A DNA stretch of 64,000 nt from Synechococcales cyanobacterium C42_A2020_086 (lineage in GTDB: Bacteria; Cyanobacteriota; Cyanobacteriia; Elainellales; Elainellaceae). Shown here one piece after another: positions 1-64,000 of this stretch (the first letter of the stretch is position 1; each line of letters begins with the position of its first letter). The position numbers and the translations under genes were made by a program. The notes beneath the pieces were generated by a model. The model was given only the letters and a program-made list of their open reading frames with translations, searched no databases and was not told the origin of the DNA. The DNA lies in assembly GCA_015272325.1 (NCBI GenBank), contig JACYLU010000015.1, forward strand, positions 62,001-126,000. The letters are read 5' to 3'.

Positions 1-1
1 T

Positions 2-526
2 ATCAAGAAGCTACAGGCTGGCATCCGAGCGCGGGCAGCTAAGCGACTAGAAGGCGGCCAAATCATCAAAGTGGAAGCACACCCCATTCCCGAGCATCCC
101 CGGCCCCGGCGAGTGGTTGGGCGAGTGGCTCTCGTCGGCGATGCGGCGGGCTATGTCACCAAGTCTTCCGGTGAAGGCATCTACTTTGCTGCCAAGTCGG
201 GACGCATGTGCGCCGAGACGATTGTGGAACTCTCGCAGCACGGGCAGCGCATCCCCACCGAAGATGACCTGAAAGTCTACCTGAAGCGCTGGGATAAAAC
301 CTACGGCTCGACCTACCTAGTGCTCGACTTGCTACAGCGTGTCTTCTATCGCTCGGATGCTACTCGCGAAGCCTTTGTGGAGATGTGCGCCGACGTCGAT
401 GTGCAGAAGCTCACTTTCGACAGCTACCTCTACAAAACGGTCGTTCCCGCCAACCCGCTCGTGCAGCTCAAGATCACCGCTAAGACGATTGGTAGCTTGC
501 TCAGAGGAAATGCTCTCGCACCTTAA
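2..526 (+). CDS. chlP: Geranylgeranyl reductase, C-terminal part (5' end outside window)
   Basis: The frame is open from the window edge, so this is a 3' fragment of about 174 codons. It contains the flavoprotein motif VALVGDAAGYVTKSSGEGIY and the following FAAKSGRMCAE segment, typical of plant and cyanobacterial geranylgeranyl diphosphate reductase. The family reduces the geranylgeranyl chain to phytyl for chlorophyll, tocopherol and phylloquinone synthesis, using FAD and NADPH at the membrane. The C-terminal stretch KTYLVLDLLQRVFYRSD-like and the ending RGNALAP also fit. A good hairpin terminator follows about 60 bp after the stop. The gene is one of the clearest signs that this is an oxygenic phototroph. 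The N-terminal Rossmann motif is not visible because it lies upstream. Confidence 0.93.
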   Translation: MKKLQAGIRARAAKRLEGGQIIKVEAHPIPEHPRPRRVVGRVALVGDAAGYVTKSSGEGIYFAAKSGRMCAETIVELSQHGQRIPTEDDLKVYLKRWDKTYGSTYLVLDLLQRVFYRSDATREAFVEMCADVDVQKLTFDSYLYKTVVPANPLVQLKITAKTIGSLLRGNALAP

Positions 527-583
527 CCCTATGATCTAAAAGTGATCTAAGTGATCTAATGGTCTCGATTAGATCATCCTTAT

Positions 584-605
584 AGGCGCAGTTAGCGCCT
601 TTTTT
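584..605 (+). terminator. Rho-independent terminator of chlP
   Basis: AGGCGC, a five-base loop and GCGCCT form a 6-bp perfect stem directly followed by a run of T. It sits 58 bp after the chlP stop on the same strand. Three copies of TGATCTAA (532, 543, 552) lie between the stop and the hairpin. Confidence 0.8.
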
Positions 606-821
606 GTGGATAACAGAGATGACGGTGCGGATTATAGGATAAACGAGAAAAGGAACATTGTCTTGAGGTTATTCAGATACATGAAATGAAATTGTTTCAG
701 CGATAAGCCGTGAAAGCGCACATTAATAATGGAGAGATACTAAGAGCACTAATCGAGAGATACCCTTTAGATAGAGAATGAGGCGTAGGATAGGCATTCA
801 GGATAGGCATTAATGGCAACA
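606..821. other. Gene-free gap between chlP and the amine oxidase
   Basis: No coding frame with family resemblance is visible. Apart from the terminator on its left and the tandem duplications on its right, I see nothing in it. The two flanking genes are convergent, so no promoter is required here. Confidence 0.5.
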
Positions 822-832
822 TTAATGGCAAC
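787..832. repeat. Two nested tandem duplications (13 bp and 12 bp) at the amine oxidase stop
   Basis: AGGATAGGCATT occurs at 787 and again at 800. ATTAATGGCAAC occurs at 809-820 and again, exactly abutting, at 821-832. The second pair runs into the last four codons and stop of the minus-strand amine oxidase, so the gene end itself was duplicated without changing the protein. Confidence 0.85.
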
Positions 833-2765
833 AGGATTTGGGAGGAGCAGGCGGCACATCGTTAGCTGGATTGAGATCAAAAAAGTTAACGGGCTTGAGC
901 ATGAAGCCGATGTAAGACACGGGCATCACTGGCCAGTCTTCGCAGCGCGGAATATGGGTGTGATTGAAGGTGTACCAGATCACGATATCGGTATTTTCGA
1001 CCGAGTCGTTTGCTTGAGTCCATTGAGGTAGCCCCGCACCGCCAACATGTTGATTGGGGTAGTCGCCGGCTGGGAATCGCTCTGTTTCGTCGTAGGGTGT
1101 CACCCAGAGGTGCTTGGTCATATAGCCACCGCGCTGCATGACGCTGGCTTCTGGGTGGGCGAAGGGTAGAGCGTTTTCGCCAGGCATCAGCTTGTAGCCA
1201 ACCGGGTAGCCCATGCGGTTTTGCACCGAAGGATTAACGATTTTCCAGTAGCGAGCCTTAAACGGATCGATCAATCGCTGCGCCTCTTGCTCGGTTGCCA
1301 GCAGCGTGGATTTGGCGTAGAAGGCATTGCCGTAGGGATTTGTTGCTCCCAGAGGGACCGCTTCAGTATCCACTTCGTAGACCGAGTTGTTGACTCCATC
1401 GATCATCATGTCCATCCGCACACAAAACACATGCTGATGGTTAGGGGCATAGAGTTGCGGAGTCAGCTCGGTGCCGTAGGCGGGTTTTTCTCCCGGCATC
1501 ACGGCGGCTGTGGTCATCATGCCCGTCAGCTTCACTTCGTATTGAATTGTGCCATCTTGATAGAAATACCAGAAAAAACCATACTCGTAGTTGCCTACCG
1601 TGGCAATAAACGACAGCACCAGACGCCGAGATCGCCGCACCTCAACCTGATCTGTCCGCCAGTCGGTGTGCTTCCAGAGGATGCCATAGTCCTCCTCATG
1701 CATACAGATGGCGTTCTTGATCTCGAAAATCTCGCCGCGGGTGTTGGCCATCACCGCATCGAAATAGTAAATCTCGCCTAGACAATCACAGCCTAGCTTG
1801 AGCGAATTGGCCAGAGTGCCAACGCCGTATTCGCCTACATCGAAGGCATTTTTGCGAGCCTGGGTAATGTTGGTATCGCCGTAGGGCACCGTCATTTCCA
1901 CTAGGGATGCGCGATAGAAAATCGGTCGCACTCGTCCCTGATCCTCGTAGCCGACTTGGTACAGCACTAGCCCTTCTCGAGGCGTAAAGCCAATCCGCAT
2001 CTGCCATTTCTGCCAGCGAATGGCGTGACCTTGCACCTGAAAGCTGGCTCCTTGCGGCTGGGTGATCTCCAACGGCTTCAGATCCGAGCGCAGATCTTTA
2101 ACATACTCGGTAGTGTAGTTGCTCATCTCCGACGGAACGGGAATCACCGCATGATCTTCCACGCGCACCACCTGCATCGCATTGAGATCCACGATTACAA
2201 TCAGACCATCAATGGGGTGAGCATAGAGGTTATCCGTGGGGTTACTGCGCACCCAGCACAAAGCCCGCGAGAGTCGGCGACCTCGGTCCTCCTGGGGATC
2301 ATCAGCATACCAGCCCGCAGACCAAGGATCGACGCAGACCAGATCCATGTCAGTGATGCCGCGTTTGCGAACAGCAGCCTGAAACTCTGGGCTAGCCTTA
2401 ACCGTTGCTTCACAGTCGAAAAACTCGTCTAGAGCAATCGGTGGCTGCACGTCGGGAATGTGCCGCCAGGATTTCACGGACTGATGGGTGATTGAAACAA
2501 TCGCTTCATAGGTGTTGCCCGTACCGTTGTCTAATACAATCACGAACGCTTCCCGCTCGAATGCCGTGCCCGGTTCAAAATCCAGCACTAGGCTTTTGGG
2601 CGGCTCATGCAGCGTAATGGAAATAAACCGGACTCGGTCGCCTAGGGGCTGACTCGCTCTCAGAATAGCAAGGGCAGCTAGAATTTCCTCGGCAGTGAGG
2701 GGTTCGAGTGGGTGCAGGGCCGAGGGCAGAGCGGTGGAGCGGGGAGAGTCGTAGGTAACAGCCAT
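822..2765 (-). CDS. Copper-containing primary amine oxidase (topaquinone enzyme)
   Basis: This 647-residue protein has the full length of copper amine oxidases, which oxidise primary amines to aldehyde, ammonia and hydrogen peroxide. The cofactor consensus N-Y-D/E-Y is present as NYEY; Tyr393 would be the residue self-processed to topaquinone. The catalytic-base region FDVGEYGVG holds Asp309. Two copper-ligand regions are visible: HQHVFCVRMDM and the C-terminal HTHIPRCEDWPVMP, followed by the typical ending GFMLKPVNFFDLNPANDVP. No signal peptide is seen, so it should be cytoplasmic. The ATG start at 2765 is the natural one; the nitroreductase begins 191 bp away divergently. The substrate cannot be told from sequence; tyramine, phenethylamine or putrescine-like amines are typical. 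The gene is uncommon in cyanobacteria and has no pathway partners beside it. Confidence 0.93.
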   Translation of the reverse strand: MAVTYDSPRSTALPSALHPLEPLTAEEILAALAILRASQPLGDRVRFISITLHEPPKSLVLDFEPGTAFEREAFVIVLDNGTGNTYEAIVSITHQSVKSWRHIPDVQPPIALDEFFDCEATVKASPEFQAAVRKRGITDMDLVCVDPWSAGWYADDPQEDRGRRLSRALCWVRSNPTDNLYAHPIDGLIVIVDLNAMQVVRVEDHAVIPVPSEMSNYTTEYVKDLRSDLKPLEITQPQGASFQVQGHAIRWQKWQMRIGFTPREGLVLYQVGYEDQGRVRPIFYRASLVEMTVPYGDTNITQARKNAFDVGEYGVGTLANSLKLGCDCLGEIYYFDAVMANTRGEIFEIKNAICMHEEDYGILWKHTDWRTDQVEVRRSRRLVLSFIATVGNYEYGFFWYFYQDGTIQYEVKLTGMMTTAAVMPGEKPAYGTELTPQLYAPNHQHVFCVRMDMMIDGVNNSVYEVDTEAVPLGATNPYGNAFYAKSTLLATEQEAQRLIDPFKARYWKIVNPSVQNRMGYPVGYKLMPGENALPFAHPEASVMQRGGYMTKHLWVTPYDETERFPAGDYPNQHVGGAGLPQWTQANDSVENTDIVIWYTFNHTHIPRCEDWPVMPVSYIGFMLKPVNFFDLNPANDVPPAPPKSCCH

Positions 2766-2956
2766 AGTCCAGAGATCTCAGAGGAATTTTGGGGTAAACC
2801 CAGTGCTGCCAACGATGACAATACCCGACTAACCTAAACGGAATCTTGCAGCCAGATTGTATTCGAAACTACTCAAACGAACTTGGCTCTGGCTCGCTCA
2901 ACCGCCCGATCCGGAGGCTATCCTCTACACTGGAAAATGCTGAGTAGGCAGGATTG

Positions 2957-3610
2957 ATGAGTAACCTGTTTCCCAATACCGATTGGGCGACCTCCAAAGC
3001 CGCCGATACCCAATCGCCGATCTTAGAGGTAATTCGGCACCGCTGGAGTCCGCTGGCGTTCTCCAATCAGCCGGTTGAGCCAGAAAAGTTGCGTCAGGTG
3101 CTGGAAGCGGCTCGCTGGGCCGCCTCGTCCTATAATGAGCAGCCCTGGAGCTTTATTGTGGCAACCCAAGAGGATCCCAGGGAGTTTGCTCGCCTGTTGG
3201 ATTGTCTAGTGGAAGCCAATCAGGAGTGGGCTAAAAACGCCCCGGTTTTGATGCTGTCGGTGGCAGCATTGCACTTTCAGCGGAATGGCAACGACAATCG
3301 CCATGCGTTTCATGATGTGGGAGCCGCCGCTGCCCACTTAGCGATTCAAGCCACGGCACTGGGGCTGTTTGTGCATCAAATGGCTGGGTTCGATGCCGCC
3401 AAGGCACGACAAACCTACCAGATTCCCGCAGGCTACGAGCCGGTTGCCGCGATAGCGCTGGGCTATTTGGGCGATCCCCAGCAGCTCTCGGAACGCTTGC
3501 AGCAGCGAGAATTGGCTCCTCGAACCCGTAAACCGCTCGAGGCCTTTGTGTTCACCGGCAGTTGGAACCAGCCCGCCGCCTTTACACAGCAGTCACAGGG
3601 CAGTAACTGA
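2957..3610 (+). CDS. Nitroreductase-family FMN-dependent oxidoreductase
   Basis: About 217 residues with the nitroreductase fold signature. The N-terminal RHRWSPLAF motif corresponds to the R-R-S/R-hR segment that binds FMN phosphate. SSYNEQPWSFIV is the classic N-x-Q-P-W flavin and substrate region, and VAAIALGYLGDP is the C-terminal family motif. Family members use NAD(P)H to reduce nitroaromatics, quinones or similar compounds; the physiological substrate is not predictable. I chose the ATG at 2957, with the purine-rich GCAGGA just upstream, over a TTG one codon earlier. It is divergent from the amine oxidase and may share its control region. It ends 38 bp before the convergent lactate permease stop. 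Confidence 0.88.
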   Translation: MSNLFPNTDWATSKAADTQSPILEVIRHRWSPLAFSNQPVEPEKLRQVLEAARWAASSYNEQPWSFIVATQEDPREFARLLDCLVEANQEWAKNAPVLMLSVAALHFQRNGNDNRHAFHDVGAAAAHLAIQATALGLFVHQMAGFDAAKARQTYQIPAGYEPVAAIALGYLGDPQQLSERLQQRELAPRTRKPLEAFVFTGSWNQPAAFTQQSQGSN

Positions 3611-3648
3611 GGCTCGTGGTGGCATAGTGTAGGTAGCTTAAACCGCCC

Positions 3649-5310
3649 CTACATCATCTGGATGAGTAGTCCCAGGATGCCGGCCACGACGATGTAATAT
3701 CCGGCTGGCAAGAGCAACCGGCGGATGATTATCCCTTCTCGCCCCAATAGCCCTACTGTGGCTGCCGCTGCCACAATATTCGATACGCAAATCATGTTGC
3801 CGGCGGAGGCTCCTACACACTGCAATGCCAAGATCAGCGCTGTGGATAGATCTAACCGATCGGCCACGCCAAACTGAAACAGCGAGAACATCATATTGCT
3901 GACGGTGACACTACCCGCCACAAAAGCGCCAATCAGCCCAACTAGGGGAGCAAAAAATGTCCAGATCGGGCCTACCACTGTCGCCATGGCATCGGCAAGT
4001 GTCAGGGGCATACTTGCCAGATCTCGGGCATTGGTTCCCGAGTTGATAAACACTCGCGCCATCAGCACAGCTGCTCCCAGCGCCAGGGTAATTTTGCGAA
4101 TCACCGGCAGGGCATCACGGATCGCCTGATGCAGATCCCCTGGCTTCATTTGATGCAGAAAGTAGGTGATACCCACTACAATCAGCAAAATCGTAGGGGG
4201 TAGGTAGAGGGGTTGCAGGGTGGAGGTCAACGATGTATCCAAAATTCGGCTCCAGCGGATTTCCACCGAACGCAAGCCCACGGTCACTGGAGTCACCACC
4301 CGCGAAATCACGAGCAGCACGCCGACCAGCACATAGGGAACCCAAGCTTTAGCAGCGCCCATAACGGGAGCATCGGTAGTTAGGGTTGGGGAGGTGATGC
4401 CTAGCCAAGCATCGGGCCAATGCGACCGAGGAGGAAAATCCCAGAGGGGTTTGGGAGCCAACCAGCCCCGTCGGGCAACGGGGACGACTATCGCTAAGCC
4501 AACCAGCCCGCCCACAATCGTGGGAAATTCTGGTCCCAGAAAGATGGCCGTTAGGCTGTAGGGAACAGTGAAGGCCAAGCCGGCAAACAGAGCAAATTTC
4601 CAGGCTGCAAGACCTGCCCGCCAGGAGGGTTGCTCGCCAAAAAAGACGGTGAGCACGACTGATAGGATGAGCGGAATCAAGCTGCCGACTACCCCATGCA
4701 CGATGCCAGCATGGCGCCCGATCAGCCGCAAATACTCAGGATAGGTGAGATTGAGAGCCGCCAACTGCTCTTGCACCGCTGCCACACCGCTTAATCCTGC
4801 ATCAATGCCAATCAGAATTGGGGTTCCTACAGCCCCAAAGGTGGAGGGCGTACTCTGGATAATTAGTGCCACTAAAACGGCGGCCATCGCCGGAAAGCCA
4901 ATCGCCACCAGCAGCGGCACGCAGATCACCGCTGGAGTACCAAAGCCCGAGGCACCTTCGATGAAACTGCCAAATAGCCAGGCAATGATGGTCACCTGGA
5001 TGCGCCGATCGCCGGAAATCGAAAGGAGGCTCTGCCGAATGGACTGCAACGCACCTGACGCCTGCAAGGTATTGAGCAGCAGCACCGCCCCAAACACGAT
5101 GTAGAGAATTTCAATGGCAATAAACACCCCTTGAATGGTCGATGCCGCTACCCAGTTCAACGGCACTCGCCATATTCCTAAAGCAATGGTGGCCGTGACC
5201 AGATACGCAATTGGCATCGCTCGGGCGGCCGGCATTCGTGCCCCCACCAGCAGCAGGAAGACGGTGAGGATAGGCGTGGCCGCAATCAGAGAATAGAGCA
5301 GAAGCGTCAT
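3649..5310 (-). CDS. L-lactate permease family transporter
   Basis: A 553-residue polytopic membrane protein of the usual length for the LldP/LctP family, which imports lactate or glycolate with protons. Diagnostic stretches include [16 protein letters not shown] near residue 75, the conserved [20 protein letters not shown], and the C-terminal [14 protein letters not shown] with [18 protein letters not shown]. Twelve or more hydrophobic helices are evident. ATG at 5310 is a natural start. No lactate dehydrogenase or regulator lies beside it; the neighbours are a nitroreductase and a P-type ATPase. In cyanobacteria the substrate could equally be glycolate, the photorespiratory product. Confidence 0.9.
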
Positions 5311-5594
5311 GGACGTTAGAAGTGAGTTTATCGGACCGTTGGCAATCCCACCAGCTCAGCGTTAGTCGATGTTTATTCAATACTCGTGGTCTGTGTCAAT
5401 ACCCGTGTCCGCTCCTCAGTAAGAACGGCTGCCCGCTGACCATATCCTAATACAGCGGCAGCAAATCGAAGGGGTCTGATCAAGGGGGCTAATGGTGTTA
5501 TCTCGAAGACTATCGACAGCCACAGCACAGTCACAGCACCGATAATAAAAGCTAGAACCAGCAGCGGCAGCTTTCAGAGGGGCAGGAGCAGAGC

Positions 5595-8327
5595 GTGCAC
5601 CAATGGTACCAGCTCGAACCAGAGGCGGTCTTGCAGCATTTAGAGGTGGAGGCAGATCAGGGGCTGAGCCTTGAGGAGGTCAATTGCCGCCAGCAGCAGT
5701 ATGGTGCCAATGAGCTGATCGAGCAGCCGGCGAAAAGCCCGTGGCGGATGATTTGGGAGCAGCTCACCGCCTCTACGATTTTGATTCTGCTGGCGGCGGC
5801 GGCTATCTCGGCGCTGTTGGGCGACCTCAAAGACACGGTAGCTATTCTAGCCATTGTCATCCTGACGACGCTGATTGGTTTTAACCAGGAATACCGCACG
5901 AGTCAGGCCATTGCGGCCTTAAAGAAACTGTCGGTGCCGAAGGTGAGGGTCTGCCGAGGGGGGGAGTATCAGGAGATTTCCGCCCTAGCACTAGTACCGG
6001 GAGATATTTTGCTGCTAGAGGCGGGCAATCTGGTGCCGGCAGATGGGCGGCTGCTGGAAAGCGTCAATCTACGCATTCAAGAGGCAACCCTCACCGGAGA
6101 AGCTGCCGCCGTAGACAAACAGACTGCTGCCTTGTCCGGTTCCGATCTGCCGCTCGCGGATCGGCTAAACATGGTGTATCGCGGCACAATGGTGACCTAT
6201 GGCCGAGGGCGAGCCGTCGTCACGGCAACGGGTATGAATACTGAGCTAGGACGGATTGCCCATTTGGTGCAAATCGTGGAACCTGAGCCGACTCCACTGC
6301 AACAGCGGCTCGATGGTTTGGGACAGCGGTTGGTAATGGCGGTGCTGCTGTTGACGGCAATTATTTTTGCGTTGGGGGTGCTGCGGGGAGAGCCGTTGCA
6401 GCTCATGTTTTTAACGGCGGTCAGCATTGCCGTGGGCGTGGTGCCCGAAGGACTGCCGGCCATTGTCACCATTGCCCTCGCGATGGGAGCACAGCGGATG
6501 CTGCATCAGCAAGCTTTGATCCGCAATCTGCCTGCGGTGGAAACCTTGGGATCAGTGACCGTGATCGGCACCGACAAAACCGGCACCCTCACCGCAAACC
6601 AAATGACGGTCACGCGGATGCTCAGTGCCGAGCAGCTCACTGCCCCGTCATCACTGCTCTCACCGGCTGGAGAGACCGCCGCATCGCCTGAGGCTCTGAA
6701 GACTCTAAATTGTTGTGGGGAAGCCCTCTGGTCTGGCGAGCAGTCTAACCTCGACTCCACCCCTCTGCTGCTCTTGGCGATGGCCCTCTGCAACGATGCC
6801 GTGATTGCGGATAATGGCTGCCCCGATCAGTCGCTGGGCGATCCCACCGAAGTAGCGCTGGGTCTGTGGGCAGCGCAGGCAGGGTTTCTCAAGACCGAGT
6901 GGGAGCAGTGGCTGCCCCGTGTTGCCGAGATTCCCTTTGATGCGAATCGCCGCCGCATGACGACGCTGCATCGACTGCCCAATGGCGGTTACCTTGTCTT
7001 CACCAAAGGAGCCGTTGCCACGGTGCTGGAGCAGTCGAGTCAGATCTGGGGGCGTTCGGAGTCGCTGGATGCGGTGTGGCGGCACTCAATCGAGGCGGCA
7101 AATCACCAATTGGCGCAGCAGGGCAGTCGCGTCTTGGGGGTCGCGGTACGAGGGCTGCCGGTTTTGCCAGATGCAATTGAGCCAGCCCTGATCGAGCAAA
7201 ACAGCCAGTTCCTAGGGCTGGTGGCGCTGGCGGATCCGCTCCGTCCTGAAGCAGAGACAGCCGTGCACACCTGTCGAGCAGCGGGAATTCGAGTCGTGAT
7301 GATTACTGGCGATCAGCCATTGGTGGCGCAGCAGATTGCGCAGCAGCTCGGGATGGCGGATCAGGCGCTCTGCTTTACAGGTGCCGATCTCCACTCCCTC
7401 TCGATTGACGAGCTAGCCAGCAAAGCCGCCGCGATCTCGGTGTATGCCCGTGTTTCCCCAGAACAAAAACTGACGATTGTGCAGGCCTTGCAAACCCAAG
7501 GCGAGATTGTCGCGATGACCGGCGACGGCGTGAATGACGCTCCTGCTCTACGTCAGGCTGATATTGGCATTGCGATGGGCAATAGCGGCACCGATGTCGC
7601 CAAAGAAGCTGCCGATATGGTGTTGCTGAACGACAACTTTGCCACCATCGTGGCTGCCGTAGCCGAGGGGCGGGTGATCTACGACAACATCCGCAAGTGC
7701 ATTAAGTACCTGCTGGGCGGCAATTCCGCCGAAATTTGGATTATGCTGCTGGCTCCGATTCTAGGAATGCCGCTGCCGCTACTGCCGATCCAGATTCTTT
7801 GGGTAAACCTGCTCTCGGATGGGTTGCCTGCCCTGGCCTTGAGCATAGAACCCGCCGAGCAGGACGTGATGCAGCGCCCACCGCGGCCGCCTGATGAGAG
7901 CATCTTTGCCAACGGCATGGGCTGGGATATCTTCTGGATTGGTCTCACGATTGGGCTGGTTGCCCTCGCAGCCGGCTATCCATCTTGGCGACAGGCATCT
8001 TACGGTCACTGGCAGACGATGCTGTTCACGATCCTGACTTTTTCGGAAACCCTGATTGTGCTAGCGCTGCGCTCGGATCGCCGCTCGCTGATTCAGCTCG
8101 GTTTGGGAACCAACCGCCCGCTGCTGGGGGCCGTGATCTTGACTCTGTTCTTGCAGCTCGCCGTGATCTACCTTCCCGGACTGCAAGATCTGTTTCAGAC
8201 GGCTTCGCTGTCCCTGTCGGAACTAGGGCTATCTCTGCTTGTGAGTTCTAGCGTCTTTTGGCTGCTCGAGCTGCGCAAAGGCATCTGGCAGAGAGGACGG
8301 CCGACGGACCATCCTGCCGAGGGGTAA
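5595..8327 (+). CDS. P2-type cation-transporting ATPase (PacL / Ca2+-ATPase-like)
   Basis: This 910-residue P-type ATPase is complete. It has an N-terminal cation-ATPase domain, a transmembrane pair at about 55-100, the actuator motif TGE at 167-169, helix M4 with VPEGLPAIV (283-290), the phosphorylated Asp327 in [10 protein letters not shown], the hinge [10 protein letters not shown] from 642, and the C-terminal M5-M10 block with [18 protein letters not shown]. The PEGLP and DGLPA motifs match the Ca2+ (SERCA/PMR1/PacL) group rather than heavy-metal pumps, so export of Ca2+ or possibly Na+/H+ across the plasma membrane is likely. The start is GTG with GGGGCAGGAG just upstream. The stop lies 2 bp from the convergent alcohol dehydrogenase stop. 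The ion is inferred, not shown. Confidence 0.93.
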
Positions 8328-8329
8328 CG

Positions 8330-9334
8330 TTAGGCCTCAGACGGAGGAGAGGCCACCGCCAAGACTGCCGCTCCCTGAATCTGCCCCTGACGGAGTGCTT
8401 GCAGTGCCTCATTGGCTTGCTGCAGCGGAAAAACTTCGACCTGCGTTTGGATCGGAATCCGAGGGGCCAGCGCCAAAAACTCCTCGCCATCGCGGCGGGT
8501 TAAGTTGGCCACCGAACGCAGCATCCGCTCGCCCCAGAGCAACTCGTAGGGAAATGCAGGAATATCGCTCATGTGGATGCCGGCACAGACTACAACACCG
8601 CCCTTCGCGACAGCCTTCAACGCTGCTGGTACCAGTGCTCCTACCGGCGCAAAAATGATTGCTGCATCTAGAGGCTCGGGCGGCAGCATTGTCGAATCGC
8701 CTGCCCAGACTGCCCCCAGACTGCGAGCAAACTGCTGCCCCTGGCTATCTCCAGCGCGGGTAAAAGCAAACCCCTGTCGCCCCTGATGCCGCAGCACCTG
8801 AATGACAATGTGAGCCGCTGCCCCGAACCCGTAGAGTCCAATTCGCTCGGCATCTCCTGCCATTCGCAACGCTCGGTAGCCAATCAGTCCGGCGCAAAGT
8901 AAAGGGGCTGCCTGCAAATCCGGATAGCCCGCTGGAATTGGAAAGCAAAACCGCTCATCCGCTACAGCATATTCAGCATACCCCCCATCGATCTGGTAGC
9001 CGGTAAAGCGGGCATTGTCGCAAAGGTTCTCGCGCTGAGATCGGCAATAGGAGCAGCGATGGCAGGTTTGCCCTAGCCACGGCACCCCCACCCGCTCGCC
9101 AATGGCAAAGAACTCGGCCCCGGCACCTCGTTCCACCACCGTACCCACAATCTGATGACCCAGCACCAGCGGTAGCTTTGGCTGCGGCAGTTCGCCGTCT
9201 ACGACATGCAAATCGGTGCGGCAAATCCCGCAGGCGTGAACCTGGAGTAACACCTGACGCTCGCCCGGCTGCGGCATTGGCAGATCGACCCATTGCAGCG
9301 GCTGCTGGGGAGCCGACAAAATCATGGCTCGCAT
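8330..9334 (-). CDS. Zinc-dependent alcohol dehydrogenase (MDR superfamily)
   Basis: A 334-residue medium-chain dehydrogenase. The catalytic zinc region HACGICRTDLHVVDGE, the GHQIVGTVVERG signature and the structural zinc lobe CHRCSYCRSQRENLC are all intact. The nucleotide-binding loop IGLYGFGAAAH is a variant of the usual GxGxxG. Homologs reduce aldehydes or oxidise alcohols with NAD(P)H in the cytoplasm. The start offers two ATG codons, at 9334 and 9325; the first is taken. It is the last gene on the minus strand before the wrecked carbamate kinase and converges with the P-type ATPase. Confidence 0.92.
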   Translation of the reverse strand: MRAMILSAPQQPLQWVDLPMPQPGERQVLLQVHACGICRTDLHVVDGELPQPKLPLVLGHQIVGTVVERGAGAEFFAIGERVGVPWLGQTCHRCSYCRSQRENLCDNARFTGYQIDGGYAEYAVADERFCFPIPAGYPDLQAAPLLCAGLIGYRALRMAGDAERIGLYGFGAAAHIVIQVLRHQGRQGFAFTRAGDSQGQQFARSLGAVWAGDSTMLPPEPLDAAIIFAPVGALVPAALKAVAKGGVVVCAGIHMSDIPAFPYELLWGERMLRSVANLTRRDGEEFLALAPRIPIQTQVEVFPLQQANEALQALRQGQIQGAAVLAVASPPSEA

Positions 9335-9381
9335 GGCAAAGGCTCCTACAAGACGGTGCTGAATTTTAACTTGCTAGGGAT

Positions 9382-9993
9382 TTAACTCACCAGGGATTTC
9401 AAATGTGCCCCGCTATCCACTCTGCTATCCACTCTATGGTCGCACCTCTGATTGCATTCGTTCCGGCAGACGATGGTGCCGGCCGTTCCAGCCAAAATTG
9501 CCGCCGCGTCTTCCAGTCGCCCAATGCCGCCGATGCCGCCCGTTGCTTCCACAAACCGACACAGCGCCTCGACTTTGGGAGCCATCGATCCTTCGGCAAA
9601 CCGATAGCGCCGTAGCTGTTGAGGCGTAACTCGGTGCAGCGGCAGGGCGGCTGGCGTACCCCAATCGAGATATACCGCCATCACATCGGTGAGCAGCAGC
9701 AGCGCCGCCGCCTTGAGGGAAAGGGCTAGCAGTGCCGCCTGTCGATCACCGCCTCTACGCCATGAATTCCTCCCGAAGCAGTCGCCACGACCGGAATGCC
9801 GCCACCACCCGCACAGATGACCAACGCTCCCGCCTGCACCAAGAGCCGAATCGCAGATAATTCCAGAATGCGGCGCGGCTCAGGAGACGGCACCACCCGC
9901 CGGTAGGCATCGCCTCAGGGGCCATCGCCCAGCCTTGTGCCGCGAGCTGTTCTGCCTCCGACTGACTGTAGATCGGACCAATCGGCTTGGTAG
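9382..9993 (-). pseudogene. arcC: Carbamate kinase, C-terminal two thirds, frameshifted remnant
   Basis: Read on the minus strand from 9993, three frames together give a carbamate kinase: TKPIGPIYSQSEAEQLAAQG, then GDAYRRVVPSPEPRRILEL and AGGGGIPVVATASGGIHGVE, then LLLTDVMAVYLDWGTP and GSMAPKVEALCRFVEATGG. The break near 9912 is explained by loss of one G (GAGGGC to GAGGC). The break near 9741 fits loss of about 7 bp that removed the conserved K-D after VID. Carbamate kinase makes or uses ATP plus carbamate in arginine or agmatine breakdown. The gene cannot give a functional protein here. The N-terminal part resumes at 11069-11185, beyond an inserted segment. The last 20 or so residues of the open frame past GTIV look like read-through of a duplicated sequence. 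Confidence 0.88.
9412..9435. repeat. 12-bp perfect tandem duplication
   Basis: GCTATCCACTCT at 9412-9423 is repeated exactly at 9424-9435, in the decayed tail of the carbamate kinase remnant. Confidence 0.85.
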
Positions 9994-10082
9994 ACCGTCA
10001 TTCGGTGCATCGAAGGCTGCTGGTCTAATGCCATAATGACCCATATTGCATCATCCAAATGGACAACATTGGGGGTTTTGCT

Positions 10083-10631
10083 ATGACTGTCACCCTCTAC
10101 AAGTGGACACTGGATCGCTATCATGCGGCGCTCGATGCTGGGTTGTTTGATGATCAGCCGGTGGAGTTGTTGCAAGGAGATCTGGTGGTTATGACTCCAG
10201 AACGGGAACCTCATGCGTGTTATAGCAGCGATGGGGCAGAATACTTGCGGCGACAGTTGGGCGAGCGAGCATCGGTACGTGAAGCCAAGCCTGTGACGCT
10301 GCCAAATGATTCGGAGCCGGTGCCTGATATTGCGATTGTGCAGCCTCCCTTGCGACGCTATTTGGATCATCACCCTCATCCGGATGAAATCTTCTGGTTA
10401 GTCGAATACTCGGATACATCTTTGGCAAAGGATTTAGGTAAGAAGCGGCAGGTGTATGCTGAAGCAGGAATTGGGGAATATTGGGTTACTGACTTGAGAA
10501 ATGCTCAGTTGAACGTGTTTCGTGACGTGGAACAGGGCAGCTATCAAACGGAACTGACGCTGACTGAGGGAACGATTTCACCGCTGGCGTTTCAAGATGT
10601 GGTCGTGGATGTGCAGCGGCTGTTTAGCTAG
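10083..10631 (+). CDS. Uma2-family (DUF820) PD-(D/E)XK endonuclease-fold protein
   Basis: About 182 residues with the family layout common in cyanobacterial genomes. The N-terminal WTLDRYHAALDAGLFDDQPV leads to a nuclease-like core: the acid in SEPVPDIAIVQPP, then EIFWLVEYSDTSLAKDLG with the E-x-S block, then KKRQVYAEAGIGEYWVTDL supplying the lysine region. The C-terminus FQDVVVDVQRLFS is typical. The ATG at 10083 matches family length; an in-frame ATG at 10059 is possible. It lies inside the segment that interrupts carbamate kinase, on the opposite strand, so it may be recently acquired. The biological role of Uma2 proteins is not established. Confidence 0.88.
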   Translation: MTVTLYKWTLDRYHAALDAGLFDDQPVELLQGDLVVMTPEREPHACYSSDGAEYLRRQLGERASVREAKPVTLPNDSEPVPDIAIVQPPLRRYLDHHPHPDEIFWLVEYSDTSLAKDLGKKRQVYAEAGIGEYWVTDLRNAQLNVFRDVEQGSYQTELTLTEGTISPLAFQDVVVDVQRLFS

Positions 10632-11068
10632 GTTGGGAGCAATAGGGCACTGAAGCCGTTAGGGCAGGTGAAGGGGGCACGGCGGTGGTTGGGGCAGTGA
10701 GGACAAGTCACGTGAACTATGGCATCGCCATCGAGTCCCCATCTCACGCGGCGCCGTCGCTATCTTGAAGGCAGTAACGAGCGGAATAGGACCACGGCGA
10801 ATACCGAGTTGAGAGGCGAGAAGAGAAACTTAGCAGGCTTTTGACGCTACTGGCTCCATCCTGTGTGCCTGCTCGCAGTAGACTCCGGTCGATCTGGTAG
10901 TCAACGAGCGTCGAGAAGACTAATGTCCCCACTACGAGCGCAATACCTCTGGATGAGGCGCTGGTGCAGTTGAGGGGGCAGTTGTTGTGAGGACGCTGAC
11001 GGTGAGAATCATTCAGCCTAAACCCATTTGATAGCGCTCAAGGCGTTACAGGAGCGGTAGCGGGAGGA
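10632..11068. other. Gene-free right part of the inserted segment
   Basis: No frame in this stretch resembles a protein I recognise, on either strand, and stops are frequent. It belongs to the segment between the two carbamate kinase pieces. I see no transposase remnant or RNA structure I could name. Confidence 0.45.
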
Positions 11069-11185
11069 TTGGTAGGACGCTGAAAGGCGGGATCGGCAGC
11101 ATCAACTTCTACCTGCGTCAGCAGGATGACGATGTCCCGTTGCGGCAGTTGATTGCGCAATTCCTGCTCAATCCAATAGCCTGGT
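11069..11185 (-). pseudogene. arcC: Carbamate kinase, central remnant
   Basis: The minus strand reads [20 protein letters not shown] followed by [17 protein letters not shown]. This matches the middle of carbamate kinase immediately before the TKPIGP motif found at 9993. The first hundred or so residues of the enzyme are missing, with only non-matching sequence between this piece and the carbamoyltransferase scrap. Confidence 0.82.
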
Positions 11186-11239
11186 TTGCGACTGGGTCGA
11201 ACCCAACCGATGCCTGGATGCCAACACTCGGATACAAAC

Positions 11240-11309
11240 ACTCGGATGCCAACACCGCCTCGGTAACTTCCATCGACAGCAAACTGCGATTACGAAGATT
11301 GAACGACAT
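11240..11309 (-). pseudogene. Ornithine-type carbamoyltransferase, internally deleted remnant
   Basis: The ATG at 11309 begins [13 protein letters not shown], the typical N-terminus of ornithine/putrescine carbamoyltransferases. It then jumps directly to [10 protein letters not shown], which resembles the C-terminal EVT-x-x-V-x-x-S segment of the same family. About 280 residues are therefore gone. A 14-bp periodic duplication (AACACTCGGAT at 11223 and 11237) disrupts the tail. The ATG overlaps the end of the upstream gene by 20 bp, which suggests former translational coupling in one operon. Confidence 0.7.
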
Positions 11310-12678
11310 GGTGTTCCTCCAACTGCGGCTGAATGCCCCGACGGGCAAGGAACTGCTCAATCTGAACGGACAGACCCGGCTCGCTGGCTTCGGCAAACTC
11401 GTAGCGGGCGCGAACAATCGGGCGATCCACTTCGATTAGAGCAGCCAGATCAATCGGGGTGGCAGCCACCACCACTTCAGCCGGGGTATTTAGGATTGTC
11501 TGCCGCAGGGCAGCGAGTTGCTTGGGTGAATAGCCCATGGCCGGCAGCACCGCGCGAATGTGGGGATACTGTCGATACACCTGCGCGATCTCAGGTACCG
11601 CATAGGGATGCGGATCGACAATCTCGGCTGCTTGGGCATGGGTTGCCGCCACATAGCCCGCACCATAGGGCATGCCGCCGTGGGTTGTGGTCGGCCCATC
11701 TTCGATCACCAGCACTCGGCGCTGCCGCACTGCCTCTGGATTATCGAGCCGAATTGGAGAGGCTGCCTGCACAATGGCCGCCTGCGGATTCACCGCCCGT
11801 GCCGCCTCGATTACCCGCTGCACATCCGCCGTTGCCGCCGCATTCACCTTCGCCACGACCACAATATCTGCCATCCGCAGCACTACTTCTCCTGGATGAT
11901 GCGAGGTTTCATGACCAGGACGCAGCGGATCCACCAGCACCAGATGCAGATCAGGACGAATGAACGGGAAGTCGTTATTGCCCCCATCCCACAAAATCAC
12001 GTCCGACTCCTGCTCGGCAAGCTGCACCACCTGCCCATAGTCCACGCCAGCATAGACGATATTGCCTGCCTCCAGATGCGGCTCATACTCTTCGCGCTCC
12101 TCGATTGTGCAGTCCGCGGCCGCTAGATCCGCTCGGCTGGCAAACCGCTGCACCCGCTGTTGTTCTAGATCGCCGTAGGGCATCGGATGCCGGATCACGC
12201 CCACCCGCAGTCCCCGCTGCCGCAACAATTTCGAGAGCCAGCGCGTCGTCTGGGATTTGCCGCAGCCCGTACGCACTGCCGAAACAGCAATCACCGGCAC
12301 TTGCGCGTGCAGCATCGTGTGGTTGGGGCCTAGCAAAACAAAATCGGCTCCGGCAGCCATGGCCTGCGACGCTTTGTGCATGACATAAGCATGGGGAACA
12401 TCGCTGTAGGCAAACACCACCTGATCGATCTGCTGACGCCGACACAGCTCCTCTAGCTCTGCCTCCTCCACAATTGGAATGCCCTGCGGATACAGCGAGC
12501 CGGATAACACCGGTGGATAGATGCGACCGGCAATGCCGGAAATTTGAGCAGCAGTGAAGGCAATCACCTCAACATCGGGATTGTGGCGATACATAATATT
12601 GAAGTTATGAAAGTCTCGCCCTGCCGCTCCCATAATCACGATGCGGGTGCGCCGCTGGTTTGATGGTGGTTGAGACAT
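11290..12678 (-). CDS. P-loop protein of the cyclic 2,3-diphosphoglycerate synthetase family
   Basis: A 462-residue intact protein. Its N-terminal half begins RIVIMGAAGRDFHNFN, a Rossmann-like module, and is followed by a P-loop VSAVRTGCGKSQTTRWLSK near residue 130, then DVILWDGGNNDFPF and VVVAKVNAAATADVQR, which resemble Walker B and guanine-specificity regions. Proteins of this architecture are often annotated as cyclic 2,3-diphosphoglycerate synthetase or GTPase. As I recall, in many bacteria they sit beside a carbamoyltransferase and carbamate kinase. That order is preserved here, but both partners are wrecked, so the gene is now an orphan. No frame damage is seen. The true reaction in bacteria is not settled. 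Start ATG at 12678. Confidence 0.78.
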   Translation of the reverse strand: MSQPPSNQRRTRIVIMGAAGRDFHNFNIMYRHNPDVEVIAFTAAQISGIAGRIYPPVLSGSLYPQGIPIVEEAELEELCRRQQIDQVVFAYSDVPHAYVMHKASQAMAAGADFVLLGPNHTMLHAQVPVIAVSAVRTGCGKSQTTRWLSKLLRQRGLRVGVIRHPMPYGDLEQQRVQRFASRADLAAADCTIEEREEYEPHLEAGNIVYAGVDYGQVVQLAEQESDVILWDGGNNDFPFIRPDLHLVLVDPLRPGHETSHHPGEVVLRMADIVVVAKVNAAATADVQRVIEAARAVNPQAAIVQAASPIRLDNPEAVRQRRVLVIEDGPTTTHGGMPYGAGYVAATHAQAAEIVDPHPYAVPEIAQVYRQYPHIRAVLPAMGYSPKQLAALRQTILNTPAEVVVAATPIDLAALIEVDRPIVRARYEFAEASEPGLSVQIEQFLARRGIQPQLEEHHVVQSS

Positions 12679-12733
12679 GTTTTTTGTTCTTTTTTTAAGG
12701 TTTTAGAACAGATTGTAGAGTTTTACAGAATTT

Positions 12734-12832
12734 GCTCAAAACTTGTTCAAAACTTGGCTTATTGGCGTTTACATCAATGTTCTAATTAGCTATTAGCAGA
12801 ATTGACTTAATTAGATCATCAATTAGATCATA
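12734..12832. repeat. Short tandem duplications upstream of the P-loop gene
   Basis: CTCAAAACTTG is followed by TTCAAAACTTG from about 12735 (one mismatch, 11-bp period). AATTAGATCAT at 12809 recurs at 12821 (12-bp period). Both lie in the short AT-rich gap that should hold the promoter of the minus-strand P-loop gene. Confidence 0.7.
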
Positions 12833-12837
12833 AGTAT

Positions 12838-13119
12838 TTACATTGGATGAGACGAATTCAATTGCCACAATCGCTCTAGCATTCGTCGCTGACGACGCAA
12901 CTGCATCTCGTGATAATAGACTTTTCCTTTACGATAAGCAAAAAGCAGTATCGCTAGACCGAACGTCAGAAATAGCAGTGGAGCGGTTGCAAACAGACTT
13001 TCCTGCTGAGTTTCTATGGCAGAACCGGCAGATGAGTTGATAGACGAACTGCAAGTCTGAGTATGGGCCATTTGCGCGTAATAAACTTTGTAAAAATCAG
13101 CGGAGGAATGGATTGTCAT
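12838..13119 (-). CDS. Small single-span membrane protein, function unknown
   Basis: A 93-residue open frame with a convincing membrane segment, LFATAPLLFLTFGLAILLFA at about residues 42-61. It is followed by a positively charged cytoplasmic tail, YHEMQLRRQRRMLERLWQL. The organisation (short outside part, one helix, basic amphipathic tail) argues for a real protein, although I do not recognise a family. It lies alone between the P-loop gene and the hetP-like gene on the same strand. No strong ribosome-binding site is seen before the ATG at 13119. Confidence 0.5.
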   Translation of the reverse strand: MTIHSSADFYKVYYAQMAHTQTCSSSINSSAGSAIETQQESLFATAPLLFLTFGLAILLFAYRKGKVYYHEMQLRRQRRMLERLWQLNSSHPM

Positions 13120-13384
13120 CGCTATTCACCACCCTAGTTCAAAATGCGTTATCGTACGCAGCCTGTGGCCTCACAGCAGCGAACTGCGGTTCCCACGGCT
13201 TATTTTCGGTACAGGTCCATTTCTAACCTGTCCCCAACCCTCACAACCACACAGCGCCCTACAGCCTAGAGCACCTTGTCTGTTGCTATGTCTTGGTTAT
13301 AGAAGAAGAAGTTGAAGAACTTGTGAGCGTTCTTTTCAGCGGCTCTCGTCATACATCTGCGGCTCATCTCAATCCATCGATTTG

Positions 13385-13413
13385 AAAAAAAATCCCGCTG
13401 CTGAAAGCGGGAT
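13385..13413 (-). terminator. Rho-independent terminator of the hetP-like gene
   Basis: On the minus strand ATCCCGCT, a six-base loop and AGCGGGAT form an 8-bp perfect stem followed by a run of eight T. It lies 34 bp beyond the stop of the hetP-like gene and closes the hetC/hlyD/hetP-like cluster. Confidence 0.9.
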
Positions 13414-13446
13414 GGTTGCTCTTATACTCCGTCTATGAAGTCAGAC

Positions 13447-13833
13447 TTACGATAGCGACGAGAAATCAGGATGACTCAAGAGCATCTCTAGGTGGATCAG
13501 ATCCGATGCGTGCCCGCCCCGCACAGACAGACGACGCTCGCTCAGGTGCTCTAGATAATGCAGATCGGCAATTCGCCCGGTCTCAGCAGACGCTTCAGCG
13601 GGCTGCCGATTGGTGTCTACGCCACGTTTGCGCTCGCCGTTTGCCGGGCCGTTCTCTTTCATCAGACGGTTGTAGGTGCGATAGGGAATGTAGTGCAATG
13701 GATTATATCCTGCGAATCTCAAAATTAGGACACATGCCCATGAGTATTTACCGTCCATGATTGCTTCTACAACCTGGGTAAACTGCTCAGTAGACATTGC
13801 TTTATCAAGTTTGGAATCAGAATTTGAATTCAT
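13447..13833 (-). CDS. HetP-family protein
   Basis: This 128-residue protein carries the HetP signature in residues 13-60: [20 protein letters not shown], then [19 protein letters not shown]. The remainder is variable and hydrophilic. In Nostoc, HetP promotes commitment of vegetative cells to heterocysts, and homologs also occur in filamentous species that make no heterocysts. Here it is the last gene of a minus-strand set with an HlyD adaptor and a C39 ABC exporter. That recalls the hetC-hetP neighbourhood, because HetC is an exporter of the same class. A strong terminator follows. Whether the host differentiates cells cannot be judged from this window. Start ATG at 13833. Confidence 0.85.
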
Positions 13834-13955
13834 AAAGGAAGCCTCTTGAAATACTGCACCCGCTCGTCAATGGGGTATACGCGACCGAGTAGAGCAGACG
13901 GAACTCGCCAGCCATTGGTGGGTTCGCCCGCATACGTTATTTTTGCTTCTGCAGG

Positions 13956-15455
13956 CTAGAGGCTTAGGCCTCCCTGCTGCAACTGCTTGATCGGCTCTAG
14001 CAAAATATCGGCAATGCGCCGCTGTCGGGTAAGAATCTCAACATCGGCGGTTTGACCTGCCTTCAGCATTACCGCCTGATTCCCCTGGGTTATCTGATTG
14101 CGGTCTAGGGAAATCTCAACTCGATACACTGGCCCCAGCTTTGGATCTACCGTGACGTCGGGAGCAATCGATACCACCTTCCCTGTAACCAAACCAAAAT
14201 CTTGGTACGGAAAGGCATCAAATTTCATTTGCACCGGCATCCCTGGATGCACAAACCCGGCTTCTCGATTGGGCAGCAGGGCAGATAACACCAAGGGAGC
14301 ATCCTCTGGAATAATCTCGGCGAGCGTCTGACCCGGCTGCGCCACTTCTCCGACATTGCGCACCGAGACAGAGGAAACCACTCCGCTAACCGGAGCATAC
14401 AAATACATTTGCTGCTGCTTCGTTCGGGCTGCCTTCAAAAGCAGCTCGGTTTCTGCAATTTTGGCTTTGAGCTGGCTGGCTTCCACTTCTGACTGCTGCA
14501 AACGCTGCTGGGACTCTAGCTCACTTTGTTGCCCTTGTGCTTGTTTTTGGGCCAGCTCAGCTTGCAGTCGTCCCACATCAGCCTGCGACTTTTGCAGATT
14601 GCCCTCGTGTTGCGTAATCACCTGCTGCCGTTCTCGCATCGCCTGTTCCACTTCAAACAGATGGTCAGCAGCAATTGCTCCCTCCATCACGAGGGGCTGA
14701 AGCCGAGCCAAGCGAGCTTCGTGAGCCGTGATTTCTGATTGCAACTGTGCCAGAATTTGGCGATGGGTCGTTGCCTCTACTTCTGCTTGGGCAATGGCTG
14801 CTTGTTGAGCTTGGGCTTCCGCTGCCGCAATAGCTCGCCGTGTCTGCATTTCTAGACGAGTGCGGTCAATCAACCCTTGAACTTGGACGAGCTGCAGGCG
14901 ATAGTCAGTCAGACTTTGTTCGAGTCGCTCGATTTCTGCTTCTACTAGACGATCGTCTAGAGCAGCAATCACCGCTCCTGCCTGCACAGTTTCTCCTTCC
15001 TTGACTCGGAGTTGGGTGATTTCACCTTGAGCAACCGGCTGGACTTTGTAGACTTCTCCCTTGGGGACGAGCCGCCCCTGGGCATGGCTCACTTCTTGGA
15101 TGCGACCAAACCAAGCCCACAGCCCAAACACTGAGCAGAAAATCAGTCCACCAACAATCAGACGCAGCGGTAAACTGGAGGGCGGCTGATCGAGCAGCGT
15201 TTGCAGCGAGGTGCTCCAGTTGGCATTGGGTTGCCCAGATGGGTGAGACCGAACCGGCAGGGATGGTGATGGCTCTGGTGTCGTCTCTTTCAAAGAGACA
15301 ATACCACCATAGATTTGGGCGGCTTCAGGAGTTCTGAGGCACTCGAACGCTTCTGCATGCAGGTCGTGAATGGCAATGCTTTGAGACAGAAGTGAGGTGG
15401 GGGCTGCAGGCAAGGAAGCCTCAACGGGCTTCGCCTGATAATCGAGTTGTTTCAT
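13956..15455 (-). CDS. HlyD-family membrane fusion (adaptor) protein
   Basis: This 499-residue protein has a cytoplasmic N-terminus of about 95 residues, one membrane helix around 99-117 (LIVGGLIFCSVFGLWAWFG), and a first lipoyl half with VQPVAQGEITQLRVKEGETV. A long heptad-rich coiled coil follows from about 165 to 320, full of Gln, Glu and Ala. It ends with a second lipoyl/beta-barrel part, YAPVSGVVSSVSVRNVGEV, and the HlyD tail. Such proteins bridge an inner-membrane ABC exporter to the outer membrane in type I secretion. It lies between the C39 exporter and the hetP-like gene, all on one strand, so it is the likely partner of the exporter. An 830-bp gap separates it from the exporter, so it probably has its own promoter. 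Confidence 0.9.
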   Translation of the reverse strand: MKQLDYQAKPVEASLPAAPTSLLSQSIAIHDLHAEAFECLRTPEAAQIYGGIVSLKETTPEPSPSLPVRSHPSGQPNANWSTSLQTLLDQPPSSLPLRLIVGGLIFCSVFGLWAWFGRIQEVSHAQGRLVPKGEVYKVQPVAQGEITQLRVKEGETVQAGAVIAALDDRLVEAEIERLEQSLTDYRLQLVQVQGLIDRTRLEMQTRRAIAAAEAQAQQAAIAQAEVEATTHRQILAQLQSEITAHEARLARLQPLVMEGAIAADHLFEVEQAMRERQQVITQHEGNLQKSQADVGRLQAELAQKQAQGQQSELESQQRLQQSEVEASQLKAKIAETELLLKAARTKQQQMYLYAPVSGVVSSVSVRNVGEVAQPGQTLAEIIPEDAPLVLSALLPNREAGFVHPGMPVQMKFDAFPYQDFGLVTGKVVSIAPDVTVDPKLGPVYRVEISLDRNQITQGNQAVMLKAGQTADVEILTRQRRIADILLEPIKQLQQGGLSL

Positions 15456-15590
15456 AGAAATTGCTCAGCATGTAACGTTACAACACAGTGAGTGGAGAAA
15501 AGCCATCCCGCGGAACCTAAAAAGCAGTGGAGCCGAATACTAGCAGCAGTGCATTGGTAAACCGTCTAAGAGCAGGGGGTGAACCCCAGC

Positions 15591-15620
15591 AAGAACCTGT
15601 AGAACAAGAACCTGTAGAAC
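15591..15620. repeat. 15-bp perfect tandem duplication
   Basis: AAGAACCTGTAGAAC is present twice, exactly abutting, in the gap upstream of the adaptor gene. Confidence 0.85.
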
Positions 15621-15752
15621 AAGATGTGCTGAAGAGAATAAACAGTTCGTTAGTGTGACAAGTTGTTTAGCTATGAGTTGTCTGCATAATTGCGGTTTCA
15701 TCCTCCGACAGAGTGCTTCGCGTGAAGGGTGGAACATATTCAGATCTGACTT

Positions 15753-15776
15753 AGATGCAATATCAGATGCAATATC
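15753..15776. repeat. 12-bp perfect tandem duplication
   Basis: AGATGCAATATC is present twice, exactly abutting. A looser pair, ATCTGGTG, follows within 20 bp. Confidence 0.85.
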
Positions 15777-16285
15777 TGGTGGTGACCATCTGGTGATGGG
15801 TTAAACCATTGCGTGATCCCATGCGTCCATCCCCATCGCCTTTTCAAACCTCCTCACACCCGGCATGCTGATGATCGCGACTTAAGAGTGGCAGTTTGCC
15901 CGCTTCCGGTGTGCTAATTGACAAGGTTGAACCCGCGTGTATTTAGAATCATAGGGAGCGTAACATTACCGAATCCCAGGACGAGCACGAACCTTGTGAG
16001 CTGGAATAAGATGGAACCAGAAGGGCGTTACGTATTTATGCTAGTTCTAATGCACCTCCTGAACTGCCAATTTGGCAGGTTTCTTGGCCGTAAATGCTGC
16101 CCGCGTGCTTGAGCAGTGGCGGCTGAAGTGGTTGTGTGGTTTAGGTTACAGTTCATCTTCATCGGTAAATGCCCCTAGAGTGGTGATTCATTTCTGTCAC
16201 AGCGGACTGTCACACGTGAGAGCGAAATTCAAATCAAAGCTGCGGCCTGAGCAAATCTTGAGCCGAATCGGTAAGCCTGTAGAAG

Positions 16286-19200
16286 CTACAGATCAAGCTG
16301 CTGTTGCGCCAAATGGTAGTACAGCCCTTGACGGCTCATTAACTCGTCGTGGTTGCCCTGTTCGACCAAGATGCCTCGATCTAGCACGAGAATAGTGTCG
16401 GCATGACGCACAGTAGACAGGCGATGAGCAATGATAAAGGTGGTGCGGTCACGACCAATTTGGGCGAGATTGCGCTGAAACCGCCGCTCCGATTCGGTAT
16501 CTAGCGAGGAAGTGGCTTCGTCGAGAATCAGCAGCCGCGGATTGCCCAACAGGGCCCGAGCAATGGCAATGCGCTGCCGCTGTCCTCCTGAAAGGGATGA
16601 GCCGCGTTCGCCAACTTTAGTGCTGTAGCCTAAAGGCAACGACTGAATAAAGGCATGGGCTTCAGCTAACTTAGCGACTTCAATCACTTCTTCTAGGCTA
16701 AATTCGGGGCGATAGAGGGTAATATTCTCTAGAATTGTGCCGGAGAACAGAAAACACTCCTGCGGCACCACCCCGAGCTGTGAGCGCAAGGATGGTGGCG
16801 ACACATGGCGGATATCGTGACCGTCGATGAGGACCCGCCCGCGGCTGGCATGATATAGCCCCGCCAGCAGCTTTACGAGCGTACTTTTGCCCGAGCCGCT
16901 GCGCCCGACGATCGCAACCATCTGCCCGGCTGTTACCGAAAATGAGATGGCTTGCAGCGTATTGCGTTCTTCATCGTCGCTATAGCGAAAGGTGACGTCT
17001 TCAAACTGCACATCGCCACGTATGGGCGGCAGGACCAGCAGAGGCTGCTGCGGCAGTTCTTCAGGCTGGGCTTCAAAGACGTCATTCAGCCGCTCCACAG
17101 CCACTAGCACTTCTTGCAGTTCATCCCACAAGTTTGCCAGGGAGATGACCGGGTTAATCACGTAGCCCAGCATCATATTGAAGGCAACAAATTGACCAAT
17201 CGTGAGCTGGTCTTGAATCACGAGCGTTGCGCCAAACCAGAGCAGTGCCGTGCTGCCGATGGAATGCACCAAGCCGCCCATCGTTTGCAGACCAATGCCC
17301 AGCTTTTGCCCGCGAAACTGAGCGTTCATTTGGCTGGTGAGGTGATCTTCCCAGCGCCAGCGTAGTTCCCGTTCGGCGGCGGCAGATTTGACCGTAGCAA
17401 CGCCGGTCATCATTTCCACCAGCACTGAGTTTTGATCGGCAGCTTCTTTGAAGATCTCGCGCGATACCTGTCGCAGCAGCGGCGTTGATCCCAGCGTCAG
17501 CAGCACAATCGGTGGAATCAGAGCTAACACTAGCAGAGTGAGCTGCCAGTTGTAGTACAGCATCAGCCCTAGGTAGATAAAGCCCGTCAAAAAGTCTAGC
17601 CAGGCCAGGACGACCTGCTGCACCAGGAAACGCTGAATTTTCTGGTTTTCCTGAACGCGAGTAATAATATCTCCAACGCGGCGCGACTCAAAGAACTTCA
17701 GCGGCAGGGTGAGCGTGTGGCTAATAAACCCGCTGATCAGCGTCAAATCTAGCCGATTCGAGAAGTAGCTCAACAGGTATTGCCGTACTCCTGCCATGCA
17801 GATGCCCCAGACGCCAAACAGCAGCAGCCCCAAGGCAAAGACGTTCAGGGTTGTTAGGCTGCGTTCTGTCACTACCCGATCTAGGATGATCTGCGTAAAC
17901 AGCGGCGTCACCAACCCAAACAGCTGAATCATCAGCGAGAAGACAATCACCTGCAGAATCAGCGAGCGATAGGGCGTCAGGGCACTCAGGTAGCGCCCCA
18001 GCGAAGCCTGCTTGATCTCAGTTTGGCGCAGCCGTTGGGTGGGATCGAGCAGGAGAGCATAGCCGGTCCAGTGGCTTTGAAACTCCTGTGGCCGCATGAC
18101 GCGCCGCCCCACAGCCGGATCGGCCACAATCAACCGCTGCCCCTTGGCGGGATACACAACCACAAAGTGCGAACCTTCCCAGTGAGCGATCCAGGGATGA
18201 CGTTGCTCCAGCAGGCGACCGAGGCTAGCCCGCACCGGCCGAGCGTGAAATCCCAGATCTTCGGCTGCCTTGGCTAGGCTTTTCAGGGAAGCCCCTTCCC
18301 GCCCTACATTGGCTCGCTCGCGCAGCACATGAATTGGGAACTGCTTGCCCCAATAGCGGCAAATAATGGCTAAACAAGCAGCGCCACAGTCCGACGAGCT
18401 TTGCTGCTCAATCCAGGGGTAGCGCTCTAACCAATCAAGCAGTCGCCGCCGCAACGGTTTAGGAAAGGGGATATCTCGTCGCTCAGGTTGCGGCCGCACC
18501 AAGGGTTCGGGAGACGGAGTCGTAGAACGTTGACTCAGCCAGCGCACCACTGCCGTCTGACCTCCTGACTTCTGAGTTGGCGGGGCGGCAGCGGCCTGTT
18601 CGTTTGGGGGAGTGCTGGTGGTGGTGGTTCCGGCTTCGGGCAACACCAGCTGAAGGCTGTCCCACGCGGCAGGAGGCACCTGATACACACGCAAATGGGT
18701 CTGGGCGATCCAGCCGGCCGGCGTTGGAGCAGGATACCCCCAGCTTGTCCCTGGAGGCAGAGTCGCTAGCTGAGCAGTGGAGTCAGCAGCCGGTTGAGCC
18801 ACCGAGATCGTGCCCTGCCGCAGCCAGAAATGTCCTAGGTGAGCGGGGGTCGCTTCTTCTAGCACCGAACCCATCGGGATGGAGCGTTCCCTAAGATGGG
18901 GCAGTAACTGGCGCAGTTGCTGACTCGGCAGAGACCGCAATGCCGTACACGATTTGAAAAAGATTAGCTGCTCACGCTGTTGTACCTGTTGCTGTAACCA
19001 CTCCCGCAGGGCGGCAGAGGCTTCGAGCAGCCCAGGAAGCTGCGCTGCAGGCAGGCGAACGAGCTGCACCGGGCTAGCTGCAACAGCTCGATAGGGCAAG
19101 GGCGTCCCCAGCAAAGCATCTGCGCCAAACGGCTCATTCGCCGACAGCAATTGGGCAGTGACCCAACGAGGCGGCTCGCCAGGGGATTCACCGAACGCTT

Positions 19201-19504
19201 CACGGATCACTTCACGGGCGCATAAAATCCGCACCTGCCCTTGACAAATCCAGTAGAGATCGGACAAACCAACGAGAGCGCTTTGTTCGTTTTGAACAGA
19301 ATCTTGGGGCAAATTTGATACGTTTGAGTTAGGAGCAACCACTTCATCTCCTAAACGCAAATTGAATCGCTCTAGGGTGCGGCTCAGTTTGGTCAGCAGT
19401 GATGGGTGGACCTGAGCTTTTTCCAGAAACTGAAGCAGTGTTGCTGGAACAGTAGATGCGTACGAATCATTCACGAGTTGACCAATATTGAGACCAGAAT
19501 CCAT
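16286..19504 (-). CDS. C39-peptidase ABC exporter with N-terminal cNMP-fold domains (HetC-like)
   Basis: A 1072-residue peptidase-containing ABC transporter. Residues 1-290 look like two degenerate cyclic-nucleotide-binding-type folds. A C39 peptidase follows at about 365-500 with catalytic Cys373 in SSSDCGAACLAI, the His in GSHFVVVYP and the Asp in LIVADPAVG, all present. Six membrane helices lie at about 510-790. The ATPase domain at 830-1072 has the Walker A GRSGSGKST, the signature [17 protein letters not shown], Walker [13 protein letters not shown] and the switch His in IIAHRLST. Such exporters cut leader peptides after a double glycine and export the product. With the HlyD and hetP-like genes downstream it resembles HetC of heterocyst formers. 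Its substrate is not visible nearby. Start ATG at 19504. Confidence 0.92.
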   Translation of the reverse strand: MDSGLNIGQLVNDSYASTVPATLLQFLEKAQVHPSLLTKLSRTLERFNLRLGDEVVAPNSNVSNLPQDSVQNEQSALVGLSDLYWICQGQVRILCAREVIREAFGESPGEPPRWVTAQLLSANEPFGADALLGTPLPYRAVAASPVQLVRLPAAQLPGLLEASAALREWLQQQVQQREQLIFFKSCTALRSLPSQQLRQLLPHLRERSIPMGSVLEEATPAHLGHFWLRQGTISVAQPAADSTAQLATLPPGTSWGYPAPTPAGWIAQTHLRVYQVPPAAWDSLQLVLPEAGTTTTSTPPNEQAAAAPPTQKSGGQTAVVRWLSQRSTTPSPEPLVRPQPERRDIPFPKPLRRRLLDWLERYPWIEQQSSSDCGAACLAIICRYWGKQFPIHVLRERANVGREGASLKSLAKAAEDLGFHARPVRASLGRLLEQRHPWIAHWEGSHFVVVYPAKGQRLIVADPAVGRRVMRPQEFQSHWTGYALLLDPTQRLRQTEIKQASLGRYLSALTPYRSLILQVIVFSLMIQLFGLVTPLFTQIILDRVVTERSLTTLNVFALGLLLFGVWGICMAGVRQYLLSYFSNRLDLTLISGFISHTLTLPLKFFESRRVGDIITRVQENQKIQRFLVQQVVLAWLDFLTGFIYLGLMLYYNWQLTLLVLALIPPIVLLTLGSTPLLRQVSREIFKEAADQNSVLVEMMTGVATVKSAAAERELRWRWEDHLTSQMNAQFRGQKLGIGLQTMGGLVHSIGSTALLWFGATLVIQDQLTIGQFVAFNMMLGYVINPVISLANLWDELQEVLVAVERLNDVFEAQPEELPQQPLLVLPPIRGDVQFEDVTFRYSDDEERNTLQAISFSVTAGQMVAIVGRSGSGKSTLVKLLAGLYHASRGRVLIDGHDIRHVSPPSLRSQLGVVPQECFLFSGTILENITLYRPEFSLEEVIEVAKLAEAHAFIQSLPLGYSTKVGERGSSLSGGQRQRIAIARALLGNPRLLILDEATSSLDTESERRFQRNLAQIGRDRTTFIIAHRLSTVRHADTILVLDRGILVEQGNHDELMSRQGLYYHLAQQQLDL

Positions 19505-19557
19505 TCACTTAGCCTCAGACTGCTAGGGGGCAAGGGGAGATAGCAGGAACAGCGATA

Positions 19558-19571
19558 GTAGCTGCCGATAC
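19558..19571 (-). promoter_or_regulatory. Possible NtcA-type site upstream of the HetC-like exporter
   Basis: GTA-N8-TAC, the minimal NtcA consensus, lies about 55 bp before the exporter ATG. A TATCTC hexamer lies about 15 bp downstream on the minus strand, closer than the usual 22-23 bp. The consensus is short and expected by chance about once per 4 kb, so the call rests mainly on the known NtcA control of hetC in Nostoc. Confidence 0.3.
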
Positions 19572-20911
19572 GAGTTGGCGGCTAGGGCAGTAGCGATGAT
19601 GTGTTGTCAGAAATACAGCATGGGTTCGTACTAGCTGATTAGTTCAGAGAATAGGTAGAAGAGCAGGTAGATAAGTTCATACGAGTCAACACAAACAGAT
19701 ATACGAACAGCTAGTCAAACTGGTTTTCAGTCAAGATGGACAAGGTGAGATGAAGCAGTTGTGAAGAAGTAACGAATCATGGCTCAGACAGTTCCGAGAA
19801 TAGACAATTCAAAACGGCTTGACGCGAAATATACGGTCAATCGCTCGCTTTGACCAGAGATTTATTGATGATTTTAGGATTGTCTATTGAATTGGCTAGG
19901 GCAATCAGTGAATAATAGATAACTAGATTTGACGAAGCCACTAGTTGCGAATCAATCAACAGGGACACAGAAATGGCTGTTTGTTCAAATGCTTGGCATA
20001 GGACACAGGCTTGAATGCACATCTCTGTTAATATCTGGTTAATATCTGATATGTCACTCTATGGCACCTGTGTTAATGCCTGATATGACACTTGTGAAAT
20101 GGCACTTGATAGTCAGACTTGATAGCCAGTGGGTCAAGCAGCAAGCTAGAGCACTCTGAAGCTAGTCGCTATGACGGTTGATATCTGAAGCCAATTGCGC
20201 GTTCTGGATCAAGTCCACTTAGGGTCAGAACAGGTACCACTCAAGATAAAAATAGATAACTAATTCTGACCGTAGATTGCTTCCTACACCTGAGCTATCA
20301 CGCCAAGAATGCAATTTGTTCAGGGTAGATCGCTTTACCTGGGTCGCTTTACCTTATTCCACGTTCAAGATTTCGCGTTCACAAGACAATTTCAAGACAA
20401 CACAGCCCGGTACAGTTGGTTCGAGGACTGCTTGGCAGATCCAGTCTCGATGCCTTTTCCATGCCTCGCAGAGGCGTTAATGGCGATTGGAATCTAGTTA
20501 GTTCCTTTATTTGGTTGTTATTGTAGCCCGCTACTCCAGTCATCTCTGTCTTCCAGAAGACACACATTCCCAACTCAAATAGACAGCATGCATAAGATCT
20601 ATAGACAGGAGGCTATAGATGGAAAGGATGATTTGGAGTCTATGTTGCAATCTAGTTAATTCATTGCAGAAGGTCAAGGCGACTTTACAAAAATTGTATT
20701 TAGGCTAAGTATTTCTCTGGACCGATGAAAGGGTTTTCAGGATGGCAATGCAGGAGAACTAAAAGATAGCAATGCAGGTGTGCTAGCATGTCCCCTAGTT
20801 TGGCAGGGGCTGTTGCTGGCGGTTGTAGAGCGAGTTAGGGTACCTAGGCGCAGCTCATCTGACCTCGATGCCCCCTCGCTGACCGCTCTTCATTGCTGTC
20901 TCTTCAATGCT
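19572..20911. other. 1.3-kb gene-free region upstream of the exporter
   Basis: No protein family is recognisable in any frame, and the longest open frames (60-67 codons) have no supporting features. The stretch is AT-richer than its surroundings and full of short near-repeats: GTTAATATCTG at 20027-20037 and 20038-20048, loose GATATG-CAC copies near 20050-20100, CTTGATAG twice near 20110, and GCAATGCAGG twice near 20750. It should contain the promoter of the exporter. I see no RNA gene I can name. Confidence 0.45.
20027..20048. repeat. 11-bp perfect tandem duplication
   Basis: GTTAATATCTG occurs twice, exactly abutting, in the long gap upstream of the C39 exporter. Confidence 0.85.
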
Positions 20912-21205
20912 ATGGAACCAAAAACAGGCAAGCCGCTCGGATGGTTTGGGGTTCTCATGATCGCAACTGTCAGCGGTCTGCTGGTAAAAGTCTTGGGCGA
21001 GCCAATTGTGCAAATTACTTCGCCGCTGCTAGAACAGTGGATCGAGGATGCCCAAGAATGGCTAGACGATCAAGACTTGCCGCGCCAACTAGAACGTTGG
21101 CTGACTGGAGATTCATCAGCGAACTCATTGGCAGATGCACTAGCAGACGCATCAGCAGTGATGAATATTGACGCCCCTATTGACGCCCCTATTGACGCAT
21201 TATGA
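20912..21205 (+). CDS. Small membrane-anchored acidic protein, function unknown
   Basis: I do not recognise the family. From the ATG at 20912 the product is 97 residues. It has a short basic start, one hydrophobic segment WFGVLMIATVSGLLVKVLG at about 10-28, then an amphipathic acidic helix (QWIEDAQEWLDDQDLPRQLE). The tail is made of Ala/Asp-rich near-repeats ending in a threefold IDAP/IDAL repeat. The repeat is encoded by a perfect 12-bp tandem repeat, so it may be recent. The open frame extends 44 codons further upstream, but that part looks random. No clear ribosome-binding site precedes the ATG. Confidence 0.5.
   Translation: MEPKTGKPLGWFGVLMIATVSGLLVKVLGEPIVQITSPLLEQWIEDAQEWLDDQDLPRQLERWLTGDSSANSLADALADASAVMNIDAPIDAPIDAL
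21167..21199. repeat. 12-bp tandem repeat, almost three copies, in coding sequence
   Basis: ATTGACGCCCCT at 21167-21178 and 21179-21190, then a partial third copy ATTGACGCA. It keeps the reading frame and adds IDAP units to the end of the small membrane protein. Confidence 0.85.
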
Positions 21206-21511
21206 AGGTGTCGCATTATGGGTATAGCGTCGAAGAGGAGAGGCAGACAGGCAATGAGCCCCCATGTCCTGCCTGCTCTCTAGGAAGGTTCTTTGCAACC
21301 ATCCCTGCCTTAAGCCTATTCATTTTGTTATGCTTTCTGGGCTAAGCAGCCGTGAAGATGCGGATATCAATTACAAAAAAGCCATAAATTTGCGATCACG
21401 CCCAAAACCCCGTCGGAAAGTGGATTCAAGTGAATTAAACGGTCATGCTAAGGGGCAGGTTGTAGGTTGTACCGGCCATTTACACTTAATTCGCGGTAAA
21501 GGCGGCAAGGC
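21206..21511. other. Gene-free gap of about 300 bp
   Basis: The flanking genes converge. GCATTATG is repeated at the left edge. No RNA structure or gene is recognised. Confidence 0.4.
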
Positions 21512-23131
21512 TTAGGTCGAGGTAGTAGATTGAGATTGCCACCGTTCACTGAGCTTGGCTCGCAGTTCATCCTGAATGCGGCTGAGGATCGACGCTTCAT
21601 CTAGGGAGGCTAGAATTTGGGTCACGAGGGCTTTAGGACCGTTGGGTCCCCAGGACGCTCCATTCGCTAAATAGGTTTTGCTGATCTGCCCGATGCTGTA
21701 AGAGGCGGCACCAGCCACGCTGGCCTGAGTCAACGCCACTGACAGGTAGGGCACCAGCGCTGCGCCACCCGTCGCCGGAGTTGCTAACCCCAGCAGGCTT
21801 TTCAAGGAGCCAAGACCCACGATCCCCAACAATTCGCTCGCCGTGATGCCGCCCATGCTCAGCAGAATTTTCTGCAACAGCTGTAGCGCGGCTTGCTGGG
21901 TCATTGGCAGATTGTACAGCCGCGACAGGGTAAGAATCATCGCGACGTCGATCACGGCACTGCTGAGCAAATCGACTACCGTCAAAGGATTGAGGGCAAT
22001 CGCCAGTGCTTTGGTCATCACGGCGTTCCAAATTATCTGGTTGGCGCTGCGCTCGCGAATCTCCATTTTGCGCTGCACGAGCTGTTCGTTGACGTCGCCC
22101 GCATAGAGCATCGTGTTCAGCGCTACCAGGGATTTGCCTTCCCGATGCAAAATTTCTAGAATCTTCAGCTTCAGTTCGTCTACTTGCGGTGTACCACGCT
22201 GGAGTTGCGGCATCAGCTTGCCATCGCGCCGCACGGCCTTAGCTACCAGCGGCGAGGCAGCCGCCATGACAATTTCATTCGGAGAGAGCAGTTCCCGCAC
22301 CCGATGATCGCGAATTTTTTCGTAGATGGCTTGCCGATCAGCGGCAGGATACTGATCAATTTTGTTAAACACTAGCAGGATCGGCTTGCTGGCTTGGCGC
22401 AGGTCTGATAAAGCGTCGTATTCAACCTTGGTCATGTCGCCCGCAATCACAAACAGAATTAGATCCGCCTGCTTGGCCAACTGCCGCGCTAGGGCTTCTC
22501 GCACTTCGCCATCGACTTCATCAATACCGGGAGTGTCGATCAGCTCGATCTGAGAACTGCCCACTCCAGGCAGGGAAATTTTCCACAAATCGCTGTTGCT
22601 GTTCTCAATTGCCTCTCGGGTGACTATCCATTTAGCGCTCTGCACGGTTTGTGTCACGCCGTGGGTTGGGCCGGTTTCAAACAACGCCTGCCCCAGCAGC
22701 GCATTCAGCAGCGAGGATTTTCCGCGCCCGACCATACCAAATACGGCAATATGCACCACCTGCCGATCAAGTTTGTCCAGCAGGGTTTCCAGGCTGTGGA
22801 TTTCGGTCTCCAGTCCGGCTCGTTCACGCGGCGACAAATCCAGCGTTTGCACCAGTTCCCGCAGCACATCCTGGGCCTGCCGGTAATGCAGCTCGGCTTG
22901 AATCTCATTTAACCCGGAGACAATCTCGGCTAGTTCGCTGTCTGTTGCCCAAGGTGACGTGGGGTCTTGCGACCGCGAAACCGCTGCAGCCGTTTCATCT
23001 GCGTCTGAGTAGTCGGGTTCAAACTGAAATGGATTCAACAGTCTCCTCCTCATGCGGTCTAGTGCGGCTTCATGCCATCGGGTGCCCCAGTTCTGGACTG
23101 CAACGTCTCCCCAAAGGTTGTCTGGCCTCAA
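21512..23131 (-). CDS. GTP-binding protein with C-terminal DUF697-like membrane region
   Basis: A 539-residue protein. A helical N-terminal part of about 125 residues precedes a GTPase domain with G1 FGMVGRGKSSLLNALLG near 132-148, a Thr-rich switch HGVTQTVQ, G3 IELIDTPGIDE, and G4 LVFNKIDQYP. The C-terminal 180 residues are hydrophobic and Ala/Gly/Leu-rich, with MTKALAIALNPLTVVDLLSS, typical of DUF697-type GTPases attached to membranes in cyanobacteria. Its exact role is unknown; membrane remodelling or ion homeostasis are only guesses. The longest frame starts with TTG at 23131. An ATG at 23053 gives a 513-residue product and is a real alternative. The gene stands alone. Confidence 0.85.
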   Translation of the reverse strand: MRPDNLWGDVAVQNWGTRWHEAALDRMRRRLLNPFQFEPDYSDADETAAAVSRSQDPTSPWATDSELAEIVSGLNEIQAELHYRQAQDVLRELVQTLDLSPRERAGLETEIHSLETLLDKLDRQVVHIAVFGMVGRGKSSLLNALLGQALFETGPTHGVTQTVQSAKWIVTREAIENSNSDLWKISLPGVGSSQIELIDTPGIDEVDGEVREALARQLAKQADLILFVIAGDMTKVEYDALSDLRQASKPILLVFNKIDQYPAADRQAIYEKIRDHRVRELLSPNEIVMAAASPLVAKAVRRDGKLMPQLQRGTPQVDELKLKILEILHREGKSLVALNTMLYAGDVNEQLVQRKMEIRERSANQIIWNAVMTKALAIALNPLTVVDLLSSAVIDVAMILTLSRLYNLPMTQQAALQLLQKILLSMGGITASELLGIVGLGSLKSLLGLATPATGGAALVPYLSVALTQASVAGAASYSIGQISKTYLANGASWGPNGPKALVTQILASLDEASILSRIQDELRAKLSERWQSQSTTST

Positions 23132-23426
23132 GCGTCGATTGGGAAAGACGCTGTGCCAAGGTCCTAGAGGCCATTCTAAACAGCCAATTGCTTCCTGCTT
23201 AGCTTGATCCTATCGATCGACAAGCAGGTTCAGCCAATCTAGACGAATCGCGACGGGTTTGGCTGCCGCAGCAAGCTAGCTTCAGCCACCAACGCCCGGA
23301 ATCGTCCTCCTCATAGATTCTTTGCTTAGGTTCTTCGCTGAAGTTCTTCACTACTGCGGCATCTGGAATAGGGAGAAAATGACTATGATCAGGGGCAGAG
23401 TTCCAGAGGGGGAGGGCGATGTTCTG

Positions 23427-24002
23427 ATGCCCAAATTCGCAAACACGCTGGCTTGGCAACAGGCAGAACTGCTGATGCAGCCGGTGTTCATCCGAGTGAT
23501 TGACAATATTCGCAAGCAGCTTGAGCAGTCGAATTGGAAAGGCACTTATCAAGACGTAGAGCTATGGGCCGACGGCGTATCGGATGAAACAAAGGAACTC
23601 GTGCTGGAATTACGCCAGCAGTTGGCCACAGCCCCTCCCGAGCGGGCCGAAGCAATTGAAGAGCAGTTGGCTCGTTTGCCTAGCCCCCATCCGGGCTATC
23701 TGCTGTGTCTAGAGCGAGGTGGGCGCAAGATCACGGTCGATCTCTGGCAGCTCTGCTATCAGATTTGCTTTCGCAATTACAGCCCCGTTCTGAATGCGTT
23801 GGATCAGGACATGACGGTAGAAGTAGACACAAGCTTGATCGATGAAACCGGCGATGTGGATTGGTTGCGGCTCGATACCAAAGCTAAACAGCTCATTGGG
23901 CAGATTTTCGCGACGCTTTCTGGGGAGCGCCCCGATGATCCCGCCACCTTAGAACCCGAGGACGAACACCCAGCAAGTAACCAACAAGACTTCAGCCGGT
24001 AA
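23427..24002 (+). CDS. Conserved cyanobacterial-type hypothetical protein
   Basis: About 191 residues from the ATG at 23427, which follows a GGAGG sequence by 11 bp. No domain is recognised. The protein is soluble and acidic, with regions FANTLAWQQAELLMQPVFIR and GYLLCLERGGRKITVDLWQL that look conserved rather than random. It ends in an unstructured Glu/Asp/Pro-rich tail. Its compact composition, codon use like the neighbours and lack of repeats support a real gene. An upstream extension of 35 codons is open but looks non-coding. It is divergent from the GTPase and ends 193 bp before the ABC ATPase. Confidence 0.7.
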   Translation: MPKFANTLAWQQAELLMQPVFIRVIDNIRKQLEQSNWKGTYQDVELWADGVSDETKELVLELRQQLATAPPERAEAIEEQLARLPSPHPGYLLCLERGGRKITVDLWQLCYQICFRNYSPVLNALDQDMTVEVDTSLIDETGDVDWLRLDTKAKQLIGQIFATLSGERPDDPATLEPEDEHPASNQQDFSR

Positions 24003-24195
24003 GACTGCAACCGAGACTTCAACAGTCCTGCTAAAATTGCTCAATCGATGGCATGGTCAGAGCACAAGAGCGGCAGCAGATAGCAGGGGTACGGCCGCCG
24101 CAGATGTAGTTCCATCTCGATCGATACAGTAGAGCACAATAGTAGTAGATAGAGCACATATAGAGCGATCTAGAGAGCAAGCGATTTGAGGTACC

Positions 24196-25497
24196 GTGGC
24201 GCAGGTTGTTTTAGAGAACGTCTATAAGAGCTTTCCCCAGCGGCAAGGCAAGGCATCTCGTCCCCGCGCTGCCGCATCGGTAGAGCACCCTGAGTCGGTA
24301 GATTCTTCTGACGCGGCGGTGAGTGTGCTGCGTCGCATTCATCTCACGATTGAAGATGGGGAGTTCATGGTGCTGGTGGGACCGTCCGGCTGCGGCAAGA
24401 GCACCCTGCTGCGGCTAATCGCTGGGCTGGAAACCCTGACTGGTGGCAATATTTGGGTCGGCAACCAGCTGGTCAACGATCTGCCGCCCAAGCAGCGAGA
24501 CATTGCCATGGTGTTCCAAAGCTATGCGCTCTATCCCCATATGACGGTCTATGAAAATTTGGCCTTTGGGCTACGGCGCACTCAACGCAACAGCCTCTCT
24601 GCCTCAGAGGCTAGGGATGCTAAATCTGCTGCCTCGTCGCTGCCACCTTGGGTCGAAGATTGGCTGGTGGGAGCAACTCGTGCCCTGCCACCGAAGTTAC
24701 GCTACTGGTCTGAGCGGGAGCGAGCCATCGATGCTCGGGTGCGCACTGTGTCTCAGATGCTGCAAATTGAGGCACTGCTCGATCGCTTACCTAAGCAGCT
24801 TTCGGGTGGGCAGAAGCAGCGGGTAGCCTTGGGACGAGCAATGGCGCGTAACCCGCAGGTCTTTTTGATGGATGAGCCGCTATCCAATCTAGATGCTAAG
24901 CTGCGCACCGAGACACGGGCACAAATTGTGGGATTACAGCGCAAGCTGGGCACCACCACTATTTACGTCACCCACGATCAGACGGAAGCCATGACGATGG
25001 GCGATCGGATTGCTGTCATGAATGCCGGGCAGATTCAGCAGGTTGCTTCGCCCCTAGAACTCTATAGGCATCCTGCTAATCGTTTTGTCGCTGAGTTTAT
25101 TGGCTCGCCGCCGATGAATTTTTTGCCAGTGCAGGTGAAGGGGCCTCGGCTGATTCAGCATGATCAGTTTCGGCTCACCCTTCCAGAATCCTGGCAACCC
25201 CACCTGCAGCCCTACGATGGCCGCACGCTGACTTTGGGTATCCGCCCGGAGCATCTGAGCTTGAGCTTGCCTGCGCCCAAAAATCTCCCTGGACGGGTCA
25301 CCCGCGTTGAGGCCTTGGGTAGCGAAACCTATTTGACGGTAGAGTTGCAGGAATCCGCGGCTTCACGGCGCTCTACACCACTACATGTGCGAATCGAGCC
25401 AGATCGCAGCGTTGTCGTTGGGGAAACGGTCTGGCTGGGGCTAGCAGTCGATAAATTGCATTTGTTCGACGACCTCAGCGGCATGGCCATTCTGTGA
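24196..25497 (+). CDS. Sugar-type ABC transporter ATP-binding protein (UgpC/MalK class) with insertions
   Basis: The 433-residue protein has Walker A VGPSGCGKST at 61-70, the Q-loop MVFQSYALYPHMTVYENLAF, signature QLSGGQKQRVALGRAMA, Walker B VFLMDEPLSNLDAKLR and switch ITHD-like YVTHDQTEAM. A TOBE/OB regulatory part from about 300 contains TLGIRPEHLSL. It is longer than the usual 360-370 residues because of two insertions: about 25 residues after strand 1 (residues 15-42, Ser/Pro/Ala-rich) and about 50 residues between LAFGLRR and RVRTVSQML. Members energise uptake of glycerol-3-phosphate, maltose or compatible solutes such as glucosylglycerol. No permease or binding protein is adjacent, so the substrate is open. 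Start GTG at 24196. Confidence 0.88.
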   Translation: MAQVVLENVYKSFPQRQGKASRPRAAASVEHPESVDSSDAAVSVLRRIHLTIEDGEFMVLVGPSGCGKSTLLRLIAGLETLTGGNIWVGNQLVNDLPPKQRDIAMVFQSYALYPHMTVYENLAFGLRRTQRNSLSASEARDAKSAASSLPPWVEDWLVGATRALPPKLRYWSERERAIDARVRTVSQMLQIEALLDRLPKQLSGGQKQRVALGRAMARNPQVFLMDEPLSNLDAKLRTETRAQIVGLQRKLGTTTIYVTHDQTEAMTMGDRIAVMNAGQIQQVASPLELYRHPANRFVAEFIGSPPMNFLPVQVKGPRLIQHDQFRLTLPESWQPHLQPYDGRTLTLGIRPEHLSLSLPAPKNLPGRVTRVEALGSETYLTVELQESAASRRSTPLHVRIEPDRSVVVGETVWLGLAVDKLHLFDDLSGMAIL

Positions 25498-25555
25498 GGG
25501 CATTTCGAGTCATAAGCAACCTCATCAGGATCTACTCGGGATCTACAATGCCAGG

Positions 25556-26245
25556 CTATTTGGCTTCGTCCTCGCGGCCAAATCGATAGCCTTTGCCATA
25601 CACCGTGTGAATCAGCGGCGTCTCGGGCGCAACTTCAATCTTGCGGCGCAGTAACCGAATCTGGGCGGCTAGCACATTGCTGCTGGGCTTTTCGCCAGCG
25701 CCCCAGAGCTGCTCATAGATCTGTTCATGGGTCAATAGCTGATTAGGATGGCGCATCAAGTACGCCAATAGCTGGCTTTCTTTTTCAGACAGGTCAATTC
25801 GCCGTTGCCCCCGCTGCGCGATCTGGTTCTCGGTATCCAGTTCCAAATCCTCCACCCGCAATCGCTGACCGACTAGATCCAGAGTAGGAGGACGGCGCAG
25901 CAGGGCCCGTACCCGAGCCAGCAACTCACGCAGCTCGAAGGGCTTGACTAAATAATCATCCCCGCCCGCATCAAGACCAGCCACCCGATCATCGAGGGTA
26001 TCTTTGGCAGTTAGGAACAGCACTGGCGTTGTGTCTCCTTGCCGGCGCAACTCCTGGCAAATCTCCAGACCCGTTTTCTGAGGCAGCATCCAGTCTAGAA
26101 TCAGCAGATCGTATTGCCGTTGCCGAGCGCGCTGGCTGCCTTCTAGTCCGTCGTGAGCAACGTCCACGTCATAGCCTTCCCGCCTAAGAATGCGACTCAG
26201 GGGATCTGTTAATTCGACTTCGTCATCGACTAGCAGAATCTGCAT
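25556..26245 (-). CDS. OmpR/PhoB-type response regulator (RppA-like)
   Basis: A 229-residue two-component regulator. The receiver has the acidic pair at the end of MQILLVDDEVE, phospho-acceptor Asp51 in LLILDWMLP, Thr in LFLTAKD and Lys in YLVKPFELRELLARVRALLRR. The winged-helix effector spans about 130-225, with LSEKESQLLAYLMRHPNQLL and HTVYGKGYRF. The overall sequence resembles the cyanobacterial RppA group, implicated in photosynthesis and pilus or nickel responses; that assignment is tentative. No sensor kinase is adjacent. The 265-bp gap upstream contains an 18-bp tandem duplication. Confidence 0.9.
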   Translation of the reverse strand: MQILLVDDEVELTDPLSRILRREGYDVDVAHDGLEGSQRARQRQYDLLILDWMLPQKTGLEICQELRRQGDTTPVLFLTAKDTLDDRVAGLDAGGDDYLVKPFELRELLARVRALLRRPPTLDLVGQRLRVEDLELDTENQIAQRGQRRIDLSEKESQLLAYLMRHPNQLLTHEQIYEQLWGAGEKPSSNVLAAQIRLLRRKIEVAPETPLIHTVYGKGYRFGREDEAK

Positions 26246-26375
26246 AGAGTTTGGTGTCCTGACCGTTCAATCGCTCCAGAGGTCTTGCCTATCAACGATG
26301 CGGTTGAGGAGTCGAGAGAAATGGTACCTACCCATTCCAGCGGCTTAAGCCAGCACCACTAGAGAACTATCTTTG

Positions 26376-26411
26376 TTGAAATGCGCTTGAATATTGAAAT
26401 GCGCTTGAATA
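26376..26411. repeat. 18-bp perfect tandem duplication
   Basis: TTGAAATGCGCTTGAATA is present at 26376-26393 and 26394-26411, exactly abutting. It lies between the divergent response regulator and deacetylase genes and could alter a promoter. It is the longest unit found in the window. Confidence 0.88.
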
Positions 26412-26510
26412 TAAGATACGCCTAATACCCCTTTACTAGGCACCTGCGCACAACAAGGCCCATCAATTCTCAGCATCCCTCGGTTTTGTTTCGTCTCTAT
26501 TGGCTCAATC

Positions 26511-27467
26511 ATGTTCCCTATCTTCTACTCCGATGAGTTCCTAGAGCATGACACTGGCTTCTATCATCCTGAGAATGCGGGTCGGTTGACGGCCATTGTC
26601 ACAGCATTGCAGGCAACCCCTTGGGCTGGTCGTCTAGAGTGGCATTTACCGAAATCTGCTAGCCTCGACGATCCGCGTCTAGCAACAGCGCTGTATACGG
26701 TTCATTCGCCACGCTATGTTAAGGCGGTCGAGCGGCTAGCAGCAGCGGGGGGTGGACACAGCGATCCCGATACAGTGGTGTCGCCGCGCAGTTACGAGGT
26801 GGCGCTATTGGCGGTGAATGCCTGGCTAGATGGGGTGGATCAGGTTTTAAAAACGGGACAACCTGCATTTGTCCTAGCACGACCGCCGGGCCATCACGCG
26901 CTAGCGCAGCGCAGCATGGGGTTCTGTCTGTTTTCCAATGCCGCCATTGCCGCCCACTATGCTCTGCAACAGCCGGAGATCGAGCGCGTCGCGATTCTAG
27001 ACTGGGATGTGCACCACGGCAACGGCACTCAAGCTCTGGTAGAAACCCATGCGGCTATCGCCTATTGCTCGTTGCACGAATACCCCCACTATCCCGGTAC
27101 CGGCAGTGCCGACGAACGCGGCCTGTACGGCAATGTCCTGAATATCCCCATGGCAGCCGGCAGCACCCTGGAAGACTACCAGCCCCACTTTGAACGGCAA
27201 ATCATGCCCTTCTTGCGCCGCTTTCAGCCGGATCTGCTAATCGTCAGTGCGGGCTACGACGCCACAAAAGCCGACCCGCTAGCTCACATCGCCTTACAGC
27301 CTCAGGACTATGGACTGTTCACTGACTACTGCCTGCAGCTGACTCGCCGCATCCTCTTTGGCTTAGAAGGTGGTTACGACTATACCGCTCTAGCTCAATC
27401 AGTTGTTTGCACAATTGAACGCTGCCTAAACGCTGCCGGACTGAACGTTGACGCGAGTCAAAATTGA
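26511..27467 (+). CDS. Histone deacetylase-fold family protein
   Basis: A 318-residue arginase/deacetylase-fold enzyme. The charge-relay and catalytic histidines are in LARPPGHHALAQRSMGFCLF. Zinc ligands are in AILDWDVHHGNGTQ (Asp and His) and in VSAGYDATKADPLA (second Asp). A catalytic-Tyr-like loop appears in FGLEGGYDYTALA. Bacterial relatives deacetylate acetoin-linked proteins, polyamines or small acetylated compounds; the substrate here is unknown. The ATG at 26511 starts the family-typical IFYSDEFLEHDTG. It lies 89 bp upstream of tpiA on the same strand, so they may be co-transcribed. Confidence 0.92.
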   Translation: MFPIFYSDEFLEHDTGFYHPENAGRLTAIVTALQATPWAGRLEWHLPKSASLDDPRLATALYTVHSPRYVKAVERLAAAGGGHSDPDTVVSPRSYEVALLAVNAWLDGVDQVLKTGQPAFVLARPPGHHALAQRSMGFCLFSNAAIAAHYALQQPEIERVAILDWDVHHGNGTQALVETHAAIAYCSLHEYPHYPGTGSADERGLYGNVLNIPMAAGSTLEDYQPHFERQIMPFLRRFQPDLLIVSAGYDATKADPLAHIALQPQDYGLFTDYCLQLTRRILFGLEGGYDYTALAQSVVCTIERCLNAAGLNVDASQN

Positions 27468-27556
27468 CGCTAGAACGGTAGACTGCTCCCCCTAGGCTTT
27501 AGACTAGAGGATGCCTCTTTTTTGCATATCGTCGATTAACAGTTATTGAAACACTC

Positions 27557-28282
27557 GTGCGTAAAGTCATCATCGCTGGCAACTGGAAAATGTACAAAAC
27601 CCGAGCGGAAGCCCTGGAGATGCTCCAGATGTTTCTCGCCGATCTGGACAACGTGCCAGAGGATCGGGAAATTGTAATTTGTGCCCCTTACACTGTGCTA
27701 GAAACCCTGTCGAAAACTCTGCATGGCACTCGGGTGATGCTGGGTGCACAAAATGTGCATTGGGATGCGGAAGGAGCCTATACCGGAGAAATTTCTGCCC
27801 CGATGTTGGTAGAGTTGGGCGTCCGCTATGTGATTGTTGGGCACAGCGAGCGGCGGCAATACTTCGGTGAAAGCGATATGACTGTTAACCTGCGTCTACG
27901 AGCTGCCCAAAAGTACGGGCTGATTCCAATCCTGTGTGTCGGCGAATCGAAGCAGCAGCGCGATTCAGGAGAAACTGAGGAGTTGATCACCTCCCAACTC
28001 GAAGAAGATTTGCTGGGTATCGATCAGCAGAAGCTGGTGATTGCCTACGAACCCATTTGGGCGATTGGTACCGGCGAAACCTGCGATGCTAAAGAAGCAA
28101 ATCGGATTATTGGGCTGATCCGCAGCCAGCTCACTAATCCTGATGTGTCTATTCTCTACGGGGGTTCAGTCAAGCCCAGCAACATCGACGAAATTATGGC
28201 GCAGCCCGAGATTGATGGGGCGTTGGTGGGAGGAGCTAGCCTTACCGCCTCTGATTTTCTGAGAATCGCCCAGTATCGCTAG
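27557..28282 (+). CDS. tpiA: Triose-phosphate isomerase
   Basis: A 241-residue TIM-barrel enzyme converting dihydroxyacetone phosphate and glyceraldehyde-3-phosphate in the Calvin cycle and glycolysis. All catalytic residues are present: Lys11 in GNWKMYK, His96 in VGHSERR and Glu165 in [11 protein letters not shown]. The phosphate-binding loop YGGSVKPSN and GALVGGASL are intact. It starts with GTG, and its length equals that of other cyanobacterial enzymes. Confidence 0.97.
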
Positions 28283-28386
28283 TTTGCAGATAGCTTGCAT
28301 AACTTGCAGTTCAGGTTGCTCATCAGAACGACTGCCTTTCTGCTCATTCGGGTGATTTTGTGCGGTTGTGTTTATGCGGTCATGAC

Positions 28387-28410
28387 TTTGAGATTGTTTT
28401 TGAGATTGTT
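28387..28410. repeat. 12-bp perfect tandem duplication
   Basis: TTTGAGATTGTT occurs twice, exactly abutting, in the 298-bp gap between tpiA and the superoxide dismutase gene. Nothing else is recognised in that gap. Confidence 0.85.
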
Positions 28411-28580
28411 TGAGTAAGCGCCAACCCGAGAACAGCGTTAGCTGGCTGAGGCAAAATCGGCAGCGCTTCACGACTTCTCTTGCAAACTCGTTATCTTGAA
28501 ATGGATTGAACCAATGGATTGGGCTGCTTCACAAAGCGGTCTAACCTGCGTTCGGTTCGACGTTGTTCTCTAAATTCTTT

Positions 28581-29387
28581 ATGCTGCGAACCCTACCATC
28601 AAAATTCTTGAAGCTAATCACCATCAGCCTAATCGGCATAGCGCTGACGTTGACGATTGGGGCTTGCGAGCATCTCTCGCAATTTCTGCCCGTTGCTTCG
28701 CCCACAGCAACCCCCACAGAGCCAGCTACCGTTTCTCCTGCGGCAGGTTCGACCTTCGTGGAGTTGCCGGCACTACCCTACGCCTATAACGCTCTGGAGC
28801 CTTACATCGATGCGCAAACGATGGAGATTCACCATAGCAAGCATCATGCCGCTTATGTCAACAAGCTGAATGAGGTGATCCAGCAATACCCCGATTTGCA
28901 GACACAGACTGTCGTTTCGCTGCTGCAATCGCTAGAGAGCCTGCCGGAGGAAATCCGCTCTACCGTACGCAACAATGGCGGCGGGCACTTGAACCATAGT
29001 ATGTTCTGGCAAATCATGGCACCCAATAGCGGCGGTACCCCCAGCGGCGAGCTAGCTACCGCTCTAGATCAAACCTTCGGCAGTTTCGATGCTTTCAAGC
29101 AGCAGTTTAACCAGGCGGGAGCGGGCCAGTTTGGCAGCGGCTGGGTGTGGCTAGCAATGAATCCCCAGGGGCAACTGCAAATTGTCACGACGTCTAATCA
29201 AGATAGCCCGATTCTGGAGAATCTCTACCCCATTCTGGGCAATGATGTTTGGGAACATGCTTACTATCTCCAGTATCAAAACCGTCGCCCCGAGTACCTC
29301 GACCGCTGGTGGAATGTCGTCAACTGGCCCGAGGTGGAGCGGCGATTTGCCCAAGCACAGGAGCTACAGCAGCAGCTAGCCTCCTAG
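28581..29387 (+). CDS. Fe/Mn-type superoxide dismutase with lipoprotein signal
   Basis: A 268-residue protein from the ATG at 28581; a TTG six codons earlier is open. The N-terminus is a lipoprotein-type signal: basic start, hydrophobic [15 protein letters not shown], then a lipobox ending at AC. A Pro/Thr/Ala-rich linker follows. The enzyme starts at [16 protein letters not shown] and has all metal ligands: His in MEIHHSKHH, His in [10 protein letters not shown], Asp and His in [10 protein letters not shown]. It should remove superoxide at the outer face of the plasma or thylakoid membrane or in the periplasm. [13 protein letters not shown] and TSNQDSP slightly favour manganese. Membrane-anchored Mn-SODs are known in filamentous cyanobacteria. 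Confidence 0.92.
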
Positions 29388-29448
29388 GTTCAGCGCCGAT
29401 TAGAACTAAAATATTGAAAATATATTGAGCTAAATTATTGAACTGGAC

Positions 29449-30348
29449 TTACTCAGCGGCAGGAGCATCGCTGCTGGGTTCAGATGGTTCAGTGGGCAGC
29501 TCTGCTGGACTCGCCTCTGGAGCGGGACTAGCGGCTGCATCGGCCGGCGACGGGGTTGCGGTAGCCAACTGGTTAATTTGATCTTTGTACTGAGTTGGAG
29601 CCAAGGCAGCTGCCGAGGCAAACAGCGGTTGGGCTTCCTCGTTCTTGCCTTGCGTCTTTAGGACAATTGCCTTGCCCAGCACTGGACGAAAGTCTTGCTT
29701 GTTGCTGGCAATTGCCCGATCGAACTGGGTAATGGCCTCATCGTAGCGCCCTTGGCTGGCGAAGACTTCTCCGAGCAATAGCTGCACCGAGGTCACATCA
29801 ATGCTACCCGGCTGCACCTGATTCGCTTCATCGGCGGTGTTGAGTGTGTCTTGCAGCAACCCAATGGCGGCTTCCGGTCGCTGCTCGGCAATCATGAGGT
29901 CGGTCAAGCCTTTGAGAGCGTTGAGATCGCCAGGGCGAGTCGCCAAAATACTGCGGTAAGCTTGAGCCGCACCTTCCCGATCACCAAGTCGCTGTTTCGT
30001 TTGGGCGAGCAGCACAGTATAGTCGGGCTGGTCAGGGTTAAGAGCTGCCAATCGCTCCAGAGGAGCTAGTACCGCCTCAATCTGTCCCTGCTGAATCCGC
30101 ACCTCGACCAACCCCCGCAGAGCTGTCTGATTGTCTGGTTCGCGCTGCAGCACCAGCTCGTAGCCTCGCGCTTGGGCTTCCAGATCGGCCTGAGAAGGAC
30201 TGGCGCTCGGAGAGGGCGACGGCGCTCCAGGACGTTGGTTTTGCTGCAACGCTCCCGTGAAGGGCACAATCACTGAGATGCCCACAAAGGCAAAGATTCC
30301 TACAGCCATGACGAGAATTGTGATCCAGCGATTGCGCTTGTCAAACAC
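29449..30348 (-). CDS. Membrane-anchored tetratricopeptide-repeat protein
   Basis: The 299-residue product has an N-terminal membrane helix, WITILVMAVGIFAFVGISVI, at about 8-27. A Pro/Ser linker follows, then some five to six TPR units from about 60 to 255, for example QAYRSILATRPGDLNALKGL and DEAITQFDRAIASNKQDFRP. It ends in a Pro/Ala/Glu/Ser-rich disordered tail. TPR proteins of this layout in cyanobacteria often help assemble photosystem complexes (compare Ycf37), but I cannot assign it to one. The start is GTG at 30348. The gene converges with the superoxide dismutase gene. Confidence 0.85.
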   Translation of the reverse strand: MFDKRNRWITILVMAVGIFAFVGISVIVPFTGALQQNQRPGAPSPSPSASPSQADLEAQARGYELVLQREPDNQTALRGLVEVRIQQGQIEAVLAPLERLAALNPDQPDYTVLLAQTKQRLGDREGAAQAYRSILATRPGDLNALKGLTDLMIAEQRPEAAIGLLQDTLNTADEANQVQPGSIDVTSVQLLLGEVFASQGRYDEAITQFDRAIASNKQDFRPVLGKAIVLKTQGKNEEAQPLFASAAALAPTQYKDQINQLATATPSPADAAASPAPEASPAELPTEPSEPSSDAPAAE

Positions 30349-30956
30349 AGACCCTTCCCCAATTCAACAGAGTAATCTAGAGTAACTTGGTGCATGCCAT
30401 TGCATCACCCATTGTGCTGCACGCATTTGCCCTTTGCCATCCCCTGCGAGCGAATTCGCGTTGGCAGCGTACGGGTAAGCACGGTCATTTTACTCACAAA
30501 TGACGAAAATGGATCAGATGCGATTCGGCCAGCCAATGCGGGCAACCTAAGAGCGGGCAACCTAAAAGCAGTCTGTCCGGATCTCATCTCAGCCTTTAGT
30601 TTTATCTGCTAGTTTTATCTGCCACCATCCGGTGAAACCGAAGGCAAACAGAGTTCGATTGCTTGCTGAGCAGCCCCTTTCAGATTTCTTAACTCGTTTG
30701 GGCACAATTCTGAAGAGCGGAGAGAATTCTTTACAGAGATCCCTGATCGGAAGACAGGGAATTGTATAAACAAGAAGGGCAATAGAAATAGAATAGGCAG
30801 GAACTCATTCCCCTATCAGGAATCGGTAGCGGAGTGAATTTAGCCTGGATGCTAACCTAGTGGTTAATCAACACTAGAATTTAGTGTGCAGAGCTTAAAT
30901 GTCTTGCTGTAGTGCATAGCGGTAAGCGGACCCGTTGCCGCTGTCAAGGAGGTTCT
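30349..30956. other. 600-bp divergent control region with two tandem duplications
   Basis: No gene is recognised. GCGGGCAACCTAA occurs at 30538 and 30553 (15-bp period). TAGTTTTATCTGC occurs at 30597-30609 and 30610-30622, exactly abutting. AAGGAGGT at 30946-30953 is a near-perfect ribosome-binding site 4 bp before the ATG of the next gene and fixes its start. Confidence 0.6.
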
Positions 30957-32471
30957 ATGAGTCCCGCCCCAAATAAGTTTCCTCAGTCGCCTAAATCAGC
31001 TTCGTCTGCTAACCCCCAGCCTGAAGCTGAGGCTAATTCCGCCCCCGAACCTTCTTCTTCGGCAGAAACCATGACAGATCAACACTCAGATTCCATGCTT
31101 GCAACGTCTTCAACATCTTCGCCGGCTGCCGCAAACACCGCCACCCCAGAGACCCCTCCGGCGATTGAGCCTTCCCCTGAGGTCTCTGATCCGGTGGCTG
31201 ACCCGGTGGCTGAACCCCCTACACCTACTGCGCCTGCTGAGGCTTCCTCCCCGGCAGCCATGGTGGCAAAGCGACCGGTTCGCCCCGAGCCTGCTCAGCC
31301 ATCGGAAGCTGCTCCAACCCCAGCGTCCCATCAGTCTGCTCAGCCTGCCGATCCGGCTTCAGAGGCTCTGCCCAAGGCTACTGAGGCTACTACTGAAGGG
31401 GCTAGCTCCCCTGAGCCAGCGCCTGTATCCAATCGTTCGGCAAGCCCCACAGCCGATGGTGCTTCCGAGGCGGACAAACCTCCTTCAACCTCGATTCGGC
31501 AACAGCCCATTCCCCCCGCCAGCGAACCGATGCAATACCGGGCCATTGGCTTGGTGCGGGGCAAGTATGTGGCGTCGGCGGAACAGTTCACCCGAGGGTC
31601 GATCCACACCGATGACGGTGTCACTATCGATGCAGTCCTGCTTGGTCGCGTGATGAGCTTGGTGAAGAAGCACCTCGACTTGGAACAGTCGCATTTATGG
31701 GTCGTTTACCCCCGCACTCGTGAGAAAGAACTAGACTTGCACGTGCAAATTGTGGGCGTTTGGGAGCCAGAGAAGCTGAATCGCCTACCCTCAGCCGAGC
31801 CAACTGTAGAGACCGAGACAGACCGCGCAAAATCAGAAACCAGCGAAGCAGCAGAGGAGGCAGTAGAAACTGCCGAAGAGGCGACTGGGGAGTCTGTAAC
31901 GACCTCTACCCCTGGAGACGCTGCTGAGCCAGCCGCAGAATCCACCGAGACCGATGAGGCCGCCGACAGTCCGGCAATCAGCGACTCGGCTAACCTGGCC
32001 GCCGTTGCTTCCTCCGCAGAGTTGGACGATCGCTACTTCTCGGTGCGTGGAGAAGTCGTTTTTCAATCCCCCGAAGACCAGCGCCTGCTGGTCAAAATTC
32101 GCCGCACTCCCCGTCAAGGCACTGACCAAACCAAAGCCTTTAAGGTGGCGTTGAAAGGCACGTTAGAAGGGAAGGCCCTAGGCTATTTCTGGGATCTACA
32201 GGTGCAGCGCGAAGCCAACGAGCTGATTGTTAAAGAAGCCACCCAAATTGGCATGGTGCCCCCCCAAAAGCGCGGCGGCAAGAAACCGTCTCGCCGAGGC
32301 GGACCTCCACGGCGCGGAGGCAGTGGACCCCGCAAGCCTTGGCGGAACAATCGAGACGGGGCACCCACTCCTCGGGTGGACCGCAATCGGGACCGCTCGC
32401 CGCAATCGTCGGCTCCTCGGCAACCGGCTGCCAAACCCATCAAGCGGCGAAAAACCGAGCCAGAGCAATAG
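30957..32471 (+). CDS. Large, mostly disordered protein with a basic RG-rich C-terminus
   Basis: The ATG at 30957 is fixed by AAGGAGGT; the product is 504 residues. The first 190 residues are a Pro/Ala/Ser/Glu low-complexity region. A folded segment at about 192-277 begins MQYRAIGLVRGKYVASAEQF and contains SHLWVVYPRTREKELDLHVQ. After a second acidic linker, another folded part begins DRYFSVRGEVVFQSPEDQRL and includes GYFWDLQVQREANELIVKEA. The last 75 residues are Arg/Gly/Pro-rich (RRGGPPRRGGSGPRKPWRN). The RG-rich tail suggests nucleic-acid binding, and the folded parts could be two halves of one beta-rich domain. The family seems cyanobacterial, but I know no function for it. The repetitive linkers may vary between strains. 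Confidence 0.8.
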   Translation: MSPAPNKFPQSPKSASSANPQPEAEANSAPEPSSSAETMTDQHSDSMLATSSTSSPAAANTATPETPPAIEPSPEVSDPVADPVAEPPTPTAPAEASSPAAMVAKRPVRPEPAQPSEAAPTPASHQSAQPADPASEALPKATEATTEGASSPEPAPVSNRSASPTADGASEADKPPSTSIRQQPIPPASEPMQYRAIGLVRGKYVASAEQFTRGSIHTDDGVTIDAVLLGRVMSLVKKHLDLEQSHLWVVYPRTREKELDLHVQIVGVWEPEKLNRLPSAEPTVETETDRAKSETSEAAEEAVETAEEATGESVTTSTPGDAAEPAAESTETDEAADSPAISDSANLAAVASSAELDDRYFSVRGEVVFQSPEDQRLLVKIRRTPRQGTDQTKAFKVALKGTLEGKALGYFWDLQVQREANELIVKEATQIGMVPPQKRGGKKPSRRGGPPRRGGSGPRKPWRNNRDGAPTPRVDRNRDRSPQSSAPRQPAAKPIKRRKTEPEQ

Positions 32472-32655
32472 CTGTTCGGATCGCTGCTTGGTTTAGGTAG
32501 AGTATTTGCCGAACTCGCCAGATATTCCTAAATCAATCCCCGCAAAGCAACCGTGGAGTGGCTGAATTACTGCTCCACGCTTGTTGTTTCATACCTGTTG
32601 GGCAGTGTTTGTGCAGTGTTATGCCGTTTAGCCGGTGGAATCGGTTGGATGGCAC

Positions 32656-33321
32656 CTACCTATCTACCCGAGACACTGCACCTTCCGGAAAACAGACGTT
32701 GGTGCCGCCAAGCCCACAGTAGCCGCCCGGATTCTTGGCTAGATACTGCTGATGGTAATCCTCGGCGTAGTAGAAAGGAGGAGCATCCAGAATTTCGGTG
32801 GTGATTTTGCCGTAGCCTGCCTGAGTTAGAGCCTGTTGGTAAGCATCGCGAGAAGCTTCGGCTGCCTGCCGTTGCGCTTCGGAATAGACATAGATGCCCG
32901 ACCGATACTGGGTACCGACATCGTTACCTTGACGCATTCCTTGAGTGGGGTCATGGCTCTCCCAAAAGATCTTCAGTAGAGTTTCGTAGCTGATCACGGT
33001 CGGATCATAAACTACCCGTACGACTTCGTTGTGCCCCGTCATACCGCTGCACACTTCGCGGTAGGTCGGATTCGGAGTGATACCTGCTGCATAGCCCACA
33101 GCCGTCGAGAACACACCCTCTTGCTGCCAAAATTTGCGTTCTGCTCCCCAGAAACAGCCCAAACCAAACATCGCTAACTCCATCCCGTCCGGAAAGGGTG
33201 GCTTTAACGGATTACCATTCACAAAGTGGCGCTCGGGTACCGGCATTTCTTCCGCACGACCGGGCAGCGCTTCTTCCGGCGTCGGCAGGCTCATTTTTTT
33301 ACCAAATCCGAATAACACCAT
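32656..33321 (-). CDS. msrA: Peptide-methionine (S)-S-oxide reductase
   Basis: About 221 residues from the ATG at 33321; an ATG three codons upstream (33330) is possible. The catalytic motif GCFWGAE holds Cys56. [21 protein letters not shown] and [20 protein letters not shown] are all family hallmarks. The C-terminal Gly/Cys region [18 protein letters not shown] carries the likely resolving cysteines. The enzyme repairs oxidised methionine in proteins using thioredoxin. The N-terminal extension [20 protein letters not shown] is typical of cyanobacterial and plant MsrA. Confidence 0.95.
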
Positions 33322-33703
33322 AGGTCTCATTCTTTGTTACTTTTCTTAACTCCTATTGTATCGCCTTGGACCCACGTGTGAAGGTTAAGCTTGACTGAGA
33401 ATGTTGCTTTTAAGAGAAACTACGGAGATCATTCCTATGGGAACCGTACTTTAAACAACAAAAGAACAGCCTCAGATAAATTCTTCTATAAAAGTAAATT
33501 TCTAATTTGCGGAGGAAGCCAGAAGTGGATACTCTAACGACTTTTTTCTGACTTTTTTCTGACCTTCCTCGGGCTTTGTACCCCGGAAAGGTTAAGCACA
33601 TCAATGTAGATTAGTTCAACCGATGGCTTTAATCAGAAATTGTAAAGTCTAAGGGTATTGAAACCTTCAATTGTTGTTCTCTGTTTGATTAGGATTCTCC
33701 AAT
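33322..33703. other. Gene-free divergent gap with an 11-bp tandem duplication
   Basis: GACTTTTTTCT occurs at 33539-33549 and 33550-33560, exactly abutting. The region should hold promoters for msrA (minus) and the small exported protein (plus). No other element is recognised. Confidence 0.45.
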
Positions 33704-33886
33704 ATGCTGGACCGAAAACTATTTGTGTTGTTTTTTGCCTTAAGTCTTTTCGCCGTTCTAGTACCTCAGTTGCTACTAACATTCCCTGCCCAAGCAGCCT
33801 GTGAACTCGAGGGTAGACAGTACGAAACGGGTGAAACTGCAGGTCCCTACGTCTGTATGCCCGATGGTACATGGCAACAGCAATAG
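33704..33886 (+). CDS. Small exported two-cysteine protein
   Basis: The 60-residue product has a textbook signal peptide: basic start, hydrophobic core LFVLFFALSLFAVLVPQLLL, and cleavage after FPAQA. The mature part is under 30 residues with Cys33 and Cys51 and the pattern C-E-x-E-G-x-x-Y-E-x-G then G-P-Y-V-C-x-x-D-G-x-W. The two cysteines may form a disulfide in the periplasm. I do not know the function; similar short Cys/Trp secreted proteins occur in cyanobacteria. No strong ribosome-binding site precedes the ATG. Confidence 0.65.
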   Translation: MLDRKLFVLFFALSLFAVLVPQLLLTFPAQAACELEGRQYETGETAGPYVCMPDGTWQQQ

Positions 33887-33994
33887 TGCTTGATGAATGA
33901 TTCGCTTTTGCATGAGTTGATCACCTTTTGAAGATGAATCAGTAGATTTAGTAGCTACTATCCCAAATGTTGTGTGTTTCCAAGGAAAGTCCCC

Positions 33995-34984
33995 ATGTCA
34001 TCCTCTATCCATGTCGATTCTCAGTTTGAGAACGGTAACCATGCAATTTCAGAAGGCAATCAAAGCAAATTTGATGCCTTTCCTTATTGTGATCTGGCCT
34101 TAGCACCCTCTGAAAATCAGCCACAGGATCAATCCACTCGCTTTCCTAGATGGACAGGATTTGAGCAAAAAACTCTGTTCGACTGGCTAGGTGTGATTGC
34201 AGTACCTTTATTCATTGCCGCCTTAACCTTATTGGCAGCACACAATTCTGAACGAAATAGACAGCTTGAAGCCGAAATAGCTAAAGACAATCAGCTTCAT
34301 GCGGCTATGACAAGCTATTTGGCTCAAATGAATGATTTACTGATTAAAAATGATCTACGCGAGTCTAAACAAGGTGATGAAGTGCGATCAGTTGCTCGCG
34401 CAATAACGTTAAATACTTTACGACAGATGAATGGTGAACGCAAGGGAGAACTTATTAAGTTTTTGTATGAATCTGACTTAATTGGGGGACAATGCCAAGT
34501 TGATGACAAGACCAAGCAGGCAAAAAGCTGTGAACCTCCCATTTTTGAACTTGCAGGTGCAAAGTTGGAAAATGCCATTTTTGAGGGTTCAATTATTTTA
34601 ACAGGAGTTGATCTTGCTGGTGTTAGATTAGTTGCTGCGCAATTACCAGGAATTGATTTATCTCGTGCAGATATAAAGAAAGCCAATTTAACTGGTACAA
34701 ATTTGACTGGAGCATTCCTACGAGATGCTGAAATGGAGAACGCTATTCTAAGAGACGCTAACTTGTCGGAGGCTCTGCTGACAAGAGCAAACTTAAAAGG
34801 TGCTATTCTGCAAGGGGCTGATTTGAGAGGTGCTGATCTCAGTGAGGCGAAGCTTCAAGGAGCCAATCTCAAGGGAGCTATATACGATAGCAAAACCATT
34901 TTCCCAAGAGACAACCCTAATCCAACCGGCTTCGATCCTGAGAATTTTGGCATGGTGAGGCAGTCAGTCTCGGCGCGAAAGTGA
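33995..34984 (+). CDS. Membrane-anchored pentapeptide-repeat protein, AT-rich gene
   Basis: About 329 residues from the ATG at 33995, preceded by AAGGAAAG; a GTG seven codons earlier is open. A hydrophilic N-terminus leads to a membrane helix TLFDWLGVIAVPLFIAALTL at about 58-77. A helical stretch and a Cys-pair loop (GGQCQVDDKTKQAKSCEPP) follow. Then come A(D/N)LXX pentapeptide repeats from about 190 to 300, forming a right-handed beta-helix. The codon use is clearly AT-richer than that of neighbouring genes (many AAA, TTA, ATT), which suggests horizontal transfer. The role is unknown; such proteins are often scaffolds. It is on the plus strand downstream of the small exported protein. Confidence 0.85.
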   Translation: MSSSIHVDSQFENGNHAISEGNQSKFDAFPYCDLALAPSENQPQDQSTRFPRWTGFEQKTLFDWLGVIAVPLFIAALTLLAAHNSERNRQLEAEIAKDNQLHAAMTSYLAQMNDLLIKNDLRESKQGDEVRSVARAITLNTLRQMNGERKGELIKFLYESDLIGGQCQVDDKTKQAKSCEPPIFELAGAKLENAIFEGSIILTGVDLAGVRLVAAQLPGIDLSRADIKKANLTGTNLTGAFLRDAEMENAILRDANLSEALLTRANLKGAILQGADLRGADLSEAKLQGANLKGAIYDSKTIFPRDNPNPTGFDPENFGMVRQSVSARK

Positions 34985-35498
34985 AATTGTAGAATTGGTG
35001 AAAGCTTTAGCAATAAATAGCAATAAATAGATTTGAGATAGGGGGTGTCTTGTGGCACGCCCTTGCTGGGTAGCGGATTTATTAGCCGCTTTGCTTTGCA
35101 GTCGATTTGAAGAGCGAGATCTATAAGAGGCTCTCGCAAGAGAGTTGTCGTGGAGTCAGTGCAAGAAGATTTGGGCTGCTCAAAATCGCTTCAAGTTAAG
35201 GCTGTCTGTAGTCTTCAATACTCAAAGTGGAATTGAACCCTGTAAATAAGCGCAAACTTCTTCTACCCAAAGAGAGATTTTAATGGGGTTACAGGTTTAG
35301 CGCAGTTCCGTCTGTAGGTCGATTTGAATGAAGAGTTCTGCACTGTATAAAAGAAGAGTCTTGAAAACTCTAAAGTTAGAAAAGACCTCCAACCCGGTTT
35401 GTTTCTTACTTGGAGTAAGGGCGTTTCCAGCCATTAATGGCTCTGGAGTTTAGCTTAGTTCACTATCGCATGATTCTGATAGTTTTGGAGGAATTTGT
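34985..35498. other. 514-bp gene-free region upstream of the low-temperature-induced-like gene
   Basis: AGCAATAAAT at 35009 and 35019 is a 10-bp tandem duplication. A palindromic hairpin, CCAG...CCATTAATGG...CTGG, lies at 35427-35446 in the likely 5' leader. GGAGGAA at 35488-35494 is the ribosome-binding site of the next gene. No gene is recognised. Confidence 0.5.
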
Positions 35499-35873
35499 AT
35501 GAATTTTGGTCGCCTTTTTTCTAGTACTTTGCGCTCGCTGCGAGTGCTGATGATTGCTTTTGCTTGTGCATTAGTTTTGTTTGTAAACGCTACACCAGCG
35601 CTAGCGATTGGCAGCACACAAAGCAATCCTGCTGAAGGCGAAACCCGACTAGATGAGATCTTCGAAAAATCTGAGGATATGCTGAAGAGCGACAATGCGC
35701 TTGATGCTGATAAAGTTCGCCAGCAAGCCAATCAAGGCATTAATGAAATTCAGGGCAGCGCCGATGTCCAGCAAATGAATCGCCCTAGCAACTCTCGCCA
35801 AGCAACCTCTGCAGCTGAAGAAGTGCAGCAAGCTGTAGGCAAAGCAATGGACAAGGTCCGGGGCAAGAATTGA
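35499..35873 (+). CDS. Low-temperature-induced-type small exported protein
   Basis: The 124-residue product has a signal peptide (LRVLMIAFACALVLFVNATP, cleavage after ALA). The mature hydrophilic, helical part starts IGSTQSNPAEGETRLDEIFE and contains NQGINEIQGSADVQQMNRP. This order matches a cyanobacterial family often annotated as low-temperature-induced protein. The start is supported by GGAGGAA six bases upstream. The function is unknown; the protein should lie in the periplasm or thylakoid lumen. A strong terminator follows at 35957, so the gene is monocistronic. The long leader with hairpins could mediate cold control, but that is inference. Confidence 0.72.
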   Translation: MNFGRLFSSTLRSLRVLMIAFACALVLFVNATPALAIGSTQSNPAEGETRLDEIFEKSEDMLKSDNALDADKVRQQANQGINEIQGSADVQQMNRPSNSRQATSAAEEVQQAVGKAMDKVRGKN

Positions 35874-35956
35874 TCTCAGAGATTGAATCTAAAGCGTTAA
35901 TTTAGAGCGCTCAATGCATACAAGTGTGTGAGAGGATATCTTTCACCTGAAGTCAG

Positions 35957-35983
35957 AGAGGGGTAGGGAAATACCCCTCTTTT
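35957..35983 (+). terminator. Terminator of the low-temperature-induced-like gene
   Basis: AGAGGGGTA, loop GGGAAA and TACCCCTCT make a 9-bp perfect stem followed by TTTT. It is 84 bp downstream of the stop on the same strand. Confidence 0.85.
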
Positions 35984-36116
35984 GCTGTTTCGAGACACCC
36001 ATTGCCGCTGGGTCTGCTCACCACCGACCGAGTCGAGACGGCAAACGCTAAAATGCAAAAGCCAATGAACATCAATTTCATGAATTGATTCAATACATTC
36101 ATTGAGGAAATTGGGA

Positions 36117-37982
36117 TTGACGCACATTCAACCATCTGCCGACCCCACTCGACTACCCCCGGCCCATCCCCTCGTGCGGCTGCTGCGTTACGGCAAACGC
36201 TATCGTCAGCAGATTTGGCAAGCCACGCTCTGTTCGGTGTTGAACAAGTTTTTTGATTTAGCGCCGCCGGTGCTGATTGGGGTTGCGGTGGATGTTGTCG
36301 TTCAACAGCAGAATTCGCTGATTGCTCGCTTTGGCATATCCGATATCCGTCAACAATTTTTACTGTTGGCTATACTGACATTCATCATTTGGGGTCTAGA
36401 ATCTCTGTTCGAGTATGCCTATGCGCGGCTATGGCGCAATCTTGCTCAGTCTATTCAACATGATTTACGCCTCGATGCCTACCAGCATGTGCAAAATCTA
36501 GAGATGGAGTACTTCGAGGCTCGCGGCACTGGCGGCTTAATGGCAATTCTCAATGACGATATCAACCAGTTAGAACGCTTCCTCGACTTTGGTGCCAACG
36601 AAGTGCTACAGGTGCTGACGACCGTTGTGCTGATTGGCGGCGGCTTCTTTCTACTGGCTCCTAGCGTGGCTTGGATGGCGATGCTGCCGATTCCCTTCAT
36701 TCTCTGGGGATCTATTGCCTTTCAAACGTTACTGGCACCGCGCTATGCCGACGTTCGTGAGCGGGTGAGTCTGCTTAGCGACCGCCTATCGAACAATTTG
36801 GGTGGCATTGTCACCATCAAAAGCTTTGTCACTGAAGACTACGAGCTAGAGCGGCTGCGCCTTGAAAGTGAAGCCTATCGGCAAAGCAACCGTCGGGCGA
36901 TTACCCTAAGTGCCGCCTTCACACCGCTGATCCGGATTGTGATTTTGCTGGGTTTCACGGCGCTGCTGGTCTATGGCGGTCTAGAGGCGGCGAATGGAAC
37001 GATGGCGGTTGGAACCTACAGTACCCTGGTGTTTATGATCCAGCGCTTGCTCTGGCCGCTGACCCGCCTCGGCGAAACCCTGGATCAATACCAGCGGGCA
37101 ATGGCCTCCACGAATCGCGTCATGAATTTGCTGGACACGCCGATTGCCATTCATTCGGGAAGGCTGTCGCTTGCCGATCTTGCGTTGCCGCCTTGCCAAA
37201 ATGGCAGCGACCGATCGATGACAAACTCGCCCAGCGGCATTCAGGGGGACATCTGGCTCAAGAACGTCACCTTTGCCTACCGAGATCGGTTGCCTGCAAT
37301 TCGCAATCTGACGCTGCACATTCCTGCTGGCAAAACCATTGCCATAGTCGGCTCTACCGGATCCGGCAAAAGCACGCTGGTGAAACTGCTGCTGCGGCTC
37401 TACGAAATTCAGTCCGGTACAATTCTGCTGGACGGCATAGATATTCGGGACTTGCAGTTAGCCGAACTGCGCCGCGCTATCGGCTGGGTGAGCCAGGATG
37501 TGTTTCTGTTCCACGGTTCGGTGCTGGAAAACGTGATCTACGGCAGCCCCAGCGCCACCTTGACTGAGGCGATCACCGCTGCCAAAATTGCCGAGGCCCA
37601 CGAGTTTATCGAGCAATTGCCCCAAGGCTACGACACGATTGTGGGTGAGCGAGGCCAAAAACTCTCCGGCGGTCAGCGGCAGCGATTAGCCATTGCCCGC
37701 GCCATCCTCAAAGATCCGCCAATTCTGATTCTCGATGAAGCCACCTCTGCCGTGGACAACGAAACCGAAGCCGCCATCCAGCGCTCTCTGGAACGAATCA
37801 CCCAAAATCGCACTACAATTGCCATCGCCCACCGGCTGTCCACGATCCGCAATGCCGACTGTACTTATGTTATGGAGCAAGGAGAACTGGTAGAGTCTGG
37901 AACCCACGAGACGCTGCTCGCTCAAGGCGGCATCTACGCCAACCTCTGGCAAGTGCAGATGGGCAATCGTCCGGTCTTATAA
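36117..37982 (+). CDS. ABC exporter, membrane domain fused to ATPase (MsbA/lipid-type half transporter)
   Basis: About 621 residues. Six membrane helices lie in the first 320 residues, with the coupling region [20 protein letters not shown]. The ATPase domain has Walker [21 protein letters not shown]-loop [13 protein letters not shown], signature [17 protein letters not shown], Walker [17 protein letters not shown] and the switch His in [13 protein letters not shown]. This is the homodimeric exporter group handling lipids, drugs or peptides; the substrate cannot be told. The start is uncertain: the frame lacks an early ATG. TTG at 36117 sits 8 bp after GAGGA, while TTG at 36102 gives a slightly longer product. 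A terminator follows at 38091. Confidence 0.9.
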
Positions 37983-38090
37983 GGCGGCTCTTGAAATAAA
38001 ACCTGAAATAAAACTAGATGGCTCTTGAGATAAAACTCTTGGTATCCAGCCCGGTCGCTGCAGTCTGTCCCGCTCAGCGGAACTAGGTCG

Positions 38091-38127
38091 AGACCCTACA
38101 ATTGGTTGCTATAGGGTCTGTTATTTT
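38091..38127 (+). terminator. Probable terminator of the ABC exporter gene
   Basis: AGACCCTA and TAGGGTCT pair across a 13-14 base loop, followed by GTTATTTT. It lies between the exporter stop and the hydrolase start. The repeats TGAAATAAAAC (37992, 38004) and a variant near 38025 lie just before it. Confidence 0.65.
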
Positions 38128-38143
38128 AATCTGTTGAGTCATT

Positions 38144-39013
38144 ATGCCGTTTATTTCCATTCGCGGGGTGGATCACTACTACGAGTGGATCACTACCTCT
38201 TCAGACTATTCTGATACCGGCGTTCCGCGTTCTGAAAAACCTGTTTTGGTGTTTGTGCATGGCTGGGCAGGTTCCACCCGCTACTGGCAAAGTACAGCAT
38301 TAGCATTGGCTGACCAGTTCGAGTGCTTGCTGTATGATCTGCGCGGTTTCGGGCGCTCCCGGCTACCTCGACCCCTGCCACCGTCGGTAGCGGCATTGGG
38401 GTATGAGCTAGAGAGCTATGCCGATGATCTGGCGCTGCTGCTGCACGCGCTGAAGTTGCAGTCGGTATACCTCAATGCCCACTCGACCGGGGCTTCGATT
38501 GCGGCACTGTTTCTGAATCGCTATCCCGATTTAGTGCAGCGGGCAATTCTCACCTGCAACGGCGTTTTTGAGTACGACGAACGGGCCTTCAAGGCGTTTC
38601 ATCGGTTTGGTGGCTATGTGGTGGCGTTTCGCCCTAACTGGCTGTTGCGCATTCCCGAAGTTGAGCGGATGTTTATGGCGCGATTTTTGCGGCGTCCGAT
38701 TCCCCGAGCTGCCAAGCGAGCCTTTCTGGAAGATTTCCTAAACGCCGATTATGAGGCTGCCTTGGGCACGGTGTACACGGCCGTTAGTCAGAAAGCAGCG
38801 TTGGAAATGCCAAAGGAATTTGCGCAACTCAAGGTGCCGACGCTGCTGGTGTCAGGCGAGTATGACCAGATTATTCCGGTAGACTTGGGGCGACAGGCGG
38901 CCGCCCTCAACCCTCAGATTCAGCACATTATCATTCCCAATACGGGACATTTCCCTATGCTGGAAGACGCACCCACCTATCTGGCGCAGGTCAATCAGTT
39001 TTTGCAGTCGTGA
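38144..39013 (+). CDS. Alpha/beta-hydrolase
   Basis: A 289-residue protein of the alpha/beta-hydrolase fold. The oxyanion motif is LVFVHGWAGSTRYW at about 45. The nucleophile elbow is A-H-S-T-G with Ser114, where the more common first residue is Gly. The acid lies in VSGEYDQIIPVDLG, and the His in IPNTGHFPMLEDAP near the end. The substrate is unknown. Start ATG at 38144. It ends 5 bp before the convergent GntR regulator stop. Confidence 0.9.
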   Translation: MPFISIRGVDHYYEWITTSSDYSDTGVPRSEKPVLVFVHGWAGSTRYWQSTALALADQFECLLYDLRGFGRSRLPRPLPPSVAALGYELESYADDLALLLHALKLQSVYLNAHSTGASIAALFLNRYPDLVQRAILTCNGVFEYDERAFKAFHRFGGYVVAFRPNWLLRIPEVERMFMARFLRRPIPRAAKRAFLEDFLNADYEAALGTVYTAVSQKAALEMPKEFAQLKVPTLLVSGEYDQIIPVDLGRQAAALNPQIQHIIIPNTGHFPMLEDAPTYLAQVNQFLQS

Positions 39014-39018
39014 AGCTG

Positions 39019-40008
39019 CTATTCCAAGCCAAGTTCCCGCTTCAGTAGGCTGATGGATTTGGCACCAATGTAGTTTTGGCAGCAGAAAAGCTGGGGCGGG
39101 CGAATCAAGTCGTCTCGGGCTTCGGCGACGGCTGCTTTCACCGCAGCGCAACTCACCTGATCGAAGCTAAAAATGGTTTGGGCGCTGTGAACAATAGCCT
39201 TGAGGCGGTAGGTGTCCTTGGGTTGAGCCGTCATCACCAGCAGATCGTCGCCCCGCAGACTATGGACGATCACCTCAGAAGCCCGCAGAATGCCCGAGCT
39301 GAGGCTGACCAAGCCGAGACAGGTTTCTTGAGGCAGGCTAAACAGCTTCTGGATTTCCTGGGCGTAGTCGTAGATATCCACCGGGATCACCCGCACCGAT
39401 TTGGGAGACGCAATGGCCTCGGCATCGCCAATGAAATAGCGGCTCGTGACTACCGTTCCCGAGCGCGTTTGATCGAGCACGTCCCCGAGTTCCTCCATCG
39501 GCACTAGCTGTACCGGAATTTTTAGGGCTTGCTCTAGCTCCTGCACCATCAGTTCGCCGGCACCAATGTCTTGTCGAGGAGCCGTCACCAGCACGCGGGC
39601 ACTGCAGCGCAGCCGCCAGTCAATTTCCGACAAAAACAGCTCCCGAGCTTGGGTAAGCGAGCAGCCCTGACTCAACAGCTCATCGAGGCTTTTCTGCACC
39701 AGTCGGTGAGCCTGCGGATACTGCTCTACAAGTGGCGACCGTACCCGAGCGTTGCCGCCTTCATCGCCTTGGGCTCGCACATAGATGCCAGAACCGGCCT
39801 GAGCGTCAACGATGCCGTCATCTTCAAGTTTGCGGTAGACCTTGCTGATTGTGTTGCGGTGCAGCCCGGTTTCCATGGCGAGCTGGCGCGTGCTGGGTAA
39901 GCGGTGACCGGGAGGAAATTGCCGTGACGCAATGGCAAACCGGATCTGGTTATATAGCTGCTCTGATGCTGGAATTTCACTATCCGGCTGAATATGAAAC
40001 CGAACCAT
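39019..40008 (-). CDS. GntR-family transcriptional regulator
   Basis: A 329-residue regulator. The N-terminal winged helix occupies about residues 10-80: SEQLYNQIRFAIASRQFPPG, then HRLPSTRQLAMETGLHRNTI and DGIVDAQAGSGIYV. The remaining 240 residues form an effector or dimerisation part without the aminotransferase motifs of MocR types; it contains VVTSRYFIGDAEAIASPKSV. Its target and ligand are unknown. Start ATG at 40008. It faces the hydrolase tail to tail. Confidence 0.88.
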   Translation of the reverse strand: MVRFHIQPDSEIPASEQLYNQIRFAIASRQFPPGHRLPSTRQLAMETGLHRNTISKVYRKLEDDGIVDAQAGSGIYVRAQGDEGGNARVRSPLVEQYPQAHRLVQKSLDELLSQGCSLTQARELFLSEIDWRLRCSARVLVTAPRQDIGAGELMVQELEQALKIPVQLVPMEELGDVLDQTRSGTVVTSRYFIGDAEAIASPKSVRVIPVDIYDYAQEIQKLFSLPQETCLGLVSLSSGILRASEVIVHSLRGDDLLVMTAQPKDTYRLKAIVHSAQTIFSFDQVSCAAVKAAVAEARDDLIRPPQLFCCQNYIGAKSISLLKRELGLE

Positions 40009-40585
40009 GTCGAGCCTCCGAAATGCTCCGTAGAGCGTTCAACTGCAAGATTGGAATCTTTATTAGGCGTTATTAAGCGTTTGATTTCGCTTGCTGCGGT
40101 CAATTATCTCTTTAATTCTAGAAATCCGGAATGCAGCTGTTTGCAGATTGCTTATTTGAGGGTTTTTAAGACTTCTTAAGAGACTGCATAGGACATTTTT
40201 AGGACAATAGAGTCAACGAGGATGAACCGGCATGAAGCCAAGCACTGAGCAATGATCTAGATCTACAGCGATCTACAGCTTGCATGAAGCGTTTTCCTAG
40301 CGGAAGGATCCATCGGTGACCAACTCAGCAGACGAATTTTGGTGATGGTCCACTGGCCCACTTCACTGCCTGCCAAATGAGCTAAATGGCACCCAAAGTT
40401 CTAATTGCTGAGACCCAATGATGTCCACAGGCATAATAGCCGAAACTGTTGGGAAACCGCTGAGAAACCGCTGAGATATCAACTCTTTGCTCTCCCAAAA
40501 ATTCAGAAAAGTCGTGTGTATACTCAGCCTTGACTGGCGACTAAGATTTGAAAGTAGTGTTCTGAATGTCTCCCCCCTGACTTCT
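40009..40585. other. 577-bp gene-free divergent region with two tandem duplications
   Basis: GATCTACAGC occurs at 40260-40269 and 40270-40279. GAAACCGCTGA occurs at 40453-40463 and 40464-40474. Both pairs abut exactly. The region should contain promoters for the GntR regulator (minus) and the dienelactone hydrolase (plus). I see no RNA gene. Confidence 0.5.
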
Positions 40586-41341
40586 ATGACTACTCCTATG
40601 ACTGCTTCTAGGGTGCCCATTCGCCCGGATTGGGTGAAGGTTGCCAATGGCGATCTGCAGATTGATGCCTACCTAGTTGTGCCCGAGTCCGCTGAACCGG
40701 TACCGGCGATCATTGTGATTCAAGAAATTTTCGGCGTGAATGCTCATATCCGAGATGTCACCGAACGGATTGCTCGCCTGGGCTATGTGGCGATTGCGCC
40801 GGCGATCTATCAGCGAGTCGCTCCTGGCTTTGAGACCGGCTATACTCCTGCTGATGTTCAGCTTGGTCGCCAATACAAAGAGCAAACCAAGACGACGGAA
40901 CTGCTGAGCGATATTCGAGCCACGGCTGCCTATCTCAATGCCCTGCCGCAGGTGAAAACGGGTGCACTCGGCTGCATTGGGTTCTGCTTCGGTGGGCTGG
41001 TAACTTATCTAGCGGCAACGCTGCCGGAGATCAAAGTCGCGGCGTCGTTCTATGGAGCCGGCATTCCGGTCTGGAGTCCTGGAGGCGGTCCGCCTGCCCT
41101 CGCCTACACGCCGGAGATTAAGGCAACGCTGTATGCCTTTTTTGGCATGGACGATGCCAGCATTCCTCCTGAGCATGTAGACCAGATCGCCGCCGAGCTA
41201 CAGCGCCACCAGATTCGCCATCGCATCTTTCGCTATCCGGGGGCGGATCACGGCTTTTTCTGCGATCAGCGCGCCAGCTATAATCCCGAGGCTGCTGCTG
41301 ATGCTTGGCAGCAAGTACAGGAGTTGTTCAGGACGCTTTGA
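40586..41341 (+). CDS. Dienelactone hydrolase family protein
   Basis: About 251 residues from the ATG at 40586; the open frame extends 33 codons upstream without family resemblance. The typical catalytic set is visible: Glu47 in VIQEIFGVNAHIRD, nucleophile Cys134 in GCIGFCFGGLV, Asp in GMDDASIPPEHVDQI, and His in YPGADHGFFCDQRASY. The cysteine nucleophile marks a true dienelactone-hydrolase type. In cyanobacteria the natural substrate is not known. The gene appears to stand alone. Confidence 0.9.
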   Translation: MTTPMTASRVPIRPDWVKVANGDLQIDAYLVVPESAEPVPAIIVIQEIFGVNAHIRDVTERIARLGYVAIAPAIYQRVAPGFETGYTPADVQLGRQYKEQTKTTELLSDIRATAAYLNALPQVKTGALGCIGFCFGGLVTYLAATLPEIKVAASFYGAGIPVWSPGGGPPALAYTPEIKATLYAFFGMDDASIPPEHVDQIAAELQRHQIRHRIFRYPGADHGFFCDQRASYNPEAAADAWQQVQELFRTL

Positions 41342-41527
41342 TCGCCTTGTTTAATGGCCTTACATGAGAGAACGAATGTCTCTCTTCCTCGTCCTGCCTC
41401 TAGAACAGAGCATCAGTCTCTTTCAATACTAACTATCTACAATCTGCGAAGCTTCAGCTTTTGTTAAGCCGATCCCCGATTTGCGCTTGGTATAATTCTG
41501 GCGTCTTAGCGATGGAAGCAATCTCCT

Positions 41528-41914
41528 ATGGCCACGGCATCAGTTCTGCAATTTATGCAAAAAACAGCTGAAGATGAAGCATTGCGCCAGCAGCTCGAGG
41601 AATTGCTGGGGGTAGGCGATGGCAACATCAGCAGTGAAGCCGATCTCGATCCGGCAGAGACGGAAGCCCTCAAGGGGGAGCGCGCCCCGGTTGTAGCTGA
41701 ATTTGCCGCTCGCAATGGCTATTCGTTCTCGGCTACTGAACTGATTACCGTTGTAGATGCGTTTCAGAAGCATCAGACGGGCGCAATGTCCGATGCTGAG
41801 TTTGCCCAAATCATCGGTCTTTCTACGGCCGACATGAAAACGCTGGAATCGGGCGACAAAAACCCGCTCAAACGACTCAGCCGCTACCTCAGCAAAACCT
41901 ATTTGGGATATTGA
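41528..41914 (+). CDS. Nif11-domain-like protein
   Basis: The 128-residue protein begins MATASVLQFMQKTAEDEALR, then QQLEELLGVGDG, and has EFAARNGYSFSATELITVVD in the middle. This is the helical pattern of the Nif11 domain, known from nitrogen-fixation clusters and from leader peptides of RiPP precursors. Unlike precursors it has no double-glycine site and no Cys/Ser/Thr-rich core. The C-terminus KRLSRYLSKTYLGY looks conserved instead. I read it as a stable small regulatory or structural protein rather than a peptide precursor. Start ATG at 41528. The likely ligand or partner is unknown. Confidence 0.7.
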   Translation: MATASVLQFMQKTAEDEALRQQLEELLGVGDGNISSEADLDPAETEALKGERAPVVAEFAARNGYSFSATELITVVDAFQKHQTGAMSDAEFAQIIGLSTADMKTLESGDKNPLKRLSRYLSKTYLGY

Positions 41915-41991
41915 AGTTGGAATGGTGATGATTGAACAAGATTGAGCGAGTGGAAAGCGCACACTGACTCCTCAGGCGATTCTGCAGCGGC

Positions 41992-42013
41992 AGACTGACG
42001 CTAGACTGACGCT
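41992..42013. repeat. 11-bp perfect tandem duplication
   Basis: AGACTGACGCT occurs twice, exactly abutting, between the Nif11-like gene and ilvH. Confidence 0.85.
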
Positions 42014-42192
42014 TTTGCACCACCTTCCACCAAAGCCGGTGATGGGTGCTCAAACCGTTGCTCAGTCAAGATATCATAGAAAATCACGGTTGCTCCTCGC
42101 GGTAGGGGTAAATCTGGCTTTCGAGCGTTTGCTGCTTCGGTTCGTGATGGCGTTGTCTGCCTCTGCAAGTCTTGTCAATCTTTACTCTATCC

Positions 42193-42711
42193 ATGAAACA
42201 TACCCTTTCCGTTTTAGTCGAAGATGAAGCGGGAGTCTTGACCCGCATTGCTGGGCTGTTTGCTCGTCGAGGATTTAATATCGAAAGTCTGGCGGTGGGT
42301 CCGGCTGAACAGGTCGGCATTTCTCGGATCACGATGGTGGTGCCCGGCGATGATCGAGCGATTGAGCAGGTAACAAAACAGCTCTACAAGCTAATCAATG
42401 TTCTCAAGGTGCAAGATATAACGGAAGTGCCCTGTGTGGAACGCGAGCTGATGCTACTCAAGGTGAATGCCACCAGCTCGAACCGTTCTGAGATTATTGA
42501 GCTAGCGCAGATCTTCCGGGCGCGGGTAGTGGATGTGGCGGAAGACTCACTAACGCTAGAAGTGGTAGGCGATCCAGGCAAGATGGTGGCCATCGTACAG
42601 GTACTGAATCGCTTCGGGATTCGAGAAATTGCTCGCACCGGCAAGATTGCCCTGATACGGGAGTCGGGAGTGAATACCGAGTATCTCAAGTCGCTAGAAG
42701 CCAGGGTGTAG
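42193..42711 (+). CDS. ilvH: Acetolactate synthase small (regulatory) subunit
   Basis: A 172-residue protein from the ATG at 42193. The N-terminal ACT domain begins [20 protein letters not shown] and contains [16 protein letters not shown], the valine-binding region. The second half has [20 protein letters not shown] and [20 protein letters not shown], typical of IlvH/IlvN. It binds the catalytic subunit IlvB and mediates valine feedback in branched-chain amino-acid synthesis. ilvB is not in the window, as is usual in cyanobacteria. It ends 5 bp before the convergent transporter stop. Confidence 0.96.
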
Positions 42712-42716
42712 TTGAG

Positions 42717-44144
42717 CTAGTCGAGCTGATTTTCCAGCACGGCAGCAATAGCCTTCTTAGCGGAGGTACGAAATTCCTGAACGTTCACCCGCCGCAGCAG
42801 CGCAAAGGCCAGCAGCATGCCCATCGCTTCGCAGAGAAACACCAGACTGAAGGCCCAGAAAGGCTGCTGAAAGAGCTGTCGCCCCAGATCGAGCAGAGCA
42901 CCTCCTGCTACGGTTGCTGACGCTTGAGCTAGGGCTTGCGCTAAGCCCCATGCACCCACAAACGTACCGGCCGTTTCGGCGGCGGTGAGATCCAGCATCA
43001 GGCTAACAGCGCTATTGGTGAGCACGCCTGAAGACACACCAAACAGCAGCACAGCCAGCTTCAGCAGCCCTTGGTTCTGCGTGAATCCAGACAACACCAC
43101 CAGTAGGAAGCAAGCCGCCGTTAGCAGACAGCCCAGCTTGGCGGTACGCTGCTTGCCGAATCGCGGCACAATCAAAAATCCGGTGATGGCGATGCCGCCC
43201 AGAATGCCGTAGCCCCAATATTTGTTGATGCCGGCACTTTCGGCGAGCGTCATGCCAAACACTTCGCGGGCAAACGGCTCTAGCACCGGCTGCTGCAAAA
43301 ACAGACTGATCGTCATCACCAGCAGAAAGCTAAAGAAAATCGCCGTTTGGCGACTTGCCGTCAGCACCCGCAGAGCGCGACCAAGGGTGATCTGGTCTTC
43401 CCGTTCTACTGCCACTGAGCGCAAGGCATAGCGCGAATATTTCTTCTCAATGCCAAGGGTGGCTAGGATGCAAAGTCCCAGGACTGCTAGCGGAAACACC
43501 AGAAACAGCCGGTTGACGATGGGTTGTAAGGTTTCGGGCGTTGTCCCCAGCAGCATCCGCTGCCCAACAATCGCACCGACCACAATCCCAACCATCAGCA
43601 TCGCCCAGACAATACCCACTAGCTTCGAGCGATTGTCTTCATCGGAGACATCCACCAGCAGCGCCGTAAATGGAGTGGAGCTAGCGCTGATGCACAGTCC
43701 GTAGAGAGCAAACATTAGTGCCAGTAGCCCCGTCCAGAGGGTGCTTTGCATAGACCAACCACCAACGACGCTGGTCCCGAGCTGCCACACGACCTGCACC
43801 GCCAGAAACAAACAGATCGCCTGTAACACCATGCCGGTCCAAATGTAGCCCGTGCGGTGATAGCCGCGAATCGGCTTGGCATCGGACATTTGCCCCAACC
43901 AAATGCGAGCAGGAGCCACAAACTGATACATAGCAATCGTGCCTGCCGCGATCGTACCGGGAATTCTCAGCTCTGAGATCATCACCTGGTTCAGCACACC
44001 CAGCGTTAGCAGCGACAGCACCCCTAAGCCCATCTGAAACAGGCCCAGCCGGAACATGGTAAACAGAGTAATCCTGGGTAAGGGAGCGGCTACCGACGCA
44101 GCGGTTAACCCTTCCGGCGATTCGGGAAAATTGTCTATGGTCAT
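42717..44144 (-). CDS. BCD-family MFS transporter (PucC/LhaA-like chlorophyll-delivery type)
   Basis: The 475-residue protein has about 12 membrane helices. The start of the first helix block, MFRLGLFQMGLGVLSLLTLG, and the following VLNQVMISELRIPGTIAAG and PARIWLGQMSDAKPIRGYHR are hallmarks of the BCD family, whose purple-bacterial members handle bacteriochlorophyll or assemble antenna complexes. Cyanobacterial members probably assist chlorophyll protein assembly; this is inferred. ATG at 44144. It converges with ilvH and is 250 bp from the pentapeptide lipoprotein gene. Confidence 0.9.
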   Translation of the reverse strand: MTIDNFPESPEGLTAASVAAPLPRITLFTMFRLGLFQMGLGVLSLLTLGVLNQVMISELRIPGTIAAGTIAMYQFVAPARIWLGQMSDAKPIRGYHRTGYIWTGMVLQAICLFLAVQVVWQLGTSVVGGWSMQSTLWTGLLALMFALYGLCISASSTPFTALLVDVSDEDNRSKLVGIVWAMLMVGIVVGAIVGQRMLLGTTPETLQPIVNRLFLVFPLAVLGLCILATLGIEKKYSRYALRSVAVEREDQITLGRALRVLTASRQTAIFFSFLLVMTISLFLQQPVLEPFAREVFGMTLAESAGINKYWGYGILGGIAITGFLIVPRFGKQRTAKLGCLLTAACFLLVVLSGFTQNQGLLKLAVLLFGVSSGVLTNSAVSLMLDLTAAETAGTFVGAWGLAQALAQASATVAGGALLDLGRQLFQQPFWAFSLVFLCEAMGMLLAFALLRRVNVQEFRTSAKKAIAAVLENQLD

Positions 44145-44393
44145 AGCAGGGAAGTGTCAATGAGGAGGGCAAAAGCAGTCAAATTTAGGGTCGATCAAAA
44201 TCAAATCAATTAAAACAATCGAAACCAGAAGCAAAGCAAGATTGTCGCCGTGAAGAATTCAGAGGAGCGGCTGTTCGTTCATACATGCAGCTTTGATATA
44301 CAGCTTTGAGGCAGCCTGGCTTTAAACTGCTCTACCAACACCGCTCTACAAACCAATCTACTGGCTCAGAGGCATGTCTAATTACCTGTCTAA

Positions 44394-44879
44394 TTAATTT
44401 TGCACCGCGCCATCTGGCATCAAGGCGCCCGTAAGCACTGCCCCATCTAGCTTAGCTCCGTCGAGATTCGCGGCGCTGAGGTCGGCATCGGTGAGATTCG
44501 CGCCAGTGAGATCCGCTCCCGTCAGGTTAGCCCCCCGCAGATAAGCCCGCTGCAAGTTGGCTCGCTGCAAATTGGCATTGCTGAGATCGGCTCGTCCTAG
44601 TCCTGCACCGTCGAGTTTGGCATTGCTGAGATCGGCGTTGCTCAGCACTGCGCCATCGAGCAGCCCGCCGCTGAGGTTGGCTTGGGATAATTTAGCGTCG
44701 CTCAAATTAGCGCCATTGAGCTGTGCTTTCTCGAGATCGGCAGCGGTGAGATCTACGCCCTGCAGCTCACAGTTCGAGCATCTTTTTTCTTGCAACAACT
44801 GCTCCTGGGGGTCGGGCTGGGCACAGCTCGGCAGTAGGGTCAGCAGCACACTCAAGGGAACGAAAAATAGGCGTTTCAT
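44394..44879 (-). CDS. Pentapeptide-repeat lipoprotein
   Basis: About 161 residues from the ATG at 44879, with a GTG one codon before. The N-terminus is a lipoprotein signal ending LLPSC. A short linker with Cys residues in KRCSNCELQG follows. Some 20 pentapeptide repeats of the A(D/N)LXX type follow, for example GANLSDAKLSQANLSGGLLD, forming a beta-helix in the periplasm or lumen. The function is unknown. It precedes no gene closely on its strand. A divergent or operon relation with the Fe-type permease 40 bp upstream on the same strand is possible. GC-rich codon use matches the neighbours, unlike the other pentapeptide gene. Confidence 0.85.
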   Translation of the reverse strand: MKRLFFVPLSVLLTLLPSCAQPDPQEQLLQEKRCSNCELQGVDLTAADLEKAQLNGANLSDAKLSQANLSGGLLDGAVLSNADLSNAKLDGAGLGRADLSNANLQRANLQRAYLRGANLTGADLTGANLTDADLSAANLDGAKLDGAVLTGALMPDGAVQN

Positions 44880-44919
44880 CACGATTTTTCAACGAGGTAA
44901 ACTACAGCAAGAAATGGCG

Positions 44920-46611
44920 TCACAGTTGCCGACTGCGGCTGATTTGGGTGCTGAGCAAAATCACCGGCAGAATGCCGACAGCGACAATTGCTAGGGCCGG
45001 AGCAGCCGCTTCTGCCAAGCGCTCATCGGAGGCCAGGCGGTACACCTCAACGGCCAAGGTATCAAAATTAAAGGGACGTACAATCAGCGTTGCCGGCAGC
45101 TCCTTCATCACATCCACAAAGACGAGGATCACCGCCGTTAGCAGTCCACCGGTCATTAGCGGCGCATGTACCCGCAGCAGGGTTTGGGTAGCCCCATGAC
45201 CTAGGGATCGGGCTGCATCATCCAGACTCGGCTTGATCCGCACCAAATTTGACTCTACGGTATTAAATGCCACCGCCAGGAACCGCACTAGATAGGCAAA
45301 GACGAGAGCAGCAATCGTACCGCTGAGCAGCAGCCCAGTCGAGATGCCGAAGGTCGAGCGCATCCAGGTATCGATGGTATTGTCGAACTGCCCCAGGGGA
45401 ATCAGGACGCCGACGGCAATCACCGATCCCGGAATCGCGTAGCCGGTCGCAGCAACTCGCACTGCCAAATTCATCAGCGGATTGGGCACCAAGCGCAGCC
45501 CGTAAGCCATGATCAGTGCCAGTCCCATAGCAATGGCGGCCGTGAGGAGCGATAGCAACAGGCTGTTGCTGGCCAACTGCCAAAAGCGGCTGCCAAACCG
45601 CTCGGTGACGTTCGCCAGCGCCATGTGCAGCAGCCTCAGGGCAGGCACAGCAAACCCGAGCAGCACCGGCAACCCGCAGGCTAAAGTGGCTAATCCGGCT
45701 CGCCAGCCCCGCAACCGGTAAGGCGATGCCGCCTGATAGCGACTCGTGCTCTGGTAATAGCGACTGCGCCGCCGCGACCATTGCTCCAGCAGTAGCGCAA
45801 TCAACACAAACAGCATCAGTAGTGCCGAGAGCTGCGAGGCGGCAACTCGTTCGCCCATGTTGAACCACGTGCGGTAAATGCCGACCGTGAAGGTATCGAC
45901 TGCGAAATACTGCACCGTACCGTAGTCGTTGAGGGTTTCCATCAGCACCAGCGCCAGCCCCGCCACAATCGCCGGACGAGCCAGCGGCAGCGCCACTCGC
46001 CAGAAGCTGCGCCACGGACCGCATCCCAACGACCGGCTCGCTTCCAGCGTACACACCGACTGCTCCCGGAAGGCTACCCGCGCTAGCAGATAGACATAGG
46101 GATAGAGCACCAGACTCAGCATAGCCACGGCTCCTGGCAGTGAGCGAATCGCCGGAAACCAGTAGTCATTGACGCTGGTCCAGCCGAAGAGGCTACGCAG
46201 ACCAGTTTGCACCGGGCCGTAGAACTCCAGCAGCTCGGTATACACATACGCCAACAAGTAGGCCGGCACCGCCAACGGCAGCAGCAGCGCCCATTGCCAG
46301 ATCCAGCTGCCCGGAAACTGGGCCATGCTCACTAACCAAGCGGTGCTAACGCCAATCACGGTGGTACCCAGACTCACGCCCAGCATGAGCAGCAGTGAGT
46401 TGCTGATGTAGCGCGGCAGAACCGTCGTTGCCAGGTGCTGCCAGACATCGCCGGTATCGCGAAAGACACTGCTTAGCACCACCAGCATGGGCAGGGCAAT
46501 CAGTAGAGCAATGATGATCACAACACCTGTCCAGCCGCTAGCCAGCCGCCGAGCGGATAGCCCTGCCGCGGTAGGGGCAGCAGGTGCATGGGATGGGGAA
46601 ACAGAGGACAA
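44920..46611 (-). CDS. Fe3+-type ABC transporter permease (FutB/FbpB-like)
   Basis: A 563-residue fused permease with two sets of about six membrane helices. Each half carries the EAA loop: EASRSLGCGPWRSFWRVALP in the first and DDAARSLGHGATQTLLRVHA in the second. This double-permease form is typical of ferric iron importers (FutB, FbpB, SfuB). The start is TTG at 46611, with GGAG about 11 bp upstream. The ATP-binding gene is divergent, 95 bp away, with a Fur-box-like palindrome between them. No binding protein gene is in the window. Thiamine or phosphonate permeases share the fold, so the iron assignment rests on context. Confidence 0.87.
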   Translation of the reverse strand: MSSVSPSHAPAAPTAAGLSARRLASGWTGVVIIIALLIALPMLVVLSSVFRDTGDVWQHLATTVLPRYISNSLLLMLGVSLGTTVIGVSTAWLVSMAQFPGSWIWQWALLLPLAVPAYLLAYVYTELLEFYGPVQTGLRSLFGWTSVNDYWFPAIRSLPGAVAMLSLVLYPYVYLLARVAFREQSVCTLEASRSLGCGPWRSFWRVALPLARPAIVAGLALVLMETLNDYGTVQYFAVDTFTVGIYRTWFNMGERVAASQLSALLMLFVLIALLLEQWSRRRSRYYQSTSRYQAASPYRLRGWRAGLATLACGLPVLLGFAVPALRLLHMALANVTERFGSRFWQLASNSLLLSLLTAAIAMGLALIMAYGLRLVPNPLMNLAVRVAATGYAIPGSVIAVGVLIPLGQFDNTIDTWMRSTFGISTGLLLSGTIAALVFAYLVRFLAVAFNTVESNLVRIKPSLDDAARSLGHGATQTLLRVHAPLMTGGLLTAVILVFVDVMKELPATLIVRPFNFDTLAVEVYRLASDERLAEAAAPALAIVAVGILPVILLSTQISRSRQL

Positions 46612-46641
46612 AGCTACTCAGACTCCAAGGAAAAGACTATG

Positions 46642-46655
46642 CTAATGAGAATTAG
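46642..46655. promoter_or_regulatory. Candidate Fur box in the divergent transporter promoter
   Basis: CTAAT-GAGA-ATTAG is a perfect inverted repeat, flanked as TGCTAATGAGAATTAGTTG. This resembles the A/T-rich Fur consensus built from NAT(A/T)AT units. It lies between the divergent permease and ATPase genes, as expected for iron-regulated transport. A possible -10, CTATAAAG, follows on the plus strand near 46673. Confidence 0.5.
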
Positions 46656-46706
46656 TTGCAGTGGCTCTTTAAACTATAAAGTTTAGGTAGCCCAATTGAG
46701 CTGACG

Positions 46707-47882
46707 ATGGTCCAGCTTGCGCTCAACTTTTCCGCTCAGTTTACCGCCTTCTTGCCCATGCTCCAGAGTCCGCTTTCGATGCCGGCTTTAAAGACCGCTC
46801 CCATACTCCAACTCGATCAGGTGAGCCGTCGATTTGCGCCTACTGCCCCTCCAGCGGTTGCTTCGGTGAGCCTCACAGTGCAGCAGGGCGACTTGCTCAG
46901 TCTGTTGGGGCCTTCCGGCTGCGGTAAGACGACCCTCCTGCGGCTAATTGCCGGATTTGAGGTTCCAGAGAGCGGCAGCATCATGATCGCCGAGCAGCCG
47001 GTTGCCGGCAGCGAGGTTTGGCTGCCCCCAGAAAAGCGCGGCGTGGGTATGGTCTTTCAAGACTATGCCCTGTTTCCTCACCTAACGATCAGCCAGAATG
47101 TTGCCTTTGGTTTGAGCCAAAAACCGAGCGCTGCGGTCAAGCAGCGGATTCAGGAAGTGCTGGCCCTCGTTCGGCTAGACGGCATGGCGCATCGCTATCC
47201 CCATCAGCTCTCGGGTGGGCAGCAGCAGCGGGTGGCTTTGGCACGGGCGTTGGCACCCCATCCGTTTCTAGTGCTGCTCGATGAACCCCTGAGCAATCTT
47301 GATGTGCAGGTGCGGCTACAGCTACGGCAAGAGCTGCGCGATATCCTGAAGGCCGCGGGCACCTCGGCTGTATTTGTCACCCACGACCAAGAAGAGGCGC
47401 TGTCGATTGCTGACCAAGTTGCGGTGATGCGGCAAGGGCATCTTGAGCAGATCGGTACTCCTGAGGAGCTTTACCGGCAGCCTAGGTCGCGCTTTGTGGC
47501 CGAGTTCGTCACCCAAGCGAACTTTTTGCCGGCTCGCTACAGCGGTTCGGGCTGGGAAACTGAATTGGGCGTTGTGCCGGCAGCGCAGATTGTGGCAGGC
47601 AATGCTGAACAGCCCGATTTGCCGGAGCGGGTTGATCTGATGCTTCGCCAAGAAGATCTGCTGCTGCACCCCGATCCCGATGGACTGCTGATCGTGCGCG
47701 ACCGACAGTTTCTGGGGCGGGAATATCGCTATGGTGTGCAGACTCCTAACGGTCTGAACCTCGTAGCGCGGACGTCCTGCGACCTGTGGCTGCCGGTAGG
47801 AGCGGCGGTGCAGGTTACCATTGCCCCTAGCGCTACTCTGCGAGCCTTTGCACCCCAACCCGACTCGGCAGCACCCGACTAG
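46707..47882 (+). CDS. Fe3+-type ABC transporter ATP-binding protein (FutC/FbpC-like)
   Basis: The 391-residue protein has Walker A GPSGCGKTTLLRL at 68-80, Q-loop GMVFQDYALFPHLTISQNVA, signature HQLSGGQQQRVALARALA, Walker B LVLLDEPLSNLDVQ and switch FVTHDQEEALSIADQ. A C-terminal TOBE-type region follows with LMLRQEDLLLHPDPDG. The ATPase is of the FbpC/PotA class that partners double permeases such as the divergent neighbour. The frame from ATG 46707 includes a 25-residue leader of doubtful use; ATG codons at 46758 and 46782 are alternatives. It ends 7 bp before the convergent TonB-like gene. Confidence 0.88.
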   Translation: MVQLALNFSAQFTAFLPMLQSPLSMPALKTAPILQLDQVSRRFAPTAPPAVASVSLTVQQGDLLSLLGPSGCGKTTLLRLIAGFEVPESGSIMIAEQPVAGSEVWLPPEKRGVGMVFQDYALFPHLTISQNVAFGLSQKPSAAVKQRIQEVLALVRLDGMAHRYPHQLSGGQQQRVALARALAPHPFLVLLDEPLSNLDVQVRLQLRQELRDILKAAGTSAVFVTHDQEEALSIADQVAVMRQGHLEQIGTPEELYRQPRSRFVAEFVTQANFLPARYSGSGWETELGVVPAAQIVAGNAEQPDLPERVDLMLRQEDLLLHPDPDGLLIVRDRQFLGREYRYGVQTPNGLNLVARTSCDLWLPVGAAVQVTIAPSATLRAFAPQPDSAAPD

Positions 47883-47889
47883 CGTAACC

Positions 47890-48984
47890 TTAGCTGGGTA
47901 ACTGCGACCAGAGCACCACAATGGTGCCGCTGCCATCTTGGGTGGGGACGAGGTTGAGATAGCCGGTATACGCGCCACGGGTCACCTCATAGAGCCGCCC
48001 GCCACCGTAGCCGCCTGCCTCTGTCAGCATAAACTGGCTGGCTTGCAGCGCTGAATTGAGGACAGGATAGAACTGATCCGGCAGGGTATTCAGTACTAGA
48101 CGGAGCTGTCCGCCGGTTTCGGGTCTAGGAGTCGTGCCGCTGAAGAAAGCCTCCGGCTGGAAAAACTGTGATATGTCCGCCGTGTTACCGGCTGCAAGGG
48201 TATCCAGGATGTTCACTAACTCCGCTCGCATCGTGTCATTGCCCTGCAGATCGGCTAGCTGAATCGGCGCTGGCGTCACAATATATACCGTGGTATTGAT
48301 ATCCGACGACAAAATATTCAGGTAGCGCCTCTTGCCATCTTTGGCAATTTCGTAAACTTTGCGTCCGGTTTCTTCTAAATCGGAGCGCTGCTTGACGGTG
48401 TAGCCCTGAGCGGTGAGCTGCTGCAGCAGGGTGTCCCCGGTGTCGCGAAATGGAACTCCTGTGATCTGGCGGCAGGTTCCTAGCCCAAAGCAGCCGGCTT
48501 CTGCGCCAGCCACCAGGGGCACATCGCCAAAGGGAATGGCAGGGGGCGGTACGGCAGGGGGTGCGGCAGGGGATGGACTAGCGACAGGTGTTGGAGAAGG
48601 CAACTCTGGGCTAGGAGTGGGCGAGGGTGCTGGTGGAGGCGGAGGAGATGCGGCAACCGGCGGTGGTTGGGGCTGCACTGCCTGGGGAGGTGGCACAGCC
48701 GGCGGTGAAGGGGGCGGCGAGGGCGGCGATGCAGCCGGAGAAGGCGGAACTGATGGGGAGGGCAGCGGCGACGGCGGAGTGGGCCGCACAGGCTCAGGAG
48801 TGCGTGTGACCTGCACCTCGTTCTCCAGGTTCTCTAGGGCAGAAGTGGTCGGATCAAAGTCATTCTCTCCTCCTGGCCAAGGCAAGAGGAATAGCAGAGC
48901 ATGCAGCCCCAGCGAGATAAACAGCGCAGGTCGAATCAACCAACTCACCGGAATTGGAACCGCTTTCAAAAATGTGTTATGCAC
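47890..48984 (-). CDS. TonB-like proline-rich membrane protein
   Basis: The 364-residue protein has an N-terminal helix PALFISLGLHALLFLLPWP at about 19-37, similar in kind to TonB N-termini. A long Pro/Ser/Ala region spans about 60-150 with P-P-S-P and P-P-P-A runs that could cross the periplasm. The C-terminal domain of about 200 residues is folded and contains GCFGLGTCRQITGVPFRDTG and YLNILSSDINTTVYIVTP. This C-domain is not the classic TonB fold, so an energy-transducer role is only possible. Beside Fe-type transporter genes it could help outer-membrane uptake. Start GTG at 48984; no ATG is near. Confidence 0.72.
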   Translation of the reverse strand: MHNTFLKAVPIPVSWLIRPALFISLGLHALLFLLPWPGGENDFDPTTSALENLENEVQVTRTPEPVRPTPPSPLPSPSVPPSPAASPPSPPPSPPAVPPPQAVQPQPPPVAASPPPPPAPSPTPSPELPSPTPVASPSPAAPPAVPPPAIPFGDVPLVAGAEAGCFGLGTCRQITGVPFRDTGDTLLQQLTAQGYTVKQRSDLEETGRKVYEIAKDGKRRYLNILSSDINTTVYIVTPAPIQLADLQGNDTMRAELVNILDTLAAGNTADISQFFQPEAFFSGTTPRPETGGQLRLVLNTLPDQFYPVLNSALQASQFMLTEAGGYGGGRLYEVTRGAYTGYLNLVPTQDGSGTIVVLWSQLPS

Positions 48985-49630
48985 AGCCCTGTACTCAGAA
49001 GTAGAAGGTCATTGGCTAGTCAAATTCAGCGAGTCAAATTCAGACGTTAGCCCTACACCACAGTCGCTATCCGGTCTCACGCAACGCCGCCTCCTGCGCC
49101 ACCATCGATTGAGCCAGTTAAGCTGACTTGCTCGATTTGGTTGACCTAAGTTAGCTCGCCGTAGCCAGTCCAGGTCGCTCAATCTAACCGCGCAGTCGTC
49201 GGCGGTTTGCTGCATTAACCGCTACAATCAACACGGATAGCCTTGATATCCTAGCAGCTCAATTGCGAACGATTCTTAACTGAGTCTAGAGCCTTTTGCA
49301 AGGGGATTGCGATCTTTGCACAAAGATTTTGGCTTTGATTTTGGCTTTTTAGGACGAGAGCACATAGGTGCAGTTCAGAACTCGCGGACAATCATTGGGG
49401 GACAAGCATCAGGCGGACTGCATTTTTGATGGTACCGGTTCTACATTTTTCGCAATTTTGAAAAATGCAATTCGCTGCTTCTTTTGAGGGTGATGAACCA
49501 TCATCAAGCAATGAGAAAACTGGTTTGCGCCTGAAGCTGAAACCGTAGCGCAGCAGTACAAGGATATCAATGCTACGATTGCCACAGGAGAAGAAATAAG
49601 GACATCTAATTTACGTCAAGGATTCGCTTC
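48985..49630. other. 646-bp divergent region and probable pnp leader
   Basis: AGTCAAATTCAG recurs with a 14-bp period near 49019. GATTTTGGCTTT occurs at 49325-49336 and 49337-49348, exactly abutting. A hairpin CATTTTTC...GAAAAATG lies at 49444-49467 and a second, TGATG...CATCA, at 49491-49505. The leader may fold and serve PNPase autocontrol, as in enterobacteria, but this is untested inference. No gene is recognised. Confidence 0.5.
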
Positions 49631-51781
49631 ATGTTGGAAGAAATTGACAAGTCGATATCGGTAGACAGTAGAGATATTCGACTCAAAGTAGGTTTACTTG
49701 CACCTCAAGCAGGAGGATCAGTATTAATTCAATCAGAAGACACGGCCGTATTGGTGACTGCAACGCGAGCAGCCGCCCGAGAAGGCATTGACTTCTTGCC
49801 GTTGTTGGTGGATTACGAAGAGAGACTGTATGCCGCCGGCCGCATTCCCGGTGGCTTTCTGCGTCGAGAGGGGCGACCGCCAGAACGAGCGACCCTGATT
49901 AGCCGCTTGATTGACCGCCCACTGCGTCCCCTGTTTCCGAACTGGCTGCGCGATGACATTCAAGTAGTCGCCACTACCCTATCGCTAGACGAGCGGGTTC
50001 CTCCCGATGTGCTGGCGGTGACTGGGGCTTCCATTGCCACGCTGCTGGCGAAAATTCCTTTCAATGGACCAATGGCGGCGGTGCGCGTGGGGCTGATTGG
50101 CGATGATTTCATCATTAACCCCACCTATCACGAAATCGAAGCGGGAGATTTGGACTTGGTCGTGGCTGGCTCACCGGACGGCGTGATCATGGTGGAGGCG
50201 GGTGCCAACCAGTTGCCTGAGCAAGATATCATCGAAGCCATCGATTTTGGCTATGAGGTCGTGCGCGATTTGATCCAGGCGCAGCGCGATCTGTTGGACG
50301 AGCTAGGCATCGAAATTGTCCGCGAACCCGAACCAGAAGTCGATCCCACCCTGGAAAACTTCATCAGCGAGCGAGTGCAGGAACCGGTGAAGCAGATTCT
50401 CACTCGCTTTGAGTTGACAAAACCCGAGCGCGATGAAGCGCTGGATGCTGTGAAAGAGCAGGTGGTCGCTGCCATCGAAGCATTGCCAGAAGAAGACCCG
50501 GTGCGGGTGGCGGCTAGCCTTGATGCCAAGGCGGTGGGCAACACCTACAAAGACATTACCAAAAAGCTGATGCGGAAGCAGATCCTCGAAGAAGGTGTGC
50601 GGGTGGATGGTCGCAAGCTGAACGAAGTGCGCCCAATTTCCTGCCGGACTAGTCTGCTGCCGAAGCGAGTTCACGGAAGTGCTCTGTTTCAGCGCGGCTT
50701 GACTCAGGTGATGTCGATTGTGACGCTGGGCACGCCGGGAGAAGCGCAAGAGCTAGACGATCTTCATCCCGATGAAGAAAAGCGCTACATGCATCACTAT
50801 AATATGCCGCCCTACTCGGTGGGAGAAACCAAGCCGATGCGCTCTCCCGGACGGCGGGAAATTGGCCATGGGGCGTTGGCAGAACGGGCCCTGGTGCCGG
50901 TGATTCCACCCAAGGAGCAATTTCCCTACGTGATTCGCGTGGTTTCGGAGGTGCTGTCCTCGAATGGTTCAACCTCGATGGGATCGGTCTGTGGCTCTAC
51001 GCTGGCGCTCATGGATGCCGGAGTGCCGATTTTGAAGCCGGTGAGCGGTGCCGCCATGGGGCTGATCAAAGAGGGCGAGGAAGTGCGTATCCTCACTGAT
51101 ATTCAGGGCATCGAGGATTTTCTCGGCGACATGGACTTCAAAGTGGCCGGTACAGACCAAGGCATTACCGCGCTGCAAATGGACATGAAAATCACTGGGT
51201 TGCCGATGCAGGTAGTAGCTGACGCGATCAACCAGGCTCGTCCCGCCCGAATGCATATCTTGGAGAAAATGCTGGCCACTCTCAGTCAGCCCCGAGCCGA
51301 GTTGTCGCCCTATGCGCCGCGCCTGATTACTATCAAGATCGACCCCGACTTGATTGGCATGATCATCGGTCCAGGTGGCAAGACGATCAAAGGCATCACC
51401 GAGCAAACTGGTGCCAAGATCGACATTGACGACGATGGTACAGTCACGATCTCGGCAGTGGATGGCAACAAAGGCAAGCAGGCTCGCGCCATTATTGAGG
51501 GCATGACCCGCAAGCTCAGTGCTGGTGATGTTTATGTAGGTCGCGTGACGCGAATTATCCCCATCGGCGCTTTCGTGGAATTCCTGCCGGGTAAGGAAGG
51601 CATGATTCATATTTCCCAACTGGCAGACTACCGCGTCGGCAAAGTGGAAGATGAGGTATCTGTCGGCGATGAGGTGATCGTCAAGGTACGGGAAATTGAC
51701 AGCCGTGGTCGGATTAACCTGACGCGACTCGGCATCCATCCTGACGAAGCAGCGGCGGCTCGGGAAGCAGCCACAAGCTGA
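49631..51781 (+). CDS. pnp: Polynucleotide phosphorylase
   Basis: The 716-residue enzyme is complete. It has two RNase PH domains (about 5-220 and 320-550) separated by a helical linker. The catalytic region of the second core contains [20 protein letters not shown] and DILGDED-like [20 protein letters not shown]. The KH domain has [20 protein letters not shown]. The S1 domain spans the end, [20 protein letters not shown]. It degrades RNA from the 3' end with phosphate, and in cyanobacteria also adds 3' tails. Start ATG at 49631. The long leader may be involved in self-regulation. Confidence 0.97.
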
Positions 51782-52018
51782 CCTCCATTGTCTCTCCGGC
51801 GGAGAAGGTTGAAGCCGTTTCCTCTCTCAGAGAAAAAGCTAGGGTGAGGGCATCATTGCCTGGCAACGAACCGCACCCTGCCTCCTGCCGCAGAGGTGTA
51901 CAATGAATCCAATTCATGGCGGCTTCGGCTGCACAGCTCAGGGACAGTGAACTCAATGTCGGGTTATCACTGCCGCTGAGTTTTTCGTTCATTGGCCATC
52001 CCAACAGTTCTGGCTTGC

Positions 52019-55000
52019 ATGGCAATTCTACACGGAAGCTGGGTAGTCTGCCCCAATCACCAACCTGCTGATTCAGATGTGAACCCCTGGGGGGGATACT
52101 TTTTTTTGTGGGGAGAAACCTGGCGACGGCTCGAACCTCTCCCCGAACAGCCAGCGCAGAACGGTGTCGCTGCCCTGGAGCATCCCTTTGCCATGTCGCT
52201 TGCCGAACTGACTGACTTGCTGCGGTCGCTGCATCAGTCGCAACAGCTCAACTGGACTGTCGCAGAAGTCCCGCTGACGGTGCCGGTTGTCGCTGGGTCC
52301 GCCCGTTCCCGAAAGCGCACCTCCACGTTGGAACGACCGACCTCGCCCCGCTGGCAATCGCTGGTAGCTACGTTGCCCACGTTCCTGATACCGCTACCGA
52401 CTGCAGATTCACCAGGGCTGCTGCCGCAACTCTCGGCTGGAGCGCTGCTCGATCCGAGCAATCCAGAAGACCACTCCACAGCGCTAGAACTCCGCCCCTG
52501 GCAGGTGCCGGGACTACGCCTGACCGCTCAAGAGGCACTGCGGCTGTTGCAGTCGCTGCCCCTCAGCTCCATGCCGGGCGAAGAAACCTCGTGGCTGGGA
52601 GCCGATCTCCGCTATTGGTCCCATGTAGCGCGCTGGCATCTCGATTTGCTGGCCCGAGGCAAGTTTCTGCCCGAGCTGGCATTGGCGACAGAGGCGAAGG
52701 GGGTGAGCTGGGCGCGGTGGCGAGTCTTGATCGATAGTGCAGTCGATCAGGCTCGACTCGAACAGTTTACTCGCCGCATGCCGGGATCGTGCCGCAGCTA
52801 TAGTGAAGACACTACTTCCCCACCGCCTGATCGCCGCGAGCTGCTGCTGTCCTTCCTCAATAGCGTTACCGATGCTCAGGTGCGGGCCGTGGCTGCGGCT
52901 CAACCTTTGCCCACCGCCCCCCTGCCGAAAGACCTGCCACTGCGCGACTGGCTGCAAGCCTTGGGCAACGCGGCTGCGCTACCTGACCTGCCTGGGCTAG
53001 AGCGGCTGTCTGCTGCTCTCACCACCTGGACCGCTCCTCTCCAGGGGCAAATCCAATCCCTCGCGGCTTTTCGCACCTGCTTTTATCTGCATCCGCCTGC
53101 TCCTGGCCAAACCGATTGGACGTTGGAGTATTTCCTGCAGGCAGCCAACGATCCGGATTTCCTCGTGAGCGCTCGCGTTGTTTGGGAGAATCCGGTAGAC
53201 CGTTTGGAGTACATGGGGCGCACAATCAACTCACCACAGGAGACCTTGCTTGCCGGTTTGGGGCTGGCGTCGCGGCTGTATCCGGTGATCGAACCCAGCT
53301 TGCAGTCGGCTCAGCCGCAGTGTTCAATCTTGACGCCGCAGCAGGTCTATGAATTCATTAAGTCCACGGCGTGGCGGCTGCAAGACAGCGGCTTTGGCGT
53401 GATTCTGCCTCCTAGCTTGGCTAATCAGGAAGGCTGGGCGAATCGGTTGGGGCTGCGGGTGCAGGCGGAAACCCCCAAACTCGGCAAGAATCAGCGGCTG
53501 GGGCTGCAAAGCTTGCTTAACTTTAAGTGGGAACTGACCATCGGCGGGCAGCGGCTCTCGAAGGCGGAGTTTGATCGATTGGTCGCGCTGAACACACCGC
53601 TAGTAGAAATTAACGGCGAGTGGGTGGAGCTGCGGCCGCAGGATATTCGCTCGGCGCAGGCATTTTTCGAGAGCCGCAAAGACCAGATGTCGCTGTCGCT
53701 GGAAGATGCTCTGCGTATCAGCACGGGCGATACCCAGATGATTGAAAAGCTGCCGGTTCTGAGTTTTGAAGCTTCGGGGGCGCTGCAAGAACTGATCACC
53801 ACCCTAACCACCGGCAATCAAAGTATCGAGCTGATTGATCCACCGAAGGGCTTTCGCGGTCAACTGCGGCCCTATCAGCTGCGCGGCGTATCCTGGCTGG
53901 CGTTTCTGGAACGCTGGAGCTTGGGTGCGTGCTTGGCAGACGATATGGGTTTAGGCAAAACACCGCAGTTCATTGCTTTGCTGCTGCATCTGCAAGAGCA
54001 AGAGGCGCTAGAACACCCAACGCTGCTGGTCTGTCCAACCTCGGTGCTGGGCAACTGGGAGCGGGAAGTGAAACGGTTTGCCCCCAGCCTGAAAACCCTG
54101 GTACACCACGGCGACAAACGACTTCAAGGCAAAGCCTTCGCCAAAGCTGCGGCAGACCACCACCTGGTGATTACCAGCTACTCGCTGGTGCATCGCGATA
54201 TCAAAGCGTTGCAAGGTGTTACTTGGCAGGGTGTGGTTCTCGACGAAGCCCAAAATATCAAAAACTCCGAGTCCAAACAATCCCAAGCGGTGCGCCAGCT
54301 CGATGCCCAGTTCCGGATTGCCCTGACGGGAACCCCAGTCGAAAACCGCCTCAGCGAACTCTGGTCGATTATGGATTTCCTCAATCCCGGCTATCTGGGA
54401 CCAAAGAACTTTTTCCAGCGCCGCTTTGCCATTCCCATCGAGCGCTATGGCGATACAGCATCCCTACGCACCCTGCGATCACTGGTGCAGCCGTTCATTT
54501 TGCGCCGCCTCAAAACCGACCGTTCGATTATTCAAGATCTGCCCGAGAAACAGGAAATGACCGTCTTCTGCGGGCTGTCTGCCGAGCAGGCCAGTTTGTA
54601 TCAGCAGCTTGTGGAGCAATCATTGGTCCAGATCGAATCGGCCGAGGGCATCCAGCGACGAGGCATGATTCTGGCGCTCTTGACGCGGCTCAAGCAAGTC
54701 TGCAACCATCCGCTGCTGTATAAAGCGGGCGACGAGAGCGACGAGGGCGAGTCCAAGAAGAAATCAGGCAATTTATTGGATCTGCGAATCGAGCAGCCGG
54801 CTGTGTTCCGCTCGCTGTCGGGTAAGCTGCAGCGCCTCGAAGAAATGCTGGAGGAGGTGCTAGCTGAAGGCGATCGCTCGCTGATTTTCACCCAGTTTGC
54901 AAGCTGGGGTAAGGTGCTGCAATCCTTTCTGGAGCAGCAGTTCAACCGGGAAGTGCTCTTCCTCTATGGCGGCAGTTCTAAGAAGCAGCGGGAAGAAATG

Positions 55001-55375
55001 ATTGACCGCTTCCAAAACGACCCACAGGGACCGCGTATCTTCATCCTGTCGCTGAAGGCAGGCGGTGTGGGGCTAAACCTGACTCGCGCCAATCATGTGT
55101 TTCACTTTGATCGCTGGTGGAACCCCGCTGTCGAGAATCAAGCTACCGATCGGGTCTTCCGCATCGGGCAGACGCGCAACGTGCAGGTCCACAAGTTTGT
55201 TTGCACCGGCACCCTAGAAGAGCGGATCCACGAATTAATTGAAAGTAAAAAAGCCCTATCGGAGCAAGTCGTGGGTGCCGGCGAAAACTGGCTCACCGAA
55301 CTCGACACCGACGCTTTGCGCAATCTGCTACTGCTGGATCGCGCTGCCGTGATTGACGATGAAACCAGCGAATAG
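52019..55375 (+). CDS. SNF2-family DEAD/DEAH-like helicase
   Basis: The product is 1118 residues from the ATG at 52019; the frame extends nine codons upstream. The first 580 residues form a large N-terminal region typical of bacterial SNF2 proteins. The motor has Walker A DMGLGKT at 642-648, box II DEAQNIKN at 742, LTGTPVENRLSELWSIMDFL, and in lobe 2 LKAGGVGLNLTRANHVFHFD, then DRWWNPAVENQATDRVFRIG. Such proteins translocate on double-stranded DNA and remodel complexes, or act with RNA polymerase like RapA. The residue after the P-loop threonine is Pro (GKTPQ), where Ile/Leu is usual. The gene stands alone downstream of pnp, 238 bp away. Confidence 0.94.
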   Translation: MAILHGSWVVCPNHQPADSDVNPWGGYFFLWGETWRRLEPLPEQPAQNGVAALEHPFAMSLAELTDLLRSLHQSQQLNWTVAEVPLTVPVVAGSARSRKRTSTLERPTSPRWQSLVATLPTFLIPLPTADSPGLLPQLSAGALLDPSNPEDHSTALELRPWQVPGLRLTAQEALRLLQSLPLSSMPGEETSWLGADLRYWSHVARWHLDLLARGKFLPELALATEAKGVSWARWRVLIDSAVDQARLEQFTRRMPGSCRSYSEDTTSPPPDRRELLLSFLNSVTDAQVRAVAAAQPLPTAPLPKDLPLRDWLQALGNAAALPDLPGLERLSAALTTWTAPLQGQIQSLAAFRTCFYLHPPAPGQTDWTLEYFLQAANDPDFLVSARVVWENPVDRLEYMGRTINSPQETLLAGLGLASRLYPVIEPSLQSAQPQCSILTPQQVYEFIKSTAWRLQDSGFGVILPPSLANQEGWANRLGLRVQAETPKLGKNQRLGLQSLLNFKWELTIGGQRLSKAEFDRLVALNTPLVEINGEWVELRPQDIRSAQAFFESRKDQMSLSLEDALRISTGDTQMIEKLPVLSFEASGALQELITTLTTGNQSIELIDPPKGFRGQLRPYQLRGVSWLAFLERWSLGACLADDMGLGKTPQFIALLLHLQEQEALEHPTLLVCPTSVLGNWEREVKRFAPSLKTLVHHGDKRLQGKAFAKAAADHHLVITSYSLVHRDIKALQGVTWQGVVLDEAQNIKNSESKQSQAVRQLDAQFRIALTGTPVENRLSELWSIMDFLNPGYLGPKNFFQRRFAIPIERYGDTASLRTLRSLVQPFILRRLKTDRSIIQDLPEKQEMTVFCGLSAEQASLYQQLVEQSLVQIESAEGIQRRGMILALLTRLKQVCNHPLLYKAGDESDEGESKKKSGNLLDLRIEQPAVFRSLSGKLQRLEEMLEEVLAEGDRSLIFTQFASWGKVLQSFLEQQFNREVLFLYGGSSKKQREEMIDRFQNDPQGPRIFILSLKAGGVGLNLTRANHVFHFDRWWNPAVENQATDRVFRIGQTRNVQVHKFVCTGTLEERIHELIESKKALSEQVVGAGENWLTELDTDALRNLLLLDRAAVIDDETSE

Positions 55376-55546
55376 CGAGCTAGCGCATCCTTCTTGCTGT
55401 TTAGTGACTTGCCTAGGTTGAGGGGTTTTCGTAGAAAGTCCAAACCGTCGGACATCTTCAACGGTCAATTCTACCCACCCCCATCCTTCATCCAAGTTGT
55501 TGGGGTTTCGATCGATATAGATGGTCGCCCAATACTGCTTAGCCAT
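55328..55546 (-). CDS. Possible small protein downstream of a Uma2 scrap
   Basis: A 72-codon frame starting with ATG 9 bp after the stop of the Uma2 remnant. Its first half, MAKQYWATIYIDRNPNNLDE, then GWGWVELTVEDVRR, looks like a real protein, while the last 30 residues look random and lie antisense to the helicase gene end. It could be the broken 3' partner of the lost Uma2 gene. I do not recognise a family and the call is weak. Confidence 0.25.
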   Translation of the reverse strand: MAKQYWATIYIDRNPNNLDEGWGWVELTVEDVRRFGLSTKTPQPRQVTKQQEGCASSLFAGFIVNHGSAIQQ

Positions 55547-55555
55547 CTGCTTGGT

Positions 55556-55700
55556 TTACCAAATGGACGCTAGCTCTACAACAAATCTTGGTAAAACATC
55601 TTCTCCGTCCAGTAATAGGGGAGCATCTAGGACTTGTACCGACTGCCCTGAGCGATAAATTCCCACCTGCTGCGCTTGGCAGTTGATCAACCAACCCAGA
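55556..55700 (-). pseudogene. Uma2-family C-terminal fragment
   Basis: Read on the minus strand this gives GWLINCQAQQVGIYRSGQSV, then QVLDAPLLLDGEDVLPRFVV and a stop, which is the standard C-terminus of Uma2 (DUF820) proteins. There is no start and no nuclease core; the sequence before it runs directly into the minE stop region. It is a truncated relic of a gene related to the intact copy at 10083. Confidence 0.75.
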
Positions 55701-55742
55701 CGAGTTGCTAGGCCTTCTCACTAGTCCTTCTCTCAAATGAGA

Positions 55743-56225
55743 TTAAGAAACTCCTTCCCCCTCGCCTGAAGACTGGCGATGAGGCGGATCGATTGTGGCA
55801 ACGATTGGGTCTTCCGTTAACAGCTCCTCGTTGGCTTCTGTTGGCTCTAGAGACAGCTCTAGCGGCAACGTCACTTCAGACGCGGCAGACTGTTGTGCCA
55901 ACTGAGCCACATCGATCACCGTTGGCTCGCTCGGCTCGGCAGGAAGCTCTCCCTCGGTATCGACCTTAACGCGGCGGATCGGCAGGTTGGCAATTAGGGC
56001 AGTGGTGCGCTGATCGCTCTCTAGAGAAAACTCCGATCCAGCCGGGTCAATCTCCACATACCGCGACACGACTTGCAGAATTTCCTGACGCATTTTTTCA
56101 ACAATAGCAGGCGAGAGATCGGTGCGGTCGTGAGCCAAGACTAATTGCAAGCGCCGCTTGGCAGAGTCGCGGCTATTCTCTTGCTTCTGACGGGAGAAAA
56201 TTCGATCAAGCAGTTCAGTTAGCAT
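55743..56225 (-). CDS. minE: Cell-division topological specificity factor MinE, with long acidic tail
   Basis: The ATG at 56225 gives 160 residues. The first 90 are Min[16 protein letters not shown] membrane-binding start, [20 protein letters not shown] with the MinD-contact helix, and the dimer part with [19 protein letters not shown]. After that comes a tail of about 65 residues rich in Glu, Pro, Ser and Thr ([20 protein letters not shown] and on), which standard MinE lacks. The frame is open 24 codons upstream, but that part is not family-like. It follows minD closely (74 bp) on the same strand. MinE drives MinCD oscillation and allows division at midcell. Confidence 0.93.
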
Positions 56226-56299
56226 GGAGCATTGTTTGAGCAGCGGCATGGGGAGATGACATGAGAAAATCCGGCGGATGCAACCCAACTGAAGCAAGG

Positions 56300-57109
56300 T
56301 TAGGGCTTGCTGCGCCCGCGAAACAGCCGACGCAGGCGAGAAAACAGATCATCTTGCGGAGCCGTCAAGTCGAGGAAAGGCACCTTTTCCCCTTCCAAAC
56401 GACGAACGATGTTGCTAAACGCTACAGCCGCCAGCGAAGGATTTTCCGACAGTACCAGCGGTTCACCGCGATTCGTGGAGACAATCACGCGCTCGTCATC
56501 CGGCACCACGCCCAGCAGCGGAATCGCCAGAATTTCCTGCACGTCCTTCACCGACATCATCATGTCCTGCTCTACCATGGCGGGCTTGAGGCGGTTGATC
56601 ACTAGATACATCCGCTTGACATCGTTGGCTTCGAGCAGCCCTACCACCCGATCGGCATCGCGCACGGCTGCCACTTCTGGTGTGGTGACAATAATCGCCT
56701 CCCGTGCTGGAGAAATGGCGTTTTGAAAGCCCATTTCAATACCAGCGGGACAGTCAATCAAAATGTAGTGAAAGGCTTTGGTGAGGGCACCCACCAGTTT
56801 TTTCATCTGCTCTGGCGTTACCGCGTCCTTAGTGCGATTTTGGGCGGCGGGCAGTAGAGCCAGATTGGGCTGCCGCTTGTCCCGAACCAGCGCCTGATCG
56901 AGACGACACTCGCCTGCTAGCACCTCGACTGCCGTGTACACAATGCGATTTTCTAAACCCAGCAGCAGATCTAGGTTGCGCAAGCCGAAGTCAGCATCCA
57001 CGACTGCCACCTTATGCCCCCGCTGCGCTAACGCCATTCCGAGATTAGCGGTGGTTGTGGTTTTACCCACGCCTCCTTTTCCTGATGTAACAACCAAAAT
57101 CCGACTCAT
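56300..57109 (-). CDS. minD: Septum site-determining ATPase MinD
   Basis: A 269-residue deviant Walker ATPase. It begins with [19 protein letters not shown] holding both lysines. Switch regions [16 protein letters not shown] and [15 protein letters not shown] are intact, and the C-terminal amphipathic helix [15 protein letters not shown] serves as membrane anchor. MinD recruits MinC to the membrane and is displaced by MinE. It sits in the order minC-minD-minE, 124 bp after minC. Confidence 0.97.
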
Positions 57110-57233
57110 GGTGTGAAGTAGAAATTAAGTGATAGGGTCGAGGTTAATCCTGAGTTTGCATTCACAAAAGAATAATTGGGTAGTCACCGGGGGTAATCCG
57201 AAATGGGGCAGACAGCGCTGAACGGGTAGATGG

Positions 57234-58049
57234 CTATTCCTCTGCTTCGATGTCTGAGCTGACGGGAGGCAGCAACCGTTCCTTGGAGAAATCTGCCGCC
57301 CGAATAATCCGAATGCTGTCTGAAATCACGTAGGCAACCTCGGGCTGATATAGATTGGGAGGCGCTTCTGGAGCCCGAGCCACAAAATCGGCAATGCGGA
57401 GCTGCGTTGGCTCCATACGCAGTGCCATAATGACACAGCGTGTATTGCCTGCTGCACCCGCCTGTACTACACCTCGCAACATGCCCCACACCAGCACATC
57501 CCCGTCGGCAATGATCGTACTGCCAGGGTTGACATCTCCTAGAATTATCACTGTACCAGGATGACGAACCTCCATTCCAGAGCGGACCGTGGTTTGGATG
57601 TAGAGTGGTTCTGCCAGAGCCTGGCCGCTTTCCTCGGGTTGGTTGAGGTGGGCAACGGGTGATTGCTGTTCCACTGACAATCCGGTGGTTGCAGCGGCTA
57701 CGGCGGTTTGACGGCGACTTGTATACACCCGCTTCAACTGGAGTTGTGCCTCGGTTAGGGCATCGGCAATGGACTGGAGCTGCCGCCCGTCGAGTAAGCG
57801 ATCGCGAGCGATCAAATGGACCGGCGTATTGGGCTGCCAAAATCGCTCGCCCGCATTGAGGCGTTGTTTTAACTGCTGCCAAATGTCTGTCCAGGTTGCC
57901 GCCGAACTGACCACCTCAGTTTCGGAAGGCAGCAATAGCAGCAGCCGCCCACTCTCGCCTTTGAACCGTACCTGGGGCACCGGGCTAACCTCGGGTGCCG
58001 GTTGAACAATACTAGGAATCGCAGCCGGTAAAGAAGAATCAGAAGTCAT
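57234..58049 (-). CDS. minC: Septum site-determining protein MinC
   Basis: A 271-residue FtsZ-assembly inhibitor. The N-terminal domain is at about 25-120. A linker rich in Gln and Ala follows, and the C-terminal beta-helix domain has TTVRSGMEVRHPGTVIILGD, then VNPGSTIIADGDVLVWGMLR and GVVQAGAAGNTRCVIMALRM, the family signature that binds MinD. The C-terminal tail is acidic. The first gene of the operon; the 690-bp gap upstream holds its promoter and a small RNA candidate on the other strand. Confidence 0.94.
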   Translation of the reverse strand: MTSDSSLPAAIPSIVQPAPEVSPVPQVRFKGESGRLLLLLPSETEVVSSAATWTDIWQQLKQRLNAGERFWQPNTPVHLIARDRLLDGRQLQSIADALTEAQLQLKRVYTSRRQTAVAAATTGLSVEQQSPVAHLNQPEESGQALAEPLYIQTTVRSGMEVRHPGTVIILGDVNPGSTIIADGDVLVWGMLRGVVQAGAAGNTRCVIMALRMEPTQLRIADFVARAPEAPPNLYQPEVAYVISDSIRIIRAADFSKERLLPPVSSDIEAEE

Positions 58050-58289
58050 TGCAAGAAAACCGCAGGCTTCAACGATAGCAACAGACCATCAGGAACCAAA
58101 TAACTTTCCATCTTAGTCGCCTGCTTCCAAATTAGAACGACTTTAGACTTTTGTTTTACCAGAAGTTTTAGAGAACGGTTGAGCAGGCAAAAATTGGTGG
58201 TACTTTGCCTCAACGGATAACAGGATTCGAGTGCTGTCATGACAGTATGGGTACAGTATGGGCTAGGAACGCAATCAAGGTCCTTTTAT
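58050..58289. other. Gene-free gap upstream of minC
   Basis: ACAGTATGGG occurs at 58242 and 58253 (11-bp period). The minC promoter should be here on the minus strand. No other element is recognised. Confidence 0.4.
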
Positions 58290-58305
58290 TGTGATCATGA
58301 TCACC
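58290..58305. promoter_or_regulatory. CRP-type palindrome
   Basis: TGTGA-TCATGA-TCACC agrees with the cAMP receptor protein consensus TGTGA-N6-TCACA in all but the last base. Its inner 14 bases GTGATCATGATCAC are a perfect palindrome. The centre is about 62 bp before the predicted start of the small RNA below, a classical class I activator position. Cyanobacteria carry CRP homologs (SYCRP1) with the same consensus. Confidence 0.6.
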
Positions 58306-58357
58306 GAAAAATATGACGCAGATCGCGATCTTCCTCTAGCGAACCATGCATACTGAA

Positions 58358-58438
58358 AGAGACTCAACTCTAGCCGAGTCATCAACAGGGAACACACGAC
58401 TTGCCGACAGGGTCCATTTGGAGACTGTCGGTTTTTTG
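58358..58438 (+). ncRNA. Candidate small RNA, two hairpins, Yfr2-like
   Basis: A compact transcription unit without protein-coding potential. A possible -10, CATACT (58348-58353), precedes a 5' hairpin GACTC...GAGTC (58361-58380). Next comes a single-stranded stretch AACAGGGAACACACGACTTG, and last a strong terminator at 58404-58437. The layout (5' stem, exposed A/C-rich motif, terminator, about 80 nt) resembles cyanobacterial sRNAs of the Yfr2 type; I recall a GGAA-ACA-like motif there, but this assignment is tentative. The gene lies between minC (divergent) and the uracil-DNA glycosylase. Confidence 0.55.
58404..58437 (+). terminator. Strong Rho-independent terminator of the candidate sRNA
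   Basis: CCGACAG and CTGTCGG make a 7-bp perfect stem with a 14-base loop, followed by TTTTTT. No protein gene ends upstream on this strand, so it must end an RNA gene. Confidence 0.88.
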
Positions 58439-58741
58439 TTTCTAATTTTTGTCGCTGCTCGATGAGTGAAGTGGCGCGTGGAGAAGATCTCATCGAGAAG
58501 AAACGGCTGCAGAAATTCTCTGGCCGATTGAACCGGAATGTGTAGGGGGTGCTGCCCCCCTATATCGCTGAAATTAATTTGCCGGTAAGCGCTGGAGCAA
58601 CTGAGTAGAGCTGCGCTATCCAAAATCCCGCCTTGGTTTCTCTTGGATTTCTTAATTCTGTCTTTAGCTGTTGGACGAGACGAGAAGGAATGTTTTAAGA
58701 TACATGCCTTATTCACAGCATTCATAGCTGAATGTAGGCTC
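58439..58741. other. Gene-free gap upstream of the uracil-DNA glycosylase
   Basis: About 300 bp with no recognised element other than the probable glycosylase promoter. An open frame on the minus strand (58336-58848) overlaps the sRNA and lacks any family features. Confidence 0.4.
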
Positions 58742-59446
58742 ATGGCTAGCGACAACCAAATGGACCTGTTTAACCTGAGCGGCACAGCAGGTTCGATCTC
58801 CTCTCCTCCCGCAAACTTTGACCCCGAGCAGATTCCAACCAGTGCCAAAGTGCCAATTCCGCCCGGTACCTACGACTCAATGGCGGCCATGGCCGAGCAT
58901 TGCAACCGCTGTCATCGCTGTGAGTTGGGGGCAACCCGCACCTACGCTGTGGTTGGTCGCGGCAATCCGCAGGCAGACCTAATGATCGTCGGGGAAGGCC
59001 CGGGACAAAACGAGGATGAGACGGGGCTACCCTTTGTAGGAAAAGCGGGTCAGCTCCTCGACAAGATTTTGGCGTCGGTGCAGCTCACGGAAGCCGATGT
59101 GTTTATCTGCAATATCGTGAAGTGCCGGCCACCGGGCAATCGCCCCCCTACGCAAGAGGAAATGGATGCCTGCCGCCCCTATCTGCTAGAGCAAATCCGT
59201 ATGGTGGACCCTAAAGTGATTTTGCTGTCTGGCGCTTCGGCCGTTAGGGGTTTGCTGGGCGACAAGCGCGGCATCACCAAAATTCGCGGTGAGTGGATCG
59301 AGTGGCAAGGGCGGCTCTGTATGCCGGTATTTCACCCCGCCTATTTGCTGCGCAATCCCTCCCGGGAAAAAGGTAGCCCCAAGTGGCTGATGTGGCAGGA
59401 TATTCAAGCGGTGCGTAGCAAGCTAGCCGAGATAAATGCCGGATGA
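58742..59446 (+). CDS. Uracil-DNA glycosylase, family 4 (iron-sulfur type)
   Basis: The 234-residue enzyme starts at ATG 58742; the frame is open 33 codons upstream but unrelated. The iron-sulfur cysteines are Cys57 and Cys60 in CHRCELGATRTYAV, and Cys128 and Cys144 in KCRPPGNRPPTQEEMDACRP. The catalytic motif GEGPGQNEDETGLPFVGKAG and the His loop VFHPAYLLRNPS are intact. It removes uracil from DNA in base-excision repair. The first 45 residues are a variable tail. Confidence 0.94.
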   Translation: MASDNQMDLFNLSGTAGSISSPPANFDPEQIPTSAKVPIPPGTYDSMAAMAEHCNRCHRCELGATRTYAVVGRGNPQADLMIVGEGPGQNEDETGLPFVGKAGQLLDKILASVQLTEADVFICNIVKCRPPGNRPPTQEEMDACRPYLLEQIRMVDPKVILLSGASAVRGLLGDKRGITKIRGEWIEWQGRLCMPVFHPAYLLRNPSREKGSPKWLMWQDIQAVRSKLAEINAG

Positions 59447-59497
59447 AGGTGTCAAGCGGTTTGCAGTCGTTACGGTTGTTAATCTGTGCAGTGCCGA

Positions 59498-60217
59498 TCA
59501 GGGGGCAATGGTGCCCGCCTGACAATCGCGTAGCCACAGCCGCACTGCTTGAGCAATCACCCCTTGACTGCTGTCGCGAGGCGGCGTCGGTGGTTCGGTG
59601 TACGGATGATTGCCCAGGGTAGAAAGCAGCATCACAAACCGCCAGCCATTCTCGATCGGCGTTAAAAACAGCCAGTGATAATGCTGTAGGCTAAAACTCT
59701 CTCCAGCGAGATATTGCCGTTCCAGCGTTGTAAAGAAAACCTGGGGCACTTCAGTTTCGCTGACGGCGGTAAAGGCACCGGGTCCCAAGGCAAGGGGTTC
59801 GTACTCGGGGCGGCCGGCCAGCAACACATAGCCCGGAATCTCGGAGGTGCGATGGCGTGTATAGGCTCGCTGACTAACCCGATTGGCATAGCTAGGCAGA
59901 TCGCGCAGCATCAGCGGCATAAGCTGCTCTAGAGTAGCAGGACACTGAGTATGTGGTCGTAGCGGATCGGATGCCTGACTAGTCAGTGGCTGTGGGGAAT
60001 CGGCTAAACTGGCCGGCTGCCCTGAAAAGTCTGCCCTTGAATGCAGAGGCACTGTCAAGTCAGCCGCTTGGACCGTTGGAATTCCAGTGATACTAACCCA
60101 CCCCAAGAGACTGCTCGCAATGCCCGCAATTAGGCTGTTCTGCGGCCGTGCCCAAGCGACGACAGCTCCTACTCCAGGATGTATGAAACGATGTATGAAA
60201 CGGTTGAAATCGGTCAC
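59498..60217 (-). CDS. Exported conserved hypothetical protein
   Basis: A 239-residue product beginning with GTG at 60217. It has a signal-like hydrophobic segment SLIAGIASSLLGWVSITGI with a possible cleavage after VQAA. A linker and a folded domain with LMPLMLRDLPSYANRVSQRA and SFSLQHYHWLFLTPIENGWR follow, and it ends with RLWLRDCQAG. The N-terminal RFIHRFIH is created by a 12-bp tandem duplication. It begins 8 bp after the stop of the diguanylate cyclase, so the two are co-transcribed and may work together. The family seems cyanobacterial; I know no function. Confidence 0.72.
   Translation of the reverse strand: MTDFNRFIHRFIHPGVGAVVAWARPQNSLIAGIASSLLGWVSITGIPTVQAADLTVPLHSRADFSGQPASLADSPQPLTSQASDPLRPHTQCPATLEQLMPLMLRDLPSYANRVSQRAYTRHRTSEIPGYVLLAGRPEYEPLALGPGAFTAVSETEVPQVFFTTLERQYLAGESFSLQHYHWLFLTPIENGWRFVMLLSTLGNHPYTEPPTPPRDSSQGVIAQAVRLWLRDCQAGTIAP
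60178..60201. repeat. 12-bp perfect tandem duplication in coding sequence
   Basis: GATGTATGAAAC occurs twice, exactly abutting, near the 5' end of the exported hypothetical gene. It is in frame and produces RFIHRFIH. Confidence 0.85.
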
Positions 60218-60225
60218 TTTTAGTG

Positions 60226-61983
60226 TTACCAGCCAGACGCCAGCACCTGCACGCTGTTTTCTATCTTAGTTTTGTCCATGACAATGCAATTGCGCCCCTG
60301 AGCTTTAGCCTGATAAAGCGCTCGATCGGCTGTAGCTACCAACTGCGCCCCTGAGCTACCCGGACGAGGAATGATACTTGCGACCCCCAAGCTGAGGCTC
60401 ACCTGAGTGCTCACCTGAGAACTGCCGTGGGGTAACTTCAGTTCCTGAATCGCGGTTTGAATGCGTCGCGCCACATGAAGGGCACCCGCCGGAGGTGTGT
60501 TCGGCAAAATAATCGCGAATTCTTCGCCACCATAGCGAGCGACAACATCGGCAGGGCGTTTGACAGACTGCTGCAGCGCCAAGGCCACCTGCTGCAAACA
60601 GCGGTCGCCGGTTTGGTGACCATAGGTGTCGTTGTATTGCTTAAAGAAATCCACGTCGCAGAGAATCAGCGAGAGCGGCATTTGCAGTCGTCTTAGTCGC
60701 CACCATTCCTGATGAAGGCGATCATCAAAATAGCGTCGGTTAGCGACCTGCGTTAGCCCATCCACGAAGGCCAGACGCTCTAGCTCTTGATTGGCTTTGT
60801 ACAGCACAGCTTCGATGGCAACGCGCTTGTGGATTTCCTGCTGCAAGGCTTCCGTTCGTTCTAAAACACGCTGCTCAAGCTGCTGTGAATAGATTTCTAG
60901 TTCAGAGCGAGAGCGCTGGAGTTCGCGACTCATCTGGTTAAAAGAATGTGCTAGGCTAGCCAATTCCTGCACGCGTCCAACATTCACGGTCTGGCGGTAA
61001 TCGCCGCGAATAATGCGCTGACTAGCTTGGCTCAGGCGCAAAATCGGCTCGGCGAGCTTTTTGCTGAGATAGAGTCCAGTGCCGACTATCATCGCTAAGG
61101 CAATGCCACATAAGAGGGCGGTATCCGAGGCGGTATTACGAATCTGCCCGCCAAAGTCGGAAGTGGGAATGACCACCACAAGCAGCCAGTCAAGACCGAG
61201 TGTGTCGTTGAGGGGAGTGACTTGGGCAAAGTGACGTTGATGATTCAGCTTCAGCTCCCATGGCTGCGTCTGGGAAATCGCTTCATAGGTGCCAAACCGC
61301 CGCAGCAGAACCGTCGCCATTTGCCGAATTAGCGGATCTTGGCTACGAATCGCCAGTGCCCCCGCTGAAGCGTTTTCGATGGTCGAGAGTTGCCCCTCTG
61401 GAATGGCAGCCGCTATTAGTTCGCCCGTGCGATTGAGCAAAAACAGCCGCCCCGAATGACTGCCTTGAGCTTGCTGGAGCCAGTGACTCAATAGCGATAG
61501 GGGAATGCCCTCGCTGGCGAGCCGAGCCGCCGGGTTTAATGGAGTCTGGGTCCGCTCCGGGTTGTGGTTCCGCTCAATCTTGTGCTCAATCGTGATCGAC
61601 TGCCTCTCAGCCTCAATCCAGTGCAGGTCAGCAACCTCCTGCAAGCGCAGCCACTCTGGACGCTGTTCCCACCCAACGGCCTCACCCGACGGCAGCGGTT
61701 CGAAATTGAGCTGATTGACTAACAGTGCCGTTTCTAAGCGGAATTGAATGTGCTCCTGAGCATGCTGCGTCACTTGGCGGCAGAGCTGCACAGCAACTTC
61801 TCGAACTAACTGCTGGTGATAGTCCCAGGACAATATCCCCATTAGCCCTGTCACTGTCACCATCTGAAGTGCAAAGGGCACAACCAAAACAACATACAGC
61901 GGAATTTGACGCACTGAGCAACTGCGAGCCTGGAACAAGTTCCAACGCGACAGTAGCTGCAAGAACCGAGTCAGCAAAGGCAT
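60226..61983 (-). CDS. Membrane diguanylate cyclase with periplasmic sensor and HAMP
   Basis: The 585-residue protein has a first helix YVVLVVPFALQMVTVTGLMG at about 29-50 and an extracytoplasmic sensor of about 230 residues (dCache-like). A second helix at about 285-307 (LLCGIALAMIVGTGLYLSKK), a HAMP linker and a coiled coil follow. The GGDEF domain from about 410 has active-site GGEEF at 485-489. The RPAD sequence five residues before it is an intact inhibitory I-site. It makes cyclic di-GMP, with product feedback. Ligand is unknown. Start ATG at 61983. The exported hypothetical gene follows 8 bp later. Confidence 0.93.
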   Translation of the reverse strand: MPLLTRFLQLLSRWNLFQARSCSVRQIPLYVVLVVPFALQMVTVTGLMGILSWDYHQQLVREVAVQLCRQVTQHAQEHIQFRLETALLVNQLNFEPLPSGEAVGWEQRPEWLRLQEVADLHWIEAERQSITIEHKIERNHNPERTQTPLNPAARLASEGIPLSLLSHWLQQAQGSHSGRLFLLNRTGELIAAAIPEGQLSTIENASAGALAIRSQDPLIRQMATVLLRRFGTYEAISQTQPWELKLNHQRHFAQVTPLNDTLGLDWLLVVVIPTSDFGGQIRNTASDTALLCGIALAMIVGTGLYLSKKLAEPILRLSQASQRIIRGDYRQTVNVGRVQELASLAHSFNQMSRELQRSRSELEIYSQQLEQRVLERTEALQQEIHKRVAIEAVLYKANQELERLAFVDGLTQVANRRYFDDRLHQEWWRLRRLQMPLSLILCDVDFFKQYNDTYGHQTGDRCLQQVALALQQSVKRPADVVARYGGEEFAIILPNTPPAGALHVARRIQTAIQELKLPHGSSQVSTQVSLSLGVASIIPRPGSSGAQLVATADRALYQAKAQGRNCIVMDKTKIENSVQVLASGW

Positions 61984-62289
61984 AGGCGTAATTCAGACCC
62001 ATAAATGGCTCCGGTCATGGGTGGGGTCTTAAGCAAGGCTAGAGAAAGGCAACCGCTGTCCTGCTTGTGTCCAGAGTGAATCATCCATCACTCGTTTTGG
62101 ATAGCGGTTAGAAGATTGATTGGAATATTGAAAAGCTTTTTGCACGTTTGGGTTGAAAAAGAGGTAAAGAATAACCCACCAGTTATTGAGCGTTGTTCCC
62201 CTCAGTGTTCCCAATCAACACCATAAATGATCTGCGTCACCGAAAAATTCTTAAGAAATTATTAAATTTTCCAACTTTCTAGGGATAGG

Positions 62290-63030
62290 CTATAATTCCT
62301 CGCAAATGCGAGCGAAGGCAGCGGCTGGATCGGTAGCCGTCGTGATAGGGCGACCAATGACGAGATAATCTGCACCGGCTTGAAGGGCAGCGGCTGGTGT
62401 TAAAGATCGCTGCTGATCGCCTTGGTCTGCCCAAGTTGGTCGCACCCCCGGACAGACTAGCAAAAACGATGCACCGCAGATCTGCCGCAGCTGTGCCGCT
62501 TCCTGGGGTGAGCAAACCGCGCCCGCCAAACCGCTCTCTTGAGCTAATAGCGCCATTTGCAGGGCATAGTCGTTTAGCTCTAGCGGAATCTTGAGTTCCA
62601 TCGCTAGTGAGCGAGCCGTCAGACTGGTGAGCAGGGTAATTCCAATCAGTTGAGGTGGCGGCACCTGCTGTGCTTGAGCACCATCTAGGGCAGCGGCTTG
62701 GGCAGCTTGCAGGGCCGTTCTACCGGCAGCAGCATGCACTGTCAGCAAATCGACGCCATACTGCGCGGCCGACCGACAGGCCCCTGCCATCGTGTTAGGA
62801 ATATCGTGAAATTTCAGATCCAGAAAGATGCTTTTTTGCCGTGCCTTTAGCTCGCGCAATATCCTGGGACCGCTGCTGACAAACAGCTCTAGCCCCACTT
62901 TCCAAAAGCTGACTTGGGGTAGCCGATCGAGCAGGGTTAGGGCGTCGGTTTCGTTGGCAACATCTAGAGGAACAATTATTTTCTCAGCAGGTTTTTCAGC
63001 TTTCTCGGTGGGGGGCATGGTGTGTTCCAT
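62290..63030 (-). CDS. pyrF: Orotidine 5'-phosphate decarboxylase
   Basis: About 246 residues from the ATG at 63030; the frame extends 13 codons upstream and an ATG at 63018 is also possible. [20 protein letters not shown] is the substrate start. The catalytic Lys/Asp set is in [20 protein letters not shown], and [20 protein letters not shown] and [18 protein letters not shown] form the phosphate-binding end. It produces UMP in pyrimidine synthesis. The gene stands alone. A divergent promoter-like sequence lies upstream. Confidence 0.96.
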
Positions 63031-63160
63031 AGGAGTACGGAGGCAGCTTACTGTCGGTTCAACCGCCACTAGCTCACCAATCGCTCAATCTTGCCTAAAA
63101 GCAATTCCGTGAAGTTGGCGAGTGGTTGCCCAATTTGTAATAAAGCTCAATATATTCCCC

Positions 63161-63189
63161 TTGTTTTTACGGGGGTTTCTTTCTATAAT
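63161..63189 (+). promoter_or_regulatory. Orphan sigma-70-type promoter
   Basis: TTGTTT (63161-63166), a 17-bp spacer and a perfect TATAAT (63184-63189). No protein gene lies downstream on this strand inside the window before tyrS, which is on the opposite strand. It might drive a small RNA. Confidence 0.45.
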
Positions 63190-63462
63190 GTGATTAATCT
63201 AACTCCTTAATCGGGCGAACTACTTAGATTCCTTAAATTCTAGTTGAATTTTAGTTTGGGATTTTAGTCTGGGCTAGTTCTAGATGCTCTCTAGATACTC
63301 TTACTCTAGATAAAGTTCGGAACATTAAGGTTCAAAATTGTTCAGATCAAAGAATTCTGAATAGCGGGTACGGAGTTCTAAGTCGCCTTGTTCAGTATCG
63401 ATGCGGAGTGCTCTACAGGTTCGGATTAGGTTCATAGGTTTGGGATCATTAGGTCAGATTGG

Positions 63463-63489
63463 GGGCAGCTTCAGCTTGAAGTTCTGCCC
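63463..63489 (+). terminator. Hairpin, possible terminator
   Basis: GGGCAG-CTTCA-GCT-TGAAG-TT-CTGCCC forms an 11-bp stem with a 2-base bulge and 3-base loop, followed by TCTTTAATT. The T-run is weak. It could end a transcript from the promoter at 63161 or lie beyond the end of tyrS. Confidence 0.35.
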
Positions 63490-63599
63490 TCTTTAATTGA
63501 GTGAATGATTGAGCTTAAGGGTCTGATTGCAGCCGACTGAGCTAGCAGAAGTTAGATGGATAGGACTGAATCTGGGTCTAGCAATCGTTTTTCTGACCT

Positions 63600-64000
63600 C
63601 TACAGAACCAGTCGCGCAAATTTGCGCTTCCCGACTTGTAGCACTTTGCCCTGCAAATCCGTCGCCGATTCAACCGTGAGATTGACCTCTGCGACCCGCT
63701 CGCCATCGAGCCGCACTGCGCCGCCTTGAATCTGTCGTCGTGCCTCGGAACTACTCTCGCACAAGCCACTAGCGCTGAGAATGAAAAATAGCTTGGCAGG
63801 AAACTCGATAGCTTGCAAGGAAAACTCGGGCACTGCGTCTGCCTGTTTAGCATCTCCTTGGACTAGGGTGAGTGCTGCTTTTTGGGCCTCTTCAGCCGCC
63901 TTTCGCCCGTGATACTGACTAACCACCTGTAGAGCGAGCTGCTTCTGCCGTTCGCGTGGCTCTTTAGGCAGTTGATCGAGCGGCAAATCAGTGAGCAGCT
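63600..64000 (-). CDS. tyrS: Tyrosyl-tRNA synthetase, C-terminal part (runs past the window edge)
   Basis: The frame is open to the right edge; the visible 133 codons are the end of the gene. They start LLTDLPLDQLPKEPRERQKQ and contain QVVSQYHGRKAAEEAQKAAL, typical of bacterial TyrRS after the catalytic core. The last 60 residues are the S4 RNA-binding domain (ARRQIQGGAVRLDGERVAEV, VLQVGKRKFARLVL). It charges tRNA-Tyr. The catalytic core lies outside the window. Confidence 0.92.
   Translation of the reverse strand, partial: LLTDLPLDQLPKEPRERQKQLALQVVSQYHGRKAAEEAQKAALTLVQGDAKQADAVPEFSLQAIEFPAKLFFILSASGLCESSSEARRQIQGGAVRLDGERVAEVNLTVESATDLQGKVLQVGKRKFARLVL

Follow-up and report, generated by a model that had tools for sequence, protein, structure and literature searches.

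A conserved candidate small RNA with a predicted two-site CRP-type promoter in cyanobacteria

We found, by comparing cyanobacterial sequences, a conserved RNA of constant architecture that apparently has no coding capacity and no fixed neighbour, that is preceded by a two-site promoter, and that co-occurs with an ortholog of CRP. We consider it likely, with a probability of about 80%, that this is a free-standing gene for a ~77-nt trans-acting regulatory RNA that would be switched on by cAMP-CRP. A sequence-only reading had proposed a small RNA under a CRP-type activator; that much is strongly supported by comparison, in that the RNA, the promoter and its sites are co-conserved and a CRP ortholog co-occurs with them, while transcription, cAMP dependence, the sign of control and the pairing mechanism are what we infer. 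That cAMP acts as a signal in cyanobacteria has been known for a long time, and most of the outputs described so far are pilus, motility and nitrogen-related genes. An RNA arm of this signalling probably exists as well, and the RNA, if a real output, would be a direct handle on post-transcriptional control by cAMP that could be tested in cultured genera, among them Leptolyngbya and Phormidesmis. Rfam would also gain a large family that it now lacks.

Architecture, distribution and genomic setting of the RNA

The window, by which we mean the whole stretch of 64,000 nucleotides that was analysed, carries the following features of the RNA gene and its promoter.

58290 to 58305, plus strand: predicted CRP site I, TGTGATCATGATCACC, centre 58297.5 (-63.5), conserved in 115/129 distinct promoters
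58312 to 58327, plus strand: CRP-type site II, TATGACGCAGATCGCG, weak here (7/10), centre 58319.5 (-41.5), motif in 101/129 promoters
58349 to 58354, plus strand: -10 box CATACT, nearly invariant in the promoter logo
58361, plus strand: predicted transcription start (+/-1-2 nt), first G of GACTC, seven bases after the -10 box
58361 to 58437, plus strand: predicted small non-coding RNA of ~77 nt, from conservation, fold and the lack of an ORF in homologs
58361 to 58380, plus strand: 5' hairpin GACUC-AACUCUAGCC-GAGUC (DNA: GACTC-AACTCTAGCC-GAGTC), stem paired in almost every homolog, with an unpaired 10-nt loop
58381 to 58403, plus strand: open A/C-rich linker AUCAACAGGGAACACACGACUUG (DNA ATCAACAGGGAACACACGACTTG; core reads AUCAACAGGGAACACACGACU), from openness and conservation
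58388 to 58396, plus strand: GGGAACACA within the linker, invariant in alignment A2
58404 to 58437, plus strand: intrinsic terminator CCGACAG...CUGUCGG-UUUUUU with a variable loop, pairs kept in homologs

The 5' hairpin, open A/C-rich motif and strong terminator had all been noted from the sequence, and the 91 nt at 58350-58440 that contain them fold better than 200/200 dinucleotide shuffles (z -3.4). The terminator at 58404-58437 went unreported by a generic terminator scan, probably because of an internal loop in its stem. Across 125 distinct RNAs gathered with a search anchor that included GGGAACACA, pairing prevails in both the 5' stem and the terminator stem, and the hairpin loop and linker are for the most part unpaired; GGGAACACA is likewise found in every row of the model alignment A2, which was built without that anchor. 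The linker is probably the interaction site of the predicted RNA. In the terminator stem 96% of the pair cells are kept, and two pairs are changed on both sides. The 5' stem varies little, its end pairs are missing in the versions from family f32, and the covariation score of the whole structure is not clearly above that of shuffles; thus, covariation lends the 5' stem little support. As the sequence-only reading had it, no protein gene precedes the terminator: in none of the 125 distinct homologs does an ATG or GTG frame end within the RNA, which makes it very probable that the predicted RNA is non-coding.

Conservation of the RNA cassette far exceeds chance. A search of 40 genomes with 58260-58450 gave matches (best E 3e-42) that span either the palindrome and the RNA or the RNA alone, and the alignment of homologs displays a near-invariant block, GACTCAACTCTAGCCGAGTCATCAACAGGGAACACAC, a freely varying terminator loop, the -10 box CATACT and the CRP palindrome upstream. 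Exact matches to the 23-mer GCCGAGTCATCAACAGGGAACAC were found in 68 stretches of named records. All of these are cyanobacterial, from Leptolyngbya, Oculatella, Phormidesmis, Myxacorys, Elainella, Stenomitos and numerous metagenome bins, and some hold two to four tandem copies. With a covariance model based on 44 sequences, we found the RNA in 189/390 sampled genomes of the class, at up to five copies per genome; one genome (G093) has five matches. Divergent versions are present in family f32 (ACUGAACUCUAGCCGAGUCAUUAAUAGGGAACACAC), which is HetR-positive where tested, and in family f26 (GACUCAGUACUAUCCGAGUC), which includes ~2.6 Mb genomes without HetR; we would tentatively call f32 Nostoc-like and f26 Thermosynechococcus-like. 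No homologs were detected in the viral contigs, plasmids and phages searched.

Upstream of the RNA in the window, on the other strand, are genes that we take by eye to be MinC-, MinD- and probably MinE-like (55743-58049); downstream lie what we take to be a uracil-DNA glycosylase-like gene (~58740-59446) and a GGDEF-type membrane protein (60226-61983). The position beside the min operon, pointed out in the sequence-only reading, is incidental, since neighbouring genes vary between genomes: among the loci whose neighbours were compared, minC and minD flank the RNA at only 4, and a uracil-DNA glycosylase-like gene does so at 13. The most frequent neighbour, in 37 loci (e.g. L033), is a single protein family, usually convergent. 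By eye we assume this to be a HAS-barrel protein, and its place downstream on the opposite strand amounts to partial synteny. The RNA gene thus appears to be a free-standing unit with its own promoter and terminator.

The whole cassette is repeated two to four times at a number of loci (L018, L033, L039, L057, L058, L066, L070, L074, L081, L095, L107, L108, L110, L111, L114, L151 and L153). Tandem copies are spaced 159 to 686 bp apart, most often 163-184 bp, and each of those examined comes with CRP sites, a -10 box and a terminator of its own. The tandem arrays suggest selection for dosage.

The promoter and its candidate activator

The upstream palindrome that had been described is present at 58290-58305: the inner palindrome GTGATCATGATCAC (58291-58304) lies inside TGTGATCATGATCACC, which carries 9/10 letters of TGTGA-N6-TCACA, and a search for TGTGATCATGATCACA with up to 2 mismatches returned a single match in the 5.93 Mb genome, the palindrome at the RNA locus itself. 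Its distance from the start, read as about -62 in a simple class I promoter (-61.5), has to be revised: counting from the start inferred via the conserved -10 box CATACT, G58361, we place the centre at -63.5. Site I has at least 8/10 consensus letters in 115/129 distinct promoters and is centred at -63.5 in 84 of them and at -64.5 in 30. We also found a second CRP-type site, missed in the sequence-only reading, at 58319.5 (-41.5); the corresponding motif, in most cases TGATCnnGATCGC, has its centre at -41.5, 22 bp downstream of site I, in 101/129 promoters. The spacing from the -10 box to the hairpin is the same as here in 103/129, and no -35 box is conserved across the 129 distinct promoters.

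We interpret the -41.5 motif as a CRP site because it is a perfect or near-perfect CRP palindrome in some lineages (L034, L047, L055, L075, L090 and L099; e.g. TGTGATCTCGATCACT) and the only good CRP site in others (L137, L139, L140, L143 and L144; e.g. TGTGATCATCGTCACA). Since the promoter combines a site at -41.5 with a -10 box and lacks a conserved -35 box, which is the class II layout, we replaced the class I reading by class II with a strong upstream site. In published cyanobacterial CRP promoters the -10 box lies ~22 bp downstream of TGTGAN6TCACA, and the layout here agrees with that description (PMC2633013). It counts against our best explanation that the upstream site, at -63.5, is displaced by 2 bp from where class I sites usually lie, and that site II is weak in this window.

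Both CRP sites (58290-58327, and in homologs) have conserved GATC tetranucleotides (GATCnnGATC) at their core. Methylation of these could influence how CRP binds at both sites, or GATC could simply be the CRP optimum. One locus (L062:5110-5194), a second copy in a genome bin, has the RNA core intact with no recognisable CRP sites or CATACT box, and is perhaps under other control or decayed.

The candidate activator is a CRP/FNR-type protein of this genome (G000:C34:355522-356220, minus strand). Its recognition helix, RETVTRVL, is close to RETVGRIL of E. coli, it carries a nucleotide-pocket-like motif, GEMAPLDEVPRST, and the E. coli catabolite activator is among its matches in solved structures. 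Several further CRP/FNR-type proteins are encoded in the genome, and among those translated the RETV helix occurs only in this one. Close CRP orthologs (E below 1e-60, counted by hand over 390 genomes) are present in 283/390 genomes, namely in 177/189 RNA-positive versus 106/201 RNA-negative genomes (Fisher p 3e-21, uncorrected for shared ancestry). From this co-occurrence, CRP appears to be close to necessary, but insufficient, for the presence of the RNA. The 12 RNA-positive genomes without a close CRP ortholog are mostly incomplete assemblies, and one is rated 99% complete; the many genomes with a CRP ortholog and without the RNA count against our best explanation.

Mode of action and alternative readings

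In the reading that we prefer, cAMP-bound CRP would switch the RNA gene on, with CRP at -41.5 standing in for the missing -35 box in class II fashion and assisted by the usually stronger site, which lies 22 bp farther upstream on nearly the same face of the helix. The RNA would end at its own terminator, and its conserved open linker, perhaps together with the 10-nt hairpin loop, would pair antisense with mRNAs. We screened for long complementary sites in three ways. This genome was searched with a 17-mer complement, allowing at most 3 mismatches; 22 genomes were searched with a 13-mer, allowing at most 1, and 100 of the resulting sites were fetched and their genes compared; and 242 genomes were searched with a 14-letter pattern designed not to hit the RNA gene itself. 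The last yielded 29 sites, similar in number to a reversed control. Across the three screens the counts did not rise above control level, and no gene turned up repeatedly with a site near its start codon; such long-site screens would miss short or imperfect seeds (6-9 nt), which are typical for sRNAs. Duplex predictions between the RNA and Cyano-1 RNAs gave long bulged pairings without clear meaning.

The empty complementarity screens count against our best explanation and speak for a CRP-activated RNA that binds a protein through its invariant linker, as a decoy or scaffold, and does not pair with mRNAs. The conservation of the linker exceeds what a few changing targets would demand, and its AGGGA resembles the CsrA-type ANGGA motif. 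We nevertheless think this unlikely: the motif occurs once per RNA, whereas known decoys repeat it, and 6-9 nt seeds would have slipped through the screens. A decoy for CsrA in particular was rejected, as CsrA (PF02599) is absent in 20/20 genomes, this one and 19 others. It is less probable still, and we would be surprised to find, that a regulator of the CRP/FNR family other than cAMP-CRP recognises both promoter sites. The genome does hold other proteins of this type, and site II is off consensus in most species, but TGTGAN6TCACA is the published SyCRP1/AnCrpA site (PMC2633013), NtcA reads GTAN8TAC (PMC3898017), and the RETV helix is, as noted, confined to one of the proteins translated.

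We also considered that the element might be a 5' leader or attenuator of a downstream gene, given its terminator and the presence of a gene on the same strand (58743-59446) ~300 bp downstream. However, downstream genes differ among genomes and are often convergent, and the tandem arrays repeat the whole unit; we rejected this reading on synteny and regard it as highly improbable. A question of a different kind is whether the RNA has already been reported, as an unnamed Nostoc sRNA start site in the supplementary tables of a Nostoc survey (PMC4734099). It may exist as such a start site. In the openly readable paper texts that our searches covered, we found neither the core sequence of the RNA nor any recognisable CRP- or cAMP-controlled cyanobacterial sRNA, and we hold a previous report to be a real possibility, though not the one we favour.

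A broader proposal goes with our preferred reading of a CRP-activated trans-acting RNA, and we advance it tentatively, at a little under even odds: that this is an ancient unnamed RNA arm of cyanobacterial cAMP signalling, in which the -63.5/-41.5 CRP pair would drive one sRNA family of filamentous and some small-genome, unicellular-looking lineages, with a shared core set of mRNAs and dosage set by tandem duplication.

Comparison with known RNAs and regulators

We found no published name for the RNA, and it is absent from Rfam: scans of both the window and distant homologs, which had been suggested with Yfr1, Yfr2 and cyanobacterial motifs in mind, matched no family over it. It resembles Yfr1 as a short RNA of two stem-loops with a conserved open linker that is widespread in cyanobacteria. 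Yfr1 is marked by an unpaired CACUCCUCACACC motif (PMC4734099), however, and this is missing here, where the linker reads AUCAACAGGGAACACACGACU; we therefore rejected identity with Yfr1 despite the common layout. Furthermore, descriptions of Yfr1 give it a conserved guaB-trxA position and little regulation, whereas the RNA here has varied neighbours and CRP sites. Yfr2/Cyano-1 RNAs, too, are cyanobacterial; they are abundant, occur in several copies and have open motifs of the GGA type, but their sequence is unlike that of the RNA here. We rejected this identity too, since RF01701 has no match at the RNA and instead matches another locus of this genome, G000:C23:80519-80591.

PsrR1 and IsaR1 are likewise conserved trans-acting cyanobacterial sRNAs, and their reported regulators are RpaB and Fur. 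They are set apart from the ~77-nt RNA by their descriptions, at 131 nt for PsrR1 and 68 nt for IsaR1 (PMC6202907). The cyanobacterial CRP promoters bound by SyCRP1 and AnCrpA share with this one TGTGAN6TCACA and a -10 box ~22 bp downstream (PMC2633013). They differ in that the promoter here has two sites 22 bp apart and would yield an RNA, not the product of a protein gene. CyaR of E. coli is reportedly a short trans-acting sRNA activated by cAMP-CRP. It belongs to a different phylum and bears no sequence relation to the RNA here (no Rfam match), but the regulatory logic of the two would be comparable.
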